The position numbers and the translations under genes are program-made. From the NCBI RefSeq assembly GCF_022095675.1, contig NZ_JAHYSG010000044.1, forward strand, positions 1-64,000: a DNA stretch of 64,000 nt. Direction: 5' to 3'. Of the stretch, positions 1 through 64,000 are shown piece by piece. The stretch comes from Dactylosporangium sp. AC04546. GTDB taxonomy: Bacteria; Actinomycetota; Actinomycetes; Mycobacteriales; Micromonosporaceae. The notes beneath the pieces are model-generated. The model saw only the letters and a list, made by a program, of their open reading frames with translations, ran no database searches and was not told the origin of the DNA. How positions within the stretch are numbered: the stretch's first letter is position 1; every line of letters starts with the position of its first letter.

Positions 1-27
1 CGCCCGGCTGGCCTGGATAGGCGCCGC

Positions 28-1236
28 CTACCCGGTCGCGCCCGTCAGCGCACACCCGGCCGGCGGCGCGGCGAAGGCGGCGGGCGGGGCGGCGACCGCC
101 GGTGACTGGGCGTACGCGGCCGCGGCCTGAGGCGGGGCGGGCGTGGGTTCGGCGGCGCCGTTGGCCAGGAGCAGGGCGCCGAAGGCCACCGGGAGCTCGG
201 GCTGCTCCGGCACGACCGGGGCCAGGCCGAACCGCGCGTGCAGGCGGCTCGCCACCAGGGGCAGGCGGCTGGAGCCGCCGACCAGGACGATCGCGTCGAG
301 GCGGTCCGCGGCGCCCGAGCGTTGCAGCACGCGGCGGGTCTCGTCGACCGCGCGGTCGACCAGCGGGCCCGCGATGCGGTCCAGCTCCTCGCGGGTGAGG
401 TGGGTCGCCTGGTCGCGGCCGGGGACGTGGATCGGGGCGGTGGAGGCGCGGGACAGCATCTCCTTCGCGGCGCGGACCTCCGACCAGAACATCCTCCGGT
501 CGCGGAACTCGGCCACCGTGCCCGGCTGGGCGAGCCGCCGCCACAGCTGCGGGTCGGCGGCGGCGATCATCTGGCCGAGGTGCCCGACGAGGGCGTCGTC
601 GATGTCGGTGCCGCCCAGGTCGTCGAGGCCGCCGGTCGCCAGCACACGAAGGCCGTACTGACCAGAAGGGGCGCCCGCCTCGACCACGGTGACGTCGAGC
701 GTGCCGCCGCCGAAGTCGAACACGACGACGCACCGGCCGGGGGCGAGGCGGCCGTCGAGGGCGCGCACGCAGTACGTGGCCGCGGAGACCGGCTCGTCGA
801 GCAGCGTCACGGTGCCGAGGCCGGCCCGCTCGGCCGCCTCGAGGAGCAGCCGGCGCCGGCCGGTGCCCCAGTCGACCGGGCAGGTCAGGACCGTCGCGCC
901 GGCCACCGGTACACCCGTCTGGGCCGCCTCGGCGGACGCCCGGCGCAGGATCGCCGCGAACAGCTCCGTGACCGGCACCTCGCGGTCACCGAGCAGCAGC
1001 ACTCCGTCGTCGACGCGGCCCTTCGGGTTGGGCTCGAACCGGGACGCGTCGGTCATCATGTGCCGTTCGGCGTCACGGCCGACGAAGAGCGTGCCGGACA
1101 CGTCGGCGAACACGGCCGAGGGCAGCAGCGGGTTGCCGTCGAACAGCAGCGGCCGGGGCCGCCCGTCGCCCCGGTCGACCACGGCGACGGTGTTCGACGT
1201 GCCGAGGTCCACCGCGAACCGGAACCGTCCAGACAT
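28..1236 (-). CDS. Hsp70-family ATPase without substrate-binding domain
   Basis: 402 aa. The actin-like Hsp70 nucleotide-binding fold is clear: phosphate-1 motif DLGTSNTVAVV at the N-terminus, phosphate-2 motif FDFGGGTLDVTVV near the middle and adenosine motif VLVGGSSRLPLV near residue 320. After about residue 360 only an Ala/Pro-rich tail follows, so the peptide-binding half of DnaK is absent (DnaK is about 610-640 aa). It is a paralog of the ATPase part of the Hsp70-Kelch protein at 29.2 kb. I chose the ATG at 1236 (MSGRFRF) because homology starts at once; an in-frame start 12 codons upstream (1272) is possible. It is divergent from the serine hydrolase. Its role is unknown; an ATP-dependent switch or scaffold is more likely than a classic chaperone. 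Confidence 0.85.
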   Translation of the reverse strand: MSGRFRFAVDLGTSNTVAVVDRGDGRPRPLLFDGNPLLPSAVFADVSGTLFVGRDAERHMMTDASRFEPNPKGRVDDGVLLLGDREVPVTELFAAILRRASAEAAQTGVPVAGATVLTCPVDWGTGRRRLLLEAAERAGLGTVTLLDEPVSAATYCVRALDGRLAPGRCVVVFDFGGGTLDVTVVEAGAPSGQYGLRVLATGGLDDLGGTDIDDALVGHLGQMIAAADPQLWRRLAQPGTVAEFRDRRMFWSEVRAAKEMLSRASTAPIHVPGRDQATHLTREELDRIAGPLVDRAVDETRRVLQRSGAADRLDAIVLVGGSSRLPLVASRLHARFGLAPVVPEQPELPVAFGALLLANGAAEPTPAPPQAAAAYAQSPAVAAPPAAFAAPPAGCALTGATG

Positions 1237-1372
1237 CCGTCGGATCGTACGCGGTCGCACCTTAGGGGACACAGATCAGGGACTCCCGATAGGAGAACCC
1301 CGATGTCCCGAGCGGCACCGCGGGGCGAGGCTGTCCGGACACCCAGTCACCCGATCTTCGGAGGTGTCCACC

Positions 1373-2497
1373 GTGCGTTCACTCGGGGTCGTCGCGCTCG
1401 CCGCCGGCCTGCTCCTCGCCACCGCGCCGGCCGCGCACGCCGGCCCGCCCCCGGCGCACCGCTGCGCGGCGGCCGTGCCCGGCTCGCCGCTCGCCCTGGC
1501 CGTCGCCGGCCTGCCCGACGACGAGGCGTCGGGCGCGCTCGCCCTCATCCACAATGGACAGGACTGCGTCCGCGCGACGGCCGGGGTCGCGGTCGCCGGC
1601 GGCACCAGGCCGGTGCCGATCGACGGCCGGTTCCGCATCGGCAGCATGACGAAGACGTTCACCGCCGTGCTCGTGCTCCAGCTCGCCGCCGAGCACCGCA
1701 TCGACCTCGACCAGACCGTGCAGCACTACCTGCCGGGGCTGCTGCCGGAGGGCACGGCGCCGGTGACCGTGCGGCAGGTCCTGACGTACACCAGCGGCAT
1801 CCAGCACGTCGTGGTCACGAACAAGGACCCGGCCTGGTTCCTCGCCCACCGCTACGACCACTGGCCGAAGGGCAGCCAGATCGACACCGCCGCCGGCCTG
1901 GCGTTCCCGCCGGGGACGATGCAGCGGTACGGCAACGCCGACTACATCGTCGCCGGGCTGCTCGTCGAGAAGGTCACCGGCCGCTCCTGGGAGTCGCAGA
2001 TCCAGCGGCGGATCGTCGAGCCGCTCGGCCTGCGCGGCACCAGCGCGCCCGGCCGGTCGCTCGACGTGCCGGGCCCGCACGCCCACGGTTACGAGGCGAC
2101 CCCGGACGGGTGGGTCGACGTGACCCGGGCCGACACCTCGCTGCAGTGGTCGGCGGCGGCGGTCATCTCCACGGCGCCGGACCTCGACCGGTTCATGGTG
2201 GCCCTGTTCAGCGGCCGGCTGGTGCCGGAGCCGCAGCTGTCGGAGATGTTCACCGTCCCGGACGTGCCGATGTACGGCGGCGGCGCGGCGGTGTACAGCG
2301 CCGGGCTCACCCGCATCCCGGTGACCCCGACCGTGACGGTGTGGGGCAAGAGCGGCGACCGCCCGGGGTACAACAACGGCATGGGGGCGACGCGGGACCT
2401 GAGCCGGCGGCTGGTCTTCTCGGTGAACACGCTGCACATGGGCGGCACTGAGCAGCCGGTGCGCTCGCAGCGGATCATCGCCGCCGCGCTCGGTTAG
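1373..2497 (+). CDS. Secreted serine hydrolase, beta-lactamase/DD-peptidase fold
   Basis: 374 aa with a Sec signal peptide (RSLGVVALAAGLLLA, Ala-rich cleavage region AAHAG). Penicillin-recognising active-site elements are in order: SMTK near residue 91, YGN near 186 and KSG near 325, as in class C beta-lactamases and D-alanyl-D-alanine carboxypeptidases of the R61 type. Length and motif order fit a full enzyme. The GTG start is set by a GGAGG at 1360-1364, eight bases upstream. It probably acts on cell-wall peptides or esters outside the cell; true beta-lactamase activity cannot be told from sequence. Its stop overlaps the convergent FHA gene stop (TTAG). Confidence 0.88.
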   Translation: MRSLGVVALAAGLLLATAPAAHAGPPPAHRCAAAVPGSPLALAVAGLPDDEASGALALIHNGQDCVRATAGVAVAGGTRPVPIDGRFRIGSMTKTFTAVLVLQLAAEHRIDLDQTVQHYLPGLLPEGTAPVTVRQVLTYTSGIQHVVVTNKDPAWFLAHRYDHWPKGSQIDTAAGLAFPPGTMQRYGNADYIVAGLLVEKVTGRSWESQIQRRIVEPLGLRGTSAPGRSLDVPGPHAHGYEATPDGWVDVTRADTSLQWSAAAVISTAPDLDRFMVALFSGRLVPEPQLSEMFTVPDVPMYGGGAAVYSAGLTRIPVTPTVTVWGKSGDRPGYNNGMGATRDLSRRLVFSVNTLHMGGTEQPVRSQRIIAAALG

Positions 2498-3645
2498 CCG
2501 GTCACCTCGTACCGCACCGACACCTCGTCGGTGAGCACGACGGCGGCGCCGGGCCGCAAGGTCTGGCTGCCGCCGGCGGGCAACGGCACGGGGCGCTCGC
2601 CGGGCTGCTGGATCACGGTGCCGTTGCGCGAGCCGAGGTCCACGGCGACGACCTCCCAGCCGTCGACGCGGATCTCCACGTGGCGGCGCGAGATGCCGTT
2701 GTTGGCGCTGGTCACGGTGACGTGGCGGCGCAGGATGGGCTCGTCCGGGTCGGGCAGGCCGGGGGCCCGGCCGAGGATGATCGCGCGGTCGAGCGGGACC
2801 GTGTCGCCGCTGGGCAGGCGCAGGTGGCCCGGCAGCGGCAGGGGCACCTCGACCGCGCTCTGCGGCGGCACGGGCACCCGGCAGACCCGGCAGAGCACCG
2901 AGCCGGGCGGGTTGAGGTGCCCGACCACGCACCGCACCGCGGAGATCGTCGAGCGGGACCTCCGCTTTGCGGGGGCGGCCGCCGGGACGGGCGGCGCGAC
3001 CAGCGGGTCAGCGGCCTCGGCCGCGCCGCGCAGGTCGGTCGTGAGCGGGGCGTTGGCGCCCCCGGAGGCGGTCACCACCCCGGCCCGGAAGACCGACGGA
3101 CCAGACGAGTCGGATGCGCCCGCGGGCACGAGCGGGGCCTCCGCGGTCGGCTGGCGCGGAATGGCCGGCGTCGCCGGGGCCGGAGCCGCCGCCGGGTCCT
3201 CCGGCGACGGCTCGGCCTCCTCGTTCAACCGGACCAGCAGCGACGACGCGAGGACGACGCCGCGGTCCACGGGCAGCTCGGCCGGGGCCGGCTTCGGCTC
3301 GTACGGCCCGGCCAGGCGGATCGTCGCGACCGGCCGGAACACGTCCCGGCCGGCCCCGTCCGCGGCGCGGACCGAGACGGTGTAGCCGTCGATGTCGAGC
3401 ACCTCGGCGTGGGCGTCACCCCGGACCAGGGCCCGGGCACCGTACATGTCCGCGCGGACGACGACGAAGCTCGCGGTACCGAAGGAGCCGCCGGACAGCA
3501 CGCCGGCGATCTCGGCCGCCGTGGCGCCCGCCTGGACCAGCTTCCAGCACTCCTCGGTCTCCGGGTCGCCGGGCGCCACGTTGGCCAGCGCCCACACGCT
3601 CTTCCCGGCGAAGGCCAGCCAGTCCCCCGGCACGTAGCCCGTCAT
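2494..3645 (-). CDS. FHA-domain protein with zinc-ribbon-like segment
   Basis: 383 aa. The C-terminal ~110 residues are a forkhead-associated domain (IILGR, ISRRHVEI, LGSRNGT), which binds phosphothreonine on Ser/Thr-kinase substrates. A Cys-rich stretch just before it (CVVGHLNPPGSVLCRVC) resembles a short zinc ribbon. The first ~115 residues (GDWLAFAGKSVWAL) form a separate unknown domain, and a Pro/Ala-rich linker joins the parts. No kinase lies beside it, so the partner is not evident. ATG at 3645. Confidence 0.85.
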   Translation of the reverse strand: MTGYVPGDWLAFAGKSVWALANVAPGDPETEECWKLVQAGATAAEIAGVLSGGSFGTASFVVVRADMYGARALVRGDAHAEVLDIDGYTVSVRAADGAGRDVFRPVATIRLAGPYEPKPAPAELPVDRGVVLASSLLVRLNEEAEPSPEDPAAAPAPATPAIPRQPTAEAPLVPAGASDSSGPSVFRAGVVTASGGANAPLTTDLRGAAEAADPLVAPPVPAAAPAKRRSRSTISAVRCVVGHLNPPGSVLCRVCRVPVPPQSAVEVPLPLPGHLRLPSGDTVPLDRAIILGRAPGLPDPDEPILRRHVTVTSANNGISRRHVEIRVDGWEVVAVDLGSRNGTVIQQPGERPVPLPAGGSQTLRPGAAVVLTDEVSVRYEVTG

Positions 3646-3707
3646 CGGCGCACGATCCTTTCACTCCCCCACCGCCACCAGTCGATCAGCGTAAGGGAAG
3701 GGAACGA

Positions 3708-4943
3708 TCAGACACGACTCCACTTCTGGTTGGATCCGCCGCCGCACGTCCAGAGTTGCAACTGCGCCCCGTTGGCGCTGTTCCAGTCCTTGATGTCGAC
3801 GCACTTGTTCGCCGAGACGTTGACCAGGTCACCGGCGGCGGACAGGGTGAAGCGCTGCACCGGGTTGCCGTTGCAGGTCACCAGTTGGATGGGGGTGCCG
3901 TCGGCGCTCCCGGCGGCGGCCGGGTCCATGCACTTGCCCATCGCGCGCAGCGTGCCGTCGGCGTTGAAGGTCCACTGCTGCGCGGCCGAGCCGTTGCAGT
4001 CGTACATCTGCAGCCGCGCCCCGTCGACCGGGTTCGCCCCGGGGATGTCGATGCAGCGGTTGCTGAAGTTCGAGCGCAGGGCGCTGGTGCCCCCGCCGCC
4101 ACCGCCGTCGGTGTACGCCGAGACGCGCACGTAGTCGACCAGCATCTGCTGCGGGAAGACGGTCGAGGCGTCCGGGTAGCCCGGCCAGTAGCCGCCGACG
4201 GCAACATTCATGATCATGTAGAACGGGTGGTCGAAGACCCAGCGGTCGCCGCCGAGGTTCGCCGGGGTGATCCGGAAGTACTCCGAGCCGTCGAGGAACC
4301 ACTGGATGAGGTTCGGCGACCAGTCGACCGAGTAGGTGTGGAAGCCGTCACCGAGCGGCGCGCCGATCGTGCGGCCGCCGCCGATGCCCTCGGCGCCGGA
4401 GTAGCCGGGCCCGTGGACCGTGCCGTGGACCGTGTTCGGCTCCCGGCCGATGTTCTCCATGATGTCGATCTCGCCCTGGGTGGGCCAGCCGGCGGTACCG
4501 TCGCCGAGCATCCAGAACGCGGGCCAGATGCCCTGCCCCTTGGGGATCTTGATGCGGGCCTCGAAGCGCCCGTACCGCTGGGTGAACTTGCCCGAGGTCC
4601 GGATGCGCGCCGACGTGTACTGACAGTAGCCGTAGTGGCACTGGTAGTTCGCCGGGTTCTCCTTGCGCGCCGTGATGACGAGCTGACCCTGGCCGTTCTG
4701 CACGATGTTCGACGTGCTGCTGGTGTAGTACTGCTGCTCGTTGTTGCCCCAGCCGCTGCCGCCGATGTCGAAGGCCCACTTCGACGTGTCGACGGGCGTA
4801 CCGGCCGGGGCGTTGAACTCGTCCTGCCAGGTGATGCCGCCGATGGCGGCGTTGGCGGCCTCCGGGTGCTCGAGGGCGGCGAGCGTGCCGGTAAGGGTCA
4901 CGGCCAGGGCGGCGGCCGCGACGAGCCTTCTGATGGGACGCAT
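3708..4943 (-). CDS. Secreted GH16 beta-glucanase with ricin-type lectin domain
   Basis: 411 aa: signal peptide (MRPIRRLVAAAALAVTLTGT), GH16 catalytic domain about residues 35-285, a Gly-rich linker, and a C-terminal CBM13/ricin-B domain. The GH16 signature GEIDIMENIG near residues 155-164 carries the nucleophile Glu, Asp and acid/base Glu. Ricin-type repeats are seen as QMYDCNGSAAQQW and QLWTCGGGSNQKW. The family hydrolyses beta-1,3- or mixed-linkage glucans such as laminarin or fungal wall. A good GGAGG lies upstream of the ATG. It is monocistronic or read through from the chemoreceptor gene 93 bp upstream. Confidence 0.93.
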   Translation of the reverse strand: MRPIRRLVAAAALAVTLTGTLAALEHPEAANAAIGGITWQDEFNAPAGTPVDTSKWAFDIGGSGWGNNEQQYYTSSTSNIVQNGQGQLVITARKENPANYQCHYGYCQYTSARIRTSGKFTQRYGRFEARIKIPKGQGIWPAFWMLGDGTAGWPTQGEIDIMENIGREPNTVHGTVHGPGYSGAEGIGGGRTIGAPLGDGFHTYSVDWSPNLIQWFLDGSEYFRITPANLGGDRWVFDHPFYMIMNVAVGGYWPGYPDASTVFPQQMLVDYVRVSAYTDGGGGGGTSALRSNFSNRCIDIPGANPVDGARLQMYDCNGSAAQQWTFNADGTLRAMGKCMDPAAAGSADGTPIQLVTCNGNPVQRFTLSAAGDLVNVSANKCVDIKDWNSANGAQLQLWTCGGGSNQKWSRV

Positions 4944-5036
4944 GGGGGTTACCTCCGAATCGATGGTCGGCGATCGATGCGTCCGCTTATTCTGCGTCTC
5001 GAACTAATTAATGGGAAGGGTTGTTTACGAAAAAAC

Positions 5037-6617
5037 TTAGTACCGGAAGCGCGAGACCAGGGTCTGGAGCTGCGCGGACATACCGGCCAGCTCGTCCGCG
5101 GCCTGGCGGGTGTCCGAGACGGTGTCCGTGGTGCGGCGCGTCGCGTCCGACACGCCGGAGATCGTCGAAGCGATCCCGCCGGCCCCGCTCGCCGCACGGG
5201 ACAGGGTGCGGCTCATCTCCTCGGTCGTCGCCGACTGCTCCTCGACCGCCGAGGCGATCGTCAGCTGGATGCTGTTGATCCGCTCGATGATCGCCGAGAT
5301 CTCGCCGATCGCGCCGACGGCGCTGTTGGTGTCGGACTGGATGGTGCCGACGCGGGCCACGATGTCCTCGGTCGCCTTCGCGGTCTCCTGGGCCAGGTCC
5401 TTGACCTCGCTGGCGACGACAGCGAAGCCCTTGCCCGCCTCGCCGGCCCGGGCCGCCTCGATGGTCGCGTTCAGCGCCAGCAGGTTGGTCTGCTCGGCGA
5501 TCGCGGTGATCACCTTGACGACGGTGGCGATCTCGGTCGACGACTCGCCGAGCCGGGCCACGGTGGCACTCGTCGCGTTGGCCACCTCGACGGCCTGCGC
5601 GGCGACCGTCGTCGCCTCCGAGGTCGAGCGGCTGATCTCGCGGATCGAGGCGCCCATCTCGGCCGAGCCGGCCGAGACGACCTGGAGGTCGTCGGAGACC
5701 TCGCCGGCCGCCGACGCGACCGTGCCGGCCTGCCGCGACGCCTCGCCGGCGGTGGTGTCGACGGCCTGCGACACCGAGGTCAGCCGGCCGGCCGCGTCCT
5801 GGAGGGTGCCGGCGTTGCCGGCCAGCTGGGTCACGTCGGCGCGCAGCCGGGAGATGGCCCGGTCGAGCGCCGCGGCCATCCGGCCCACCTCGTCCGTCGC
5901 CGTCACGCCGGACGAGCGGGTCAGGTCGCCGTCGGCGAGCCCGTCGGCGACGTGCAGGACCCCGCCGATCGCGCGGCGCACCCGCCGGACGACCACCATG
6001 CCGAGCAGGATGCTGAGCACGACGCCCGCGACGAGCACGATCGTGACGTTGCGGGTGGCGCTGGAGGCCCGGTCGCCGGCCGCCTTGACGCTCGCGTCGG
6101 CCTGCGCCCTGGCGGCGTTCTGCACGGCGGTCTGGTCGGCACCGAGGGCGCCGTAGAGGGTGTTGTACTCCTGGGTCACGCCCGTCAGCTGCTCGGGCGT
6201 GAACTTCGAGCGGTCGACGGCGATGAAGTCGGTGTAGGCGGCCCAGTCCTTGCGGGTCTTGGCGACCAGCGCCGGCCCGCCGGGCGCGCCGGCCAGGCTG
6301 CCGCCCAGGTCGTCGAGGGCCTGCTCGACGGCGCGCCGGTTGCTCTCCAGGTTCTGCTGGATCAGCGAGGTCAGCGACGGGTACAGCAGCAGCGCCGAGA
6401 TGTTGCCGCCGAACCCCTCGATGTTCTTCGCGAGGGATCCGGCGGCGGTCAGCGAGGCGATGCTCGTGCGCTGGGCCGCCGCCGCGTCGCGGTTCAGCAC
6501 GCGCACGTTCCGCACGGCGATCACCCCGACGATCAGCCCACCGGCCACCGCGACCAGCACGGCGGCGGTGATCTTCGTCCGCAGCGAGAGGTTGTCGAAC
6601 GACGCACCGAGTCTCAT
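5037..6617 (-). CDS. Methyl-accepting chemotaxis-type receptor
   Basis: 526 aa. N-terminal TM helix ([20 protein letters not shown]), an extracytoplasmic four-helix-type sensor of about 160 residues, a second TM ([20 protein letters not shown]), HAMP, and a long coiled-coil signalling domain with the conserved hairpin ([35 protein letters not shown]). No cheA, cheW or cheB/R gene is nearby, and the organism is probably a filamentous or zoosporic actinomycete, so partners must be elsewhere. It follows the SDR gene by 40 bp on the same strand. Confidence 0.92.
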
Positions 6618-6657
6618 GACGGCCGGATCGGCACCGCCGGGGCCGGGTGTAGGAATT

Positions 6658-7449
6658 TCAGTCCAGCATGGCGCCGCAGCTCATGTTGATCGCCGTGCCG
6701 GTCAGGGTGCGGGCCCAGTCCGACGCGGCGAAGACGGCCACGCGGCCCACGTCCTGCAGGGTGGCGGTGCGGCCGGTCAGACTTTTCGCCGTGAGCATCG
6801 CCTCGACCTCGGCGCGGGCCGGCGAGGAGGCCGGGATCGCCTCCGGCACGCCGCCGGTGCGCAGGGTCACCACCCGGATGCCGTGCGGTGCCAGCTCGGT
6901 CGCCAGCTGGCGGCGCAGCTGCTCGACCGCCTCGAAGGCGGTGAGCAGCCCGCCGAAGCTGTAATCGCGCAGCGGGCTGCGGTCGGCCGCGCCGCCGAAG
7001 AACAGCAGCACGCCGGAGCCCTGGCGGATCATGTGCCGGGCCGCGGCCCGCGTGGTGAGGAACTTCGAGCGGACGTTGGTCAGCACCGGGCTCAGGTAGT
7101 CGCCGGCGGTCATCTCCACCATCGGCGTGCCCTGCACGTCGTTGTCGGCGATGACGTTCACCGAGATGTCGATCGAGCCCGCGGTCGCGGCGACCCGGTC
7201 GGCGTGGGCGTCGACGGCGGCCTCGTCGAGCGCGTCGACCTCGGCGGCGAAGGCCGTGCCGCCCGCCGCGCGGATCGCCGCCGCGGTGGCCTCCAGCGTC
7301 GCGGCCGTGCGGCCGGCCAGGTGGACCGTGGCGCCGGCGGTGGCGAAGGCGCGGGCGATCGCGCCGCCGATCGCGCCGCCGCCGCCGTAGATGATGGCGT
7401 TCCTGCCGTTGAGCAGCACCGGGTGTACCTCCAGGATCGGGGATGTCAC
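6658..7449 (-). CDS. SDR-fold oxidoreductase lacking the catalytic lysine
   Basis: 263 aa Rossmann protein. The glycine-rich cofactor motif GGGGAIGG is at residues 22-29 and the C-terminal [12 protein letters not shown] is SDR-like. The usual YxxxK active site reads YSFGG (Tyr near 163), so the lysine is missing and no nearby lysine replaces it. The protein may be non-catalytic or have a divergent mechanism. Its GTG start overlaps the sigma-factor stop by four bases (GTGA), implying translational coupling; ECF sigma factors of the SnoaL-tailed type often have an oxidoreductase-like partner gene. Confidence 0.85.
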
Positions 7450-8312
7450 CCGGTAGTACCCGCGGGCGGCGCCGGATCCATCGCGGCCGGCAGGCCGAAT
7501 CTCGTCAGGTCCGCCTCCAGGAACGACACGACCTCGGCGACCCGCCCGCCCCGCACCGTGAGCACGTCGAGGCCGCCCGGCACGAAGCGGGTGCCGTCCC
7601 AGCGGTAGGTGCCGAAGGCGGGCTGGCCGTTGGCGTGCGCCGGCACGAACCGCCAGCGGTGGCGCAGCGGCCCGTCGAGCAGGAAGCCGCGGATCGCCGG
7701 GCGCCCGAGATACGACTGGACGAGTGGCGGCATCGAGTAGCGCGCGTCGTCCGCCAGCCGGCGCACGATCGCGTCGACGTCACCGGCCTCCCAGGCGTCC
7801 GCCCAGGCCGCGGCGGCCGCGCGGGTGTCCGTGTCGGCCGGGGTGACGGGCGGCCCGACCGCCTTGCGGGCGCGCTGCATCGCGCTGTTCACCGCCGGCA
7901 CCGAGGAGTCGAGCAGGCCCGCGACCTCCTTCGCGGAGAAGCCGAGCACCTCGCGGAGCAGCAGGACGGCCCGGGGCAGCGGGGCGAGGCGCTGCAGGGC
8001 GGCGACGAACGCCAGCTCCAGGTGCTCGCGGGCGAGCACGGCCTCCTCGGGCCCGGTGGGGAACGGCTCCAGCCACTGCGGCTGCGGGCGCTGCCGCTGC
8101 TCCAGCACGGTGAGGCAGCGGTTGGTGGCGATGCGGTACAGCCACGGCCGCGCCGACCCGGGCCCGCGGTCCTCGAACGTGCCGATCGCCCGCCAGGCCC
8201 GCACCAGCGTCTCCTGGAGCGCGTCCTCGGCGTCGTGCAGCGACCCGAGCATCCGGTAGCAGTGGGCGAGCAGCTCGCCGCGCCACGGTGCGACGAGCTG
8301 CTCGAAGTCCAC
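7446..8312 (-). CDS. ECF sigma factor with SnoaL-like C-terminal domain
   Basis: 288 aa. Region 2 ([23 protein letters not shown], residues about 19-41) and region 4 ([20 protein letters not shown]) are typical of extracytoplasmic-function sigma factors. The last ~120 residues form a SnoaL/NTF2-like domain, as in the SigG/SigJ-type groups in which this tail replaces a separate anti-sigma factor. No anti-sigma gene is present. It starts at GTG only 10 bp after the stop of the last flavin monooxygenase, so it may be co-transcribed with the sulfur cluster. Confidence 0.9.
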
Positions 8313-8322
8313 GCACCCGATC

Positions 8323-9465
8323 CTAGGCGGGCCCGACCGGGACGTCGCCTCGCCACTCGTCGGCGAGCAGGGCGAAGGAGCGGACGCGGTCGGTGTGGTC
8401 GTGGGTGATCGTCGTGACCAGCAGCTCGTCCGCCGCCGTGACGCGCTGCAGCGTGCGCAGGCGGTCGGCCACCTCCGCCGGGGTACCCACGAACCGGGTG
8501 TCCAGGCGGTCCTTGACCAGCGCCTGGTCCTCAGCCGTCCACGGTGCCGCGGCGGCCTCCGCCGGGGTCGGGAACGGGATCGCGCCGCGGCCGGTGCGGA
8601 TGCTGTGCACCCACAGGCCGTAGCCCGACGACAGGTGCCGGGCCTCCTGCGCCGTCGGGGCGACCACGACGTCGGCCGAGACGAGGACGTACGGGCGGTC
8701 GAGGACCTCCGACGGGCGGAACGCGGCCCGGTACGCCTCGACGGCCTCCAGCACCGTCGCGGGGCTCACGTGGTAGTTGGCGGCGAACGGCAGGCCCCGC
8801 TCCCCCGCCACCGTGGCGCTCTGGCCGGCGCTGCTGCCCAGGATCCACAGCTCGACCTTCGCGCCCTCGCCGGGGGTGGCGTGGACGTCGACGCCGTCGC
8901 GGGCGTACGTGCCGGCGATGAGGGCGCGGATGTCGTCGACCACGTCGGCGAAGTCCGGCGACACCGCCTCGGGCTGCTGGAGCAGGGCTGCGTAGGCGGC
9001 CCACCGGGGCGAGGCGACGATCCTGGCGAAGTCGAACGGCGGCGGGAGCAGCAGGCCGTCGACGGTCAGCGGCTCGGTCCGCGGTGCCGGGCGGGGCGCG
9101 CCGAGGGCGGCGACCGCCTCGGCGCGGCGCTGGCCGGAGCGGCCGAGGCCGAGGTCGAGGCGGCCCGGGTGCACGGCGTCGAGCAGGCCGAACGACTCGA
9201 CCACCGACAGCGCCGTCTGGTGGCCGACCTGGACCGCGCCCGAGCCGACCCGGATGCGGTCGGTGGCCGCCAGGATGAGGCCGATGAGCACGGCCGGGGC
9301 GGCGCTCGCGACGCCGTCGGCGAAGTGGTGCTCGGCGACCCAGTAGCGGTGGTAGCCGAACCGCTCGGCCCGCTGCGCGAGGTCGACCGTGTTGCGCAGC
9401 GCCTGGCCGGCGTCGCTGCCGGAGCTGATCGGGGCGAGGTCCAGGATGGAGAGGGGGACGGTCAT
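8323..9465 (-). CDS. Luciferase-like flavin monooxygenase, MsnO8-type
   Basis: 380 aa LLM-fold protein ([39 protein letters not shown]), matching the group-1 luciferase-like family called MsnO8. These FMNH2/O2-dependent enzymes commonly cleave C-S bonds of organosulfur compounds. ATG at 9465 lies in an ATGA overlap with the preceding gene. It is the last gene of the coupled minus-strand run. Substrate unknown. Confidence 0.88.
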
Positions 9466-10496
9466 CGCAGGACCTCCGGGAACGGGCGGCTCGGAATCTC
9501 CTTGCGCAGCACGGGCGCGATCTCGCTCTGGAAGAGCTCCAGCGAGGCTCGGTGCTGCTTGTCGGTCAGGCCGTCCGCGTCGGCCTGCAGATGCATCACC
9601 TCGTGGCCGAGGCGGGCGTGGTAGCGGTGGACCTTGTCGATGATCTGCTGCGGGCTGCCGACCAGGATGGAGCTGCGCTCGATCGCGTCCTCCAGCGTCG
9701 GGAACACCGGCTGGACGCCGAAGCGCTGGAAGGCCTCCAGGCGGGCCGCGTAGATCGGGCGGTACGTCTCGATCGCCTCCTGCGACGTGCGCGCCGCGTA
9801 GAAGCCCGCGGTGCCGGCGCCGACCAGGGCCCGCTCGGCCGGCCAGCCGTGGAACTCGAGGCGCTCCCGGTAGTGGTTGACGAGCTCCTCGTAGGGCTCG
9901 ACCGGATTGGTGACGTTGGCCGAGAAGAGCGGGTCGCCGTGCAGCGCGGCGAGCTCGACCGAGGCCTTGCTCGTCGCGCTGCCGTGCCAGATGCGGATCG
10001 GCTGCTGCAGCGGCCGCGGCAGCGCCTCGGCGTCGGACAGTGGCGGGCGGAACCGGCCCGACCAGGTGACCCGCTCCTCCCGCCACAGCTTGGTGAAGAG
10101 CTCGTAGCCCTCGCGGTTGCGGTCCCACTGGTCCTCGGCGGTGACGTGGAACAGCTTGGCCTGCGCGGCGCCGTTGCCCTTGCCGACGATCAGCTCCAGC
10201 CGCCCGTCGGAGAGGTTGTCCAGCGTGGAGTAGTCCTCGAAGGCGCGCACCGGGTCGAGCAGGCTCAGCGTGGTGACCGCGGTGAACAGCCGGATGGTGC
10301 TGGTCCGCGCGGCGATGTGGCTCAGCACGACCGGCGGCGACGAGGAGATGAACGGCTGCTCGTGCCGCTCGCCGACGCCGAAGCCGTCGAAGCCGAGCTC
10401 CTCGGCGAGGACCGCGTTGTCGACGACCTCGCGCAGGCGGTCCCGCGGCGACTTCCTGCCGTCGTGGACGATCAGGGTGATGGTGATGAACTTCAA
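9462..10496 (-). CDS. Luciferase-like flavin monooxygenase (CE1758/KPN_01858-like)
   Basis: 344 aa LLM protein ([47 protein letters not shown]). I chose the TTG at 10496 because it lies in a TTGA overlap with the preceding stop and homology begins at [13 protein letters not shown]. The family assignment is from remembered motifs; related proteins are found beside oligopeptide-type ABC importers in sulfur-starvation clusters. Coupled on both sides. Confidence 0.85.
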
Positions 10497-11572
10497 AACA
10501 CACCTTCCGCGAACGCGTAGGCCTCTTCCAGGTGCGGGTAGCCGGAGAGGATGAACTCGTCGATGCCGGCCGCGCGGTACTCGCCGATGCGGGCGGCGAC
10601 CTCGGCGTGGCTGCCGACGAGTGCGGTGCCGGCGCCGCCGCGGACCAGGCCGATGCCGGCCCACAGGTTGGGCGCCACGACGAGCCGGTCCCGGTCGCCG
10701 CCGTGCAGGTCGAGCATGCGGCGCTGGCCGACCGAGTCGAGGCCGCGCAGGCTCTCCTGCCGCTGGCGGATCGTCTCGTCGTCGAGGCCGGCGATGAGCC
10801 GCTCGGCGTCGGCCCAGGCCTGCTCGGCCGTGGGGCGGGTGATGACGTGCAGCCGGATCCCGAAGCGGATCGGGCGCGCCGCCTCGGCCCGCACCTTGGC
10901 CACCTTCTCGGCGACCTGCTCGACCGGCTCGCCCCAGGTGAGGTACACGTCGGCGTGCCGGGCGGCGAGGCGGATCGCGGCCGGTGAGGAGCCGCCGAGG
11001 TACACGGTCGGCCGGACCGCGGGGGGCTCGCGCAGCAGGCCGCCCTCGACCGTGTAGTGCTCGCCCGCGTGGTCGAACCGCTCGCCGGACCACGCCGTGC
11101 GCACCACGTCGAGGAACTCCCCAGCGCGCTCGTAGCGGGCGTCGTGGTCGAAGAAGTCGCCGTAGCCGCGCTGCTCGGCGGCGCTGCTGCCGATGACGAC
11201 GTTGAGCAGCAGCCGGCCCTCGGACAGCCGCTGGAAGGTCGCGGCCATCTGGGCCGCCAGCGCCGGGGCGATGAGGCCCGGCCGGAACGCGACGAGGAAC
11301 TTGAGCCGGCGGGTGGCGGCGATGAGCGCGGCCGTGGTGAGCCACGCGTCCTCGCAGTGCACGCCGGTCGGGGTCAGCACGCCGGCGTAGCCGAGCTGGT
11401 CGGCCGCGCGGGCGATCTGGGTGAGGTAGTCCAGGCTCGGCGCGCGGTGGGTCGCCGAGCGGGGCAGCGGCGCGGCGTCCTGCGCGCCGATGATGCCGCC
11501 GTGGGTGCCGGCGCCGACCGCGTGGTCGTCGCCGCCCGTCGGCAGGAACCAGTGGTACACCGGATCACTCAT
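10493..11572 (-). CDS. ssuD: FMNH2-dependent alkanesulfonate monooxygenase-like protein
   Basis: 359 aa with the SsuD pattern: [10 protein letters not shown] near the N-terminus, [37 protein letters not shown], and [24 protein letters not shown]. SsuD releases sulfite from C1-C14 sulfonates using FMNH2. The ATG at 11572 (MSDPVYHW) is preferred over a TTG two codons earlier; it overlaps the upstream stop by eight bases. No ssuE reductase or ssuABC transporter is in the window, so reduced FMN must come from elsewhere and the importer next door is of the oligopeptide type. The gene name is by motif similarity only. Confidence 0.8.
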
Positions 11573-12893
11573 CGACAAGCCCGAGATGGCCGCGCAGGGT
11601 CGTGGTCGTGTAGTCGGCCCGCAGCACGCCGCGCTCCTGGAGCAGTGGCACGACCTGGTCGACGAACTCGTCGAGCCCGCCGGGGACGATGTGCGGCACC
11701 AGGATGAACCCGTCGGCCGCGTCCTCCTGCACGTAGCGGTTCAGCGTCTCGGCCACCGAGGCGGGCGTACCGATGAACGTCTGCCGGCCGAAGACCTCGA
11801 TGACGACGTCGCGGATGCCGAGGTTCTTGGACTCGGCGAGGGCGCGCCACTCGTTGGCGGTGGCGACCCGGTCGTCGAACATCCGCGCGCGGCCCTTGAT
11901 GATCGAGTCGTCGTCGAGGACCGGGTCGAACGCGGGCAGCGGCCCCTCCGGGTCGAAGTCGCTGAGGTCCTTGTTCCACAGCTGCTCCAGCAGCAGGATC
12001 GCGGTCTGCGGGCTGACCTGCTGGCGCCGCACGTGGTGGGCCCGCTCGCGCGCCTCCTCCTCGGTGTCGCCGAGCACGAACGTGCTCGCCGGCAGGATCT
12101 TCAGCTCCTCCGGCCGCCGGCCGAACCCGGCCATGCGGCCCTTCACGTCGGCGTAGAACGCCTTGGCGTCCTCGAACGTCCCGTGCCTGGAGAAGATGGC
12201 GTCGGCGTCCCGGGCGGCGAAGTCGCGGCCCGGGCCCGAGTCGCCGGCCTGGATGATGAGCGGCCGGCCCTGCGGGCTGCGCGGCACGGTGAAGTGCCCC
12301 TCGATGTCGATGTGCCGCCCCTTGTGGACGAACGCACCGGGCGCGCCGCGCCGCACGAACACCCCGGCGCCCGGGTCGGCCACAACCTCGTCGGCCGCCC
12401 AGGTCGCCCACAGCTCGCGGGCGGTCTGGAGCACCTCGGCGGCGCGGGTGTAGCGGTCCTCGCGGTCGAGGTAGCCGCCCCGGCGGAAGTTCTCGCCGGT
12501 GAACGCGTCGGACGAGGTGACGATGTTCCAACCGGCCCGCCCACCGGACAGGTGGTCGAGGCTCGCCAGCTTGCGGGCCAGCTCGTAGGGCTCGTTGAAG
12601 GTGGCGTTGACCGTGCCGGTGAGCCCGAGCCGGGTGGTCACCGCGGCCAGGCCGGCCAGCACCGTGAGGGCGTCGGGGCGGCCGACGACGTCGAGGTCGT
12701 GGATGCGGCCGCGCTGCTCGCGCAGGCGCAGGCCCTCGGCGAGGAAGAAGAAGTCGAACCTGCCGCGCTCCGCGGTACGGGCGAAGCGCTCGAACGACTC
12801 GAACGCGATCTGGCTGCCGGCGGCGGGGTCGCTCCACACCGTGGTGTTGTTGACGCCCGGGAAGTGGGCGGCCAGGATCACCTGCTTCGTCAT
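11565..12893 (-). CDS. NtaA/SnaA/DszA-type flavin monooxygenase
   Basis: 442 aa. Diagnostic features are [10 protein letters not shown] near the N-terminus, [24 protein letters not shown], and [20 protein letters not shown], as in nitrilotriacetate and DszA/SfnG-like monooxygenases, which use FMNH2 from a separate reductase. Many such genes in actinomycetes act on sulfones or similar organosulfur. ATGA overlap with the gene upstream; ATG at 12893. Confidence 0.88.
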
Positions 12894-14020
12894 GCGGTCA
12901 CTCCGGCGGCGTAGCGGTTCGGCGCGGCGGGCAGGCCCAGGTGCCCGCGCAGGGTGTTCGACGTGTAGGCGGCGCGGAACGCGCCACGCGTGCGCAGCTC
13001 GGGCACCAGCCCGTCGACGATCGCGGTGAGGTCGGCCGGGAGCACGCCGGGCCGCAGGCGGAAGCCGTCGAGCCCGGCCGCCTGCCACTCGAGCAGCAGG
13101 TCGGCCAGCTGTCGCGGGGTACCGGTGAAGACGTGGGCGTCACTCGTGAGCGTGTCGAGCTCGTCGAGGCTCGCCTTCGCCCCCGGGTCGAGGAAGACCA
13201 CGACGTCGGCCCAGACCTGGATCGGCCGCTCGGTGAGCGAGCGCACCTCGGCCGCGATGGCGGCGGCGTTCGCGGCGTCGGCCGGGGTCACGTACACGAT
13301 GTCGGCGGCGGCCGCGGCGAACTCGTACGGCACCCGCTGGTGCGCGAGGGCGGTGACGACCGGCTGACCCTGCGGCGGGCGCGGCGTGATGGACGGGCCC
13401 TTGACGCTGAAGTGCGGCCCGCTGAAGTCGACGTAGTGCAGCTTGGCGCGGTCGACGAACCGGCCGGTGGCGACGTCGCGGATCTCGGCGTCGTCCTCCC
13501 AGCTGTCCCACAGCCGCCGCACGGCCTCGACGTGGTCGGCGGCCTCGGCGAAGAGCTCGTCGATCGCCTCCATGCCGGTCGTGCGGTCGCCGGAGAAGTG
13601 GCGGGCCTCGTTCGGGCGGCCGGAGACCTGGACCCGCCAGCCGGCCCGGCCGCGGCTGAGGTAGTCGAGGGTGGCGAGCTGGGTCGAGACGTGGAACGGC
13701 TCGGTGTAGGTCGTGGTGACGGTCGGTACCAGGCCGATGTGCCGGGTGACCGGGGCGATCCGCGCGGCGATGAGCAGCGCGTCGAGGCGGCCCTTGACCC
13801 GGTCGGCGCGGCCGTCGAGCTCCATGAACTCGCCGGACTGCAGGCCGAGGGAGTCCTCGATGGTGACGAAGTCGAGCGTGCCGCGCTCCGCCTCCCGGAC
13901 CAGGGAGAGCCAGTACGCGGGCGCGAACAGCTCGGCCGGGCGGGCGCCGGCGGCGCGCCAGGCGGCCGGGTGCCAGCCGGCGCCGTCGAGGGCGGCGGCG
14001 AGGTGCAGCTCCTGGGTCAT
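12890..14020 (-). CDS. LLM-class flavin-dependent oxidoreductase
   Basis: 376 aa LLM protein of the same broad type as its downstream neighbour (FVTIEDSLGLQSG, IGLVPTVTTTYTEPFHVSTQLATLDYLSRGRAGWRVQVS). The central region is shorter than in NtaA-type enzymes. Its GTG-ACC-GCA-TGA end overlaps the next ATG by four bases and its own start overlaps the GST stop by four bases. Substrate unknown; context suggests organosulfur. Confidence 0.86.
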   Translation of the reverse strand: MTQELHLAAALDGAGWHPAAWRAAGARPAELFAPAYWLSLVREAERGTLDFVTIEDSLGLQSGEFMELDGRADRVKGRLDALLIAARIAPVTRHIGLVPTVTTTYTEPFHVSTQLATLDYLSRGRAGWRVQVSGRPNEARHFSGDRTTGMEAIDELFAEAADHVEAVRRLWDSWEDDAEIRDVATGRFVDRAKLHYVDFSGPHFSVKGPSITPRPPQGQPVVTALAHQRVPYEFAAAAADIVYVTPADAANAAAIAAEVRSLTERPIQVWADVVVFLDPGAKASLDELDTLTSDAHVFTGTPRQLADLLLEWQAAGLDGFRLRPGVLPADLTAIVDGLVPELRTRGAFRAAYTSNTLRGHLGLPAAPNRYAAGVTA

Positions 14021-14844
14021 GCGGTGACTCCTTCCGGGCGCTCGGCCGGCGCGGTCCAGTCAAGAACGTTGGGCGTTTGGAACGTGCTGAAGTCGGTGGT
14101 GTCGCGGAAGGCCGGCACGGTGTAGAGATCGCGGGCGTAGGCCCACAGGTGCGGGTGGTCGGCGAGCCCCGCGCCGTACCGCGCGAGGGTCACCCACAGC
14201 CGCACGTCGGCCTGGGTGATCGACGGGCCGGTGAGGTACCGCCGCGTCGACAGCCGCTCGTCGAGCGCCGCGAAGGCGGCGTCGACGTCGCCGCCGCGGT
14301 TCACCGCTGGGCCGAGCCACTCGTCGAGCGCCTCGATCTCCTCGCGCAGCGCCTCGGGATAGGTGTCGATCACCGGCTCGGCGATCGACCGGAACCTCGT
14401 GGCGAGGTCGATGCCCAGCGTCTTGTACTCGTTGCTGAGCACCCGGCCCGTCGCCCGGTCCCACAGCGTCGGCACCGAGACGTGGCCGTCGAACCCGGGC
14501 TCGGTCGCCTCGTAGGCCTGCCGCAGCAGGGTGAAGCCGTTGACCGGGTCGGGCCCGTACCGCTCGCGGAAGGCCCAGCCGCGGCCGTCGCGGGCGTTGT
14601 CGACGTACGAGACGCCGACGACGTCACGCAGGCCGGCCAGCTCGATCGTGATGGTGATCCGCTGGGCCCACGGGCAGAACCAGCCCGCGTAGACGTGGTA
14701 GCGGCCCGCCTCGGCCTCGGTGATCCGGCCGGCGAACCGGTAGAGCGGCCGGGGATCGCCGGGGTCGCGGACGACCCGGTACTCCCCGTGCGTGGTCGTG
14801 TCGACCGGGCTGGCAAGGCGGCTGGAGCGCGGCAGTCTCGACAT
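14017..14844 (-). CDS. Xi-class glutathione transferase / glutathionyl-hydroquinone reductase-like
   Basis: 275 aa. The thioredoxin-fold active site WFCPWAQR near residues 50-57 and the downstream SNEYKTLGIDL pattern match ECM4/YqjG-type reductases. Actinomycetes make mycothiol, not glutathione, so the natural thiol could be mycothiol or the enzyme could act on an imported thiol adduct. It is first in the minus-strand operon; GGAGG precedes the ATG at 14844. Leading a sulfur-monooxygenase operon, it may open S-conjugates before desulfonation (inference). Confidence 0.85.
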   Translation of the reverse strand: MSRLPRSSRLASPVDTTTHGEYRVVRDPGDPRPLYRFAGRITEAEAGRYHVYAGWFCPWAQRITITIELAGLRDVVGVSYVDNARDGRGWAFRERYGPDPVNGFTLLRQAYEATEPGFDGHVSVPTLWDRATGRVLSNEYKTLGIDLATRFRSIAEPVIDTYPEALREEIEALDEWLGPAVNRGGDVDAAFAALDERLSTRRYLTGPSITQADVRLWVTLARYGAGLADHPHLWAYARDLYTVPAFRDTTDFSTFQTPNVLDWTAPAERPEGVTA

Positions 14845-15079
14845 GGTGCACCTCCGGATCGGTATAGCCGACTAATCCTACGTGGATGATATGGATTTGG
14901 CCAGGGGTTCGTGACGCGGACCTCGGTTCGTTGACTTGCGCCGATGCGCACTGCTGCACTGGCGGACATGACGCCGTCGACGCCGCGCTGCCGCGCCGGC
15001 TCCTGTCCGGCCTGACGCACTCCTCACCCGCACCACCGCCCCGCGTCCGAACTTTCGCCCCGTACATTGAGGATCTTCT
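14845..15079. promoter_or_regulatory. Divergent control region of the sulfur cluster
   Basis: This 235-bp spacer must hold promoters for both arms. It contains AATCCTAC at 14874-14881 followed by GGATG and then GGATT up to 14897, forming nested inverted repeats (AATCC..GGATT and ATCC-n5-GGAT). The same AATCCTAC..GGATG..GGAT arrangement recurs at 20564-20585. TATGGAT (14890-14896) could be a plus-strand -10. A small plus-strand reading frame lies at 14944-15015. Confidence 0.45.
14944..15015 (+). CDS. Possible cysteine-containing leader peptide
   Basis: A 23-codon frame from ATG to TGA, 64 bp before the substrate-binding-protein start, ends in RCRAGSCPA: two Cys codons within six positions next to a GCCGG/CCGGC mini-hairpin. 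In mycobacteria, Cys-rich leader ORFs attenuate sulfur operons in response to cysteine supply. There is no Shine-Dalgarno for the first ATG; a second ATG at 14968 could be used. Position and composition are suggestive, but this may be chance in GC-rich DNA. Confidence 0.3.
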   Translation: MRTAALADMTPSTPRCRAGSCPA

Positions 15080-16717
15080 ATGCGTAAATACCTTGCGACG
15101 CTCACCGCCGTCGGCTTACTCCTGTCGGGGTCGCTGCTGGCCGGGTGCGCCGGCGCCGCCGCCGAACCGGACGCCGACGCCGGCGCCCCGGTCCAGGGCG
15201 GCTCGCTCACCTGGGCCGTCGAGACCGAGCCGATCACCTTCAACCCGCACCAGTACGCGCAGGCCAAGGCGCGCCTGCTGGTCTGGAACAGCTTCGAGGC
15301 GCTGCTCACCCACGACGACAAGGGCGGCTACCTGCCCTGGCTCGCCAAGTCCTGGGACGTCTCGGCCGACGGCCTGACCTACACCTTCAAGCTGCGCGAG
15401 GGCGTGACCTTCCACGACGGCGAGCGGTTCGACGCCGCCGCGGTGAAGGCCAACCTCGACCAGCTGCTGGTGTCCGGCTACGCCCCCGGGGTGGCCTCGA
15501 CCCAGCTCAAGAACTACCAGGACGCCAAGGTCGTGGACGCGGGCACCATCGAGGTACACCTGAAGAAGCCCGACGTGCTGATCCTGGACTTCTTCGCCTC
15601 GCCGCAGGGCGCGCAGGTCTCGCCGAAGTCGCTCAAGAGCCCCGACCTCAAGGCCGGCGGCCCCGACGTGGTCGGCACCGGGCCGTTCATCCTCGACCGC
15701 TACACGAAGGGTCAGGAGGTCCACTACAAGAAGAACCCGGCCTACCAGTGGGCCCCGGAGAACGCCGGCCACCAGGGCCCGGCCTACCTCGACGAGGTCA
15801 CCTACCGGTTCCTCAAGGAGTCGTCGGTGCGCATCGGCGCGCTGACCTCCGGCCAGGTCGACGTGGTCGAGGGCGTGCCGGCCACGGAGCAGGAGCTGGT
15901 CAAGGGCGACCCGAACCTCACCTTCAGCAAGCAGCTCAACAGCGGTACCGCCTACAACTACTACTTCAACCAGGCCCGCGCGCCGTTCGACGACATCCGG
16001 GTGCGCAAGGCCTTCCGCGACGCGGTCGACGTCGACGCCGTCCTCCAGGGTGTGTACCGCGGCACGGCGACCAGGGCGTGGAGCATCGTCAGCCCGTCGA
16101 GCCAGTTCTACGACGCCACCCTGGAGAAGAGCTACGGCAACAACCCGGCGAACGCCAACAAGCTGCTCGACGAGGCCGGCTGGGCGACGAAGGACGCCGA
16201 GGGCTTCCGCACCAAGGACGGCAAGCGGCTCACGGCGCGGATCTTCCTGTCGGCGCCGTTCGTGCGGGACAAGCGCGACATCCTCGCCCAGGCCGTGCAG
16301 GCCGCGGTGAAGCAGTCCGCCGGCATCGACCTCCAGGTCAAGGTCGTCGACCAGGGCACCGCCACCGACGCGCTGAACAAGGGCGACTTCGAGGTCTTCG
16401 ACAACTCCCGCGCCGACACCGACGCCGGCGCCGCGCTCACCCTGATCCTGCCCAAGGGCGCGCCGATCAACCGGCACGGGTTCACCTCGCCGGAGATCGA
16501 CGACCAGGTCGCCCAGGCCCAGGCCACGCAGGACACGGCCAAACGCAGGGAGTTGTACCTCAAGCTCCAGCAGACGGTGGTCGCCGACAACGCGACGCTG
16601 CTGCCGCTGTACGCGCCGCAGGACCAGATCGCCGCGCAGAAGAAGGTCGGCGGCCTGCGGTTCGAGCCGACCGCCGGCGTGCCGGGCAGCGCGTACAACG
16701 TCTGGATCGGCAAGTAG
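15080..16717 (+). CDS. ABC importer substrate-binding lipoprotein, oligopeptide family
   Basis: 545 aa. Lipobox LLAGC with Cys23 marks a lipoprotein. The body is an SBP_bac_5/DppA-type binding protein (TFNPHQYAQAKARLLVWNSFEALL, YTFKLREGVTFHDGERFDAAAVKANLD). It resembles the KPN_01854-like subgroup remembered as companion of luciferase-like monooxygenases. GAGGAT precedes the ATG. It delivers an unknown, probably sulfur-containing, solute to the permeases encoded next. Confidence 0.92.
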   Translation: MRKYLATLTAVGLLLSGSLLAGCAGAAAEPDADAGAPVQGGSLTWAVETEPITFNPHQYAQAKARLLVWNSFEALLTHDDKGGYLPWLAKSWDVSADGLTYTFKLREGVTFHDGERFDAAAVKANLDQLLVSGYAPGVASTQLKNYQDAKVVDAGTIEVHLKKPDVLILDFFASPQGAQVSPKSLKSPDLKAGGPDVVGTGPFILDRYTKGQEVHYKKNPAYQWAPENAGHQGPAYLDEVTYRFLKESSVRIGALTSGQVDVVEGVPATEQELVKGDPNLTFSKQLNSGTAYNYYFNQARAPFDDIRVRKAFRDAVDVDAVLQGVYRGTATRAWSIVSPSSQFYDATLEKSYGNNPANANKLLDEAGWATKDAEGFRTKDGKRLTARIFLSAPFVRDKRDILAQAVQAAVKQSAGIDLQVKVVDQGTATDALNKGDFEVFDNSRADTDAGAALTLILPKGAPINRHGFTSPEIDDQVAQAQATQDTAKRRELYLKLQQTVVADNATLLPLYAPQDQIAAQKKVGGLRFEPTAGVPGSAYNVWIGK

Positions 16718-16721
16718 CACC

Positions 16722-17642
16722 ATGCTGGCCGCGATCCTGAAACGGCTGGGCAGCGGGGCGGTGGTCCTCTGGGCCGCCGCCTCCGCGGCGTACCTCGCGC
16801 TGCGGCTCGCCCCCGGCGACACCATCGACACGCTTGTCGGCGACGGTCCCGACACGCCGGTCATCCGCGCCCAGATCGCCAAGGACCTCGGCCTGGACCG
16901 GCCGGCCGTCGTGCAGTACGCCGACTACCTCTGGCGGCTGCTGCACGGCGACTTCGGCCGCTCCTACGTGCTGCAGCGGCCGGTGATCGACATCATCGGC
17001 AGCCAGATCTGGCCGACCGTGAAGCTGACCCTGGTGGCCTCGGCGTTCAGCGTGGTCATCGCGGTCGGCCTGGCGGTGCTCACCGCCGGCCGGGCCCGCT
17101 GGCTGCGCGGGCTCGTGTCCGGCGTCGAGCTGACCGTGGTGTCGGCGCCCGGCTTCCTCATCGGCATCCTGCTGCTGAGCGTCTTCTCGTTCCGGCTCGG
17201 CTGGTTCCCGGTCTCCGGCGACCGCGACGCGTCGGCGCTGGTCCTGCCGGCGCTCGCGCTGGCGCTGCCGATCGGCGGGATCCTCAGCCAGGTCATCCGG
17301 GAGGGGCTGGAGCGGGCGCTGGACGAGCCGTTCGCGGTGACCGCCCGGTCCCGCGGGCTGACCCGGCTGGCCCTGGTCTGGCGGCACGCCCTGCGCCACG
17401 CGCTGCTGCCCGCGGTGACCCTCGCCGGCACGCTCATCGGCTTCATGCTGAGCGCCGCCGTCGTCGTCGAGCGGGTGTTCGGCCGGCCCGGCCTCGGCGA
17501 GGTCGCCACCGAGGCGGTCGGCAGCAAGGACATCCCGGTCGTGCTGGCCGTGGTGATGCTGGCCGCCGCGATCTACGTCGCGCTGAGCCTGCTGGCCGAC
17601 CTCGCGTACCTACTGATCGACCCGCGACTGCGGAAGGGCTGA
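16722..17642 (+). CDS. ABC importer permease, DppB type
   Basis: 306 aa, about six TM helices, with the binding-protein-dependent transport loop (EPFAVTARSRGLTRLALVWRHALRHALLP). It starts 4 bp after the binding-protein gene. Forms the membrane channel with the following permease. Confidence 0.92.
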   Translation: MLAAILKRLGSGAVVLWAAASAAYLALRLAPGDTIDTLVGDGPDTPVIRAQIAKDLGLDRPAVVQYADYLWRLLHGDFGRSYVLQRPVIDIIGSQIWPTVKLTLVASAFSVVIAVGLAVLTAGRARWLRGLVSGVELTVVSAPGFLIGILLLSVFSFRLGWFPVSGDRDASALVLPALALALPIGGILSQVIREGLERALDEPFAVTARSRGLTRLALVWRHALRHALLPAVTLAGTLIGFMLSAAVVVERVFGRPGLGEVATEAVGSKDIPVVLAVVMLAAAIYVALSLLADLAYLLIDPRLRKG

Positions 17643-17648
17643 GGATCG

Positions 17649-18512
17649 ATGACCGCCACGCTCGAAGCACCCATTGTCGTCGATGTCGCGGCTCCTCCCC
17701 CGGCCCGGCCGCGGCCCACCCCCGGCGTCGTCGCCGCAGTGGTCTTCCTGGCGTTGATCGCCGTCGCCGTCGCCGCACCCGGGCTGCTGGCCGGGACCGA
17801 CCCGCTCGCCGCCGACCCGATGCGCGCGCTGGAGGCGCCGAGCGCCGCGCACTGGTTCGGCACGGACCAGCTGGGCCGTGACGTGTTCACCCGGGTCGTC
17901 CACGGCGCGCGCTACTCGCTGAGCATCGGCGTCGCGTCCACGCTGCTGTCGGTCGTCGCCGGCGGGCTCCTGGGGCTGGTCGCCGGTCTCGCGCCGCGCA
18001 CCGTCGACGAGGTGCTCAGCCGGGCGCTCGACGTGCTGTCGGCGTTTCCCGAGGTACTGCTGGCGCTGCTGTTCATCGCGTTCACCGAGCCCGGCACGCC
18101 CAGCCTGATCATGGCGATCGCCCTGTCGTTCGCGCCCCGGTACGGCCGGATGGTCCGGGCCCAGACGCTGCTCGTGCGGCGGTCCGGCTACGTCGAGCAG
18201 GCGGTGACGTTCGGGCTGTCGCGCGTGCGGCTCGTCTGGCGGCACGTGCTGCCCAACGTGCTCGGCCCGCTGCCGATCCTGGCCACGATCGGTCTCGGCG
18301 CCGCTGTCGTCAACGCGGCCGCGCTGTCGTTCCTCGGCATGGGACCCCAGCCGCCGTCGCCCGAGTGGGGCGCGATGCTCTCGGAGAGCCGCAACTACCT
18401 GCGGGTGGCCTGGTGGGCGGCGATCCTGCCGGGCGCCACGCTCACCCTGACCGTCATCGCGCTCACCGCGGTCGGCCGCCGGCTGCAGGCGCGGTTCGAG
18501 GGGAGGCACTGA
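17649..18512 (+). CDS. ABC importer permease, DppC type
   Basis: 287 aa. Has the DppC N-terminal signature (LAADPMRALEAPSAAHWFGTDQLGRDVFTRVVHGARYSL) and the coupling-loop motif (YVEQAVTFGLSRVRLVWRHVLPNVLGPL). Six bp after the first permease; its TGA shares one base with the ATPase ATG. Confidence 0.92.
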   Translation: MTATLEAPIVVDVAAPPPARPRPTPGVVAAVVFLALIAVAVAAPGLLAGTDPLAADPMRALEAPSAAHWFGTDQLGRDVFTRVVHGARYSLSIGVASTLLSVVAGGLLGLVAGLAPRTVDEVLSRALDVLSAFPEVLLALLFIAFTEPGTPSLIMAIALSFAPRYGRMVRAQTLLVRRSGYVEQAVTFGLSRVRLVWRHVLPNVLGPLPILATIGLGAAVVNAAALSFLGMGPQPPSPEWGAMLSESRNYLRVAWWAAILPGATLTLTVIALTAVGRRLQARFEGRH

Positions 18513-20113
18513 TGGCGCCGCTGGTGTCCGTCGACAACCTGCGCGTGACGTTCCGCGGCCCGATCGAGGCCGTGCGCGGGATCAGCTTCGAGATCGAGCG
18601 CGGCGAGTGCGTGGCGATCGTCGGCGAGAGCGGCTCGGGCAAGAGCGTGACCGCCCGGACCCTGGTCGGCCTGGCCGGTGACTCGGCGGTGGTACGGGCG
18701 GATCGGCTCGTCGTCGACGGGCGCGACACGAGCGGCTTCACCGACCGGGACTGGCGCCGGCTGCGCGGGCGCGCCACCGGCCTCGTGCTGCAGGACGCGC
18801 TCGTGTCGCTCGACCCGCTCAACACGGTCGGCCAGGAGATCGGCGAGGTGCTGCGCACCCACCGCATCGGCACCGCGTCCGACCGCTCGGCCCGGGTGAC
18901 CGCACTGCTGTCGTCGGTCCACGTGCCCGAGCCGGCGCTCCGCGCGCGCCAGTACCCGCACCAGCTCTCCGGCGGCCTGCGCCAGCGGGCCCTCATCGCC
19001 TCGGCGATCGCGGCCGACCCGCCGCTGCTCATCGCCGACGAGCCGACCACGGCCCTCGACGTCACCGTGCAGGCGCAGCTGCTGCGGCTGCTGGCCGAGC
19101 GGCGCGCGGCCGGCTCGGCGCTGCTGCTGGTGAGCCACGACCTCGCCGTGGTGGCGGGGATCGCCGACCGGGTCCTGGTGATGCGCGCGGGCGAGATCGT
19201 CGAGCAGGGCCCGGCCGCGACGCTGTTGTCGGCGCCGTCGCACCCCTATACGCGGCTGCTCCTGGCCGCCGTGCCCACCGCGGCCTCACGCGGGCAGCGG
19301 CTCAGCGTGGTCGAGCGCACCCCGCTGCCGCCCCGCGCGGTCTCCCCTGACCGGATCGTCCTGTCGGCCACCGGCGTCCATAAGCACTACGGCGCCCGCC
19401 ACGCGGTGAACGACGTCTCGTTCACGCTGGCCCGCGGCGAGACGCTCGGCGTGGTCGGCGAGTCCGGCTCGGGCAAGACGACCCTGGCCCGGATCGCGCT
19501 CGGCCTGGTCGAGCCGACGGCCGGTACCGTGCGCCTCGGCGACGTGCCGTGGACCGGCGTCCCCGAGCGTCGCCGCCGCCCACACCGCCGGCGGCTGCAG
19601 GTGGTGTCGCAGGACCCGTTGAGCTCGTTCGATCCGCGGTACACGGTGGAGCAGCTGGTCGGCGAGCCGCTGGGCCTGCGCGGCCAGGCGCGCCGGGACC
19701 GCGTGGTCGAGCTGCTGGAGCGCGTCGGGCTCGGTGCCGGCGACCTGCGCCGCTACCCGCGGCGGATGTCGGGCGGGCAGCGGCAGCGGGTGGCGATCGC
19801 CCGGGCGGTGGGCCCGCGCCCGGACGTGCTGGTGTGCGACGAGCCGGTGTCGGCGCTGGACGTGTCGATCCAGGCTCAGGTTCTCGATCTGCTGGCGGAG
19901 CTGCAGGCGGCGGACGGCACGGCGCTGCTGTTCATCTCCCATGACCTGGGCGTGGTGCACCACTTGGCGGACCGTGTCCTGGTGATGCACGACGGCCGGG
20001 TGGTGGAGGAGGGCCCGGTAACGTCGGTCTTCACGGCCCCGGCGCACGACTACACCCGCTCGCTGCTGGCCGCCCTGCCCACCCTCTCGCCGGCCTCGAG
20101 CGGGCGCCCCTGA
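18512..20113 (+). CDS. Fused two-domain ABC importer ATPase (DppD-DppF)
   Basis: 533 aa with two complete nucleotide-binding domains. First half: Walker A GESGSGKS near residue 38, LSGGLRQRALIA, LLIADEPTTALDVT. Second half: GESGSGKT near residue 317, MSGGQRQRVAIARAV, LVCDEPVSALDVS. One chain therefore energises both permeases. TGATG overlap with the permease gene. Followed by a long spacer, so the operon probably ends here. Confidence 0.93.
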   Translation: MAPLVSVDNLRVTFRGPIEAVRGISFEIERGECVAIVGESGSGKSVTARTLVGLAGDSAVVRADRLVVDGRDTSGFTDRDWRRLRGRATGLVLQDALVSLDPLNTVGQEIGEVLRTHRIGTASDRSARVTALLSSVHVPEPALRARQYPHQLSGGLRQRALIASAIAADPPLLIADEPTTALDVTVQAQLLRLLAERRAAGSALLLVSHDLAVVAGIADRVLVMRAGEIVEQGPAATLLSAPSHPYTRLLLAAVPTAASRGQRLSVVERTPLPPRAVSPDRIVLSATGVHKHYGARHAVNDVSFTLARGETLGVVGESGSGKTTLARIALGLVEPTAGTVRLGDVPWTGVPERRRRPHRRRLQVVSQDPLSSFDPRYTVEQLVGEPLGLRGQARRDRVVELLERVGLGAGDLRRYPRRMSGGQRQRVAIARAVGPRPDVLVCDEPVSALDVSIQAQVLDLLAELQAADGTALLFISHDLGVVHHLADRVLVMHDGRVVEEGPVTSVFTAPAHDYTRSLLAALPTLSPASSGRP

Positions 20114-20179
20114 CCGTCGGCCGGCGTCGCCGGCTGCGGCTCCGACCCGCGATTGATGATGGCCTGCGCGGCCCCGCGT

Positions 20180-20235
20180 CATGATCGTGGGAAACATCCG
20201 GCTGCCATGGCGACCAGAAGTTTCCCTTGATCATG
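20180..20235. repeat. 56-bp imperfect palindrome, copy 1
   Basis: Begins and ends with CATGATC/GATCATG and is centred on GCCATGGC. The two halves pair almost throughout with GGGAAAC/GTTTCCC arms. It would form a stable cruciform or RNA hairpin and may act as a terminator after the ABC operon. Confidence 0.75.
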
Positions 20236-20252
20236 GCGAGCCCGGGCACGGC

Positions 20253-20308
20253 CATGATCCATGGAGCGTTCTGGTTGCCATGGCAGCCGGAACGCGCCAT
20301 CGATCATG
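20253..20308. repeat. 56-bp imperfect palindrome, copy 2
   Basis: Same length, same CATGATC/GATCATG ends and same GCCATGGC centre as the copy 17 bp upstream, but with GCGTTC/GAACGC middle arms. Compensated arm changes between copies indicate conservation of the fold rather than the sequence. Confidence 0.75.
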
Positions 20309-20563
20309 AAGACGGGCCGTTGAGGCCCGAGCGTCAGGCAACCGAGGCGTACACCGCGGCCGGCTGGGTCAGCTCCGCCTGGTCGCGCGGCGTGCCCCGC
20401 CCCGGTCGATCGACTCCGCCGTCGCCGACGCCCGCCGCACGGCCGCACCCCTCATGGAGGTGCTGATCAATCCACCCTGGCCCAGGAGGGACCATCACGA
20501 GCATCGAACGACGCCTCCATTCCGCCGAGCCGGGGGTGGCCGATAGCGGGCGGCGGTGGCGTA

Positions 20564-20585
20564 AATCCTACTATGCGGATGGGAT
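20564..20585. promoter_or_regulatory. Candidate operator shared with sulfur cluster
   Basis: AATCCTAC, five bases, GGATG, then GGAT. It matches the arrangement at 14874-14896 in the divergent control region and lies 38 bp before the GNAT ATG. Confidence 0.35.
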
Positions 20586-20622
20586 ATCGACAGTGCGGCC
20601 GCATGGATCTAGCGTTGGGATC

Positions 20623-21303
20623 ATGAGTCACGACGTGCTGGACATCCCGGCGTGGGCGGCGCTGGCCGGCCCGCACCGGCGGTTCGCCGAGGTGAGCGGC
20701 CGGGCCGTGCGGTACCACCCAGAGGTCGCGCTGTTCGGAGCCGTAGCACCCGACGCCGGCGACGACGCCTGGGACGACGTGGCGAAGCTCGCCGGCCCCG
20801 CCGAGGTGGTCACCGTCGTCGGTGAAGCTCCCCCGCCACCCGCGGCCTGGGAGGTCGTGCTGGAGATCCCGGGCGTCCAGCTCGTCGACGTCGCCCTCGA
20901 GGCCGCGCACGACCCGGAGGCCGTACGGCTAACGGCGGCCGACGTGCCCGAGATGCTCGACCTGGTCGAGCGGACCCAGCCGGGACCGTTCCGGGCGCGG
21001 ACCATCGAGCTCGGCACGTACCTCGGCCTGCGCCACAACGGCAGGCTCATCGCGATGGCGGGTGAGCGCATGCACCCGCCCGGCTGGACCGAGATCAGCG
21101 CGGTGTGCACCGACCCGGGGTACCGCGGCCGAGGTCTCGCCACCCGCCTCGTCAAGGCGGTCGCGGCCGGCATCCGCGAGCGCGGCGAGCAGCCGTTCCT
21201 GCACGCCTCGGCGTCGAACATCAACGCGATCCGGCTGTACGAGGCGCTCGGCTTCCGGCTGCGCCGCCACACGACGTTCCGGGCGGTCCGCACCCCGGGC
21301 TGA
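20623..21303 (+). CDS. GNAT-family N-acetyltransferase
   Basis: 226 aa. The C-terminal half is a GNAT fold: EISAVCTDPGYRGRGLATRLVKAV is the acetyl-CoA-binding motif A, and NAIRLYEALGF is motif B. The N-terminal ~100 residues are an extra domain, as in FR47-like acetyltransferases. ATG at 20623 (MSHDVLDIP) chosen for homology start. Substrate unknown. Confidence 0.85.
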   Translation: MSHDVLDIPAWAALAGPHRRFAEVSGRAVRYHPEVALFGAVAPDAGDDAWDDVAKLAGPAEVVTVVGEAPPPPAAWEVVLEIPGVQLVDVALEAAHDPEAVRLTAADVPEMLDLVERTQPGPFRARTIELGTYLGLRHNGRLIAMAGERMHPPGWTEISAVCTDPGYRGRGLATRLVKAVAAGIRERGEQPFLHASASNINAIRLYEALGFRLRRHTTFRAVRTPG

Positions 21304-21372
21304 ACTTGGCCCAATGAACCGCGCCGGGGATTGGCACTTCTGCGGACCAAGCCGGCGGCGTTGGATCGGGTG

Positions 21373-21975
21373 GTGACCTACGTTGACATGTGGTTCGACC
21401 CGAAGTGCCCGTGGGCCTGGAACACCTCGCGCTGGCTGCTGGAGGTCGAGCGCGTGCGGCCGGTGACGGCCCGGTTCCACGTCATGAGCCTCTGGCTGCT
21501 CAACCGGGACCGCGAGGGGCTCGAGGCCTGGTACGCCGAGTGGCTGCGCGACACGCTCGGGCCGGTGCGGGTGCTCGTCGCGGCCGCCGAGCGCTACGGC
21601 GAGCCGGTGCTGCGCGAGCTGTACACGGCGCTCGGCGACCGCATCCACCACAACCGCGAGCCGATCGGCCCCGGTCTCCACACGGGCGCCCTGACCGCGC
21701 TGGGCCTCGATCCGCGGCTGGCCGAGGCGGCGGAGTCGGACGCCTTCGACGCGGCACTGCGGCGCAGCCACCACGCCGGCCTGGACCCGGTCGGCGAGGA
21801 CCTCGGCACACCCGCGATCCACGTCGGGGACACCGCCTTCTTCGGGCCGGTGGTTTCTCCGGTACCCCGGGGAGAGGCCGCCGGCCGCCTGTTCGACGGC
21901 GTCGTGGCGGTGGCGGCGACGCCCGGCTTCGCGGAACTGAAGCGCGCCCGCAACGGGTCACCGCGAGTGGACTGA
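21373..21975 (+). CDS. DsbA-fold mycothiol-dependent nitroreductase-like protein (Rv2466c family)
   Basis: About 200 aa. WFDPKCPWAWNTSRWLLEV, FHVMSLWLLN, and LRRSHHAGLDPVGEDLGTPAIHV follow Rv2466c of M. tuberculosis, a mycothiol-dependent reductase that activates nitro-prodrugs. The Rv2466c active site is CPWC as I recall it; here it is CPWA (Cys12, Ala15), so only one thiol remains and a monothiol mechanism is expected. Start uncertain: GTG 21373 used; TTG 21331 and GTG 21370 are alternatives. Confidence 0.8.
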   Translation: MTYVDMWFDPKCPWAWNTSRWLLEVERVRPVTARFHVMSLWLLNRDREGLEAWYAEWLRDTLGPVRVLVAAAERYGEPVLRELYTALGDRIHHNREPIGPGLHTGALTALGLDPRLAEAAESDAFDAALRRSHHAGLDPVGEDLGTPAIHVGDTAFFGPVVSPVPRGEAAGRLFDGVVAVAATPGFAELKRARNGSPRVD

Positions 21976-21993
21976 CCGTCGCACAATGGAGCC

Positions 21994-22530
21994 ATGCTGC
22001 CGCCGGCCCCAGCGCCCGACGCCGTGATGTTCCGCACCACACCCTGGCGGACGGCGGGCTACATCGCCGTCACCGCGCTCGCCGCCTGGTGCGGCGCGGC
22101 CACCACCATCATGATCATGTCCATCGCCACCGGCGGGTTCTGGCGCGGCGTCGAGTTCGCGTTCTCGGCGACGGTGATCGCCCCGGCCATCGTGGGTTCC
22201 GCCCTGGGCATCTGGCTCGGCGGCGCGATGCGGGTGTGGGCCAGGGTCTCGGCGGCCGGGGTGGAGCTGGGCAACCCCCGCTCGCTGCTGATCGCGTGGC
22301 CCGACGTCGAGACGGCGGTGCAGCGCGGCCGCTGGATCTTCACGACCGTCGAGGTCGTCCTGCGGCACGACGCCCCGGTCGCGCTGCAGGAGGCGAAGGG
22401 CCGGCTGCCGCGGGAGCGGGTGCGCGCGGGACGCCGCGGTTACCCGGTCTGGCCCGCGCTCTACGCGGGCGGGACGGACGCGTTCGCGGCCGCCCTCCGG
22501 GAGCACGGGGTCGAGGTCAGGCGACCGTAG
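21994..22530 (+). CDS. Two-TM membrane protein with PH-like C-terminus, unknown function
   Basis: 178 aa. Two hydrophobic segments (TAGYIAVTALAAWCGAATTIMIMSIA and EFAFSATVIAPAIVGSALGIWLGG) are followed by a soluble part (VELGNPRSLLIAWPDVETAVQRGRWIFTTVEVVLR) that resembles bacterial PH-like domains. No specific function recognised. Overlaps the convergent IclR gene by 14 bp. Confidence 0.7.
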   Translation: MLPPAPAPDAVMFRTTPWRTAGYIAVTALAAWCGAATTIMIMSIATGGFWRGVEFAFSATVIAPAIVGSALGIWLGGAMRVWARVSAAGVELGNPRSLLIAWPDVETAVQRGRWIFTTVEVVLRHDAPVALQEAKGRLPRERVRAGRRGYPVWPALYAGGTDAFAAALREHGVEVRRP

Positions 22531-23308
22531 CCGGAACGGCGTCCAGCAGCGCCCAGTCGTGGCTGATGTCGGCCGCCGCCCGCAGCAGCTTCGGCAGGTG
22601 GTGCTCGGTCAGGTGCTCGACCGAGGTCTCGGCGGCGTGGACCGTCACGTTGATGGCGGCCACCACGCGGCCGTCGCCGTTGCGCACGGCCGTGGCCACC
22701 GAGCGGATGCCCGGCGCCAGGTCCTGGTCGGCCAGGGCCCAGCCCTTCGCGCGGACCTCGCGCAGGGCCGCGTCGAGGGCCGCGCGGTCCGGCTGCCAGC
22801 GCGCGTCGAGGCCGGCCCGGCTGGGCTCGTCGAGCACGGCGGTGAGCTCGTCCGGGGACAGGGCGGCCAGCAGTACCTTGCCCATCGAGGTCGCCGGCGC
22901 GGGGAAGCGCGTGCCGATCTGCACCGCCAGGGTGACGAGCTTCGGCACGGCCACCCGCGCGACGTAGACGATGTCGGAGCCGTCGAGCTGGGCCATCGAG
23001 GTCGACTCGCCGGTCTGCGCGACGAGCCGCTGCATGTGCGGGCGGGCGACGTCCCAGACGCTGAGCGCGTTGACGTACGCCATCCCGAGCTCCAGGACGC
23101 GCGGCGTGAGGGTGAACCCGCGGTCGGCGCGGACGTAGCCGAGCTCCTCCAGGGTGAGCAGGATGCGCCGGACGGTGGGCCGGGCCAGCCCGGTCTCGCT
23201 CGCGACCTCGCTGAGCGTCATGACCGGGCGGCCCGGCTTGAAGCAGCGCAGCACGTCGAGCCCGCGGGCGAGAGCCTCGATGAAGTCCGGTCCCGCGTCG
23301 CGTGCCAT
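22517..23308 (-). CDS. IclR-family transcriptional regulator
   Basis: 263 aa. N-terminal winged helix (LSEVASETGLARPTVRRILLTLEELGYV) and C-terminal effector domain (ATSMGKVLLAALSPDEL, GIRSVATAVRNGDGRVVAAINVT) typical of PcaR-like members. ATG at 23308 with AAGGAG upstream. Eleven bp downstream of the amidohydrolase gene, so likely co-transcribed and controlling it through the two palindromes at 24775 and 24853. Confidence 0.93.
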   Translation of the reverse strand: MARDAGPDFIEALARGLDVLRCFKPGRPVMTLSEVASETGLARPTVRRILLTLEELGYVRADRGFTLTPRVLELGMAYVNALSVWDVARPHMQRLVAQTGESTSMAQLDGSDIVYVARVAVPKLVTLAVQIGTRFPAPATSMGKVLLAALSPDELTAVLDEPSRAGLDARWQPDRAALDAALREVRAKGWALADQDLAPGIRSVATAVRNGDGRVVAAINVTVHAAETSVEHLTEHHLPKLLRAAADISHDWALLDAVPATVA

Positions 23309-23319
23309 CGGCTGCTCCT

Positions 23320-24759
23320 TCAGTCGTTCCCGCCATGCTTCCACTGCGCGGAGCCGGCGTCCCACTCGGTGTACGTGTAGGGATTGTCCAGCACCTTGGT
23401 CTCCGGGACGTCGGGGTTCATGCCCCGCTGCCACGCCTCCTCGCCCATGACCCCGACGAGGTGCTCGACCGTGCGCTCCACGGCCGCGCGGGCCCCGGCC
23501 AGGTCCACGTCCACGAGCCGGCCGTCGCGCTTCACGACCCGGCCGTTGACGAGCACCGTGTGGACGTCGGCGCGCTGGGCCTGGAAGGCGACGTGGCCGT
23601 AGGCGTTGAGGATCGGGAACATCACCGGCGAGTGGTCGTTCTTGAGCAGGACCACGTCGGCCTTCTTGCCCACTTCGAGGCTGCCGATCTTGCCGTCGAG
23701 GCCGAGGGCCTTCGCGCCACCCCGGGTCGCCCAGTCGACCACCTGCTCGGCGCGCAGGTGCACGTGGGTGACCGTATCGGCGCGGCCGTGGGCCTCCATG
23801 TGCTCGCGGGAGCGGTCAGCGCCGAGGGTCGAGCGCATGGCGGAGAACAGGTCACCGCTCCACCAGACGCTGGTGTCCATCGACAGCGAGACGGGGATGT
23901 CGTGGTCGCGCAGCTGCCAGGTTGGCGGGTACCCCTGCCCCGCGCTCTGCTCGCTCTCGGTCGAGACCGAGACGGAGCCGCCGGTGGCGGCGATGCGGTG
24001 GTACGAGTCATGCGTCAGCGTCGCGGCGTGCACGTAGATCGTCGACGGGGTCATGAACCCGTGCTCGTGCATGAGCCGGATCCCGTCGTCGTTGGTCGCG
24101 CCCCACACCCCGGCGTGGGTGGTCACGGGCACGCCGAGCTCGCGGGCCACCTCGAACGCCGCCTTCTCCGGGAACGCCGGGTCGCCGGTGACGTCGAAGG
24201 CCATCTGGAAGCCGAGCATGTCGTCGCCGGGCCGGATGCGCCGGTTGACGAAGTCGCGGAACTCGGGGCTGGCCGACCACTGCCACGGCCCCTGCTGGAT
24301 GTTGCCGTAGGCCAGGACGAAGCGGCCGGGGACGGACTGCAGGGCGTCGACGGCCGCGTCGGCGTGCTGCGTGGTCTGCAGCCCGTGCGACCAGTCGACG
24401 GTGGTGGTGACGCCGGCGTCGAGCGCCTCGAGCGCGGCGAGCACGTTGCCGGCGTGGATGTCCTCGGGACGGAAGTGCTTGCCGGACTCCAGGTAGTACC
24501 AGACGAAGTACTGCGTGAGCGTCCAGTCGGCGCCGTAGCCGCGCATCGCGGTCTGCCACATGTGCCGGTGGGTGTCGATCATGCCCGGCATGACGATGCC
24601 GCCGGAGGCGTCGATCTCGGTGGCGCCCTCCGGGGCGGTGAGGCCGGGCCCGATCTCGGCGATGCGGTCGTCGACGACCAGGACGTCGGCGGCGGGGTGA
24701 ACCGTGTGGGTGTCGTCCATCGTGAGGACCAGGCCGTTGCGGAAGAGCACCGCGCTCAT
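23320..24759 (-). CDS. Amidohydrolase-superfamily deaminase/chlorohydrolase-like enzyme
   Basis: 479 aa TIM-barrel metal hydrolase of the AtzA/TrzN/8-oxoguanine-deaminase branch: metal motif DTHRHMWQ near residue 65, later His in VTTHAGVW and YVHAATLTHDS, Asp in LSMDTSVW, and the terminal strand KKADVVLLKND. Acts in the cytosol on an N-heterocycle or similar amide; substrate cannot be assigned. ATG at 24759. Confidence 0.9.
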   Translation of the reverse strand: MSAVLFRNGLVLTMDDTHTVHPAADVLVVDDRIAEIGPGLTAPEGATEIDASGGIVMPGMIDTHRHMWQTAMRGYGADWTLTQYFVWYYLESGKHFRPEDIHAGNVLAALEALDAGVTTTVDWSHGLQTTQHADAAVDALQSVPGRFVLAYGNIQQGPWQWSASPEFRDFVNRRIRPGDDMLGFQMAFDVTGDPAFPEKAAFEVARELGVPVTTHAGVWGATNDDGIRLMHEHGFMTPSTIYVHAATLTHDSYHRIAATGGSVSVSTESEQSAGQGYPPTWQLRDHDIPVSLSMDTSVWWSGDLFSAMRSTLGADRSREHMEAHGRADTVTHVHLRAEQVVDWATRGGAKALGLDGKIGSLEVGKKADVVLLKNDHSPVMFPILNAYGHVAFQAQRADVHTVLVNGRVVKRDGRLVDVDLAGARAAVERTVEHLVGVMGEEAWQRGMNPDVPETKVLDNPYTYTEWDAGSAQWKHGGND

Positions 24760-24774
24760 CGCAGTCTCCAATCT

Positions 24775-24788
24775 CGGACGCAAGTCCG
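24775..24788. promoter_or_regulatory. Putative IclR operator 1
   Basis: CGGAC-GCAA-GTCCG, perfect palindrome 15 bp upstream of the amidohydrolase ATG. Shares GGAC-n4-GTCC and the flanking GCCAGGCG (as its reverse complement) with operator 2. Confidence 0.5.
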
Positions 24789-24852
24789 CCAGGCGGTCAG
24801 GCTGGTCAGGTGACGGAATTCTCATCCCGTCGACCACCAGTGTCAACGCCTG

Positions 24853-24868
24853 GCGGACAGATGTCCGC
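24853..24868. promoter_or_regulatory. Putative IclR operator 2
   Basis: GCGGACA-GA-TGTCCGC, a perfect 16-bp palindrome preceded by CGCCTG, about 94 bp upstream of the amidohydrolase start and abutting the stop of the esterase gene. Two similar sites in one promoter suit a tetrameric IclR protein. Confidence 0.5.
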
Positions 24869-25600
24869 TCAGCGGCTGGGCAATGGCAGCCAAGCCAGGA
24901 CATCCCGGATTCGCGCGTCCCAGTAGACCCAGTCGTGCGCACCCGGCCCGAAGTCGGTGGTCAGCGGCGCCCCGCATGCGTCGCGAAAGGCGAGGTTGCC
25001 GGGGTACAGCGGATCCTCGGTCCCGCAGGCGACGTACATCGCCGGCGGATCGCCGACCGTCCGCACGAGGTGGAGCAGATCGTCGCCGGTGCCGGCCACG
25101 CCCGCCGGGTCGCCGAAGATCCGCTCCCACATGCGCGGGTCGCCCGGCGGGCACCCGTCGGACATCCGGCCGACGAGGTCGAGCGCGCCGGAGAGGCTCG
25201 CCACTGCGGCGAACCGCTCCGGGTGGCGCAGTGCGAGCTTCATGGCGCCGTAGCCGCCCATGGACAGCCCGGCGACGAAGTTGTCGGCGCGGCGGTCGGA
25301 CAGCCGGAAGAGGCGGCGGGCCGTGCGGGGCAGCTCCTCGCTGACGAACGTCCAGTACGGCCGGCCCCACACCTCGTCGGTGTAGAAGCTGCGGTGCGCC
25401 TGCGGCATCACCACCGCGATCCCGAGGTCGGCGGCGTAGCGCTCGACGGACGTGTTGCGGGTCCAGGCGGTGTCGTCGTCGGTGAGTCCGTGCAGCAGGT
25501 ACAGGGTCGGGAAGTCGGTCCCCGCGTCGGGCAGGAGGACCGTCATCGAGGTGCCGAAGCCGAGGACGTCGGAGAAGAAGTCGCAGCGCAACAGGGCCAT
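24869..25600 (-). CDS. Alpha/beta-hydrolase esterase (esterase D / Ag85-like)
   Basis: 243 aa. YLLHGLTDDDTAW (oxyanion region), nucleophile elbow GLSMGGYGAM, late Asp in GTEDPLYP and His in GAHDWVYWD give a complete Ser-Asp-His triad. No signal peptide. Similar to tributyrin esterase-type enzymes. ATG at 25600. Confidence 0.9.
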   Translation of the reverse strand: MALLRCDFFSDVLGFGTSMTVLLPDAGTDFPTLYLLHGLTDDDTAWTRNTSVERYAADLGIAVVMPQAHRSFYTDEVWGRPYWTFVSEELPRTARRLFRLSDRRADNFVAGLSMGGYGAMKLALRHPERFAAVASLSGALDLVGRMSDGCPPGDPRMWERIFGDPAGVAGTGDDLLHLVRTVGDPPAMYVACGTEDPLYPGNLAFRDACGAPLTTDFGPGAHDWVYWDARIRDVLAWLPLPSR

Positions 25601-25935
25601 CACTGCACTGTAGAAAACAGTCGGGAAATTGACAGGATCACGACCCTGGGATGCCCACTCCTTCCAACGTGAGCCAGGCTTCTTGGAACGGTTCCAACAA
25701 GATGCACAGATATGTCCTGTCGGATCTCCTACATTCCACCGGAATCGGGCCTTCGGCACCGCCTGTGGAATCGCTCCCAAGGCAGAAAACGGCAGCTCAG
25801 GACAGTGATCACGAATCGCCGCCGCGGCCCGGTGCCCCCCGTTTTACCGACTCTGCGCGATGGCCGGTTGCGCATACGATCAGCCTTGCCCGAGGGGGTG
25901 AGTGGTTACCGGGAAAAAGATCGGAGGCCGGGTCG
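25601..25935. other. Divergent spacer with perfect LacI-type palindrome
   Basis: 335 bp between the esterase (minus) and GT2 gene (plus). TTGGAAC-G-GTTCCAA at 25683-25697 is a perfect 15-bp palindrome of the LacI/GalR-operator kind. It could serve either side, but the polysaccharide genes are the likelier target. An open frame continues upstream of the GT2 start without a ribosome-binding site; I regard it as noncoding. Confidence 0.5.
25683..25697. promoter_or_regulatory. LacI-family-like operator
   Basis: TTGGAACGGTTCCAA, perfect inverted repeat with a central G, about 240 bp upstream of the GT2 start. Confidence 0.45.
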
Positions 25936-27912
25936 TTGCTGGACACTGCCGCGCCCCGATCGGCGACACCGGAAACGCCCCCCGCGAAGCGGTCGAAAAC
26001 ACCTCGGCAGCGACTCACGCGGGCCCAGCGGCGGGCCGAGCGCCGCCAGCGCAAGCTCGCCGAGACGCACCGCTCCTACGAGGCCTGCAACGAGCTCGCC
26101 GGGCCGCTCACCACGCCCGCCGCGCCGCACCAGCCGGTCGTCTTCCGGCGCACCGCCCGCCCGTGGCAGCGCGTCATGCTGACCCTGCTCATCGCGGCCA
26201 ACTTTCTCACCGGCCTGGTCTTCCTGGGCTGGCTGGTGCTGCCGCAGCACATCCCCGGCCCGCGCGTGCTGCACGTCCACGCGGGCGACTGGCACGTGAT
26301 CGTCGCGCGGGTCGCGTTCTGCTTCGTCGTGCTCGTCGAGGGCGTGCGGCTGCTGCAGAACATCGCGGTGTGGGTGTTCGCGTGGAAGGCGCGCGACCCG
26401 GTGCCGATGGTGCCCGAGCGCGGCCTGCGCATCGCGATGCTCACCACGATCGTGCCGTCGAAGGAGCCCATCGACGTCGTCGAGCGCTCGCTGATGGCGA
26501 TGCAGAAGGTTCGGTACCCCGGGCAGGTCGACGTCTGGATCCTGGACGAGGGCGACGACCCGCGGGTCAAGGCGATGGCCAAGCGGCTGGGCGTGCACCA
26601 CTTCAGCCGCAAGGGCCGCCCGGAGTTCAACCAGGAGCACGGCGCGTTCCGCGCGAAGACCAAGTCGGGCAACCACAACGCCTGGCGGGCCACCCACGAG
26701 CACGTCTACGACGTGGTGGCGCAGATGGACCCCGACCACGTGCCGCTGCCGAGCTTCCTGGAGCGGACCGTCGGCTACTTCCGCGACCCCGACGTGGCCT
26801 TCGTCGTCGCCCCGCAGGTGTACGGCAACATGTACAACGGGTGGGTCGTGCACGGGGCGTCGGTCCAGCAGTACCTCTTCAGCGGCCTCATCGAGCGCGG
26901 CGGCAACGGCCTCGACGCGCCCCTGCTCATCGGCACCAACCACCTCTACCGGCCGCTCGCCTGGGCCCTCATCGACGGCTACCAGGACTCGATCATCGAG
27001 GACCACCTCACCAGCATGGTCGTGATGGGCGCGAAGAACCCGCTCACCGACCGCCGCTGGAAGGGCGTGTACACGCCCGACGTGCTCGCGATCGGCGAGG
27101 GCCCGACCAGCTGGACCGACTACTTCAACCAGCAGAAGCGCTGGGCCTACGGCGTCTGGGAGATCCTGCTGCGCCGCAGCCGCCCGCACCTGCGCCGGCT
27201 CAGCGCGGCCCAGCGGCTCTGCTACGGCCTCGTGCAGTCCTACTACCCGAGCGTGGCGCTGTCCGCCGTCTCGGGCGTCGCCGCCACCGGGGCCTACCTG
27301 GGCCTGGGCGTCAACGCGGCGAAGATCGAGTGGCAGCCCTGGCTCGCCCTCTGGGGCGCCAGCATGGGCACCTGGGCGCTGCTGTGGCTGTGGTTGCGCC
27401 GGTTCAACCTGGCCCGCCACGAGCGCAAGGAGATCGGCTTCCACGGCATGTTCCTGGCGCTGTTCGCGGTGCCGATCTACGTGGCCGCGGGCACGGCCGC
27501 GCTGCTGCGCCGCCCGCTCGCCTACGCGGTCACCGCCAAGGGGCGGCTGCGCAGCGTCGACGGCCCGAAGACCTTCCGGACCCACTTCGTGTGGGCGTCC
27601 GTGGGCGCCGCGCTGATCGGGTCGAGCTTCTACTTCGGGTACGACTCGATCGCCCTGCGCTTCTGGGCCGGCCTGTCCGTCGCCGTCGGGCTGTTCCCGC
27701 CGCTCATCGCGTTCGGCACCTGGCTGCGCGAGCGGCGGCTCGAGGAGCCCGAGGAGGAGCAGCTGCCCCCGACGCTCATCATGACGATCAAGGCGACGGC
27801 CTCCGCGCACGCGTCCCTCGACGTGTCGGACCTGCCCACCGTGGCCGGCATCCCGGTGGTACCGCACGCCGGCGTGCCCGCGCCCCGGGTTCCGGCCGGG
27901 GAGACGACATGA
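25936..27912 (+). CDS. Cellulose-synthase-like family 2 glycosyltransferase
   Basis: 658 aa. After a basic N-terminus, two TM helices precede the GT-A domain and about four or five follow it. Processive GT2 motifs are complete: DEGDD, QMDPDHVPLP (DxD), TNHLYRP, EDHLTS (TED-like), QQKRWAYG (QxxRW). It would polymerise a beta-linked polysaccharide across the membrane. TTG start at 25936 chosen from GGAGG at 25923-25927, eight bases upstream; an upstream frame adds 95 unlikely residues. No PilZ domain seen. Coupled by ATGA to a GH26 enzyme. Confidence 0.88.
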   Translation: MLDTAAPRSATPETPPAKRSKTPRQRLTRAQRRAERRQRKLAETHRSYEACNELAGPLTTPAAPHQPVVFRRTARPWQRVMLTLLIAANFLTGLVFLGWLVLPQHIPGPRVLHVHAGDWHVIVARVAFCFVVLVEGVRLLQNIAVWVFAWKARDPVPMVPERGLRIAMLTTIVPSKEPIDVVERSLMAMQKVRYPGQVDVWILDEGDDPRVKAMAKRLGVHHFSRKGRPEFNQEHGAFRAKTKSGNHNAWRATHEHVYDVVAQMDPDHVPLPSFLERTVGYFRDPDVAFVVAPQVYGNMYNGWVVHGASVQQYLFSGLIERGGNGLDAPLLIGTNHLYRPLAWALIDGYQDSIIEDHLTSMVVMGAKNPLTDRRWKGVYTPDVLAIGEGPTSWTDYFNQQKRWAYGVWEILLRRSRPHLRRLSAAQRLCYGLVQSYYPSVALSAVSGVAATGAYLGLGVNAAKIEWQPWLALWGASMGTWALLWLWLRRFNLARHERKEIGFHGMFLALFAVPIYVAAGTAALLRRPLAYAVTAKGRLRSVDGPKTFRTHFVWASVGAALIGSSFYFGYDSIALRFWAGLSVAVGLFPPLIAFGTWLRERRLEEPEEEQLPPTLIMTIKATASAHASLDVSDLPTVAGIPVVPHAGVPAPRVPAGETT

Positions 27913-29078
27913 TCACACTGCCCCGGATCATGTTCCTGGCGCTGCTGGTCATCGGCGGCTACGTGTTCGTCGTCGCGCCGCGCGTCGAGTCCTCGCCGGT
28001 CGCGACGTGGCAGTCGCAGGTCGCGGAGCCGACGCCGACGTTCACGCCGTCGCCGAAGGCCAAGGACCCCGAGCAGTTCCCGCCGGTCGGCAAGGCGTTC
28101 TTCGGCATCTTCACCGATCGCGGCCCGGGCGACCTCACCGACTACAACGGGTTCGTGCAGGCCGCCGGCCGCGGGCCGCAGGTGATGATGTTCGCCCAGG
28201 GCTGGGCCACCCACAAGAAGTTCGACCGCCAGCCGTTCGACCGCATCGTCAACCGCGGCATGCTGCCGATGCTCGGCTGGGAGCCGTGGAACTACCGCGT
28301 GGAGTCCAAGGTGGACACCGAGCGCGGCACGCAGCCCGAGTACCGGCTCGCGAAGATCACCGGCGGGGCGTACGACGCCTACATCAAGTCCTACGCCGAG
28401 GGGATCAAGGCGCTCGGCTACCCGGTGGCGCTCCGGTTCGCGCATGAGATGAACGGTTACTGGTACCCCTGGTGCGAGTCCGCCAACGGCAACAAGCGCG
28501 GCGACTACGTGGCAGCGTGGAAGCACGTCCACGACCTGTTCGACGCGGCCGGGGCCCGCAACGTCATCTGGGTGTGGAGCCCCAACGTCGTCTACGAGAA
28601 CTCGACGCCGCTGTCCCAGCTGTACCCCGGGGACGACTACGTCGACTGGGTCGGCCTGTCGGGCTACTACGGCACGGTCGGCATGGAGACCTACCAGACG
28701 TTCGAGCAGATCTACCGGAACACGCTCAGCGAGCTCAAGCAGGTGTCGAAGCGGCCCATCGTGGTCACCGAGGTCGCCGCCACCGACGCCGCCGGGCGCA
28801 AGGCGGAGTGGATCACCGACCTGCTCAAGACCCTGCCGAAGCACCCGGAGATCATCGGCTTCATGTGGTACGAGTCGGTCAAGGAGACCGACTGGCGGAT
28901 CTCGGTCTCGAAGACGGCGTCGGCGGCCTTCGCCCAGGGCGTCGCGCAGCCGTACTTCTCGGTGACGTGGTCGCCCGACACTGTGCCCCGCCGGACGCTG
29001 CCCGCCGTCGCGGCCTCGGCGTCGCCGTCGGCCTCGCGATCGGCCTCGCCGACTCCGTCGGCCTCCCGATCCAGATAG
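27909..29078 (+). CDS. Membrane-anchored GH26 beta-mannanase-like hydrolase
   Basis: 389 aa. One N-terminal TM/anchor (IMFLALLVIGGYVFVVAP), a Pro-rich linker, a GH26 barrel with acid/base Glu in RFAHEMNGYWYPWC and probable nucleophile Glu in VVTEVAAT, and a Ser/Pro/Ala-rich tail. GH26 enzymes cut beta-1,4-mannan or mixed glucan. Its start overlaps the synthase stop (ATGA), a pairing like bacterial cellulose synthase with its BcsZ glucanase, so it likely edits or releases the polymer made by GT2. Confidence 0.88.
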   Translation: MITLPRIMFLALLVIGGYVFVVAPRVESSPVATWQSQVAEPTPTFTPSPKAKDPEQFPPVGKAFFGIFTDRGPGDLTDYNGFVQAAGRGPQVMMFAQGWATHKKFDRQPFDRIVNRGMLPMLGWEPWNYRVESKVDTERGTQPEYRLAKITGGAYDAYIKSYAEGIKALGYPVALRFAHEMNGYWYPWCESANGNKRGDYVAAWKHVHDLFDAAGARNVIWVWSPNVVYENSTPLSQLYPGDDYVDWVGLSGYYGTVGMETYQTFEQIYRNTLSELKQVSKRPIVVTEVAATDAAGRKAEWITDLLKTLPKHPEIIGFMWYESVKETDWRISVSKTASAAFAQGVAQPYFSVTWSPDTVPRRTLPAVAASASPSASRSASPTPSASRSR

Positions 29079-29141
29079 TGCTTGTTGTCGTACCCCGCCG
29101 CTAGCATGGCGCGCACCGGTCAATCGTCCTAGGAGATCTCG

Positions 29142-29165
29142 ATGTTGGGTAGGCCGTCGTGGTGA
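29142..29165 (+). CDS. Possible 7-codon upstream ORF (MLGRPSW)
   Basis: ATG with the best Shine-Dalgarno in the area (AGGAGA, seven bases upstream) reads seven codons to TGA, which overlaps a GTG of the Hsp70-Kelch frame (GTGA). It would couple translation of the large gene to a tiny leader. It may be fortuitous. Confidence 0.3.
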   Translation: MLGRPSW

Positions 29166-32100
29166 ACATGACGCCCGGCGGGTTCGTCGTCGGCATCGAC
29201 CTGGGCACGTCCAACACCGTGGCCGTCATCCGGTCCCCCGACGGCCGCCGCCGTCCCGTGCTGTTCGACGGCGCCCCGCTGATGCCCTCGTCCGTGTTTC
29301 TGCAGGACAACGGGCAGCTCGCGGTGGGCCGCGACGCGCAGCGGCTTGCCCAGCTCGACCCGGGGCGCTACGAGCCCAACCCGAAGCGGCGCATCGACGA
29401 GGCGTCGGTGCTGCTCGGCTCGGTGGAGATCCCGACCGTGCAGGTGCTCGCCGCCGTCCTGCGCTCGGTCGGCAACGGCATCAGCGAGATCACTCGGTTC
29501 CCTCCGCCCGCCGTGCTGACCTACCCGGCGTCGTGGGGCCAGATGCGCCGCTCGCTGCTGCACGACGCCGCCGTGGCGGCCGGCTTCCCGCAGGTCACGC
29601 TGGTGCCCGAGCCGGTGGCCGCCGCGCGATACTTCATCAGCGCCCTCAACCACCCGCTCCCCCGCGGCTCGGCCATGGTCGTCTACGACTTCGGCGGCGG
29701 CACGATCGACATCGCCGTGGTCCGCAACGACGACCAGGGCTTCACCGTGATCGGCTCCGGCGGCCTGGAGGACGTCGGCGGCCTCGACATCGACGCCGCC
29801 CTGGTCGAGCTGCTCGGCGAGGTGCTGCGCACCTCCGAGCCCGACGTGTGGCGCCGCCTGGAGCAGCCACTCACCTCGCAGGACCGCCGCGACCGGCGCC
29901 TGTTCTGGGAGGACATCCGCGGCGCCAAGGAGATGCTGTCGCGCCAGACGGTCGCCCCGGTCTCCGTCCCCGGCGTCGAGGCCGCGCTCCACCTCACCCG
30001 CGAGGAGCTCGAGCGCAAGATCGGCCCGATGATCCGGCGCACGGTCGCCGAGACGGCCCGGGTCGTCCAGCAGTGCCACCTGCAGCCCGACCAGCTCGCC
30101 GGCATCATGCTCGTCGGCGGCTCCTCCCGGGTGCCGCTCGTGGCCCGCATGCTGCACCGCGAGCTCCAGCTCGCGCCGACCGTCCTCGAGCAGCCGGAGC
30201 TGCCGGTCGCCGAGGGCGCCGTCGTGCACCCGGCCGAGCTGACCACCGACGGCCGCTTCGGCGTCGCGACCGGCTCGGCGTCGGTCGGCGGCACGGCGGC
30301 CGCGTTCGGGGCGCCGCCGCCCGGCACCGGCTATGGCCCGCCGTCCCAGGGCTACGGCCCGCCCGGGCAGGCGTCGCCGGCCGGCTACGGCCCTGCGACC
30401 GGCCAGGGCTCACCCTCCGGCTACGCTCCCGCGGCCGGCTACGGGCCGCCGACCGGGCAGACCGCGCCCGGCTACGGCGTGCCGGCCGGGCAGGCATCAC
30501 CCGGCTACGGGCCGCAGCCGGGCCAGACCGGGCCTGGGCACACCGCACCGGGGCAGACCGCGCCCGGCTACGGGCCGCCGGGCCAGACCGGGTCCGGGCA
30601 GACTCCGCCGGGGCAGACCGCGCCGGGCTACGGCGTGCCGGCGGGGCAGGCCTCGCCGGCCTACGGGCCGCCGCCCGGTCAGGGATCGCCCGGCGGCTAC
30701 GGGCCGCCGCCCGGCCAGACCGGGCCGGGCCAGACCGCACCGGGCTACGGCGGGCAGACCGGCCAGACCGGCCAGACCGCGTACGGGGTGCCGGCCCAGC
30801 CGGCCTCGGCCGAGGACCTGCCCACCGGGCAGCCGCTGTGGGGCGACCGGGAGTATCGGCCCGCCCACGTCGAGCAGCCGATCACCGACCCCACCGGCGG
30901 CGGGGCACCGTCGGGCTACGTGTCGCCGCCCCCGGGCACCGAGTCCGTGCAGCAGTTCCACGTGCCGACCCAGCCGACGCCGTCGGGCGGCATCCCCGCC
31001 CAGACCGGCTACGGCGCGGCCGCCTCGGCCGCGCCCACCTCGGCCCCGCCGGTCTCCGGCGTGCCCTTCTCCGCCCCGCCGGTGTCGGGCATCCCGTCCT
31101 CCGCGCCGCCGATGGGCGGGCGGTCCGGCGTCGTGTACGGGGGCGCCGCGCCCGTCTCGTCGATGCCGGCCATCGACGCGCCGGTCTCCGGCGTGCCGGT
31201 CAGCGGGCCGGCGGGTCCCGCCTATCCCGTGACCGGCGCTCCGGTCTCACCGGTCTCGCCGGCCGCGGCACCGGTGTCGCCGGGCGCCGCGGTCGCCGGC
31301 TACGCGGCGTCGCCCATCGCCACGCCGAGGCCACCGGCCTCCCCCGACGACCCGGTCGTCGCACCGCCGAAGCCGCCCGTGGTCGACCCGGGCGGCGGCG
31401 GCAAGCGCCGCGGCGCGCTCATCGCCGCCCTGGTCGCGCTGGTGGTGCTCATCGGCGGCGGCGCCTGGGCGTGGACGGCGCTGCGCGACAAGAGCACCGA
31501 CGGCGGCGAGGAGACCCCGGACCCGATCGGCGCCTGGACGAAGCTGCCCGACGTGCCGACCGCGCTCAACGGCAACAAGACCGGCATCGAGGGCGCCGGC
31601 GCGGCGGTGGTGAAGAACAAGCTGTACGTGATCGGCGGCTTCACCGCGCAGGACCCGCGCCAGCAGATCAACTCGGTCTGGGTGTACGACCTGAGCCAGG
31701 GCGACACGGGCAAATGGACCGAGGGGCCGGACCTGCCGAAGCCGCTGAGCCACATGGCCGTCGTGGTCGACCGCAACGACACGCTGTGGGTGCTCGGCGG
31801 CTGGGCCTCCGACGGCGCCACCGACCAGGTGATCCAGCTCAGCACCGACGGCAGGGCGTGGGACCAGAAGGCGCCGCTGCCGGAGCCGCGGCTGTCGGGC
31901 GCGGCGGTGTACGACGGCCTGGGCATCATCTTCGCCGGCGGCACGGACAAGGACGGCAACGCCACCGACACGATCTACGGCCTGAACAAGACCGGCGACG
32001 GCTGGGACCACGTCGGCAACCTCCAGCACCCGCGGGAGAAGCTGGCCGCGGTGAGCGACGGCGCGGGCAACGTGCTGCTCATCGGCGGCACGTACAAGAG

Positions 32101-32434
32101 CCAGGAGCTCGTCTACGACGACGTCGAGGCCCTCGCCAACCGCAAGCCGAAGGGCACCGACCTCAAGCTCGACCACCCGCGCGAGGGCCCGGCGGGCGTC
32201 AACATCCAGGGCATCGGCCTGTGCGTGCTGGGCGGCAACAAGGGCAACGACGAGTACTTCGACTGGTGGTGCCAGGACGCGTCGAAGACCCCGCTGCTGC
32301 CGCAGCTGGAGATGCCCCGCTCGGGCATCGCCCTGGCCACGTCCGCCGGCGCGGTGTACGCGATCGGCGGCTACAACGGCGCCAAGAACCTCCACGGCAC
32401 GAGCACGGTCGAGGTCTTCCGCCCGAACAAGTAG
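29162..32434 (+). CDS. Hsp70 ATPase - transmembrane - Kelch propeller fusion
   Basis: 1090 aa. Residues ~8-360: Hsp70 nucleotide-binding domain (IDLGTSNTVAVI, YDFGGGTIDIAVV, LVGGSSRVPLVARML). ~390-545: low-complexity repeats of GYGPP/GQ type. ~600-720: Pro/Val/Ser repeats (APVSGVP). ~750-775: single TM (RGALIAALVALVVLIGGGAWAW). ~790-1090: Kelch repeats with double glycines (LYVIGGFTA, LWVLGGWASDG, IIFAGGTD, VLLIGGTY, LCVLGGNKG, VYAIGGYNG), a six-bladed-like propeller. The topology puts the ATPase inside and the propeller outside. No substrate-binding domain. GTG 29159, GTG 29162 and ATG 29168 are all possible starts. Confidence 0.88.
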   Translation: MNMTPGGFVVGIDLGTSNTVAVIRSPDGRRRPVLFDGAPLMPSSVFLQDNGQLAVGRDAQRLAQLDPGRYEPNPKRRIDEASVLLGSVEIPTVQVLAAVLRSVGNGISEITRFPPPAVLTYPASWGQMRRSLLHDAAVAAGFPQVTLVPEPVAAARYFISALNHPLPRGSAMVVYDFGGGTIDIAVVRNDDQGFTVIGSGGLEDVGGLDIDAALVELLGEVLRTSEPDVWRRLEQPLTSQDRRDRRLFWEDIRGAKEMLSRQTVAPVSVPGVEAALHLTREELERKIGPMIRRTVAETARVVQQCHLQPDQLAGIMLVGGSSRVPLVARMLHRELQLAPTVLEQPELPVAEGAVVHPAELTTDGRFGVATGSASVGGTAAAFGAPPPGTGYGPPSQGYGPPGQASPAGYGPATGQGSPSGYAPAAGYGPPTGQTAPGYGVPAGQASPGYGPQPGQTGPGHTAPGQTAPGYGPPGQTGSGQTPPGQTAPGYGVPAGQASPAYGPPPGQGSPGGYGPPPGQTGPGQTAPGYGGQTGQTGQTAYGVPAQPASAEDLPTGQPLWGDREYRPAHVEQPITDPTGGGAPSGYVSPPPGTESVQQFHVPTQPTPSGGIPAQTGYGAAASAAPTSAPPVSGVPFSAPPVSGIPSSAPPMGGRSGVVYGGAAPVSSMPAIDAPVSGVPVSGPAGPAYPVTGAPVSPVSPAAAPVSPGAAVAGYAASPIATPRPPASPDDPVVAPPKPPVVDPGGGGKRRGALIAALVALVVLIGGGAWAWTALRDKSTDGGEETPDPIGAWTKLPDVPTALNGNKTGIEGAGAAVVKNKLYVIGGFTAQDPRQQINSVWVYDLSQGDTGKWTEGPDLPKPLSHMAVVVDRNDTLWVLGGWASDGATDQVIQLSTDGRAWDQKAPLPEPRLSGAAVYDGLGIIFAGGTDKDGNATDTIYGLNKTGDGWDHVGNLQHPREKLAAVSDGAGNVLLIGGTYKSQELVYDDVEALANRKPKGTDLKLDHPREGPAGVNIQGIGLCVLGGNKGNDEYFDWWCQDASKTPLLPQLEMPRSGIALATSAGAVYAIGGYNGAKNLHGTSTVEVFRPNK

Positions 32435-32439
32435 CGAGG

Positions 32440-33399
32440 CTACGGGGAGAGGGCGCCGACCTGCTTCACGTGGCGGAGGGTCGGGGCCGTCTCCACGCGC
32501 TCGACGCCCTGGAGGGGGCCGACCCGCCGGGTCAGGTACTCGTACAGGGCGTGCATGTCGGGGCAGATCACCGTCGCGAACAGGTTCGTCTCGCCCGTGG
32601 TCGCCACCGCGAACACCACCTCGCGATGGCCGGCCAGGGCCTGGCCGACCGTCGCCAGGTGGGCGGGGGCGACCGTGAGCCACAGCATGACGCGCACCGG
32701 GTAGCCGAACAGGGACGGGTCCATCTCCACGTCGAAGAACAGGGCGCCCGTGCGGCGCAGCTGCTCCAGGCGGCGGCGGACCGTGGACTCCGACCAGCCC
32801 GTGGCCCGGGCCAGCTCCGGGTAGCCGAGGCGGCCGTCGCGGTTCAGGGCCACGAGCAGCGGGCGGTCGGACGGGAGGAGCTCGGCGCCGTCCTGCAACG
32901 GGACCCCGGCGCGCAGTTCGGCGATCTCGTCCGCGGTGAGGGACGAGTCGCGGGCCTCGCCGCCGACCGGGCCGCCGGCGAAGTGGTGGATCAGGCAGTG
33001 GGCGCGCACGGCGACCACGCGCGGGGTGCGCGGGAGCTTCTGCAGGAGCAGCTGCTCACGGTCGGCCGGGTCGGGGTTCTGGATGTGGCACGTGACCTCG
33101 GTACCGCCGGATGCGAGGGTGACCCACGACGTGTCGGGGCGGCGGGCGAGCGCGTCGGCGATGGCCGCCGCGCTGTCCGGGGTCGCCTGGAGGCGGATCA
33201 TCCACATGTCGTAGCCGAGGCGCACGCCGTCCGGCAGGCCGGCCACGCGCAGGCCGGCGTCGGTGCGCAGCCGGCGGTAGCGGCGCGCCACCGTCTGGTC
33301 GGAGACCCCGAGGACGGCGGCGAGCGTGCTGAACGGGACGCGGCCGTCGATGCGCAGGGCGTCGGTGATGCGGTGGTCGAGCGTGTCGAGTTCCACCAT
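32440..33399 (-). CDS. Lrp/AsnC-family regulator with two HTH units
   Basis: 319 aa, roughly twice a normal Lrp (about 150 aa): two tandem HTH-RAM units (LDHRITDALRIDGRVPFSTLAAVLGVSDQTVARRYRRL, and DRPLLVALNRDGRLGYPELARATGWSESTVRRRLEQL). Divergent from the MFS exporter with an 81-bp gap, so it probably controls that gene. ATG at 33399. Confidence 0.92.
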   Translation of the reverse strand: MVELDTLDHRITDALRIDGRVPFSTLAAVLGVSDQTVARRYRRLRTDAGLRVAGLPDGVRLGYDMWMIRLQATPDSAAAIADALARRPDTSWVTLASGGTEVTCHIQNPDPADREQLLLQKLPRTPRVVAVRAHCLIHHFAGGPVGGEARDSSLTADEIAELRAGVPLQDGAELLPSDRPLLVALNRDGRLGYPELARATGWSESTVRRRLEQLRRTGALFFDVEMDPSLFGYPVRVMLWLTVAPAHLATVGQALAGHREVVFAVATTGETNLFATVICPDMHALYEYLTRRVGPLQGVERVETAPTLRHVKQVGALSP

Positions 33400-33480
33400 C
33401 ACAACGTAGCTCGTGTCGGAATCCGGCAGGGCCAGCGGCGCAGCTATGGCGTGACCGCCAGACCAGGCACCTTCGACGGC

Positions 33481-34917
33481 ATGCGCAAATGGTTTCCCCT
33501 GATCGCGGTGTCGATCGGTACGTTCATGCTGCTCGTCGACGTCACGATCGTGGTCGTCGCCCTGCCGGCGCTCGCCGGCGATCTCGGCGCCACGCCCGAG
33601 GGCCTGCAGTGGGTGCTCGACGGCTACGCCCTCGCACTGGCCGCGCTGGTGCTCGGCGCCGGGGCGCTCGCCGACCGGCACGGCCGCAAGCGGCTGTACC
33701 TCGCCGGGACCGCCCTGTTCGCCGTGGCGTCGCTGGCGTGCGCGCTGGCGCCGAACGCCGGGCTGCTGGTCGCGGCGCGGTTCGTGCAGGGCGTCGGCGG
33801 CGCGGCGATGTTCGCGACGACGGTCGCGATCCTCAGCGTCGCGTACCACGGCCGCGACCGCGGCGTCGCGTTCGGCGTGTGGGGCGCGGTCAACGGCGCC
33901 GCCGCGGCGGCCGGCCCGATCGCCGGCGGCCTGCTCACCGAGCACCTGAGCTGGCACTGGATCTTCCTCGTCAACCTCCCCGTCAGCCTGCTGGCAATCT
34001 GGTTCACGGTCCGCGGCGTCACCGAGTCGCGCGGCCGCGCCGGCGCCCGCTTCGACCTGCCGGGCACGCTGACGTTCACCCTGGCCGCGGGCGCGGTCAC
34101 GTTCGGCCTGATCCGCGGCGGCGAGGCCGGCTGGACCGCGCCGCTGACCCTGTCGGCGTTCGCGGTGAGCGCGGTGGCCCTCGTGGTCTTCGTCGCCGTC
34201 GAGCGCGCGAGCGACCACCCGATGCTGGACCTGCGCCTCTTCACCCAGCGCTCGTTCGCGATCCTGATGGTGGCGGCGGTACTGGCGCAGGCCGCGGCGT
34301 TCGCGTACCTGCCCTTCACGACGGTGTGGCTGCAGCAGTTCCTCGGCAACGGGCCGGTGGACGCGGGCCTGCTCGGTGCGCTGCCCATGAGTGCCGCGGC
34401 CTTCGTGGCGGGCGCGTCCGCCGGCCGCTTCCTGCAGCGCGTCGCCCCGCGCTGGACGATCGGCGCCGGCCTGCTGCTCGTCGCGGCCGGCGACCTGCTC
34501 CAGGCGCGCCTCGACGCGGCGAGCGACGGCACGGCCCTCATCCCCGGCCTGATCCTCGTCGGCCTGGGCGTCTCGGCGGTCCTGCCGACGCTGGCCTCGG
34601 CGGCCCTGTCGGCCGTGCCGCACGAGCGCAGCGGCATGGCGGGCGGCGCGGTGAACACCTTCCGCCAGCTCGGGTTCGCGCTCGGCGTGGCGGTCTTCGG
34701 CGCCGTCTTCAGCGACCGCCTGGCGGGCGCGGCCGACCCGCGAGCGGCCGCCGCCGACGCGGTGAACATGACGGTGACGGTCGGCGGCCTGACCGCGCTG
34801 GCGGCGGCGGCCCTGGTCCTGCTGTTCCTGCGCCGCCCGGCCCCGGCGCCCCACGCGGCCCCGGCGGGCGGGCGGCCGACCGGCGAGACCGCGCAGGAAC
34901 CGGCCGCGGCGCACTAG
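33481..34917 (+). CDS. MFS drug exporter, DHA2 (EmrB/QacA) type
   Basis: 478 aa, about 14 hydrophobic segments. Motif A-like GALADRHGRKRLYLAG, motif C region GVWGAVNGAAAAAGPIAGGLL, and VDVTIVVVALPALA at the first helix are typical of proton-driven multidrug efflux. Charged Pro/Ala tail. Overlaps the convergent next stop by 4 bp. Confidence 0.92.
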   Translation: MRKWFPLIAVSIGTFMLLVDVTIVVVALPALAGDLGATPEGLQWVLDGYALALAALVLGAGALADRHGRKRLYLAGTALFAVASLACALAPNAGLLVAARFVQGVGGAAMFATTVAILSVAYHGRDRGVAFGVWGAVNGAAAAAGPIAGGLLTEHLSWHWIFLVNLPVSLLAIWFTVRGVTESRGRAGARFDLPGTLTFTLAAGAVTFGLIRGGEAGWTAPLTLSAFAVSAVALVVFVAVERASDHPMLDLRLFTQRSFAILMVAAVLAQAAAFAYLPFTTVWLQQFLGNGPVDAGLLGALPMSAAAFVAGASAGRFLQRVAPRWTIGAGLLLVAAGDLLQARLDAASDGTALIPGLILVGLGVSAVLPTLASAALSAVPHERSGMAGGAVNTFRQLGFALGVAVFGAVFSDRLAGAADPRAAAADAVNMTVTVGGLTALAAAALVLLFLRRPAPAPHAAPAGGRPTGETAQEPAAAH

Positions 34918-35327
34918 GGCCGGCGGCGGCCGGGTGGGAGCGGGAGCAGGTCGGGCTCCACCCAGCCGGTCCGAGCCTCCGGGGAGGCGAGGGTGGAGGA
35001 GCGGTAGAAGCGGCCGAGGAGCCGTTTGTCCAGCAGCGCCGGGTTCCGCGCCAGGAACCCGGCGAAGTCCTCGGCAACATCCGAGGCGGGCTCGGCGTGC
35101 ACGGCGACCAGCTCGACCCAGGCCCGGCTGATCGTGACGTGGTACTTCTGCGGGACGCCCGCGTAGCGGGCCGTGCGCCGGATGCCCTCGCTCACCACGC
35201 CGATCGCCGCCGGCATGCCGGCCCGCCGGACCGCGAGCCAGGTCACGTGCACGTGCTCGCGGTGCCCGAACCGCTCGGCGCCCGCCATCACCTCGTCCAG
35301 CAGCGCGCCGAACTCGGTGGCCGTCAC
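34914..35327 (-). CDS. Conserved small protein, unknown function
   Basis: 137 aa, soluble. Core HVHVTWLAVRRAG...KYHVTISRAWVELV contains several conserved-looking His and Trp residues but I do not recognise a family with confidence. Translationally coupled (ATGA) behind the MarR gene, so likely under its control. Confidence 0.7.
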   Translation of the reverse strand: MTATEFGALLDEVMAGAERFGHREHVHVTWLAVRRAGMPAAIGVVSEGIRRTARYAGVPQKYHVTISRAWVELVAVHAEPASDVAEDFAGFLARNPALLDKRLLGRFYRSSTLASPEARTGWVEPDLLPLPPGRRRP

Positions 35328-35725
35328 CGGTCCGCCTCGGTCAGGGCGGCCAGGACCGCGAGCGCCGCGGCCAGGGTCTCCGGCGGCAGGCCGGCGAGGG
35401 CCCGCCGCTCCAGCTCGTCCATCGCGGCCCGCACCTGGGCGGCGGTCTCGGCACCGGCCTCGGTCAGCTCGATCCGCACCGAGCGGCGGTCCCCCGGGTG
35501 CATCGCCCGGGTGATCAGGCCGCGCCGCTCCAGGCGGTCCAGGATGCCGGTCAGCGTGGCCGGGCGCGTGCCGACGTCGGCGCCCAGCCGGGAGACGGTC
35601 CGGGGTGTGCCGTCGGCCAGGTTGGCCAGCGCGTTCAGGTCGGACGGGGTCAGGTCCAGGTCGACCAGCTCGGCGGTGAGCGACTGCAGGGTCGCGTGGG
35701 TGGCGCGTTGCAGCTCAAGTATCAC
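35324..35725 (-). CDS. MarR-family regulator
   Basis: 133 aa. Winged helix TPSDLNALANLADGTPRTVSRLGADVGTRPATLTGILDRLERRGLITR with wing HPGDRRSVRIELTEAG. GTG start at 35725 with the repeat operator immediately upstream; the mRNA may be nearly leaderless. Confidence 0.92.
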   Translation of the reverse strand: MILELQRATHATLQSLTAELVDLDLTPSDLNALANLADGTPRTVSRLGADVGTRPATLTGILDRLERRGLITRAMHPGDRRSVRIELTEAGAETAAQVRAAMDELERRALAGLPPETLAAALAVLAALTEADR

Positions 35726-35730
35726 GGTTT

Positions 35731-35753
35731 CGAACTATACGATTCCGAACTAT
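35731..35753. promoter_or_regulatory. Direct-repeat operator/promoter of the MarR gene
   Basis: CGAACTAT occurs at 35731-35738 and again at 35746-35753 (15-bp period). On the minus strand this reads ATAGTTCG twice, and TATAGT could be the -10. It overlaps the upstream gene's stop, as expected for autoregulation. Confidence 0.45.
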
Positions 35754-36829
35754 CGCTCGCCAGCGAGTTTCGCCTCGACCCAGGCGTCGTCGAGGTGCTC
35801 GGCGTACGGGCCCCCGGGTGGGTCGACGACCCAGACGTGCATCATCTCGGCGGCGGTGACGGAGATGGTCAGGGGCGGGCAGCCGCCGTACGGCGAGACC
35901 ACGCCGAAGCCAGGCGGCAGCAGGCCGACGCAGACGTCGTGCGCGTGCCAGCGGGTGCTCGTGCCGCCGATCGCCGGGCCGGGCGCGCCCGCGACCGGGA
36001 CCTGGTACACCACGCCCAGCAGCAGGGCACGGTCGCCGCGCACGGCGTAGACCAGCTGCTCCGGGGCCTGCGGGTCCAGTGTGCGCCCATCGGCCTGGTG
36101 GCCCTTGTGGTCGAAGTGGACCTGCGGGCCCTCCGCCGGGCCGGCCGGGCGGTAGCCGGCGGCGAGGGCCGCGGCGAGCTCCCGGTACGGCGCCGTCGCG
36201 GCCCGCGTCTGCTCGGCCAGGTCGCGGGCCGCCGCCAGCTGGGCCGCCGTCGGCGGCGGGCCGGCCGCCCGCTGGACGACGCCGGCCTGGAGCCGGTCGG
36301 GGGCCTGGTGGTCGTGGCGGGTAAAGCCGACCAGCCACATCGCGGTGCCGAACAGCATGACGACGAGGACCGTCGCGGCCCGGGCGGCGAACCGGCGGGC
36401 CGCCAGCGAGAGCACGGTCAGCTGCAGGATCGCGGCGGCCATGCCGACCTGGTCGGGGCCGACGGGGCCGCGGGCGGCCCACCCGCAGTACACGATGAGG
36501 ACCATCGGCGTCGTGATCGCCAGGCCTCGCCTCCAGGCCCGCCCGCGGACCGCCCGCAGCGCCAGCCACGCCTCCACCAGGGCGGCGGCCGCGAGGAGCG
36601 GCGACATCGTCAGGTGGAGCGCGGCGACCGCGCCGAGCAGGGCGGCCGCCGTGCGGGTCAGCGGGTCGGCCGCGCGCCAGCCGTCCCGCAGCCGCAGCGC
36701 CCACGCCTGGCCCAGGCCGGCGTGGCCGGCGACGATGCGCCGGGCCTGCCAGGCCAGCAGCGGCGCCACCAGCAGCGCGGCCAGCGCGGCGCGGTGCTCA
36801 GGGGCGATGCCGGGCCAGAAGTCGTTCAC
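35750..36829 (-). CDS. Polytopic membrane protein with periplasmic C-domain
   Basis: 359 aa. First ~190 residues contain about six TM segments; the last ~170 are soluble (YRELAAALAAGYRPAGPAEGPQVHFDHKG, STRWHAHDVCVGLLPPGFGVVSPYGGCPP) with several His and two or three Cys, possibly metal binding. GTG start in a GTGA overlap with the gene before. Function not recognised. Confidence 0.75.
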   Translation of the reverse strand: MNDFWPGIAPEHRAALAALLVAPLLAWQARRIVAGHAGLGQAWALRLRDGWRAADPLTRTAAALLGAVAALHLTMSPLLAAAALVEAWLALRAVRGRAWRRGLAITTPMVLIVYCGWAARGPVGPDQVGMAAAILQLTVLSLAARRFAARAATVLVVMLFGTAMWLVGFTRHDHQAPDRLQAGVVQRAAGPPPTAAQLAAARDLAEQTRAATAPYRELAAALAAGYRPAGPAEGPQVHFDHKGHQADGRTLDPQAPEQLVYAVRGDRALLLGVVYQVPVAGAPGPAIGGTSTRWHAHDVCVGLLPPGFGVVSPYGGCPPLTISVTAAEMMHVWVVDPPGGPYAEHLDDAWVEAKLAGER

Positions 36830-37182
36830 CGCGCCACCGGAACCGGCGCGGCCAGCAGGCGCAGTGTCAGGGCGAGGACCGCCGCCGGAAGGACGATCGT
36901 CGTCAGCACGGCGGTGAGGTTCACCGTCGAACCCAGCTGCGGCAGGAGGGCGGCCACCTGCTGGAGCCAGAAGCCGCACAGCGCCAGGCCCTCGACGGCG
37001 AGGACGGTCCACAGGGCCCAGCGGCGGGGCAGCAGCGCGGCCAGGGTGAACAGGGCGGTGGCGTAGAGGGCGGGGACGACGGCGTACGCCGGGTTGAAGG
37101 CCATCAGCGCCACCAGGCCCAGCGTCGCGGTCAGGGCGAACGCGGCCTGCAGCACCAGCAGCGACCGCACGACGGCTGCCAT
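36826..37182 (-). CDS. Small four-TM membrane protein
   Basis: 118 aa, almost wholly hydrophobic (four predicted helices), ATG at 37182. Coupled to the next membrane protein and 45 bp after the histidine kinase; probably the membrane output or sensor partner of this two-component operon (inference). Confidence 0.72.
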   Translation of the reverse strand: MAAVVRSLLVLQAAFALTATLGLVALMAFNPAYAVVPALYATALFTLAALLPRRWALWTVLAVEGLALCGFWLQQVAALLPQLGSTVNLTAVLTTIVLPAAVLALTLRLLAAPVPVAR

Positions 37183-37227
37183 GACGACCAGCGTGGGCGC
37201 CGTCGATGAGACCGCCGTGAGCCGTTC

Positions 37228-38571
37228 CTAAGAGGTCGATGAGAGCCCGGCGGCGGGCAGGTCGACGACGAACGAGGCGCCGCCGCGGGCGTTGTTCGCG
37301 GCCAGGATCGCGCCGCCGTGCGCCCGCACGATCGACAGGGCGATGGCGAGGCCCAGGCCGGCGCCGGCGCCGCTGCGGGACTCGTCGGCGCGGTGGAAAC
37401 GCTCGAAGATGTGGCGCTCGGCGCCGGGCGGGATGCCGGGGCCGTCGTCGGCGACGTTGAGCTGGGTCGACGGCCCGCGCTGGGTGACGGTGACCCAGAC
37501 GTTGCCGCCGTCCGGCGAGTACTTCACGGCGTTGTCGACCAGGATCCAGACCAGCTGCGCGAGGGCGTCGGCGGCACCGCGCACCGGCGGGGCGGGGGTG
37601 AGCGCGCAGTGGATCTCCCGCGCCGGGTGCAGCGTGCGCGCCTGCCGGCAGACGTCGTCGACGATCTCGCCGAGATCGACGGCGGCCATCGCGGGGAGCT
37701 GCCCGGCATCGGCGCGGGCCAGGGTCAGCAGCTGCTCGACGAGGCGGCTCATGCGGGCGCTCTCGCCCTCGATGTCGCGCAGCGCCGCGTCCCGGTCGGC
37801 CTCGGCCGCGTCGGGATGGCGCAGCAGGAAGCCGGCGTTGTTGCGCACGGTGGTGAGCGGGGTGCGCAGCTCGTGCGACGCGTCCGCGACGAACCGGCGC
37901 TGCGCGGCGAGGCTGCCCTGGAGCCGGTCCATCATCGCGTTGAAGGCTGTGGTGAGGCGGCCGACCTCGTCGCCGGCCGGGGCCGGGGGCAGCCGGCGGG
38001 AGGGCTCGGCGCCGACTTCGCCGACGAGCGTCGTGAGCTGCCGCAGCGGGCGCAGTGCGCGGCCGGTGACGAGCCAGGTCGCGCCGGCGGCGGCGAGGAA
38101 GGCGAGCACGGCGTACACGCACACGAGCACGAACAGCCCCCGCCGGTCGTCGCGGACCCGCTGCGTGGTCTGCATGGCGGCGACGTACCCGCCGTCCACC
38201 GGCCGGACGGCGACCCGCACCGGCACCCCGGGCGCGACGGCGACGGTGCTGCGGTCGGCCGACCGGGCGACGCGCGGGATGCTGCCGTCGATGTGGCCCG
38301 TGCTGTACAGCGGGCGCCCGGAGTCGTCGTAGACCGCGATCACGATGTCACCCGCGGTGCGCAGGTCGAGGGCGGCCGGGGCCGGCTTGCCGGACAGGCC
38401 CGCGATGTCGGAAAGGCTGGGCACTGCCGCCTCCGCCCGCGCCGCCAGCGCGGTGTCCTGCGTGGCGGTCGCGCCCGCCGCCAGCAGCAGGAACACGGCC
38501 GTGCAGAACGCGCCCAGCACCAGGCTCACGACCACCAGGCCGAACAGCGTGACCCGCAGGCGGATGGTCAC
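37228..38571 (-). CDS. Sensor histidine kinase
   Basis: 447 aa. TM1 near residues 8-30, extracytoplasmic sensor to ~155, TM2 (GLFVLVCVYAVLAFLAAAGATWLV), HAMP, dimerisation box with phospho-His (DASHELRTPL, near 233), N-box (VDNAVKYS), G1 (DDGPGIP), F (FERFHRAD), G2 (GAGLGLAI). GTG start overlaps the response-regulator stop (GTGA). Confidence 0.94.
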   Translation of the reverse strand: MTIRLRVTLFGLVVVSLVLGAFCTAVFLLLAAGATATQDTALAARAEAAVPSLSDIAGLSGKPAPAALDLRTAGDIVIAVYDDSGRPLYSTGHIDGSIPRVARSADRSTVAVAPGVPVRVAVRPVDGGYVAAMQTTQRVRDDRRGLFVLVCVYAVLAFLAAAGATWLVTGRALRPLRQLTTLVGEVGAEPSRRLPPAPAGDEVGRLTTAFNAMMDRLQGSLAAQRRFVADASHELRTPLTTVRNNAGFLLRHPDAAEADRDAALRDIEGESARMSRLVEQLLTLARADAGQLPAMAAVDLGEIVDDVCRQARTLHPAREIHCALTPAPPVRGAADALAQLVWILVDNAVKYSPDGGNVWVTVTQRGPSTQLNVADDGPGIPPGAERHIFERFHRADESRSGAGAGLGLAIALSIVRAHGGAILAANNARGGASFVVDLPAAGLSSTS

Positions 38572-39230
38572 CGCAGCACGTATCCCACGCCGCGGACCGT
38601 GTGCAGCAGCCGGGGCTCGCCGCCCGACTCCAGCTTGGCCCGCAGGTAGCCGACGTAGACGTCGACCACGTTGCTCGCGGTCGCCGCCGGCAGGCCCCAG
38701 ACCGCGGCCAGCAGGGCGGCGCGGCGCAGGACCTGCCGCGGGTGGCGCAGGAAGTGCTCCAGCAGCGCGAACTCCTGCGCGGTCAGCTCGACCGGGCGCG
38801 GGCCCCGGCGGCACTCGTGGGCGGTGCGGTCCAGGACCAGGTCGGCGAACGACAGCACGTCGGACGGGGGCACGCGGCGCAGCAGGGCGCGGACCCGGGC
38901 GAGCAGCTCGTCGTAGTCGAACGGCTTGACGAGGTAGTCGTCGGCGCCGGTGTCCAGGCCGGCGACGCGGTCGGCCGGGGCGTCGCGGGCGGTGAGCATG
39001 AGCACCAGCGGGCCGGCGCCCGACGCGCGCAGGCGGCGGCAGACGGCCAGGCCGTCCAGGCCCGGCAGCATGCGGTCGAGGACGACCAGGTCGACCGGGC
39101 CGGCGGCCACGGCGTCCAAGGCGGCCGGGCCGTCGTGGGCGAGCGTCACGCGGTACCCCTCGTATCGCAGCGCCCGGCCGACCGAGGCGGCGATCGGCTC
39201 GTCGTCGTCCACGACCAGTACGTGCACCAC
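38568..39230 (-). CDS. OmpR/PhoB-type response regulator
   Basis: 220 aa. Receiver with acidic pair DDD (8-10), phospho-acceptor Asp52 (VVLDRMLPG), Thr in LTARD, Lys in VKPFDYDEL; C-terminal winged helix (LTAQEFALLEHFLRHPRQVLRRAALLAAVWG, VVDVYVGYLRAKLE, VRGVGYVLR). GTG start at 39230 or 39227. Confidence 0.95.
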   Translation of the reverse strand: MVHVLVVDDDEPIAASVGRALRYEGYRVTLAHDGPAALDAVAAGPVDLVVLDRMLPGLDGLAVCRRLRASGAGPLVLMLTARDAPADRVAGLDTGADDYLVKPFDYDELLARVRALLRRVPPSDVLSFADLVLDRTAHECRRGPRPVELTAQEFALLEHFLRHPRQVLRRAALLAAVWGLPAATASNVVDVYVGYLRAKLESGGEPRLLHTVRGVGYVLR

Positions 39231-39439
39231 GCGGCCACGCTATCGGACCCAATCCAGCCCGCCGCCCGCCGTCGACGAGATCACTACCGTCCAGCGGCAG
39301 GAGGCGGTGGGGAGACGGTCATCCGGACGACCTAGCCGCCATCCTCCGCCCGGCCACCGCACACGTCGAGTGATCATCGATACGATCCTCGTCGATGAGC
39401 GTGCACGGGGCACGCCGCGAGGGTCGGGAGGCCGGGTTG

Positions 39440-40780
39440 GTGGAGCGGATACGCGTCCGGTTCGAGGGGGACGGCGCCGGCACCGGCGAGCTCGCGTGGG
39501 GCCAGCAGCAGGTCTGGCAGGCGATGAAGGAGCTCGGCTCGTCGATGGCGATGGGCGGCGTCGTGCCGGTCCTGGACGGCCGGACGGAGCGGGACTTCGC
39601 CGAGGAGCTGCGATTCTTCATGAGCCGGTACGGCGGGATGCGCGCGCTGCTGCGCTTCGGCCCCGCCGGTTCCGGGGAGGTCACCCAGGAGGTGTTCGGC
39701 AGCGGCGAGGCCACGCTGGAGGTCCACGACGCCGCGCCGTCCGAGGACCCGGCCGCGGTCGCCGCCGACCTGCTGGCCGCCTGGCGGGCCCGCCTCTTCG
39801 ACTACGCCAACGAGTGGCCGATCCGGATGGCGGTGGTACGCGCCGCCGGCGCGGTGACGCACGTGGTCGTCCTCGTCTGCCACATCGCGACGGACGGCGC
39901 CGGCCTGGCGACGATGATCCGCGAGCTGGGCGAGCGCGACCCGGCGACCGGCCGGCCCGCCGCGCCCCACGCCGGGATGCAGCCGCTGGACCTGGCCGCC
40001 ACCCAGGCGTCGCGGGCGGCGCAGCGGCAGTCGGACAACGCGCTGCGGTACTGGGAGGGCCAGCTGCGCACCATGCCGCCCCGCCGCTTCACGTCCCACG
40101 CCTCCCGGGGTGAGCCGCGCTTCCGGCGGGTCGTCTGGCAGTCGCGCGCGCTGCACCTGGCCGCCGACCGCGTGGCCGCCGCCCTCGGCACCGACCCGGG
40201 CTCGGTCCTGCTGGCCGCCTTCGCGGTGGCGTTCGGCCGGGTGACGGGCGGCAGCCCGTTCGTGACCCAGGTGATCGTCGGCAACCGCTTCCGCCCGGGC
40301 CTGGCCGACCTGGTGAGCCCCCTGGCCCAGAACGGCCTGGTGGTGATCGACGTCGCGGGCGCCACCGCCGCCGAGGCGGTCGAGCGGGCCCGGCAGGCGT
40401 CGATGAGCGCCTCGAAGTACGCGTACTACGCCCCGGGCCCGCGCGCCGCGCTCATCGAGCGGGTGTCCCGCGAGCGCGGCGAGCCGATCGCGCTGGGCGT
40501 CCTGTGGAACGACCGCCGCGGCAACGTGCCCCGCGCGGCCGCTCCCGACGAGCTCCCGGAGGCGTCCCGGGTGATCGACGAGCAGGTGCTCCCGTTCTTC
40601 AACGAGGAGCTGATGCTCAACGTCGACGACGTCCCGGACACGACCCAGATCACCACGGAGATCGACACCTGGTCGCTGCCGATCGAGGACCTGCACGCCC
40701 TGCTGGGCGAGATGGAGACCTTCACCGTCGCGGCCGCCCGGGAGGTGGCCGGCACCGCCGCGACGGCACCGGCCGGCTGA
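39440..40780 (+). CDS. Stand-alone condensation-domain protein (copy A)
   Basis: 446 aa. NRPS condensation/acyltransferase fold with the active-site HHxxxDG seen as CHIATDG: the catalytic second His, Asp and Gly are kept, the first His is Cys. Its N-terminus (ERIRVRFEGDG.G.GELAWGQQQVW) aligns by eye with the condensation protein at 54.8-56.1 kb. GTG 39440 chosen from GGGAGG at 39426-39431; ATG 39395 gives a 15-residue extension. No repetitive peptide lies next to this copy. Likely makes an ester or amide in trans. Confidence 0.85.
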   Translation: MERIRVRFEGDGAGTGELAWGQQQVWQAMKELGSSMAMGGVVPVLDGRTERDFAEELRFFMSRYGGMRALLRFGPAGSGEVTQEVFGSGEATLEVHDAAPSEDPAAVAADLLAAWRARLFDYANEWPIRMAVVRAAGAVTHVVVLVCHIATDGAGLATMIRELGERDPATGRPAAPHAGMQPLDLAATQASRAAQRQSDNALRYWEGQLRTMPPRRFTSHASRGEPRFRRVVWQSRALHLAADRVAAALGTDPGSVLLAAFAVAFGRVTGGSPFVTQVIVGNRFRPGLADLVSPLAQNGLVVIDVAGATAAEAVERARQASMSASKYAYYAPGPRAALIERVSRERGEPIALGVLWNDRRGNVPRAAAPDELPEASRVIDEQVLPFFNEELMLNVDDVPDTTQITTEIDTWSLPIEDLHALLGEMETFTVAAAREVAGTAATAPAG

Positions 40781-40781
40781 G

Positions 40782-41087
40782 TCACGGCCGCAGGTCGTAC
40801 GCGGCGACGATGGCGCGGGCCAGAATCTGCTCCTGGTCCGCGGCGAGGTATCCGATCAGGGGGCCAAGCGCTGCACGGTCGATGGTCCTCACGTTGTCGC
40901 AGGAGACAACGGATGGGTGGTCCAGGCCGTTCGCCGGCCCGACTTCGACCTCGGTCACCACGCCGCGAACGTTCGTGGTGATCGGTGCGATCGTGATCGA
41001 CGCCAGGTATGACCGAACCGCGGGACGAGTCAGCACGAGCACCGGTCGAACCTTGTCAAGCCTTGCCAGGTGGATCGGCCGTGGCAT
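40782..41087 (-). CDS. MazF/PemK-type toxin
   Basis: 101 aa. VRPVLVLTRPAVRSYLASITIAPITTNVRG and VSCDNVRTIDRAAL match the MazF endoribonuclease fold, although the N-terminus before VRPVLVL is short. ATG shares one base with the antitoxin stop (TGATG). Cleaves single-stranded RNA in the family. One bp from the convergent condensation gene stop. Confidence 0.88.
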   Translation of the reverse strand: MPRPIHLARLDKVRPVLVLTRPAVRSYLASITIAPITTNVRGVVTEVEVGPANGLDHPSVVSCDNVRTIDRAALGPLIGYLAADQEQILARAIVAAYDLRP

Positions 41088-41329
41088 CAGTCGATGCCCA
41101 TGGGGTGTGTCGTCCCCCAGGCGGCCAGGCCGTCGAGGTCGTCCGGATCTTCTTTGCCGATGAGCGAGGCGTAGATGCGCGCGTCCTGTTCGGCGAAGTG
41201 GTTGCGGCGGTGGTCCTCGATCGCCCGCAGGACCACCGCGGCCCGGCTGGGCGACGCACCCGACGCGACCAGGCCGTCTACGTACTCGATGAGCTCGTCC
41301 GGCAGGCGGACGGCGATCTGCGTCGTCAT
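41087..41329 (-). CDS. Ribbon-helix-helix antitoxin
   Basis: 80 aa. TTQIAVRLPDELIEYVDGLVASGASPSRAAVVLRAIE is an RHH DNA-binding domain; the acidic C-terminus (EDPDDLDGLAAW) would wrap the MazF partner. ATG at 41329 preferred over a start 15 codons upstream. Confidence 0.88.
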   Translation of the reverse strand: MTTQIAVRLPDELIEYVDGLVASGASPSRAAVVLRAIEDHRRNHFAEQDARIYASLIGKEDPDDLDGLAAWGTTHPMGID

Positions 41330-41382
41330 ACCGAAATGGTACCGGAGTGGGATGCAAGACGGTAGCGAAGTCATGTCGTTAG

Positions 41383-41410
41383 CCTATAGGCCATGTGGCC
41401 CTAATAACAA
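41383..41410 (-). promoter_or_regulatory. Putative autoregulated promoter of the toxin-antitoxin pair
   Basis: Minus-strand TTGTTA (41410-41405), 16-bp spacer, TATAGG (41388-41383). The -10 sits in the perfect palindrome GCCTATAGGC (41382-41391) with GGCC-ATGT-GGCC beside it, plausible RHH operators. Confidence 0.45.
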
Positions 41411-41443
41411 GTCGCGTGTGGCGGGTGATCGGGAGCGGGCAAG

Positions 41444-42331
41444 ATGGCTTGCATGGACGTCACGTGGTGGGGGCACGCTACCTGCGCCATCCGCGATCGG
41501 GGGACCACCGTCCTCACCGATCCGGTGCTGCGGAACCGGCTCGCGCACCTGTACCGGCGGCGGGGGGCGCGGCCCGTGCTCGGCGCCGCGCCGGACGCCG
41601 TCATGATCTCGCACCTGCACGGGGACCACTGTGATCTTCCCTCGCTGCGGACGCTGCCGGTGACCACCACGCTGATCGTGCCGAAGGGGGCCGGGGCGTT
41701 CGTCTCCGGACGGACCGGGGGTGGGCGGCCGGTCGTCGAGCTCGCACCCGGCGACTCGACCACCGTCGGCTCGCTCACCGTCCAGGCGGTGCCGGCCAAC
41801 CACGACGGCGGGCGGACGCCGAAGTCGCGGATCCGGGCGATCGCCGTGGGGTACGTGGTGCGGGGCAGCCGGACGGCCTGGTTCGGCGGGGACACCGGGC
41901 TGTTCGACGAGATGCGGGACATCGGGCCGGTCGACCTGGCGCTCGTGCCCGTGTGGGGGTGGGGGTGGACGCTCGGGCCGGGGCATCTGGACCCCACCGG
42001 GGCCGCCGAGGCGATGCGGCGGGTCGGGCCGGCCCGGGCGGTGCCGATCCACTGGGGCACGCTGTGGCCGATCGGGTGCGCGCGGGTGCGGCCCGACCGG
42101 TTCCTGCGCCCCGGTGAGGAGTTCGCCGCGCTCACGGCGACGGCCGCGCCGCGGACCGCCGTCGACGTGCTCGCGCCGGGTGAGCGGCTGTCCCTCGCCG
42201 AGACGCCCGCCGTGAACAACCCGGCCGCGGACAACCCGGACATGGACAAACCGGACATGGACAAACCGGACATGGACAAACCGGACGTGGACAAGCCGGC
42301 CGCGGACCAGCCGTCGGGGCCCGGCGCGTGA
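41444..42331 (+). CDS. MBL-fold metallohydrolase (UlaG/NAPE-PLD-like)
   Basis: 295 aa. Metal motif SHLHGDHCD near residue 46, WWGHATCAI and LTDPVL at the N-terminus, GGDTGLFDEM and PIHWGT later. The last ~35 residues are a low-complexity acidic/basic tail made of PDMDK repeats encoded by four 15-bp units at 42236-42295. GGGAG lies eight bases before ATG 41444. Coupled (GTGA) to the DedA-like gene. Confidence 0.88.
   Translation: MACMDVTWWGHATCAIRDRGTTVLTDPVLRNRLAHLYRRRGARPVLGAAPDAVMISHLHGDHCDLPSLRTLPVTTTLIVPKGAGAFVSGRTGGGRPVVELAPGDSTTVGSLTVQAVPANHDGGRTPKSRIRAIAVGYVVRGSRTAWFGGDTGLFDEMRDIGPVDLALVPVWGWGWTLGPGHLDPTGAAEAMRRVGPARAVPIHWGTLWPIGCARVRPDRFLRPGEEFAALTATAAPRTAVDVLAPGERLSLAETPAVNNPAADNPDMDKPDMDKPDMDKPDVDKPAADQPSGPGA
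42236..42295 (+). repeat. 15-bp tandem repeat, four units
   Basis: In-frame unit ccggacatggacaaa repeated three times exactly and once with two changes, encoding PDMDK three times then PDVDK in the tail of the MBL protein. Near-identical DNA suggests recent expansion, length-variable between strains. Confidence 0.85.
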
Positions 42332-42918
42332 CCACGTTCGAGCAACTGGTCGCGGGGCTTGCCGTGCTGTTCGGGATCGTGGCCGCCGGGTCCACCGTGC
42401 CCGTGCTGCCGACCGGGGCCGCGGTCAGCGCCACCGCCGTCGTGGCCGCGCACCGCAGCCCGCTCGCGCTGCTCGCCGTGGTCGCCGTCGGGGCCCTCGG
42501 GGCCTACTGCGGGGACGCCGTCACGTTCGCCATCTGCCGGGCCGGCGGGGAGGCGCTGACCCGGCGGCTGCGGATGCTGCGCCAGCCGATACGGCTCACC
42601 GAGTCGATCCGCGAGCGACTGCACCGCCGGCCCGTGACGGCGCTGCTCGTGTCGCGGCTGGTGCCCGGCGGGCGGATCCCGGTGCTGCTCACGGCGGCGA
42701 TCGTCGGGCTGTCGTGGCGGGCCTTCATCGTCTCGAACGTCGCCGCGTGTGCCCTGTGGTCGGCGACGTACGCGGCGATCGGGCTGCTCGGCCGCAGCGT
42801 CTTCCCGCAGCCGTGGCAGGGCGTGGTCGCCGCGATCGTCATCGTGCTGGCCGTCACGCAGGTGGCGGGCTGGATCCGCGGCCGCCGGGAGGCGCACCTG
42901 CCGAGCGACGCGACCTGA
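42328..42918 (+). CDS. DedA/VTT-type membrane protein
   Basis: 196 aa with about four or five hydrophobic segments and the VTT signature region (LLVSRLVPGGRIPVLLTAAIVGLSWRAFIVSNVAACALWSATYAAIG). DedA proteins scramble or flip lipids such as undecaprenyl phosphate. GTG start at 42328. Confidence 0.82.
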   Translation: MTTFEQLVAGLAVLFGIVAAGSTVPVLPTGAAVSATAVVAAHRSPLALLAVVAVGALGAYCGDAVTFAICRAGGEALTRRLRMLRQPIRLTESIRERLHRRPVTALLVSRLVPGGRIPVLLTAAIVGLSWRAFIVSNVAACALWSATYAAIGLLGRSVFPQPWQGVVAAIVIVLAVTQVAGWIRGRREAHLPSDAT

Positions 42919-42927
42919 GGCCGAAGA

Positions 42928-43701
42928 TCAGGCGACGGCCTCCACGTAGATCGACTCGTCGTTGCGCAGGACCTGGTCGAGGTCGGCCACGTCCTGGCGG
43001 GCGCCCTCGCGGTAGGCGCGCACGGTGATCGCCTCGTCGGCGAAGCCCGCCGAGGTCAGGGCGTGGCGCAGCTCCGCCTCGTCGTAGAGCCAGCGGTGGC
43101 CGTAGACGTAGAACAGCTGGTTGAACATGAACGCGCCGCGGGCCGGCATCGCGGGAGCGACGCCGGTGAGCGCGCGGTTCATCCGGCGCCGGTGCTTGCC
43201 GAAGAACCCGTCGCCGTTGACGTAGCTCTCGCAGTACACCTTGAGATCCGGCGTCGTCAGGCGGAGCAGGCCGCCCGGCCGGAGGATCCGCCGCACCTCG
43301 GTCAGCCAGGCGATGCCGACCGCGAGCGACACGTGCTCGACCAGGTGCTCGGCGAACACCCAGTCGACGGCGGCGTCGTCGACCGGCAGCGGGCCGGCGA
43401 TGTCCATCTCGGCGAAGTACGCGGCGTCGTCGACCCGGTAGACGTGGCCGGGCTCGGTGCGGGTGCCGCTCGCGTCGGTCAGCGACACGAGGTCGGTGCC
43501 GAGGGCCCGCGGGTGGGCGGTCTTGAAGGCGGCGAACTCGATGCCGGTGACCCCCAGCTCGGCGAGGTGCTCCGCGGTCAGGCGGGGGACGGACAGCACG
43601 GCGGAGATCTTCTCCACCTTCGCGAGGTCGTCGGTGAAGAGGTCGACGGTGGCCGCGAGCTCCTGCGGATCCTCCCAGTTCCAGGGGCGATCGGCGATCA
43701 T
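42928..43701 (-). CDS. Class I SAM-dependent methyltransferase-like protein
   Basis: 257 aa. Contains WVFAEHLVEHVSLAVGIAWLTEVRRILRPGGLLRLTTPDL, the post-II/III region of SAM methyltransferases; the usual GxGxG motif I is not obvious, replaced by VTGIEFAAFKTAHP. Starts in an ATGA overlap with the membrane phosphodiesterase gene. Could act on a surface polymer; unsure. Confidence 0.75.
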   Translation of the reverse strand: MIADRPWNWEDPQELAATVDLFTDDLAKVEKISAVLSVPRLTAEHLAELGVTGIEFAAFKTAHPRALGTDLVSLTDASGTRTEPGHVYRVDDAAYFAEMDIAGPLPVDDAAVDWVFAEHLVEHVSLAVGIAWLTEVRRILRPGGLLRLTTPDLKVYCESYVNGDGFFGKHRRRMNRALTGVAPAMPARGAFMFNQLFYVYGHRWLYDEAELRHALTSAGFADEAITVRAYREGARQDVADLDQVLRNDESIYVEAVA

Positions 43702-45806
43702 GGCGGTCCATCCCTTCGCGACGTGGAAAAAGTATCCAACCACGTCGAATGGTGATCCACAAGGGACGGTCGGCGCAGCCCGAGGTCGTCCAACCAGCGC
43801 AGAAGTTGGCGGTGGACCGCGGCCGGGCCGACCGGCGCACGGTCGTCGACCGGCCAGTCGGCGGGGTGGACGAGCACCGCCTCGGTCTGCCAGCCGCCGA
43901 TCCCGCCGTGCGAGCCGACGAGCTCCTCGAAGGCGGCCACCTCCTCGGTGCCGCCGTCGACCCGGCTGACCAGCACCAGGTCGCCGACGTGCGCGGTGCG
44001 CTGGTGGGCGAGCAGGTCGGCGGCGGCGTGCGGCCCGTACGGCAGCAGCGGGTCGATCCCGTCGACCGTGCCGTCGCGCAGGCGGTGCCGGCCGGCGGCG
44101 CCGATCGCGACCGGGCCGTCGGTGGCGGAGTGCCCGACGACCAGTCCGATGCCGGGGTGCTTGGCCAGGCCGTCCACCAGCCCGGGCCGCCGCTCCTCGA
44201 CCTGTTCGAGGTCGGCGCGGCCGGGGACGCCGGTGAGGTACAGCATCGCGAGGTTCCCCGACACGACGGTCACCACCTCGCCGCGCGGGCCGGCGGTCAC
44301 CGGGCCGCATGAGCGGGTCTGGTTCGACACGCCGGCGAGCAGCGCGTTGGCCCGCCCCCAGTTCTCGTCGTTGGTGCCGCCCTCGACCGTGGCGGTGACC
44401 CCGCCGGCGAGGTCGTCGACGAGCCGTTCCAAGGTCACGCCGTACCGCTGGGAGAACGTCGCCCCCTGGCTCTGCCCGTGGTCGGAGAGCACGACGATCT
44501 CGTACCGCCGCCCGGCCACCTTCGCCAGCCGGTGCAGGGTGCCGAGCACCCGGTCGAGTCCTTCGAGCGTCTGCATCGCCTCCGGCCGCAGCGGCCCGGC
44601 GTGGTGCGCGACCTCGTCGTAGTCGACGAAGTCGCAGAAGATCACCGGCGTGCCCTTGCTCATCTGCTCGGCGATCAGCGAGACGTTGAGGTCGCGCAAC
44701 AGCACGTTCGTGACCGCCCGCAGGGCGACGTACGCCGCCGTGCGCGGCACCCTGGGGTACACGTTGCGAAACCGCTGGCGGCGGGCCTGCTGGATCTCCT
44801 TGAGCATCTCGCCGACGGACAGCACGGTCGCGCGGGCGAAGCCGTAGGGGCTCGCGACGAAGGCCAGGTAGCCGCGCGCAGACCGGCCGGGCAGCGCGGC
44901 GTTGCTGAACGTGAGCAGGCTCGTGGGCGCGTCCCCGCTGAACACGTTGCTGATGCTGGCCCCGCCGTCGGCGAGCAGACCCCGGCCGGTCGAGATGCGG
45001 GCCTCGACGTCGGCGGCGTCCTTCGGGCGGTTGGTGACGACGAGGCGGGCCTGCTCCTTCTCGAACCACCGGAAGGCCGGGATCTGGCCCTCCGACCCGT
45101 GCAGGATGCCGGCCTGGCTGGCGGGGGTGGTCGCGGGCATCCCGGTGTGCCATTGCACCAGCGAGTGCGTGCCGGTGCGCAGCCACTTGCCGAGGTTGGG
45201 CAGGTTGCCGGCCTTGACCGCCCAGCTCAGCAGCGGCGCCGACAGCCCGTCGACCTGCACGAAGAGCACGCCGGGCTCGGTCGGCGGCCGGTCGTCGTGC
45301 CGGCGGGCCATCTGGCGCAGCGCCTGGCCGAGGAAGACGTCCTCGCTCCCCGCGTCGGCGAGCCAGTTGACCAGCGCGGTGAGGATCGCGGCGACCCAGC
45401 TGGCGACCCAGGCGTCGACGAAGCTGCCGACGCTCACCCCCTCGGTGACCTGGAGGGCGGTGAACATGACGACGGCCTGGACGACGACGCCGAGCAGCAG
45501 CACCCCCAGCCCGCCGACGACCACCGCCACCCCGAGCAGCACCAGCCGCATGAGGGTGCCGATGACGGCGAGCACCACGGTGAGCTCGACGAGTGCCGCC
45601 GGGCCGCCGCTGGCCGTCACGCCGGGCAGCAGCCAGAAGGTGACGGCGAGGACGGCGAAACTGGTGAGGCCGCTGCGCAGCAGGGACTTGCCCCAGGCGA
45701 CGGTGAGCCGCCAGTCACGCAGCAGGTGAGCCCCGAAGCGGACGCGCCGGGCCACGACGGAGGCCGCCAGGGCGCGCATCAGCTTGGGGCTCACCTTGGG
45801 GCGCAC
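43698..45806 (-). CDS. Membrane alkaline-phosphatase-superfamily protein
   Basis: 702 aa. N-terminal ~160 residues carry about four TM helices (LTSFAVLAVTFWLLPGV, VELTVVLAVIGTLMRLVLLGVAVVVGGLGVLLLG). The rest is a phosphodiesterase/sulfatase fold: VLFVQVDGLSAPLLSWAV, nucleophile region MPATTPASQAGILHG, metal motifs DFVDYDEVAHHAG and VLSDHGQSQGATF. Probably hydrolyses or transfers phospho-groups on a surface lipid or polymer. Confidence 0.85.
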   Translation of the reverse strand: MRPKVSPKLMRALAASVVARRVRFGAHLLRDWRLTVAWGKSLLRSGLTSFAVLAVTFWLLPGVTASGGPAALVELTVVLAVIGTLMRLVLLGVAVVVGGLGVLLLGVVVQAVVMFTALQVTEGVSVGSFVDAWVASWVAAILTALVNWLADAGSEDVFLGQALRQMARRHDDRPPTEPGVLFVQVDGLSAPLLSWAVKAGNLPNLGKWLRTGTHSLVQWHTGMPATTPASQAGILHGSEGQIPAFRWFEKEQARLVVTNRPKDAADVEARISTGRGLLADGGASISNVFSGDAPTSLLTFSNAALPGRSARGYLAFVASPYGFARATVLSVGEMLKEIQQARRQRFRNVYPRVPRTAAYVALRAVTNVLLRDLNVSLIAEQMSKGTPVIFCDFVDYDEVAHHAGPLRPEAMQTLEGLDRVLGTLHRLAKVAGRRYEIVVLSDHGQSQGATFSQRYGVTLERLVDDLAGGVTATVEGGTNDENWGRANALLAGVSNQTRSCGPVTAGPRGEVVTVVSGNLAMLYLTGVPGRADLEQVEERRPGLVDGLAKHPGIGLVVGHSATDGPVAIGAAGRHRLRDGTVDGIDPLLPYGPHAAADLLAHQRTAHVGDLVLVSRVDGGTEEVAAFEELVGSHGGIGGWQTEAVLVHPADWPVDDRAPVGPAAVHRQLLRWLDDLGLRRPSLVDHHSTWLDTFSTSRRDGPP

Positions 45807-45880
45807 CGCCCAAGATTACGTCTACCTGGCCGGATGCCCTGATCACCGCGAGGGTGACCCGAGCCGCACGGACAGGGTGA

Positions 45881-46105
45881 TCAGACGGGGCTGAGCTCGG
45901 CGGGAGCGGGCGGGGGCAGCGGCGCGGCGGCCAGCCCCAGCAGGTCGTTGACCGCCTCGGCGTACTGCTCCGCCGAGCGGACGGTCTCGACCGCGGCCGT
46001 CCAGCGCTCCCCGGGCCGGACCGGCCGGGACGCGGCGAGCCGCATGCGGAGGGTCTTCAGCTCCGCGAGGTGGGTGTCGAGCAGGAGGATGATGTCGTGG
46101 TGCAT
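45881..46105 (-). CDS. Small helical protein, unknown function
   Basis: 74 aa (MHHDIILLLDTHLAELKTLRMRLAAS...), a predicted helical hairpin with a Pro-rich tail. GGAGG seven bases before the ATG supports translation; 74 bp after the lysine-rich micropeptide gene on the same strand, so they may share an mRNA. Confidence 0.65.
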   Translation of the reverse strand: MHHDIILLLDTHLAELKTLRMRLAASRPVRPGERWTAAVETVRSAEQYAEAVNDLLGLAAAPLPPPAPAELSPV

Positions 46106-46179
46106 GGTGCGGCCTCCGGGCTGGGCACGGGGATGGGAGGCCGCCCCCGCGCGGTGCGCGCGAGGGCGGACACATCGAC

Positions 46180-46227
46180 CTACTTCTTCTTGTTCTTCTT
46201 CTTGCCCTTCTTCGACTTCTTCGCCAT
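46180..46227 (-). CDS. 15-residue lysine-rich micropeptide
   Basis: ATG to TAG encodes MAKKSKKGKKKNKKK. AGGAGG five bases upstream is a near-perfect ribosome-binding site, and lysine codons are all AAG as in neighbouring genes. Eleven of fifteen residues are Lys. Immediately divergent from the CYTH-CHAD gene, whose family binds polyphosphate; a polycation beside a polyphosphate-binding protein suggests a shared role (inference). Too short for most gene callers. Confidence 0.6.
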   Translation of the reverse strand: MAKKSKKGKKKNKKK

Positions 46228-46316
46228 GGGTGCCTCCTTCCCCCACTCACGGTAGCGATTTGTTTATCTTCCGTTCACGGTTTCGCCTGGCCTCGTTCAC
46301 TGCAAAACTGGACCTC

Positions 46317-47822
46317 ATGGCCGGAAAACTGGAAGTGGAGCGCAAGTACGAGGTACCTGCCGACTTCGCGTTGCCGCCGCTCGCGGGGATCGGCGGGGTC
46401 GCGTCGGTCGGCGACGCCGACGACCTGCGCCTCGACGCCACCTACTACGACACCGCGACGCTGCGGCTGGCCCGCGGGCGGGTGACGCTGCGCCGGCGCA
46501 CCGGCGGCCACGACGCCGGCTGGCACCTCAAACGCCCGTCCGGCGGCGACCGCAGCGAGCTGCAGGTGCCCGCCTCCAGCAGCCGGCAGACCAAACCCCC
46601 GGCGGCCGTCACCGCCCAGGTCCGCGCGCTGTCGCGCGGCGAGGCGCTGCAGCCCGTCGCCCGGATCCGCACGCACCGCATCGAGCGGGCGCTGCGGGCC
46701 GCCGACGGCAGCACCGTCGCGCTGGTCGCCGAGGACAGCGTGAACACCGAGTCGCTGCACGGCAGCCGGCCCGAGCGGCAGTGGCGGGAGCTGGAGATCG
46801 AGCTCGTCGACGGGTCCCGGTCGGCCCTCGACGACCTCGACGCCGCGCTGCGCGCCGCGGGCGCCCGGCCGGCGGCCAGCCCGTCGAAGCTGGCCCAGGC
46901 GCTCGGCGACGACTACCCGGCCGCCCCGCCGAGCCCGGCGAAGCCCTCACCCCTCGCGGTGTACCTGCGCGACCAGCGCGACGCGATCGTCGAGCACGAC
47001 CCCGGGGCACGCGACGGCGAGGTCGAGTCGGTGCACAAGATGCGCGTCGCGACCCGGCGGCTGCGCTCGACCATCCGCTCGTTCGCCCCGCTGCTGCCGG
47101 CCGGCACCGACCTCGACGAGCTGCACGACGAGATCAAGTGGCTGACCGGCATCCTCGGCGAGGTCCGCGACGGCGACGTGATGGGCGAGCGGCTGACCGC
47201 CGAGGTCGCCGCGGAGCCGCCGGAGCTGGTCCTCGGGCCGGTCGCGGCGCGCATCCAGCAGTTCATGGCCGGGCGCGGCGCGGCGGCCCGCGAGCAGCTC
47301 ATCGCGGGGCTCGACAGTCCGCGGTACACCAGCCTGCTCGTGCAGCTGGACGCCTTCGTCGACGCCGCCGCGGGGCAGCGGGTCACCCGCAAGCAGCTCA
47401 TGCGCCGGGCCCACCGGGCGCTGCGGCGCGCCGACCGCCGGCTGGCCGCCGCCGGGCACACCCCGCAGGACCCGCCGGCGCTGCCGGGCCACGAGACCCG
47501 CGACGAGCGGCTGCACGAGGCGCGCAAGGCGTACAAGCGGGCGCGGTACGCGGCCGAGCTCGTCGCGCCCATCGCCGGCGCCAAGGCCACGAAGCTCGCC
47601 GACCGGCTCACCGACCTCCAGGACGTGCTCGGCGCCCACCAGGACTCGATCGTGACCGGCGAGCTGCTGCGCCAGCTGGCGGTGCAGGCCTACGCGGCCG
47701 GCGAGAACGCGTTCACGTTCGGGCTGCTGCACGCCCGCCAGCACGAGCACGGCCTGCTCGTCCTGAACGACCTGCCGAGGGTCCGCCGCCGGGCGGCGAA
47801 GGCGGCGCGCAAGCTCTACTAG
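46317..47822 (+). CDS. CYTH-CHAD domain protein (triphosphate tunnel fold plus polyphosphate-binding domain)
   Basis: 501 aa. N-terminal CYTH domain with the ExExK motif (EVERK, residues 6-10) and YYDTATLRLARGRVTLRRR; C-terminal CHAD domain with conserved His-containing helices (VESVHKMRVATRRLRSTIRSFAPLL, LHEARKAYKRARYAAEL). CYTH enzymes hydrolyse inorganic triphosphate or related substrates; CHAD domains bind polyphosphate through Lys/Arg/His. ATG at 46317 is the first in-frame start matching the motif. Confidence 0.93.
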   Translation: MAGKLEVERKYEVPADFALPPLAGIGGVASVGDADDLRLDATYYDTATLRLARGRVTLRRRTGGHDAGWHLKRPSGGDRSELQVPASSSRQTKPPAAVTAQVRALSRGEALQPVARIRTHRIERALRAADGSTVALVAEDSVNTESLHGSRPERQWRELEIELVDGSRSALDDLDAALRAAGARPAASPSKLAQALGDDYPAAPPSPAKPSPLAVYLRDQRDAIVEHDPGARDGEVESVHKMRVATRRLRSTIRSFAPLLPAGTDLDELHDEIKWLTGILGEVRDGDVMGERLTAEVAAEPPELVLGPVAARIQQFMAGRGAAAREQLIAGLDSPRYTSLLVQLDAFVDAAAGQRVTRKQLMRRAHRALRRADRRLAAAGHTPQDPPALPGHETRDERLHEARKAYKRARYAAELVAPIAGAKATKLADRLTDLQDVLGAHQDSIVTGELLRQLAVQAYAAGENAFTFGLLHARQHEHGLLVLNDLPRVRRRAAKAARKLY

Positions 47823-47920
47823 ACCGGCGCCGGCTCGACGCGAGGGATCAACTCGGCGACCGGCCGGCGGTCGCCCGATCATCCTATGTGGACGCCCCGG
47901 ATGGTCGAGCCGCCGCGCAC

Positions 47921-47955
47921 ATGACAACTGGTGCACGGGTTCGATACTGTTCGAA
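47921..47955 (+). promoter_or_regulatory. Candidate promoter/operator of the conflict operon
   Basis: TGACAA (47922-47927), 17-bp spacer, TACTGT (47945-47950). The -10 lies inside the palindrome TTCGA-TACTGT-TCGAA (47940-47955), a likely repressor site. The first gene starts 38 bp downstream. Confidence 0.5.
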
Positions 47956-47988
47956 GTTCCTCGCCCCTTCGGACCCCGGGTTGACCCA

Positions 47989-48345
47989 GTGCAACTGCAG
48001 CTCCACCTCGAAGCATCCGACGGCCACGCCGCGCCGGACATCGACACACTCCTCTCGTTGCAGCAGTGGCTGGTCGGCGAGCCGGGGCTCGTCCAGTCCG
48101 AGATCGGGCTGACGAGCGAGGGGCGGCCGGGCGACCTCGGCGCCGCGGTGGAGATCATCAGCCTGGTGCTCGGGACCGGCCTGTCGGTCGGGCAGCTGGT
48201 GCTGGCGATCTCGAACTGGCGCCGTGCCCGCCCCAAGGCGCCGGCGGTCGTGCTCACCCGCACCGACCCCGACGGCGTCTCGGTGCGCATCGAGTCGTCC
48301 GACCCCGAGGCGGTCGCGGCCGCGGCCCGGGCGCTCGACGGCTGA
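47989..48345 (+). CDS. EACC1 (effector-associated constant component 1)
   Basis: 118 aa: MQLQLHLEASDG, a polar N-terminal part, one hydrophobic helix (AVEIISLVLGTGLSVGQLVLAISNWRRAR, residues about 52-80), and a beta-rich tail (VVLTRTDPDGVSVRIESSDPEAVAAAARAL). This is the pattern of EACC1, an invariant small component of actinobacterial three-part conflict systems together with a caspase or trypsin-like protease and an effector or NTPase. GTG start; no strong ribosome-binding site. Confidence 0.8.
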   Translation: MQLQLHLEASDGHAAPDIDTLLSLQQWLVGEPGLVQSEIGLTSEGRPGDLGAAVEIISLVLGTGLSVGQLVLAISNWRRARPKAPAVVLTRTDPDGVSVRIESSDPEAVAAAARALDG

Positions 48346-48355
48346 TGACGGATTC

Positions 48356-49633
48356 ATGGCGGAACTAGCCGATCCGCGCGCGTCGCGGGCCGTGCTGATC
48401 GGCAGCGCCCGCTACGGGGCGCTGCCCGAGGTGCCGGCCGTGACCCGCAACCTCGCCGGGCTGAGCGGGGTGCTCGCCGACGCCGACCTGTGGGGCCTGG
48501 CGCCCGAGCACTGCACGGTGCTCGCCGACCACGACGACCCGCGGTTGGTCAGCCGGGAGCTGCGCCGGGCGGCCGACGAGGCCCAGCCGGAGGGCATGCT
48601 CGTCGTGTACTACGCCGGGCACGGCCTGGTCGACCCGGTCGACGGCAGCCTGGTGCTCGCCCTGCGGGACACCGATCCGGCGGTACCGCACGAGGCCGGC
48701 CTGCCCTTCGAACACCTGCGGCGGGCGGTGGCCGGCAGCCGGGCCCGCCGGCGCCTGGTGATCCTCGACTGCTGCTACGCGGGCCGGGCCGCCGGGCACA
48801 TGGCCGCCGGCGAGTCCGGCACCCAGGTCGTCGCCGACCAGGCCGGCACCGACGAGACCTGCCTGCTGGTCTCCGCCCCGCGCAACCGCACCGCCCAGGC
48901 CCCGCCCGGCGAGCCCTACACGGCGTTCACCGGCGAGCTGCTGCGCGTGCTGCGCGGCGGGCTGCCGGACCGCTCGGCCCTGCTCGACGTGCGCACGGTG
49001 TGGCGGGAGGTGACGGCGCGGCTGCGCGAGCGCGGGTTCGAGCTGCCCGAGCTGCGGGCCGGCAACGCCGGCGACGAGCTGGTGCTGGTGCGCAACGCGG
49101 CCCGCCACCACCGGGACCTGGTCGGCCGGATCGTGGTGGCGACCGCGGCGGTCGACGACCGCGACCTGCGCCAGGCGGTGGTGCTCATCCTGCGCCACGA
49201 GCGGGCCCGGGGCGCGGTCGGCGTGCGGATCAACGCGCCGACCAGCGCACCGCTGCCGGCGGAGATCCCGAGCGGCTGGCGGCGGCTGCTCACTCCGCCA
49301 GCGGTGATCTTCGACGCCGGGCCGCTCAGCCGCGCCGAGGGGTTCATCGCGGTCGCCCGGCTGCGGCCCGACGTGGAGCCGCCGCTGCGGTACCGGATGG
49401 TCCGGGAACGGCTCGGGGTCGTCGAGCTGTCGGCCGAGCCGGAGCCGCTCACCCCCGTGATCGCCGGGCTGCGGCTGTACTCCGGCTACCTCGGCTGGGG
49501 TCCCGAGCAGCTCGAGGCCGACATCGACGGCGGGCTGCTGCTGCTCAGCGACGCCGACGTGCGGGAGGTGCTGTCCAGCCGGCCCCGGGAGCTGTGGACC
49601 ACCCTGCACGCACGCGCACGAGGGGACGCCTGA
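48356..49633 (+). CDS. Caspase-like protease fused to a YqgE/AlgH domain
   Basis: 425 aa. Residues ~1-240: caspase/metacaspase fold with catalytic His in YYAGHG (85-89) and Cys in ILDCCYAGR (near 137). Residues ~250-425: YqgE/AlgH (UPF0301) domain, seen from VGRIVVATAAVDDRDLRQAVVLILRHERARGAVGVRINAP, VIFDAGPL and LRLYSGYLGWGPEQLEADID. Free-standing YqgE is about 185 aa, so it appears complete. ATG at 48356, 10 bp after EACC1; stop shares one base with the SIR2 gene start. Confidence 0.85.
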   Translation: MAELADPRASRAVLIGSARYGALPEVPAVTRNLAGLSGVLADADLWGLAPEHCTVLADHDDPRLVSRELRRAADEAQPEGMLVVYYAGHGLVDPVDGSLVLALRDTDPAVPHEAGLPFEHLRRAVAGSRARRRLVILDCCYAGRAAGHMAAGESGTQVVADQAGTDETCLLVSAPRNRTAQAPPGEPYTAFTGELLRVLRGGLPDRSALLDVRTVWREVTARLRERGFELPELRAGNAGDELVLVRNAARHHRDLVGRIVVATAAVDDRDLRQAVVLILRHERARGAVGVRINAPTSAPLPAEIPSGWRRLLTPPAVIFDAGPLSRAEGFIAVARLRPDVEPPLRYRMVRERLGVVELSAEPEPLTPVIAGLRLYSGYLGWGPEQLEADIDGGLLLLSDADVREVLSSRPRELWTTLHARARGDA

Positions 49634-51669
49634 TGACGCTGCTCGACGAGATCGCCGGCGCGATCGGCCACGGTGCGCAGATCACCCTGATCCTGGGCGC
49701 CGGGCTGACCCAGCCGGCGGTGCCCGGGCTCACCGGGATCGTCGAGCTCGCCGACCGGTACGCGGCCGGGCTCGGCGACGACGGCGAGCTCACCCAGGCG
49801 CTGCACCAGGCCCGGCAGGAGCTGGGCCCGCAGGCCGCGCCGATCGAGGTGTACCTCGCGTACCGGCGGGTCTTCACCGCCCGCCGCTCCCCCGGCGAGT
49901 TCGACGTGGTCGCCCAGCAGGCGGTCCTGGCCGGCTACCGGGCGCCGGACCTGGCCACCACGCCGCTGGCCACGCACGGCATCTGGCAGCGGGTCGACCT
50001 GCGCCTCGGCGAGCGGGTCGAGAACAGCCTCGACTGGTGGGAGCTGCCGCCGGGCGTGCGGGCGGTGGGCCGGCTGCTGGCCTGGCGCCCCGACGAGTTC
50101 GGCAGCGGGGTCGTGCTCACCACCAACTTCGACCCGCTGGTCGAGGTCGCCGTCCGGCTCACCGGCCGCCAGGCGGTCAGCGTGCCGGTCGACGCGGCCG
50201 GCCGCCCCGACCGCCGTCCGGAGGGCGACGGGACGGTCCAGGTCTTCCATCTGCACGGGTTCTGGCGGCCGGTGAACGAGACCGACCGCTCGCCGATGCT
50301 GCACGACCCGGCACCGTCCGTCGAGTCGGCCGAGCCGTCCGAGGCGTCCCGCGCGATCGCCGAGCTGATCACCGGCGACCAGGTCGTCGTGGTCGGCTAC
50401 AGCGGCTGGGACGACGTCGTCACGGGCGCGCTGCGCGCGGTCCGGGCGGTCCGGCCGGTCCGGGTGCTGTGGGCGCTGCAGGAGGACGCTCCCCCGCCGG
50501 ACCTGGCCGCGCGCCTCGGCGACCTGGTCACGTTCTTCCCCGGCATCGACGCCGACGAGCTGTTCGCCCGCCTCGCCGACCGGCTCCAGGTGCCGGCGAC
50601 CGTCCCGCGCCCCGACCCGCGCCGCCGGGTGCGGCACCTCGACTGGGAGCGCGAGCTGTTCTCGCAGCCCGGCAACGTCGTCCCCGACGGCGTGCTGCCG
50701 CTGCTGCGCCAGCTCGAGCGGCGCTACGGCTGGGGCGTCGACTGGGCCGGCGACCCGCAGCCGCCGCGCCTGCTCTTCTGGCCGGTCCGGCTGCGGGGCC
50801 GCGCGTCGCTCATCAACGCCGTCCAGGCCCTCGGCGCCGCCGCGCTCAGCGAGCGGGGCGTGCGGGTCGTGGTCTGCCTCGACGACTTCGGTGTCACGGA
50901 CCGCGCCGAGCTCGGCGCCGCGTTCGCGGCCGACCTGCGCCGCTGGATGCGCCGCGTCGACCCGGCCGCCGGCCCGGCGGTCGTCTCGCTGCACGACTAC
51001 ATCGAGGACTCGCACCGCGAACCCAGCCTGCTCCGCCCGACCGACCCCTGGTCGGTGGCCCGGATCTTCTACGGCGAGCGCAACCCGTCGCTGTACAGCG
51101 TCCTGGCCGCGATCAAGGTCGTGCCGCACCTGGCCCTGCACGACCTGGAGCAGAACGCGGCAGCCATCGTGCAGACGCTGCTGAGCAAGGACGCGAACCG
51201 CCTGCTGACCCCGCTGACGACGTGGGCGTACCTCCACCACCTTCTGGAGACGGAGCCGGCGGCCGAGGTGATGGCGTACGCCGGCAGCGACGAGCGACTG
51301 CTGTGGGAGCAGTTCCGGGAGCACTTCGGGCTGGGCGGCACATTGCTGTACAACCCGTACATCCGGCACCTCACCAACGAGTCCCGGATGGTGCGCTGGT
51401 CGACGCCGGCGGAGCTGCGCGAGTACCTCGCCTCGACCCGGGAGCTGCCCGGCTGGGGCGAGGAGGGCGGATACGTGCACTGGCTGGTCCAGAACGCGTT
51501 CCTGCTGCCGCGCTACCTCACCCGCTCGCCGTTCCCGGAGCTCGGCGGCTACCGCCTGGACTCGTGGGTGGCCTTCGCGGCGGCCCTGGACAAGGGCGCC
51601 CCGGTGCTGGACCTGCTGGCCGCGGACGTCTCGGCCTTCTACCTGCCGCCCACGCCACCGGCACCGTGA
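49633..51669 (+). CDS. SIR2-domain effector with uncharacterised C-terminal half
   Basis: 678 aa. SIR2-like NAD-binding fold: ITLILGAGLT (16-25), VLTTNFDPLVE (~160-170), catalytic His in VFHLHGFW (~205), VVVVGYSGWDD (~254). In defence systems such domains deplete NAD. Residues ~330-678 are separate: LLFWPVRLRGRASLINAVQALGAAALSERGVRVVVCLDDFGVTD looks to me like a HUP/class I tRNA-synthetase-type nucleotide-binding start, followed by a helical part with SLLSKDANRLLT-like elements. That last call is tentative. Confidence 0.8.
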   Translation: MTLLDEIAGAIGHGAQITLILGAGLTQPAVPGLTGIVELADRYAAGLGDDGELTQALHQARQELGPQAAPIEVYLAYRRVFTARRSPGEFDVVAQQAVLAGYRAPDLATTPLATHGIWQRVDLRLGERVENSLDWWELPPGVRAVGRLLAWRPDEFGSGVVLTTNFDPLVEVAVRLTGRQAVSVPVDAAGRPDRRPEGDGTVQVFHLHGFWRPVNETDRSPMLHDPAPSVESAEPSEASRAIAELITGDQVVVVGYSGWDDVVTGALRAVRAVRPVRVLWALQEDAPPPDLAARLGDLVTFFPGIDADELFARLADRLQVPATVPRPDPRRRVRHLDWERELFSQPGNVVPDGVLPLLRQLERRYGWGVDWAGDPQPPRLLFWPVRLRGRASLINAVQALGAAALSERGVRVVVCLDDFGVTDRAELGAAFAADLRRWMRRVDPAAGPAVVSLHDYIEDSHREPSLLRPTDPWSVARIFYGERNPSLYSVLAAIKVVPHLALHDLEQNAAAIVQTLLSKDANRLLTPLTTWAYLHHLLETEPAAEVMAYAGSDERLLWEQFREHFGLGGTLLYNPYIRHLTNESRMVRWSTPAELREYLASTRELPGWGEEGGYVHWLVQNAFLLPRYLTRSPFPELGGYRLDSWVAFAAALDKGAPVLDLLAADVSAFYLPPTPPAP

Positions 51670-51722
51670 CCCGGGTCCTTCGTCCGGTGCCAACCGGGCG
51701 AGCGGCGGGTAGCGTGATGGGC

Positions 51723-52067
51723 ATGACGGTGCAGGCGTTACGGGCCGGCGGTGGGGTCGACCGCTGCCTGACGCTGCTGGGCGAGGAGCTGACCGCGTAC
51801 ATCGCGGGCGCCACGAGCGTCGGCGAGTTCCAGCGGTGGCGGGCCGACCGACGGCACCGCCGCGAGATCGATGAGCGCCTCCGGGGCGCCGCCGACGTGG
51901 CCGAGACGTTCGCCCGGGCCAACCGCCTCGGCGCCGCCGCCGGCTGGCTGCGCGAGGTCGGCGCGGCCGGGGTAGCCGGCCGCTCCCCCGCCCGCCTGCT
52001 GCGCGAGGCGACCGGCGAGGCCGTCAAGCGCGTCGTCGACGCCGCCGAACGATTCACCCGGCGGTAA
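51723..52067 (+). CDS. Xre/MbcA-type antitoxin-like helical protein
   Basis: 114 aa, helical. LGEELTAYIAGATSVGEFQRW, then ERLRGAADVAETFARAN and AAGWLREV...GRSPARLLREATGEAVKRVVDAAERF resemble the MbcA/ParS/Xre family (HTH-like part followed by toxin-binding helices). No RES-type toxin is next to it. It may serve as a regulator or solitary antitoxin for the preceding SIR2 operon, 53 bp upstream. Confidence 0.55.
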   Translation: MTVQALRAGGGVDRCLTLLGEELTAYIAGATSVGEFQRWRADRRHRREIDERLRGAADVAETFARANRLGAAAGWLREVGAAGVAGRSPARLLREATGEAVKRVVDAAERFTRR

Positions 52068-52142
52068 CACCCTCCGCACCCGCGACCTGCTATGTATACG
52101 GGGTACGGGCGTGACACGCTGCTGGTATGCGGAGCGGCTCCC

Positions 52143-52787
52143 ATGGCTGACCCTCTCCTCCTCGCGACCTCCCGCGACGACCTCGCCGGGGTGGTCGACC
52201 GGCTGCTCGCGACCGTGCGCGGGGGCAACTGGCCGCACGGTGCGCCGTACCGGCACGTCAACGGGTTCACGAAGATCGTCGCCGCGCAGTACGGCGACGG
52301 GTCCCGGCTGACGCTGCACTACTGGCCGGCCGCCCCCGGCGAGGCGCCCGACGTGTCCCGGCCACACGACCACCGCTTCCCGTTCACGTCCGTGCTCCTC
52401 GGCGGGCGGCAGCACTTCGTCGAGCTGGAGGAGTGCGGTGCCGGCGGTGAGGCCTGGACGCGGTTCACCTACCGGCCCTACCTCGGCGGCCGGGTCGCGC
52501 TCGTCGCCCGGACCGGCGACACGCGGCTGACCCCGGTGCGGACCGTGGAGCGCCGGCCGCTCGCCGGCACCTACGCGACCACCTCCACGATCGTCCACCA
52601 GGCCGTGACCGGGCGGGACGAGCCCTGCGCGACGCTCGTGCTGCGGGGGCCGCGGGAGAAGCCGCGCTCCCAGGTGTACTACCGGCCCGGCGAGCCGCCG
52701 CCGCACGGGGGGCTCCAGTTCGGCCGGCGGCTCGACCGGGGCGAGGTGCTCCGGCAGCTCGCCGACGTGGCGGCCATGGTGGGCTGA
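52143..52787 (+). CDS. Cupin-like protein, unknown function
   Basis: 214 aa. HVNGFTKIVAAQYGDGSRLTLHYWP and SRPHDHRFPFTSVLLGGRQHFVELEE suggest a beta-barrel cupin with a possible HxH metal site, as in cysteine-dioxygenase-like folds. GGAG before ATG 52143. Shares one base with the next gene start (TGATG), so they form an operon. Confidence 0.65.
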   Translation: MADPLLLATSRDDLAGVVDRLLATVRGGNWPHGAPYRHVNGFTKIVAAQYGDGSRLTLHYWPAAPGEAPDVSRPHDHRFPFTSVLLGGRQHFVELEECGAGGEAWTRFTYRPYLGGRVALVARTGDTRLTPVRTVERRPLAGTYATTSTIVHQAVTGRDEPCATLVLRGPREKPRSQVYYRPGEPPPHGGLQFGRRLDRGEVLRQLADVAAMVG

Positions 52788-53365
52788 TGCTGTCCGCCCG
52801 GTTCGAGCAGGCGCTCGCCTTCGCCGCCCGCCGGCACACCGGGCAGGTCCGCCACAACACGCACACGCCGTACGTCTCCCACCTCCTCGCGACCTGCGCG
52901 ATCGTCCTCGAGGAGGGCGGCGACGAGACCACGGCGATCGGCGCGCTCCTGCACGACGTGCTGGAGGACCAGCCGACCTCCCGGGACGAGCTGCGGGACG
53001 CGTTCGGCGACGACGTGTACCGCATCGTCCACGACTGCACCGACGCCGACGCCGACGAGCGGACCCGGCTGACCTGGTGGGAGCGCAAGCGGGCGCACCT
53101 GGGGCGGATGGGCGGGGTGTCCGACCAGTCACTGCTCGTGATCGCGGCCGACAAGGTGTGCAGCCTCCAGTCCCTTGTGGACGACCTGCACCGCTTCGGC
53201 CCGGCGCTGTTCGCGACCAGCGCCCGCACGGCCGACGAGCTGCTGTGGAACTACCGCGAGGTGCTCGGCCTGCTCGCCTCCCGGCTCGGCGACCGGCCCG
53301 TGGTCGCCCGCCTCCGGCGGCTGGTCGCCGAGTTCACGGAGCTTGCCGTACCCCAGCCGCGGTGA
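52787..53365 (+). CDS. RelA/SpoT-type HD hydrolase (small ppGpp hydrolase-like)
   Basis: 192 aa. Typical N-terminal HD region of SpoT/MESH1: FAARRHTGQVRHNTHTPYVSHLLATCAIV, GALLHDVLEDQPTS, and VIAADKVCSLQSL. No synthetase, TGS or ACT domain. Would remove the 3'-pyrophosphate of (p)ppGpp or act on a related nucleotide. Confidence 0.85.
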   Translation: MLSARFEQALAFAARRHTGQVRHNTHTPYVSHLLATCAIVLEEGGDETTAIGALLHDVLEDQPTSRDELRDAFGDDVYRIVHDCTDADADERTRLTWWERKRAHLGRMGGVSDQSLLVIAADKVCSLQSLVDDLHRFGPALFATSARTADELLWNYREVLGLLASRLGDRPVVARLRRLVAEFTELAVPQPR

Positions 53366-53377
53366 CAAGATTCGCGG

Positions 53378-54775
53378 GTGCGCCTCGACCTCTCCGGACT
53401 CGCCTCCTTCCGCGGTTCGCTGATCACCCCCTACGACCCCGGTTACGAGGGCGCCCGGGTGCTCTTCAACACCCGCGTGCGCACCCGGCCGGCGCTGCTG
53501 GCCCAGTGCGCGGACGCGGACGACGTGGCGGCCACCATCCGCTTCGCCCGCGAGCACGAGCTGCCGCTGTCGGTGCGCGGCGGCGGGCACCACGCGAGCG
53601 GACTGTCCCTTGTGGAGAACGGGGTGGTCGTCGACGTCGGCGGGATGCGCTCGATCGACTTCGACCCGGCCGCGGGCACGGTCACCGTCGGCCCCGGCGT
53701 GGGCTGGCGGGACATCGACCGGGTGACGTATGTCGAGCACTCCTTCACCGGCCCCGACGGCCTGGAGTACGGGCTGGCCGGCCCGGGCGGCGAGTGCCCG
53801 ACGGTGAGCAACGCCGGCTACAGCCTGGGCGGCGGCTACGGCCCGCTCGGGCGCACCTACGGCCTCGGCTGCGACCACCTGGTCGAGGTGTCCGTGGTGG
53901 ACGCCGACGGCCGGCTGCTGCGCGCCTCGGAGACCGAGCACCCCGACCTGTTCTGGGCGCTGCGCGGCGCCGGCGGGGCCGGGCTCGGCGTCGTGACCTC
54001 GCTGACGTACCGGCTCAACCCGCTGCCGAAGACCGTCGTGGGCGGGATCGCCGCCTGGCCGCTGGACCGCGCGCTCGACGTCTTCCGCGCCTACCGCGAC
54101 CTCTACCAGGACCGCGCGGACGACCGGCTCGCGCTGTGCCTGCTGCTCACCACCGAGCCGTACCCGGAGGGCGAGCCGGTGGTCGCGGTCTACGGCATGT
54201 ACGTCGGGCCGCCGAAGGAGGCGGAGGAGGCACTCGCCCCGATCCAAGGGCTCGGCGAGCCGATGTTCACGTCGTTCGGCGAGGTGTCGTACTTCGACCT
54301 CATGCAGGGCATGGGCGAGGAGATCGTCTACGGCCTCCAGTCGAAGTGGCTCGGCGGGTACTTCGCGCCCGACGGCTTCGACGAGCCGGCGTTCGCGAAG
54401 CTGGTCGACCACTTCCGCCGCAGCCCGTCGGGCTTCTCGATGGTGCGCTTCGACCTGCTGGCGGGCGGGGCGATCGCCCGGGTGCCGGCCGACGCGACGG
54501 CGTTCGCGCACCGCGACAGCCTGCACTACGTCTCGATCATCGCGCAGTGGCAGGGCGACGAGGAGACCGACCTCAACGTCAGCTGGGTCGACGACTTCGC
54601 CGAGGACCTGCGTCCCCACCTGACCGGCGAGGTCTACCAGAACTACGCCGACCGCGACCTGACCGGCTGGGAGACCGCGTACTACGGCGCGAACTACCCG
54701 CGCCTCCAGCAGGTGAAGGCGGCGTACGACCCGCAGGACGTCTTCCACACCCCGCAGTCGATCCGCCTACCGTAG
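53378..54775 (+). CDS. FAD-linked oxidase, berberine-bridge type
   Basis: 465 aa. FAD-binding PCMH domain with RGGGHHASG (His for covalent FAD) and GGECPTVSNAGYSLGGGYGPLGRTYG (Cys for the second link), C-terminal BBE motif (YYGANYPRLQQVKAAYDPQDVFH). Such bicovalent oxidases tailor natural products or oxidise sugars. No signal peptide seen. GTG start. Overlaps the convergent condensation gene by 9 bp; may belong to the biosynthetic region. Confidence 0.9.
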   Translation: MRLDLSGLASFRGSLITPYDPGYEGARVLFNTRVRTRPALLAQCADADDVAATIRFAREHELPLSVRGGGHHASGLSLVENGVVVDVGGMRSIDFDPAAGTVTVGPGVGWRDIDRVTYVEHSFTGPDGLEYGLAGPGGECPTVSNAGYSLGGGYGPLGRTYGLGCDHLVEVSVVDADGRLLRASETEHPDLFWALRGAGGAGLGVVTSLTYRLNPLPKTVVGGIAAWPLDRALDVFRAYRDLYQDRADDRLALCLLLTTEPYPEGEPVVAVYGMYVGPPKEAEEALAPIQGLGEPMFTSFGEVSYFDLMQGMGEEIVYGLQSKWLGGYFAPDGFDEPAFAKLVDHFRRSPSGFSMVRFDLLAGGAIARVPADATAFAHRDSLHYVSIIAQWQGDEETDLNVSWVDDFAEDLRPHLTGEVYQNYADRDLTGWETAYYGANYPRLQQVKAAYDPQDVFHTPQSIRLP

Positions 54776-56137
54776 GGCCTCGCCGACGACGGCCGCCTCC
54801 CCACGGTCCCTGGTCGTGTCGGGAAAGGCCGCGGAGACGACGATCTCCTCCATCGCGCGCAGGCAGCCGGCCATGTCGTCGGGTGAGAGGCGGTGGGTGT
54901 CGGCGCGGATGGTGAGGTCGATCGTGTCCGGCACCGGGTTCACGAGCAGGAAGCAGGTCGTGTCGGGGGTGTCGGAGCGCCGGCCCCAGCGCAGCCGGCC
55001 GCGGTCGAGCGCGCGGGTGACGTCGCCGGCCGTCACCGTCATGCCGTCCGGGAACGTCGCGAACGACCGGCGGCGGTCGCTGAAGTACGAGCTGACGTCG
55101 ATCGCCGCGCCGCGCTCGGTGCCGACCCGCTCGATCATCGCCCACAGCTCGCGGGGGTCGTAGTACGCGTGCAGGCCGGCGGACAGCTGGCTCTGGAACG
55201 CGGTGGCGACGACCTCGTCGAACGTCTGCCCGCCGACGTCGATGACGCACAGCGCGCTCTGCGCGACGGGGGCGACGGTCTCGCGGAAGCCGGGCCGGAA
55301 GCGGTTGCTCACCAGCGTCCGCAGCACGGTGCGCGGATCGCCCGAGATCCGGGCGAGCGCGACCGCGTACGCGGCGAGCAGCACCGTTCCACTGTGGACC
55401 TTCGTGCGGGCGGCCACCTCGTGCAGGGCGAGGTACGTCGCCGGCGAGTCGTAGCTGACGTCCCACCACCGCGGCTCGGCGGGCGCGGCCACCGGCGGGA
55501 AGCGCTCCGGCGGGATGGCGCGCAGGTGCTGCTCCCAGTGCCGCAGCGAGGCCGCCTGCTGCCGCCGGGCGGTCGCCGCCCGCTGCCGGCGCGCCTGCTC
55601 GAACGGCTGGACGCCCGGCACCTCGTCGGGGGGATCGGTCAGGTCGGCGGTCAGCGCCTCGATGCCGTAGCCGTCGAGGACCAGGTGCGTGTAGAGGGCG
55701 ACGAACCAGGACGCCACCCCGTCCCGGCAGATCACCGCCCAGCGCACCGACCAGTCCTCGGCGGGGTCGAAAGGGGCGGTCTCCAGGCGCTCGCGGACCG
55801 CCTCGGCGACGGTTTCCGGGTCGCGGTCGCCGGCCTCGACGACCTCCAGGAAGACCTCACCCTCGTCCGTGAGGAACTGGCGCGGCTCCCCGTCGGCGTC
55901 GAGGGCGAAGCGGGTCCGCAGCGACTGGTGCCGGCTCATCACGACGCCGAGCAGCGCGGCGAGCTCGTCCACGGTCTGCCCGTCGCGCAGCGGCATGGTG
56001 CCGCCGGCCCAGTCGGCCTCGCCGTTGATGCGCATGGATCCCCAGGCGGCCCGCTGGCCCCAGGTCAGTTCCTCGACGCCCACGCCCTCGCCCGCGAACC
56101 GGACCGGTATGCGCTGCGCCGTTGCAGTTTCCAGCAT
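54767..56137 (-). CDS. Stand-alone condensation-domain protein (copy B, with NAALR peptide)
   Basis: 456 aa. NRPS condensation/acyltransferase fold; active-site motif THLVLDG retains the catalytic His and Asp-Gly, first His replaced by Thr. Middle motif LVSNRFRPGFRETVAPVAQSAL matches VGNRFRPGLADLVSPLAQNGL of copy A, so they are paralogs. There is no adenylation or carrier domain, so donor and acceptor come in trans. It lies 94 bp downstream of the NAALR peptide gene, separated by a hairpin at 56183-56216. ATG at 56137. Confidence 0.87.
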   Translation of the reverse strand: MLETATAQRIPVRFAGEGVGVEELTWGQRAAWGSMRINGEADWAGGTMPLRDGQTVDELAALLGVVMSRHQSLRTRFALDADGEPRQFLTDEGEVFLEVVEAGDRDPETVAEAVRERLETAPFDPAEDWSVRWAVICRDGVASWFVALYTHLVLDGYGIEALTADLTDPPDEVPGVQPFEQARRQRAATARRQQAASLRHWEQHLRAIPPERFPPVAAPAEPRWWDVSYDSPATYLALHEVAARTKVHSGTVLLAAYAVALARISGDPRTVLRTLVSNRFRPGFRETVAPVAQSALCVIDVGGQTFDEVVATAFQSQLSAGLHAYYDPRELWAMIERVGTERGAAIDVSSYFSDRRRSFATFPDGMTVTAGDVTRALDRGRLRWGRRSDTPDTTCFLLVNPVPDTIDLTIRADTHRLSPDDMAGCLRAMEEIVVSAAFPDTTRDRGEAAVVGEALR

Positions 56138-56182
56138 GTGACCTCGTGTTCGGCCTCGTGTTCGGGAAGCGTCGGTTCCGGG

Positions 56183-56216
56183 GGCGGCCGGCGGAGGTGT
56201 CCCCCGGCCGGCCGCC
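56183..56216 (-). terminator. Hairpin between NAALR peptide and condensation gene B
   Basis: GGCGGCCGG (56183-56191) pairs with CCGGCCGCC (56208-56216), 16-base loop, no U-tract. Likely an attenuator or mRNA-stability stem that allows much more peptide than enzyme. Confidence 0.5.
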
Positions 56217-56231
56217 GTTCGGTGATGCGGC

Positions 56232-56282
56232 TCAGAGCCGGGCGTTGCGCAAAGCGGCGTTCCGCAGAGCAGCGTTCTTCAT
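56232..56282 (-). CDS. Repetitive micropeptide MKNAALRNAALRNARL
   Basis: 16 aa, ATG to TGA. GGGAGG six bases upstream is a strong ribosome-binding site. The peptide is MK followed by NAALR, NAALR, NARL. The repeats differ at synonymous positions (Ala GCT/GCC, Leu CTG/TTG, Arg CGG/CGC), so the peptide, not the DNA, is conserved. It shares NAALR with the peptide encoded divergently at 56734. First gene of the operon with condensation protein B. NAALR also resembles one turn of pentapeptide-repeat proteins, an alternative view. Confidence 0.68.
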   Translation of the reverse strand: MKNAALRNAALRNARL

Positions 56283-56733
56283 GTCGCACCTCCCTCGCGT
56301 CGGGTCACCGGCAGGGTCCAGGAAAGGGTGGATCGACCGTTGTCATGGCGTTGAATCGTTTGGAGACTGACGGCCGTGGTGTCCTCCACCCGTCACGCGG
56401 CGACCTACCCGATCCGGCGGGTGCAGTCGCGGCGTTCGGACTCCGCGGCGAAGCCTATCCACAGGAACCGCTCCGCCGAAAGGTCTTCACATTGATCACT
56501 TCAAATCAGTAGATTCTCCGGGCATTCTGGCGACGGTTTGCCCGATTTCTCGCGAACGCACGGAAACGCATTGAAAGCTGTCGTCGAGTTAGCTCAGCGG
56601 TTGACAGCCCGAACGGTGCGGGTGATGCTTTTGGCGGCCATTGATCGAAGTCGTTTGCCAATGGCCTGGTGCCGCCTGCGGTGCGCCATTCATAACGCAC
56701 CGCGGATGGATTGGTTGATATGAGGAGGTGAAC
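56283..56733. promoter_or_regulatory. Divergent promoter region between the two micropeptides
   Basis: 451 bp, noticeably less GC-rich than surrounding genes, especially 56480-56730. TTGACA at 56601-56606 is a perfect -35 for the plus side; the -10 (near 56624, GATGCT) is weak. The minus-side promoter is not evident. No other gene seen. Confidence 0.45.
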
Positions 56734-56847
56734 ATGTCGAACGCTGCTCTGCGCGTGGTCTCCGGCCGCGTCGTCTCCGGCCGCGTGGTGTCCGGGCGCG
56801 TGGTGTCCGGGCGGGTCGTCTCGGGCCGTCGCGTCGTCTCGGGCTGA
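56734..56847 (+). CDS. Repetitive micropeptide with six RVVSG units
   Basis: 37 aa: MSNAAL, five RVVSG units, one extra R, then a sixth RVVSG and TGA. AGGAGG five bases upstream of the ATG is an ideal ribosome-binding site. Units vary only at silent positions (Val GTG/GTC, Ser TCC/TCG, Gly GGC/GGG, Arg CGC/CGG/CGT), strong evidence of selection on the peptide. No Cys, acidic or aromatic residues, so it is no ordinary lanthipeptide or lasso precursor. Begins with the same NAALR as the divergent peptide. Followed by two strong hairpins and condensation protein C. Confidence 0.75.
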   Translation: MSNAALRVVSGRVVSGRVVSGRVVSGRVVSGRRVVSG

Positions 56848-56955
56848 ACCTGGTAGTCACCGCGGCCGATGCCGGCCGCACGCTGTAGCACCGCGGCCAC
56901 GTTCCGGCCGCATCTTCCGCGCTGTGATCTCCCTCGGCTCGCAGCGCGGGTCATC

Positions 56956-56993
56956 CCCGCACCCGGACGCCTCCCCGTGCGTCCGGGTGCGGG
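56956..56993 (+). terminator. 15-bp perfect stem after RVVSG peptide gene
   Basis: CCCGCACCCGGACGC (56956-56970), 8-base loop, GCGTCCGGGTGCGGG (56979-56993). Perfect stem, no U-tract; expected to stop or slow transcription between peptide and enzyme genes. Confidence 0.7.
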
Positions 56994-56995
56994 AA

Positions 56996-57035
56996 CGCGG
57001 GCGGCCGGCCGGGCGACAACCGCCGGCCGCCCGCG
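56996..57035 (+). terminator. Second hairpin, 13-bp perfect stem
   Basis: CGCGGGCGGCCGG (56996-57008) pairs with CCGGCCGCCCGCG (57023-57035). The inner nine pairs are identical to the stem after the NAALR peptide on the other strand. The condensation gene's GGAGG begins 23 bp later. Confidence 0.65.
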
Positions 57036-57067
57036 ATCTGTCCTGCCCGCGATCCGTGGAGGCTGCC

Positions 57068-58309
57068 GTGCACGAGACGTATCCGGCGACCGTCGGCCAG
57101 CTGTCGGTCTGGCGCGACATCGAGAAGATGCCGCCGGAGCGGCGCTGGGAGGCGAACCTGGTGTTCGTCTGGGACCTGCCCGCCGGGGCGTGGACCGAGG
57201 ACGAGATCTGGGACGCCCTGGGGCGGCTGGGGATGCGGCACGGGTCGCTGCGCACGACGTACGAGCTCGACGCCGGCGGCCTGCCCCGCCAGCACCTCGC
57301 CGCCGGCACCGCCGCCGAGGTGCGCGACGCCGTCCGCCAGGGCACGGCCGCGATCGCCGACCTCGCGGCGATGGAGACCGCCGAACTGCAGCGGGCCATC
57401 GACGCCACCGCCGAGCTGCCGTGGCGGACCTGGATCCTGACCGAGGCGGGCCTGCCGCGGCAGGTGCTCGTCGTGGTCAACCACATGGCCGCCGACGGCG
57501 CGGCGATGCTGCTCATGCGGGACGACTTCGAGCGGCTGCTGCGGGGCGAGACCCTGCCGCCCGCGCGCGGCCCCCTGGAGATGGCCCTCGACCAGCAGGG
57601 CGCGGGTTCGGGGCGGCTGCGGACGGCCGAGCGGTACTGGCGGCGCACGCTCGACGCCGCGCCGAAGCTGGCCCCGGGCACGCCGCAGGGCCCGCCGCTC
57701 GGCGCGACCCTGCACACCGGCATCCCGATGCCGCTCACCCACGAGGGCGCCGCGAAGCACGAGGTCAGCACGGCCAGCCTGATCCTCGCGGCCTACTACA
57801 CGGCCCTGCGCGAGGTCACCGGCGAGCAGGCCCAGCTGCTGTACCCCATGTCGTCGAACCGCTACGACGACGAGCACGCCGCGGTCGTCACCAGCCTCAA
57901 CCAGTGGACGCCGCTGCTGCTGGACCTGGAGGAGCCGTTCGCCGACCTGCTCACGAAGGTGCACTGGAAGAGCTTCAACGCCCTCAAGAACGGCGTCTGC
58001 TCCCCGGACGCGATCCTGACGATCCGCTCGGAGCACGAGCAGGCAGGCGGCGACCCCGGGTACTACTACAACCCGATCCTCGCCCCGCCCGGCTTCCCCT
58101 CCGAGGACACCGTGGTGCCCCCGTCGCTGGAGCACTACGAGCCGGCCCGCACGACCGGCCCGGGCTTCTACGTCATCGCCCGCGGCCTGACCAGCCTGGA
58201 CCTCATCGTGCGCGTCCACCGCCCGGGCTGGACCGCACAGTCGCTGGACCGGGTCCTGGCCCGGATGCAGTCGACGCTGGCCGAGTCGTTCGGCGGCCAC
58301 CCCCTGTGA
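57068..58309 (+). CDS. Stand-alone condensation-domain protein (copy C, with RVVSG peptide)
   Basis: 413 aa. HETYPATVGQLSVWRDIEKM opens a condensation/acyltransferase fold; active-site motif NHMAADG keeps the catalytic His and Asp-Gly (first His is Asn). LLYPMSSNRYDDEHAAVVTSLNQWTPL corresponds to the SNRFRPG region of copies A and B, but overall it is the most divergent of the three. GTG start at 57068 fixed by GGAGG (57058-57062). Partner of the RVVSG peptide by position. Confidence 0.87.
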   Translation: MHETYPATVGQLSVWRDIEKMPPERRWEANLVFVWDLPAGAWTEDEIWDALGRLGMRHGSLRTTYELDAGGLPRQHLAAGTAAEVRDAVRQGTAAIADLAAMETAELQRAIDATAELPWRTWILTEAGLPRQVLVVVNHMAADGAAMLLMRDDFERLLRGETLPPARGPLEMALDQQGAGSGRLRTAERYWRRTLDAAPKLAPGTPQGPPLGATLHTGIPMPLTHEGAAKHEVSTASLILAAYYTALREVTGEQAQLLYPMSSNRYDDEHAAVVTSLNQWTPLLLDLEEPFADLLTKVHWKSFNALKNGVCSPDAILTIRSEHEQAGGDPGYYYNPILAPPGFPSEDTVVPPSLEHYEPARTTGPGFYVIARGLTSLDLIVRVHRPGWTAQSLDRVLARMQSTLAESFGGHPL

Positions 58310-58324
58310 CGCACCGATCTCCCC

Positions 58325-58398
58325 CGCGATCTTGGAGTTGTGGTCCCAGAAATGTCCGATAAAGGCGACAAGTCGGGGACCACAACTCCAAGATCGCG
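58325..58398. repeat. Perfect 23-bp inverted repeat, bidirectional terminator candidate
   Basis: Arms 58325-58347 and 58376-58398 are exact complements (outer end CGCGATCTTGGAG), with a 28-base loop holding a smaller TGTC/GACA pair. It lies between convergent genes, so it may end both transcripts. I recall similar gatcttggagttgtggt elements dispersed in Micromonosporaceae genomes, but could not check. Confidence 0.8.
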
Positions 58399-58420
58399 CG
58401 CTTGAAAAGGGCGGCCGCCC

Positions 58421-59380
58421 TCAGGACTCGCGCAGTGAGCGGCCTGTCTTTGTCAGGAAGACGTCGTCCAGTGTCGGGCGGTGCAGTTCGATCGTCGACA
58501 GCGTGATTCCCGCGCCCTCCAGGGTGCGCATGATCTGGGGGATCGCGGTGTCGCCCGCGTCGACGGTGAGCCACAGCTCGCCGTCCTCGCGCTGCTCCAG
58601 GCCGCGGGCGAAGGGCTGGTCGCGCAGCGTCTCGGCGGCCTTGTCGGCCAGCTCCGCCGGCACGCCCACCGTCACCACGTCGCCCGAGATCTCCCGCTTC
58701 AGCGCGTCGGGCGTGCCCTCCGCGACGATCTCGCCGTGGTCGATGATCGCGATGCGGTCGCAGAGCGCGTCGGCCTCGTCGAGGTAGTGCGTGGTGATGA
58801 AGACGGTCATACCCTCGGCGCGCAGGCGGCGGATCTCGTCCCACATGTGCGCGCGGCTCTGCGGGTCGAGGCCGGTCGTCGGCTCGTCCAGGAACAGCAC
58901 CTGCGGCTTGTGGATGACGCCGAGCGCGATGTCGACCCGCCGGCGCTGGCCGCCGGAGTACGTCTTGCACTTGCGGTCGGCGTACTCGGTCAGGTCGAAC
59001 GCGGCGAGGGCCTCCTCGGCCCGCTGGGTCGCCTCCGCCTTGCCCAGGCCGTACATGCGGGCCTGGAGGATCAGCTCCTCGCGGGCGGTGACGTCGTCGG
59101 AGGTGCCGCCGCCCTGCGCGACGAAGCCGATGCTGCGCCGGACGGCGGCCTGGTCGTTGCGCAGGTCGTTGCCGGCGATGGTGGCCTCGCCGTCGTCGGG
59201 CGGGATGAGCGTCGCCAGCATGCGCAGGGTCGTGGTCTTGCCGGCGCCGTTCGGGCCGAGGAAGCCGAAGATCTCGCCCTCGGCGACGTCGAGGTCGATG
59301 CCCTTGACCGCGTCGACGCTGACCGTCTGCCGCTTGTGCCGCGTCTTGAAGGACTTCTGCAGCCCCTTGGTCTTGATCAT
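58421..59380 (-). CDS. ABC exporter ATPase, DrrA type
   Basis: 319 aa. Walker A GPNGAGKTTT, Q-loop, signature YSGGQRRRVDIALG, Walker B VLFLDEPTTGLDP, H-loop THYLDEAD; C-terminal DrrA extension (TLDDVFLTKTGRSL). Daunorubicin-resistance-type ATPases drive export of natural products. Follows the permease by 25 bp. Confidence 0.93.
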   Translation of the reverse strand: MIKTKGLQKSFKTRHKRQTVSVDAVKGIDLDVAEGEIFGFLGPNGAGKTTTLRMLATLIPPDDGEATIAGNDLRNDQAAVRRSIGFVAQGGGTSDDVTAREELILQARMYGLGKAEATQRAEEALAAFDLTEYADRKCKTYSGGQRRRVDIALGVIHKPQVLFLDEPTTGLDPQSRAHMWDEIRRLRAEGMTVFITTHYLDEADALCDRIAIIDHGEIVAEGTPDALKREISGDVVTVGVPAELADKAAETLRDQPFARGLEQREDGELWLTVDAGDTAIPQIMRTLEGAGITLSTIELHRPTLDDVFLTKTGRSLRES

Positions 59381-59405
59381 GAGAACTCCTGGTGACGACG
59401 ACGGG

Positions 59406-60170
59406 CTAGCGGACCGAGCGGGCGAACAGGCGGGCCGACCAGGCGACCGCCACCACCACGAGCCCGCCGCAGATGACGAGGCTCTTCCAGACGCTGGCGT
59501 CGCCCGGGTTGCCGGCGTAGAGCGCGCGCATGCCGGTGACGGCCCAGTTGAACGGGTTCCAGTCGGCGATCGTGCGCAGCCAGAGCGGGGCCAGGGCGAG
59601 CGGCAGCAGGGTGCCGGACAGCAGCATGAGCGGCTGGGCGACGTTGTTGATGACCTGCCCGAGGACGTTCGGGTTGTTCACCTTGATCGCGATGCCGTAC
59701 GAGATCGACGCGGCGGCGAGGCTGATCAGGGCGAGGATCGCGTAGCCGAGCAGGATGTTGCCGATGTTGGTGATCAGGCCGAACGGCAGCGACAGCACGG
59801 TGATGAGGATCGACTGCACGATCACCGTGACGACGTCGCGCAGCGAGCGGCCCAGCAGCAGCGCGACCCGGCTCACCGTGGTCACCCGGGACCGCTCGAT
59901 GACGCCGTTGGCGAGGTCGCCGAGCAGGCCGAAGCCGACGTACAGGCCGCCGCCGATGGCCAGCGCGACCAGCATGCCGGGGACGTACACCCGGTAGGCG
60001 TCGATCATCGAGTCGGCGCCGAGCGAGGCGAGCGCCGGCTTGAGCAGCGGCGCGAAGAGGATCAGGTACACGACCGGCTGCGCGATGCCCAGGAACACCC
60101 ACAGCGGCGAGCGGACCATCAGCAGCATGTGTCGTTGGAAGATCAGCCAGGTGTCGCGCAGTACTTTCAC
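59406..60170 (-). CDS. ABC-2 exporter permease, DrrB type
   Basis: 254 aa, six TM segments, ABC-2 motif region (GTLLPLALAPLWLRTIADWNPFNWAVTGMRALY). GTG 60170 in a GTGA overlap with the glycosyltransferase stop preferred over TTG 60182. With the ATPase it likely exports the product of the neighbouring biosynthetic genes. Confidence 0.92.
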   Translation of the reverse strand: MKVLRDTWLIFQRHMLLMVRSPLWVFLGIAQPVVYLILFAPLLKPALASLGADSMIDAYRVYVPGMLVALAIGGGLYVGFGLLGDLANGVIERSRVTTVSRVALLLGRSLRDVVTVIVQSILITVLSLPFGLITNIGNILLGYAILALISLAAASISYGIAIKVNNPNVLGQVINNVAQPLMLLSGTLLPLALAPLWLRTIADWNPFNWAVTGMRALYAGNPGDASVWKSLVICGGLVVVAVAWSARLFARSVR

Positions 60171-61351
60171 GGTGTCTCGCAATCGTCCTTGTCGAGGAGG
60201 GGGTGGGCCAGGCGCTCGAGGTGGCCGGCGGCCGCCTCCGCTCCGCCGCCGGCGGTGAGCTCGGCGCCCAGCTCGCGGGCCGCGTCCGCGTAGGACGGCG
60301 TGGCGAGCAGGTCGAGCAGGGCGGCGCGGAGCCGTTCGGGTGGGGTGTGGTCGAAGGAGACCCGCAGCCCGGCGCCAGCGGTCGCGACGGCCGCGGCGTT
60401 CAGCGCCTGGTCGCCCTTGATCGGCGCGACGAGCAGCGGCACGCCGTGGACCAGCGCCTCCGAGACGGTGTTCAGCCCGCCGTGGGAGACGACGGCGTCG
60501 AGGTGCGGCAGCAGGTCGAGCACCGGCACCCGGCGGCGGACGAGGACGTGCGCGGGTGCCTCGGTGATCGTGCCCTCGGCCGCGACGACCACCGCCTGGA
60601 GCCGGTCGCCGAGCGGCTCCAGGGCGGCGAGCATCCGCTGGTAGAAGTCCTTGGCGAGGTCCAGCCCGAGGGTGCCGACGGTGACCAGGACGTGGCGGCG
60701 GCCCGGATCGAACCAGTCGAGCGGGAAGTCCGGGTCGGGGGCGCGGGCGGCGAGCGCCGGCCCCACGAGCACGGCGTTGCCGGGCCGGTCGGACGGGTCG
60801 CCGGCGAGTGCGCCCGCGCTGAAGGCGATCACACCGTACGGCGAGAAGCGCAGGTCGTGCGGCGGTTCACCGGGCCGGCCGGCGGCCGTCCACGCGGCGG
60901 CCATCCGGCCCTGGATCCACGCCTCGACGCCCGGTAGCGAGCGCCGGAACGGCCGCGTGAGCTCCATCGTCGTCGGCGCGACGCTCGCCCAGCGCAGCCC
61001 GCGGGCGGTGGCGACGATCGCGCCGGCGATCGCGTGCTGGTCGACGACCACCAGGTCCGGCACGAACGCCTCGGCGGCGGCCTCGATGCCTTTGCGGGTG
61101 CTCTTGGCGTGCGGCAGGATGTAGCCGTCCCAGCGGGACCGGGTGGCGTCGAGGCCGCGCTCGGCGATGCCGCGGTGGGCCCGCAGCGGGATGCCGTGGA
61201 TCTGCGCGTCGTCGCCGACGAGCGGCCGCAGGAACGACTCGGAGCCGGCCCACAGCACGTCGTGGCCGCGGCCGGTGAGCGCGTGCGCGACCGCCGCCAT
61301 CGGGTTGACGTGCCCGGTGAGCGGCAGCGAGACGAACAGGAACCTGGTCAT
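60167..61351 (-). CDS. MGT-type (GT1) glycosyltransferase
   Basis: 394 aa GT-B fold. N-terminal PLTGHVNPMAAVAHALTGRGHDVLWAGSE and C-terminal donor motif AVVSHGGLNTVSEALVHGVPLLVAP, as in macrolide/glycolipid glycosyltransferases. Transfers a nucleotide-activated sugar to a small molecule or lipid. ATGA overlap with the carrier protein gene. Confidence 0.93.
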   Translation of the reverse strand: MTRFLFVSLPLTGHVNPMAAVAHALTGRGHDVLWAGSESFLRPLVGDDAQIHGIPLRAHRGIAERGLDATRSRWDGYILPHAKSTRKGIEAAAEAFVPDLVVVDQHAIAGAIVATARGLRWASVAPTTMELTRPFRRSLPGVEAWIQGRMAAAWTAAGRPGEPPHDLRFSPYGVIAFSAGALAGDPSDRPGNAVLVGPALAARAPDPDFPLDWFDPGRRHVLVTVGTLGLDLAKDFYQRMLAALEPLGDRLQAVVVAAEGTITEAPAHVLVRRRVPVLDLLPHLDAVVSHGGLNTVSEALVHGVPLLVAPIKGDQALNAAAVATAGAGLRVSFDHTPPERLRAALLDLLATPSYADAARELGAELTAGGGAEAAAGHLERLAHPLLDKDDCETP

Positions 61352-61617
61352 GTCCGCGCCGTGACGTAGTCGGCGACGTCGGCCACCGTGAGGGTGAGCA
61401 GGGCGTCGAAGTCCAGGCCGGCGACGTGGCCGGCCAGGTCCACCGCGGGGCCGAAGCGGGCGGCGAGGGCCGCGCTCAGCGCGACCAGCTCGACGCTGTC
61501 CAGGAACAGGTCGCCGTCGAGGCGGGTGGCCGGGCCCAGGCCGGCCTGCCACTCCGCGTCCTCGCCGGTGACCTCGCGCAGCAGCTCGGCAACCGCCCGC
61601 TGCGCCGCGGTCTCCAT
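61348..61617 (-). CDS. Acyl/peptidyl carrier protein
   Basis: 89 aa. LDGDLFLDSVELVALSAALAARFG contains the phosphopantetheine-bearing Ser41 in the DSVEL motif. Free-standing carrier, two bp after the methyltransferase gene. Likely donor carrier for one or more of the stand-alone condensation proteins, charged by the AMP-ligase at 63.2 kb (inference). Confidence 0.9.
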   Translation of the reverse strand: METAAQRAVAELLREVTGEDAEWQAGLGPATRLDGDLFLDSVELVALSAALAARFGPAVDLAGHVAGLDFDALLTLTVADVADYVTART

Positions 61618-61619
61618 GA

Positions 61620-62549
61620 TCAGTCTCCGGTCGCTTCGAAGGTCGCCTCGAGGGCCGGCTTGGTGGCGCGCACGGCGCCGTAGGTCATCGCGCCGGTCTC
61701 GAAGCCCTTGAGCATGAGCGGGCCGGCGTAGAAGAACCCGAGGACGTCGACGCCCCGGTCGCGGGCCAGGTCGCGCATCATCGAGCGGCCGTTGTCGAGC
61801 TCGCGGACCTGCGCGAACGTCGGCTCCCAGGAGTTGGCGACGTTGGCGCTCCAGTCGGCGGACGCGACGGCGGCGAAGCCGGCCGCGGCGGCCAGCCGCT
61901 CGTGCTCCTCCAGCGACGAGAAGCTCGGCATCACCTGGTGGCGCAGGATCTGGTCGACGACCCGGTGCTCCTCGGCGGTCAGCTCGCCGTCGCGGACCGA
62001 CCAGGTCGCGATCGCGAGCACCCCGCCCGGGCGCAGCAGCCGCATCGCCTCGGCGAAGAAGGCCACGCGGTCGGCGATGTGCATGAGGCTCTCGACCGCC
62101 CACAGCGCGTCGAACGACGCGTCGGGGTAGCCGTTGTCGAAGAAGTCGCGCTGGTGGAAGCGGGCCCGGCCGGCCAGCCCGGCGGCGGCCGCCTTCTCGT
62201 TGGCCCGGGCGGCCTGGGCGGCGCTGAGCGTGACCCCCTCGACCGAGCAGCCGACGGGGCCGGCGAGGTACAGCGCGGGGCCGCCGATGCCGCAGCCGAC
62301 GTCGAGCACGTGCCCGCCGTGCGGTATCCCGGCGAACGTCACCAGCTCGCGGACCAGCCGGTCGGTGGCGACGTGGCGGTCCTCGTCGCTGCCGGGGCGC
62401 TCGCCGGCGTCCCAGAAGCCGTGGTGGACGTGCTCGCCCCAGAGGTCCTCGTAGAGGTCGAGCGTGGTGTCGTAGTACCGCTCGACGGCCGCGTTCAGGC
62501 CCGGCCCGGCTGGCGCCGACGGGTATGCAGAAGTGCTATTCGCTTTCAC
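61620..62549 (-). CDS. SAM-dependent methyltransferase (small-molecule type)
   Basis: 309 aa. Motif I HVLDVGCGIGGPALYLA, then GVTLSAAQAARANEKA, MHIADRVAFFAEAMRLLRPGGVLAIATWS; related to tocopherol/mycolic-type and sugar- or polyketide-tailoring methyltransferases. GTG 62549 (VKANSTSAYP) chosen; weak GGAG upstream, and an upstream in-frame start at 62648 adds 33 unlikely residues. First gene of the minus biosynthetic operon. Confidence 0.87.
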   Translation of the reverse strand: MKANSTSAYPSAPAGPGLNAAVERYYDTTLDLYEDLWGEHVHHGFWDAGERPGSDEDRHVATDRLVRELVTFAGIPHGGHVLDVGCGIGGPALYLAGPVGCSVEGVTLSAAQAARANEKAAAAGLAGRARFHQRDFFDNGYPDASFDALWAVESLMHIADRVAFFAEAMRLLRPGGVLAIATWSVRDGELTAEEHRVVDQILRHQVMPSFSSLEEHERLAAAAGFAAVASADWSANVANSWEPTFAQVRELDNGRSMMRDLARDRGVDVLGFFYAGPLMLKGFETGAMTYGAVRATKPALEATFEATGD

Positions 62550-63158
62550 AGGCGCAAATCTCCGAATGGGATCGCCGGCTTGGGAACGTGCCCACAATGG
62601 GTGGCGCGAGCCCGGCCATTGTATGGGCGCTGCGCCGACGGTTGTCAATGCGGCGCACGGCGGGCGCGCGAACGTCTCCGCGGGTCACGGCCATCCCGCC
62701 GGCATAGGTGCGGCAACGGTATATGCACTCCGGGAGGCCTGGACGGGCGTTCGCATTCGCATTTGCAAACCGTTGAGAATCCCCTGTCCCGATAGGCCCG
62801 CTCCTGCGGCGAATGTCCGAATCCCTGGGAATGCTCGGATGTCCCCCGAACCGGCGCTGAACTCGATCGTTGGCAAAACGTCAGTCGTATCGATCCAAAC
62901 GATTGGATGCGGGAGTTCGCGGGACACTTCGGACATCCGGATCAATGGTCGGGTCGCACAGCCTTGTAAAACCAACTTGAATGCGTAAGGTCTATGGCTA
63001 GTCGAGGTGCCTATTTCCTGCTCTTTGTGCTTGTGAGCCTTTGGACGCCCTCGACCTTCGCAGCGTGTACATCGGGGGTTGTGCGCACGCTGATCGGCGG
63101 CCAACGCGGGCCGGCGGTCAGCCGCTCAACCCTGCGCGGATATGGAAAGGGGTTTGCG
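62550..63158. promoter_or_regulatory. 609-bp divergent control region of the biosynthetic operons
   Basis: Lower in GC than its flanks. ATCCAA-ACGA-TTGGAT (62893-62908) is a perfect 6-4-6 palindrome, a candidate operator. The AMP-ligase frame extends back to an ATG at 62994, which would add 55 residues, but GTG 63159 has the better ribosome-binding site. No other convincing gene seen. Confidence 0.45.
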
Positions 63159-64000
63159 GTGACCGACGAGGCGCTGGACCCCCGGTGGGTCGACGAGGTC
63201 CTGCTGGCCGGCCCGGACGAGCAGGTAGCCCTGGTCCTCGCGGCCCCGGTCACCCGGGCCGAGCTGCGCCGGCTGGTCTCGGCGAAGCAGGCGGTGCTGT
63301 CCAGCGCCGGGCTCGGCCCCGGCGGCTCGGTGGCGCTGTGCCTCGCGCCGTCGCTCGCCTTCGTGGCCAACCTGCTCGCCTGCTGGCGGCTCGGCGCGCG
63401 GGCGGCACTGCTCGACCACCGGCTCACCCCGTTCGAGGTCGACAACGCCCTGCAGCGCCTCGCGCCGCAGGTGGTCGTCACCGCCGGGCACGCCTCCGGC
63501 GGGCCGCTGCGCGGGTTCCAGGAGATCGAGGAGCGGGTCGCCACCTACCCCGGCCGCCCGGCCGACACCCCGCACGCGCTGATCCAGCTCAGCTCCGGCT
63601 CCACCGGGCCGTCAAAGGTCATCGCCCGCACCGCCGCGAACCTCGTGGAGGAGCTGGAGCGGTACACGGCGATCGGTGCCGGCGTGCCCCGGGCCGGCGA
63701 GCGCATCGTCTCGCTCGCGTCCATGGTGCACGTGCTCGGGCTCGTCGGCGGTCTGCTGTACGGACTCCACATCGGCGCCCAGGTGGTGATCCCGGCGCGG
63801 ATGACCGCCGACGGCATCCTGGCCACCGTCGCCGCGGGGCCGGAGCCGACCACCCTGCTCGGCGTCCCCTTCCACATCGAGCTGCTCTCGTCGGTGCAGG
63901 CCCCGCCGCCCCTGCCCCAGCTGACCGGCATGACGACCGGCGGCGAGCTGGTGCGCCCCGAGGTGTACGCCGGCTTCGTCGACCGCTACGGCGTGCGCCT
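63159..64000 (+). CDS. AMP-forming acyl ligase/adenylation enzyme (partial)
   Basis: At least 280 residues, cut by the window end. Adenylate-forming motif A3 SSGSTGPSK near residue 144, LACWRLGARAALLDHRLTPFEVDNAL earlier and TGMTTGGELVRPEVY near the end. It would activate an acid and load it onto the carrier protein at 61.3 kb. AAAGGGG lies upstream of the GTG start. Confidence 0.88.
   Translation, partial: MTDEALDPRWVDEVLLAGPDEQVALVLAAPVTRAELRRLVSAKQAVLSSAGLGPGGSVALCLAPSLAFVANLLACWRLGARAALLDHRLTPFEVDNALQRLAPQVVVTAGHASGGPLRGFQEIEERVATYPGRPADTPHALIQLSSGSTGPSKVIARTAANLVEELERYTAIGAGVPRAGERIVSLASMVHVLGLVGGLLYGLHIGAQVVIPARMTADGILATVAAGPEPTTLLGVPFHIELLSSVQAPPPLPQLTGMTTGGELVRPEVYAGFVDRYGVR

Follow-up and report, generated by a model that had tools for sequence, protein, structure and literature searches.

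Repeat peptides encoded beside stand-alone condensation enzymes in Dactylosporangium: candidate enzyme partners in a polyketide-like gene cluster

Two peptide genes, two condensation enzymes and their surroundings

In the genome of Dactylosporangium sp. AC04546 two tiny genes, pep1 and pep2, lie in divergent orientation, each preceding a gene for a stand-alone condensation-domain (C) protein, CB and CC, respectively, raising the question whether the encoded repeat peptides are real and what they contribute to the enzymes next to them. We analysed the locus within a stretch of 64,000 nucleotides, here called the window, and in related genomes. As reported in a preliminary description of this DNA, both frames are present on opposite strands, each with a strong ribosome-binding site (RBS) and with hairpin-forming DNA between it and its C gene (Table 1). 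The peptides had been called perfectly repetitive, which holds for the pep2 of the window, being composed of MSNAALR followed by VVSGR repeats, but pep1 is only loosely so. A 14-mer, AACGCTGCTCTGCG, is common to pep1 (56263-56282) and pep2 (56734-56753); the identical GCT GCT codons within it are a hint of a possible duplication or conversion between the two genes.

The assignment of CB and CC as stand-alone condensation-domain proteins held up, both showing Pfam matches to Condensation (PF00668, cut-off 30.6 bits) above the cut-off and to no other Pfam family, which together with the HxxxDG motif places them in the NRPS condensation-domain family; the start codon of CC was chosen by our script. 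The HxxxDG core of CC is intact, its His, Asp and Gly being invariant in an alignment of six Dactylosporangium proteins. The nearest PDB sequence to CB is Txo1 (6oyf, E 3.2e-8) and the best PDB profile match for CC is 4znm, a 'C-domain type II peptide synthetase' (E 3.8e-12), which we take to be the free-standing SgcC5.

Table 1. Coordinates of the features discussed, given as window positions or, in the last row, as positions and loci of the C. rubra family
Feature	Position	Strand	Description
Hypothetical partner enzyme CB	54767..56137	-	stand-alone condensation-domain protein, 456 aa, THLVLDG motif; PF00668 81.4 bits
Hairpin after pep1	56183..56216	-	GC hairpin, 10-bp perfect stem, 15 nt after pep1 stop; reached by 1/100 shuffles
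pep1	56232..56282	-	MKNAALRNAALRNARL, 16 aa; RBS GGGAGGTG
Candidate pep1 promoter	56449..56483	-	CTTTCG-N17/18-TAGGCT, found by eye, without statistics; -10 differs in C. koreensis
pep2 promoter-like element	56601..56629	+	conserved, TTGACA-N17-GATGCT; starts 133 nt before pep2 ATG
pep2	56734..56847	+	MSNAALRVVSGRVVSGRVVSGRVVSGRVVSGRRVVSG, 37 aa; RBS GAGGAGGTG
Hairpin between pep2 and CC	56956..56993	+	15-bp perfect stem; reached by 0/100 shuffles; z -7.4
Second hairpin between pep2 and CC	56997..57034	+	candidate long GC hairpin; part of the z -7.4 fold
Hypothetical partner enzyme CC	57068..58309	+	stand-alone condensation-domain protein, about 413 aa, NHMAADG motif; PF00668 36.1 bits
Neighbour genes	58421..62549	-	ABC transporter pair, glycosyltransferase, ACP, methyltransferase; order conserved in genus
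AMP-ligase	63159..64000	+	cut by window end
Repeat-array/LanKC/XRE/C-protein loci	C. rubra L103:4024-9123; L116-L120, L126-L129

The ACP, AMP-ligase, glycosyltransferase, methyltransferase and ABC transporter said to lie near the pair were indeed found at 58.4-64 kb, the transporter being DrrA-like with a membrane partner. Along the same contig the cluster runs on to about 80 kb, encoding past the window ACPs, ketosynthase-like proteins (matching the cispentacin AmcF/AmcG models below their cut-offs), a 4HPPD-family dioxygenase (above the cut-off), PhyH, DUF3050, E1-like alpha/beta subunits, an AMP-ligase, a third C protein (by similarity), KASIII-like and PPTase-like proteins, an aminotransferase and an FMN dehydrogenase. 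Most of the genes past the window have counterparts in Catelliglobosispora koreensis and Catenulispora rubra. Judged by these genes, it appears to be a polyketide-like, antibiotic-like biosynthetic cluster of hybrid type, and a search of open-licence papers found none on it. Neither a protease nor an enzyme of a known RiPP class was seen among the subset of cluster proteins scanned, which counts against the peptides being enzyme substrates.

Two further features of the window were observed. At 47989-51669, an EACC1-domain protein, a caspase and AlgH-like protein and a SIR2-like protein are encoded one after another, and three of five Dactylosporangium relatives have counterparts in the corresponding position; the series looks like a conflict or defence module. 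At 58328-58395 lies an inverted repeat with GATCTTGGAGTTGTGGTCC, a dispersed palindromic element whose 19-mer is found in 63 copies genome-wide, 32 on one strand and 31 on the other, often paired about 50 bp apart.

Conservation of the pairing and selection on the repeats

The short frames might have lacked conservation beside homologous condensation genes, a possibility raised at the outset that was not borne out. CC is present in six of seven Dactylosporangium genomes; C. koreensis and C. rubra were added by a scan with two short peptide patterns, which may miss other relatives. A pep2 counterpart lies 69-665 nt upstream of CC in seven of the eight genomes found with CC, and a pep1 counterpart precedes the CB-position gene in six of seven genomes (Dactylosporangium and Catelliglobosispora), C. 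rubra being the exception in both cases. The pairing thus holds for 13 of the 15 genes occupying the CB or CC position in clusters of this type and spans two genera. C. rubra has genes at both positions and neither pep1 nor pep2, counting against a substrate role, and the D. vinaceum locus is without CB and also without pep1, which we count in favour of a partnership. Relocation of the D. vinaceum CB was considered and rejected, since its nearest relative elsewhere (53%, locus L052) sits beside D. aurantiacum and D. siamense paralogs in a clade other than that of CB; no repeat peptide precedes it.

The five Dactylosporangium CB proteins form one clade in the tree (support 0.989). Those encoded at the CB position in C. 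koreensis and C. rubra do not belong to this clade and lie beside other C proteins, so that the pep1-CB pairing is conserved by place and not clearly by descent. The CB and CC frames of C. koreensis are intact, and gene order is kept in five Dactylosporangium relatives with local insertions and losses. As a local variation, D. aurantiacum (L034:5331-7922) and D. siamense (L035:5392-8010) have two tandem CB-like genes behind one pep1.

A pattern joining RBS and pep1 gave matches in 5 of 354 Micromonosporaceae genomes, and these are precisely the Dactylosporangium genomes that have CB at the locus; the pattern was drawn from known copies and misses the pep1 of C. koreensis, which has one extra residue. 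The C family itself is large, with a CB relative at E <= 1e-60 in 27 of 200 family genomes. At 26 further loci of the family whose upstream DNA was read, a minority of the C-family places listed, no repeat peptide was present, the 27th locus being the C. koreensis CB with its pep1; a general association of the C family with repeat peptides is therefore not seen at these loci. A search with the pep2 of D. sucinum gave no protein-database relatives sharing enough words. Overall, the distribution data support pep1-CB and pep2-CC as putative dedicated partners.

Comparison of the counterparts reveals that the pep2 repeat unit switches as a block between species (VVSG, VVSS, AISG, AVSS). VVSGR arrays are found in the window, D. 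sucinum and D. fulvum (the latter with some AVSG), five copies of VVSSR in D. aurantiacum, AISGR arrays in D. siamense, MPSIISRKIISRVISN in D. vinaceum and AVSSR/GIKSR arrays in C. koreensis, the copy number ranging from about 3 to 9; pep1 measures 11-26 aa. Differences among the pep2 repeat copies fall mainly on third codon positions, amounting to 34 synonymous and 4 non-synonymous changes summed over six species which are not independent, D. vinaceum being left out of the count, with about one third synonymous expected. The minimum counts are 5:0 for the window, 7:0 for D. sucinum, 8:1 for D. fulvum, 3:0 for D. aurantiacum, 6:0 for D. siamense and 5:3 for C. koreensis, the last not being significant by itself (P 0.07). 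This pattern fits a translated repeat peptide held uniform by selection, suggesting that pep2, like a RiPP precursor, is ribosomally encoded and under selection.

Chance or a non-coding DNA satellite could also give rise to repetitive frames. VVSGR-like low-complexity frames are common, a pep2 match at E <= 0.01 occurring in 132 of 200 family genomes, and a repeat frame stood behind some RBS-like motif in 5 of 16 background places fetched, one of these motifs being good. However, the best background place (L098) proved to lie antisense to a genuine repetitive gene. Four others examined closely lack a strong RBS and, where arrays were seen, consist of near-identical DNA units, whereas RBS, synteny and synonymous divergence are combined at pep1 and pep2. 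The rarity of the RBS and pep1 pattern and the synonymous repeat divergence strongly disfavour this explanation, which we regard as extremely improbable. Supported by their sequences, pep1 and pep2 look like genuine ribosomally made peptides.

Hairpins, promoters and control of the enzyme genes

The GC-rich hairpins reported after both peptide genes of the window were confirmed, and we followed them through the counterparts. A perfect stem of 9-15 bp begins 9-18 nt after the pep1 stop in all six, reached by at most 1 of 100 shuffles in five counterparts and by 8 of 100 in D. sucinum. Behind pep2 the picture is mixed. Four of seven (window, D. sucinum, D. aurantiacum, C. koreensis) show a clear, strong stem, that of D. 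vinaceum is weak, being matched by 12 of 100 shuffles, and D. fulvum and D. siamense have no perfect stem; a missing or weak stem in three of seven counts against the substrate role. For the gap taken as a whole, an unusual folding energy is seen in some counterparts only (z from -7.1 to +0.4). The promoter-like element of pep2 is recovered by pattern in six of seven and by eye in D. vinaceum as TTGACA-N17-AATGCT. We infer that both peptide genes are strongly expressed.

A short ORF and a hairpin ahead of an enzyme gene are features of trp/erm-type leader-peptide attenuation, and the order at pep1 and pep2, with the hairpin close behind the pep1 stop in every counterpart, suggests a reading in which translation of the peptides controls the downstream C gene. 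The enzymes had been described as attenuated, which the comparison bears out in part only. The stems are regular after pep1 and less so after pep2, a U-run follows the stem in just 1 of 11 checked, and in a simple complementarity test the pairing of ORF and hairpin exceeded that of shuffles in none of the 11, giving no alternative structure as in trp/erm-type systems. Rfam returned no credible match, the three hits all being far below the gathering score; this and the lack of alternative pairing speak against an attenuator RNA. The varying copy number of pep2 also speaks against attenuation, and selection acts on the amino acids, which are kept while codons vary, fitting a peptide better than codon-specific stalling. 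Regulation by the peptides is therefore improbable, and, judging by the stem, U-run and pairing results, the hairpins are more likely to mark an mRNA end or set an expression ratio than to act as an attenuator.

Possible roles of the peptides and comparison with known systems

We tentatively favour, with a probability of roughly 0.4, a model according to which the C enzyme acylates its partner peptide. An acyl group produced by the cluster and bound to a carrier would be passed by the enzyme to the N-terminus, Lys2 or a Ser of the peptide, and the product would be an acylated peptide or a compound built on a peptide carrier, i.e. the output of a RiPP-like, polyketide-hybrid pathway. The repeat unit would presumably be what the enzyme recognises, and the many equal copies may reflect a substrate or multivalent role. 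In favour of acylation we count the linkage at the CB/CC-position genes together with its absence at the 26 other loci, the synonymous divergence and block-wise change of the unit, the pep2 promoter-like element, the strong RBS, the succession of hairpin and enzyme, the intact HxxxDG core, the ACPs, AMP-ligases and ketosynthases of the cluster, the 4znm match and the lanthipeptide parallel described below.

Several properties of the peptides restrict this model. A Ser is present in nearly every pep2 unit, an Arg at the unit ends in most counterparts and a basic residue in nearly every unit. Three of six pep1 orthologs (window, D. sucinum, D. fulvum) are without Ser, so that modification of Ser in trans, or of any one side chain, cannot cover both peptides; acylation on Ser or Arg, as first proposed, would be one form of the present model. 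Two observations count against acylation, the pep1 of the window containing neither Ser nor Thr and the pep1 of D. fulvum, MKGAALRGARL, being a single unit of 11 aa. By inspection, there is no leader separable from a core, the pep2 of D. aurantiacum and C. koreensis consisting of repeats from residue 2. The loci are laid out like those of RiPPs, and of the proposed precursor-plus-enzyme layout the conserved peptide genes, the one C enzyme each and the hybrid-type cluster persist, but neither a leader nor, among the cluster proteins scanned, a RiPP enzyme was seen. For want of these two defining features, we do not class pep1 and pep2 as RiPPs.

A second co-occurrence of repeat arrays with stand-alone C proteins was found in the C. 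rubra family (14 genomes); in five of these, genes for an XRE regulator and a stand-alone C protein come after that of a close LanKC relative. A precursor before LanKC is visible in four of the five (three complete, one partial), the fifth lying at a contig edge; three genes upstream of the C protein, it carries an N-terminal extension with tandem arrays of NVREL/NVREP/NVRDV, then RVVSNKLLASADAN or VVSG/SPSLAVNS. NF038148, the model for SflA-family class IV lanthipeptides, matches the C-terminus in both precursors scanned (L126, L127) and in one Catenulispora-labelled database protein (P0001); it does not match the pep2 of the window or D. fulvum, and pep1 is too short for the scan. In C. rubra the precursor is without the lanthipeptide core and LanKC without most of its kinase (about residues 240-392 of the relative), and both arrays are retained, about 5 kb from CC. 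No protein-database relatives of the C. rubra repeat protein were found among 8000 candidates scored. Across the class, relatives of the C. rubra LanKC occur in 5 of 394 genomes; these loci are ordinary, with a full-length LanKC and, where a precursor can be seen, a short one free of repeats. Relatives of the C. rubra C protein occur in 2 of 374. In the genome studied here, a search for the C. rubra LanKC at E <= 1e-40, scoring 3 of 35 candidates, gave no match. Another stand-alone C protein of the window (39440-40780), with no repeat peptide upstream, is this genome's best match (43%) to the C. rubra C protein beside LanKC. By analogy, these loci may represent a parallel case to the pep1/pep2 pairing; a shared origin is just an idea because short low-complexity motifs can converge.

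This parallel also bears on a reading in which the repeats bind the C enzymes and perhaps carrier proteins, holding them together as a multivalent docking scaffold without being modified. The position of the lanthipeptide repeats, in front of the leader, is as compatible with docking as with a substrate role, and C. rubra keeps its arrays despite the loss of the core and most of the kinase. Selection for many equal units, their varying number and the widespread basic residue likewise agree with docking. Against it speaks that the unit varies much between Dactylosporangium species and that pep1 shrinks to 11 aa, and we consider it unlikely, ranking it behind acylation and ahead of regulation. 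The Arg at the unit ends and the ABC transporter would suit signal or decoy peptides that are cut at Arg to pentapeptides (VVSGR, NAALR) and act outside the enzyme pathway in signalling or self-protection. Such a role leaves the pairing with C enzymes unexplained and finds no protease among the scanned cluster proteins, making it slightly more improbable than regulation. Acylation of the peptides is thus preferred over docking, regulation and signalling.

Going beyond the single locus, it is conceivable, albeit rather doubtful, that these loci belong to a new class of ribosomal natural-product pathway, in which leaderless repeat peptides would serve as acceptors or carriers for dedicated C enzymes joining polyketide-like acyl groups, the C. 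rubra-related loci being a second, independent use. N-type (NAALR/NVREL) and VVS-type (VVSG/VVSN) repeats would then be similar across both uses. Should the C enzymes act on these peptides, the substrates of a familiar enzyme family would be extended to a new kind, and ribosomal biosynthesis would be joined to that on carrier proteins at a point that genome mining probably overlooks, peptides of 11-48 aa being easily left uncalled. As scaffolds or regulators, they would still provide a clean, testable case of tiny repetitive peptides linked to one enzyme family. The natural variants of pep1 and pep2 are suited to swap experiments.

In agreement with the first impression that no such system has been described, our search of open-licence papers found none; related systems share some features with it. 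The thiovarsolin precursor VarA of S. varsoviensis is, according to the main text of its report, a bacterial repeat peptide with a short Arg-ending core, APR, and without a specific protease in the cluster, all of which resembles pep1 and pep2, but VarA has a predicted leader and YcaO/TfuA enzymes, whereas pep1 and pep2 have no evident leader and neighbour a C domain, a term absent from that main text (PMC6511847). The repeat-extended SflA-family lanthipeptides share the ribosomal origin, the tandem arrays (NVREL..., RVVSNK.../VVSG) and the C protein three genes downstream, but their arrays extend a lanthipeptide precursor served by LanKC, and pep2 has no SflA match. SgcC5 and NRPS C domains have the fold family and the HxxxDG core in common with CB and CC, SgcC5 being the best PDB profile match of CC. 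SgcC5 joins two small-molecule halves and we know of no peptide gene paired with it, unlike CB and CC, each of which lies beside a peptide gene. In lipolanthines and other RiPP-polyketide hybrids a ribosomal peptide is joined to an acyl chain from carrier-protein enzymes, just as we propose here, but the known hybrids rely on lanthipeptide enzymes and a leader-core precursor.
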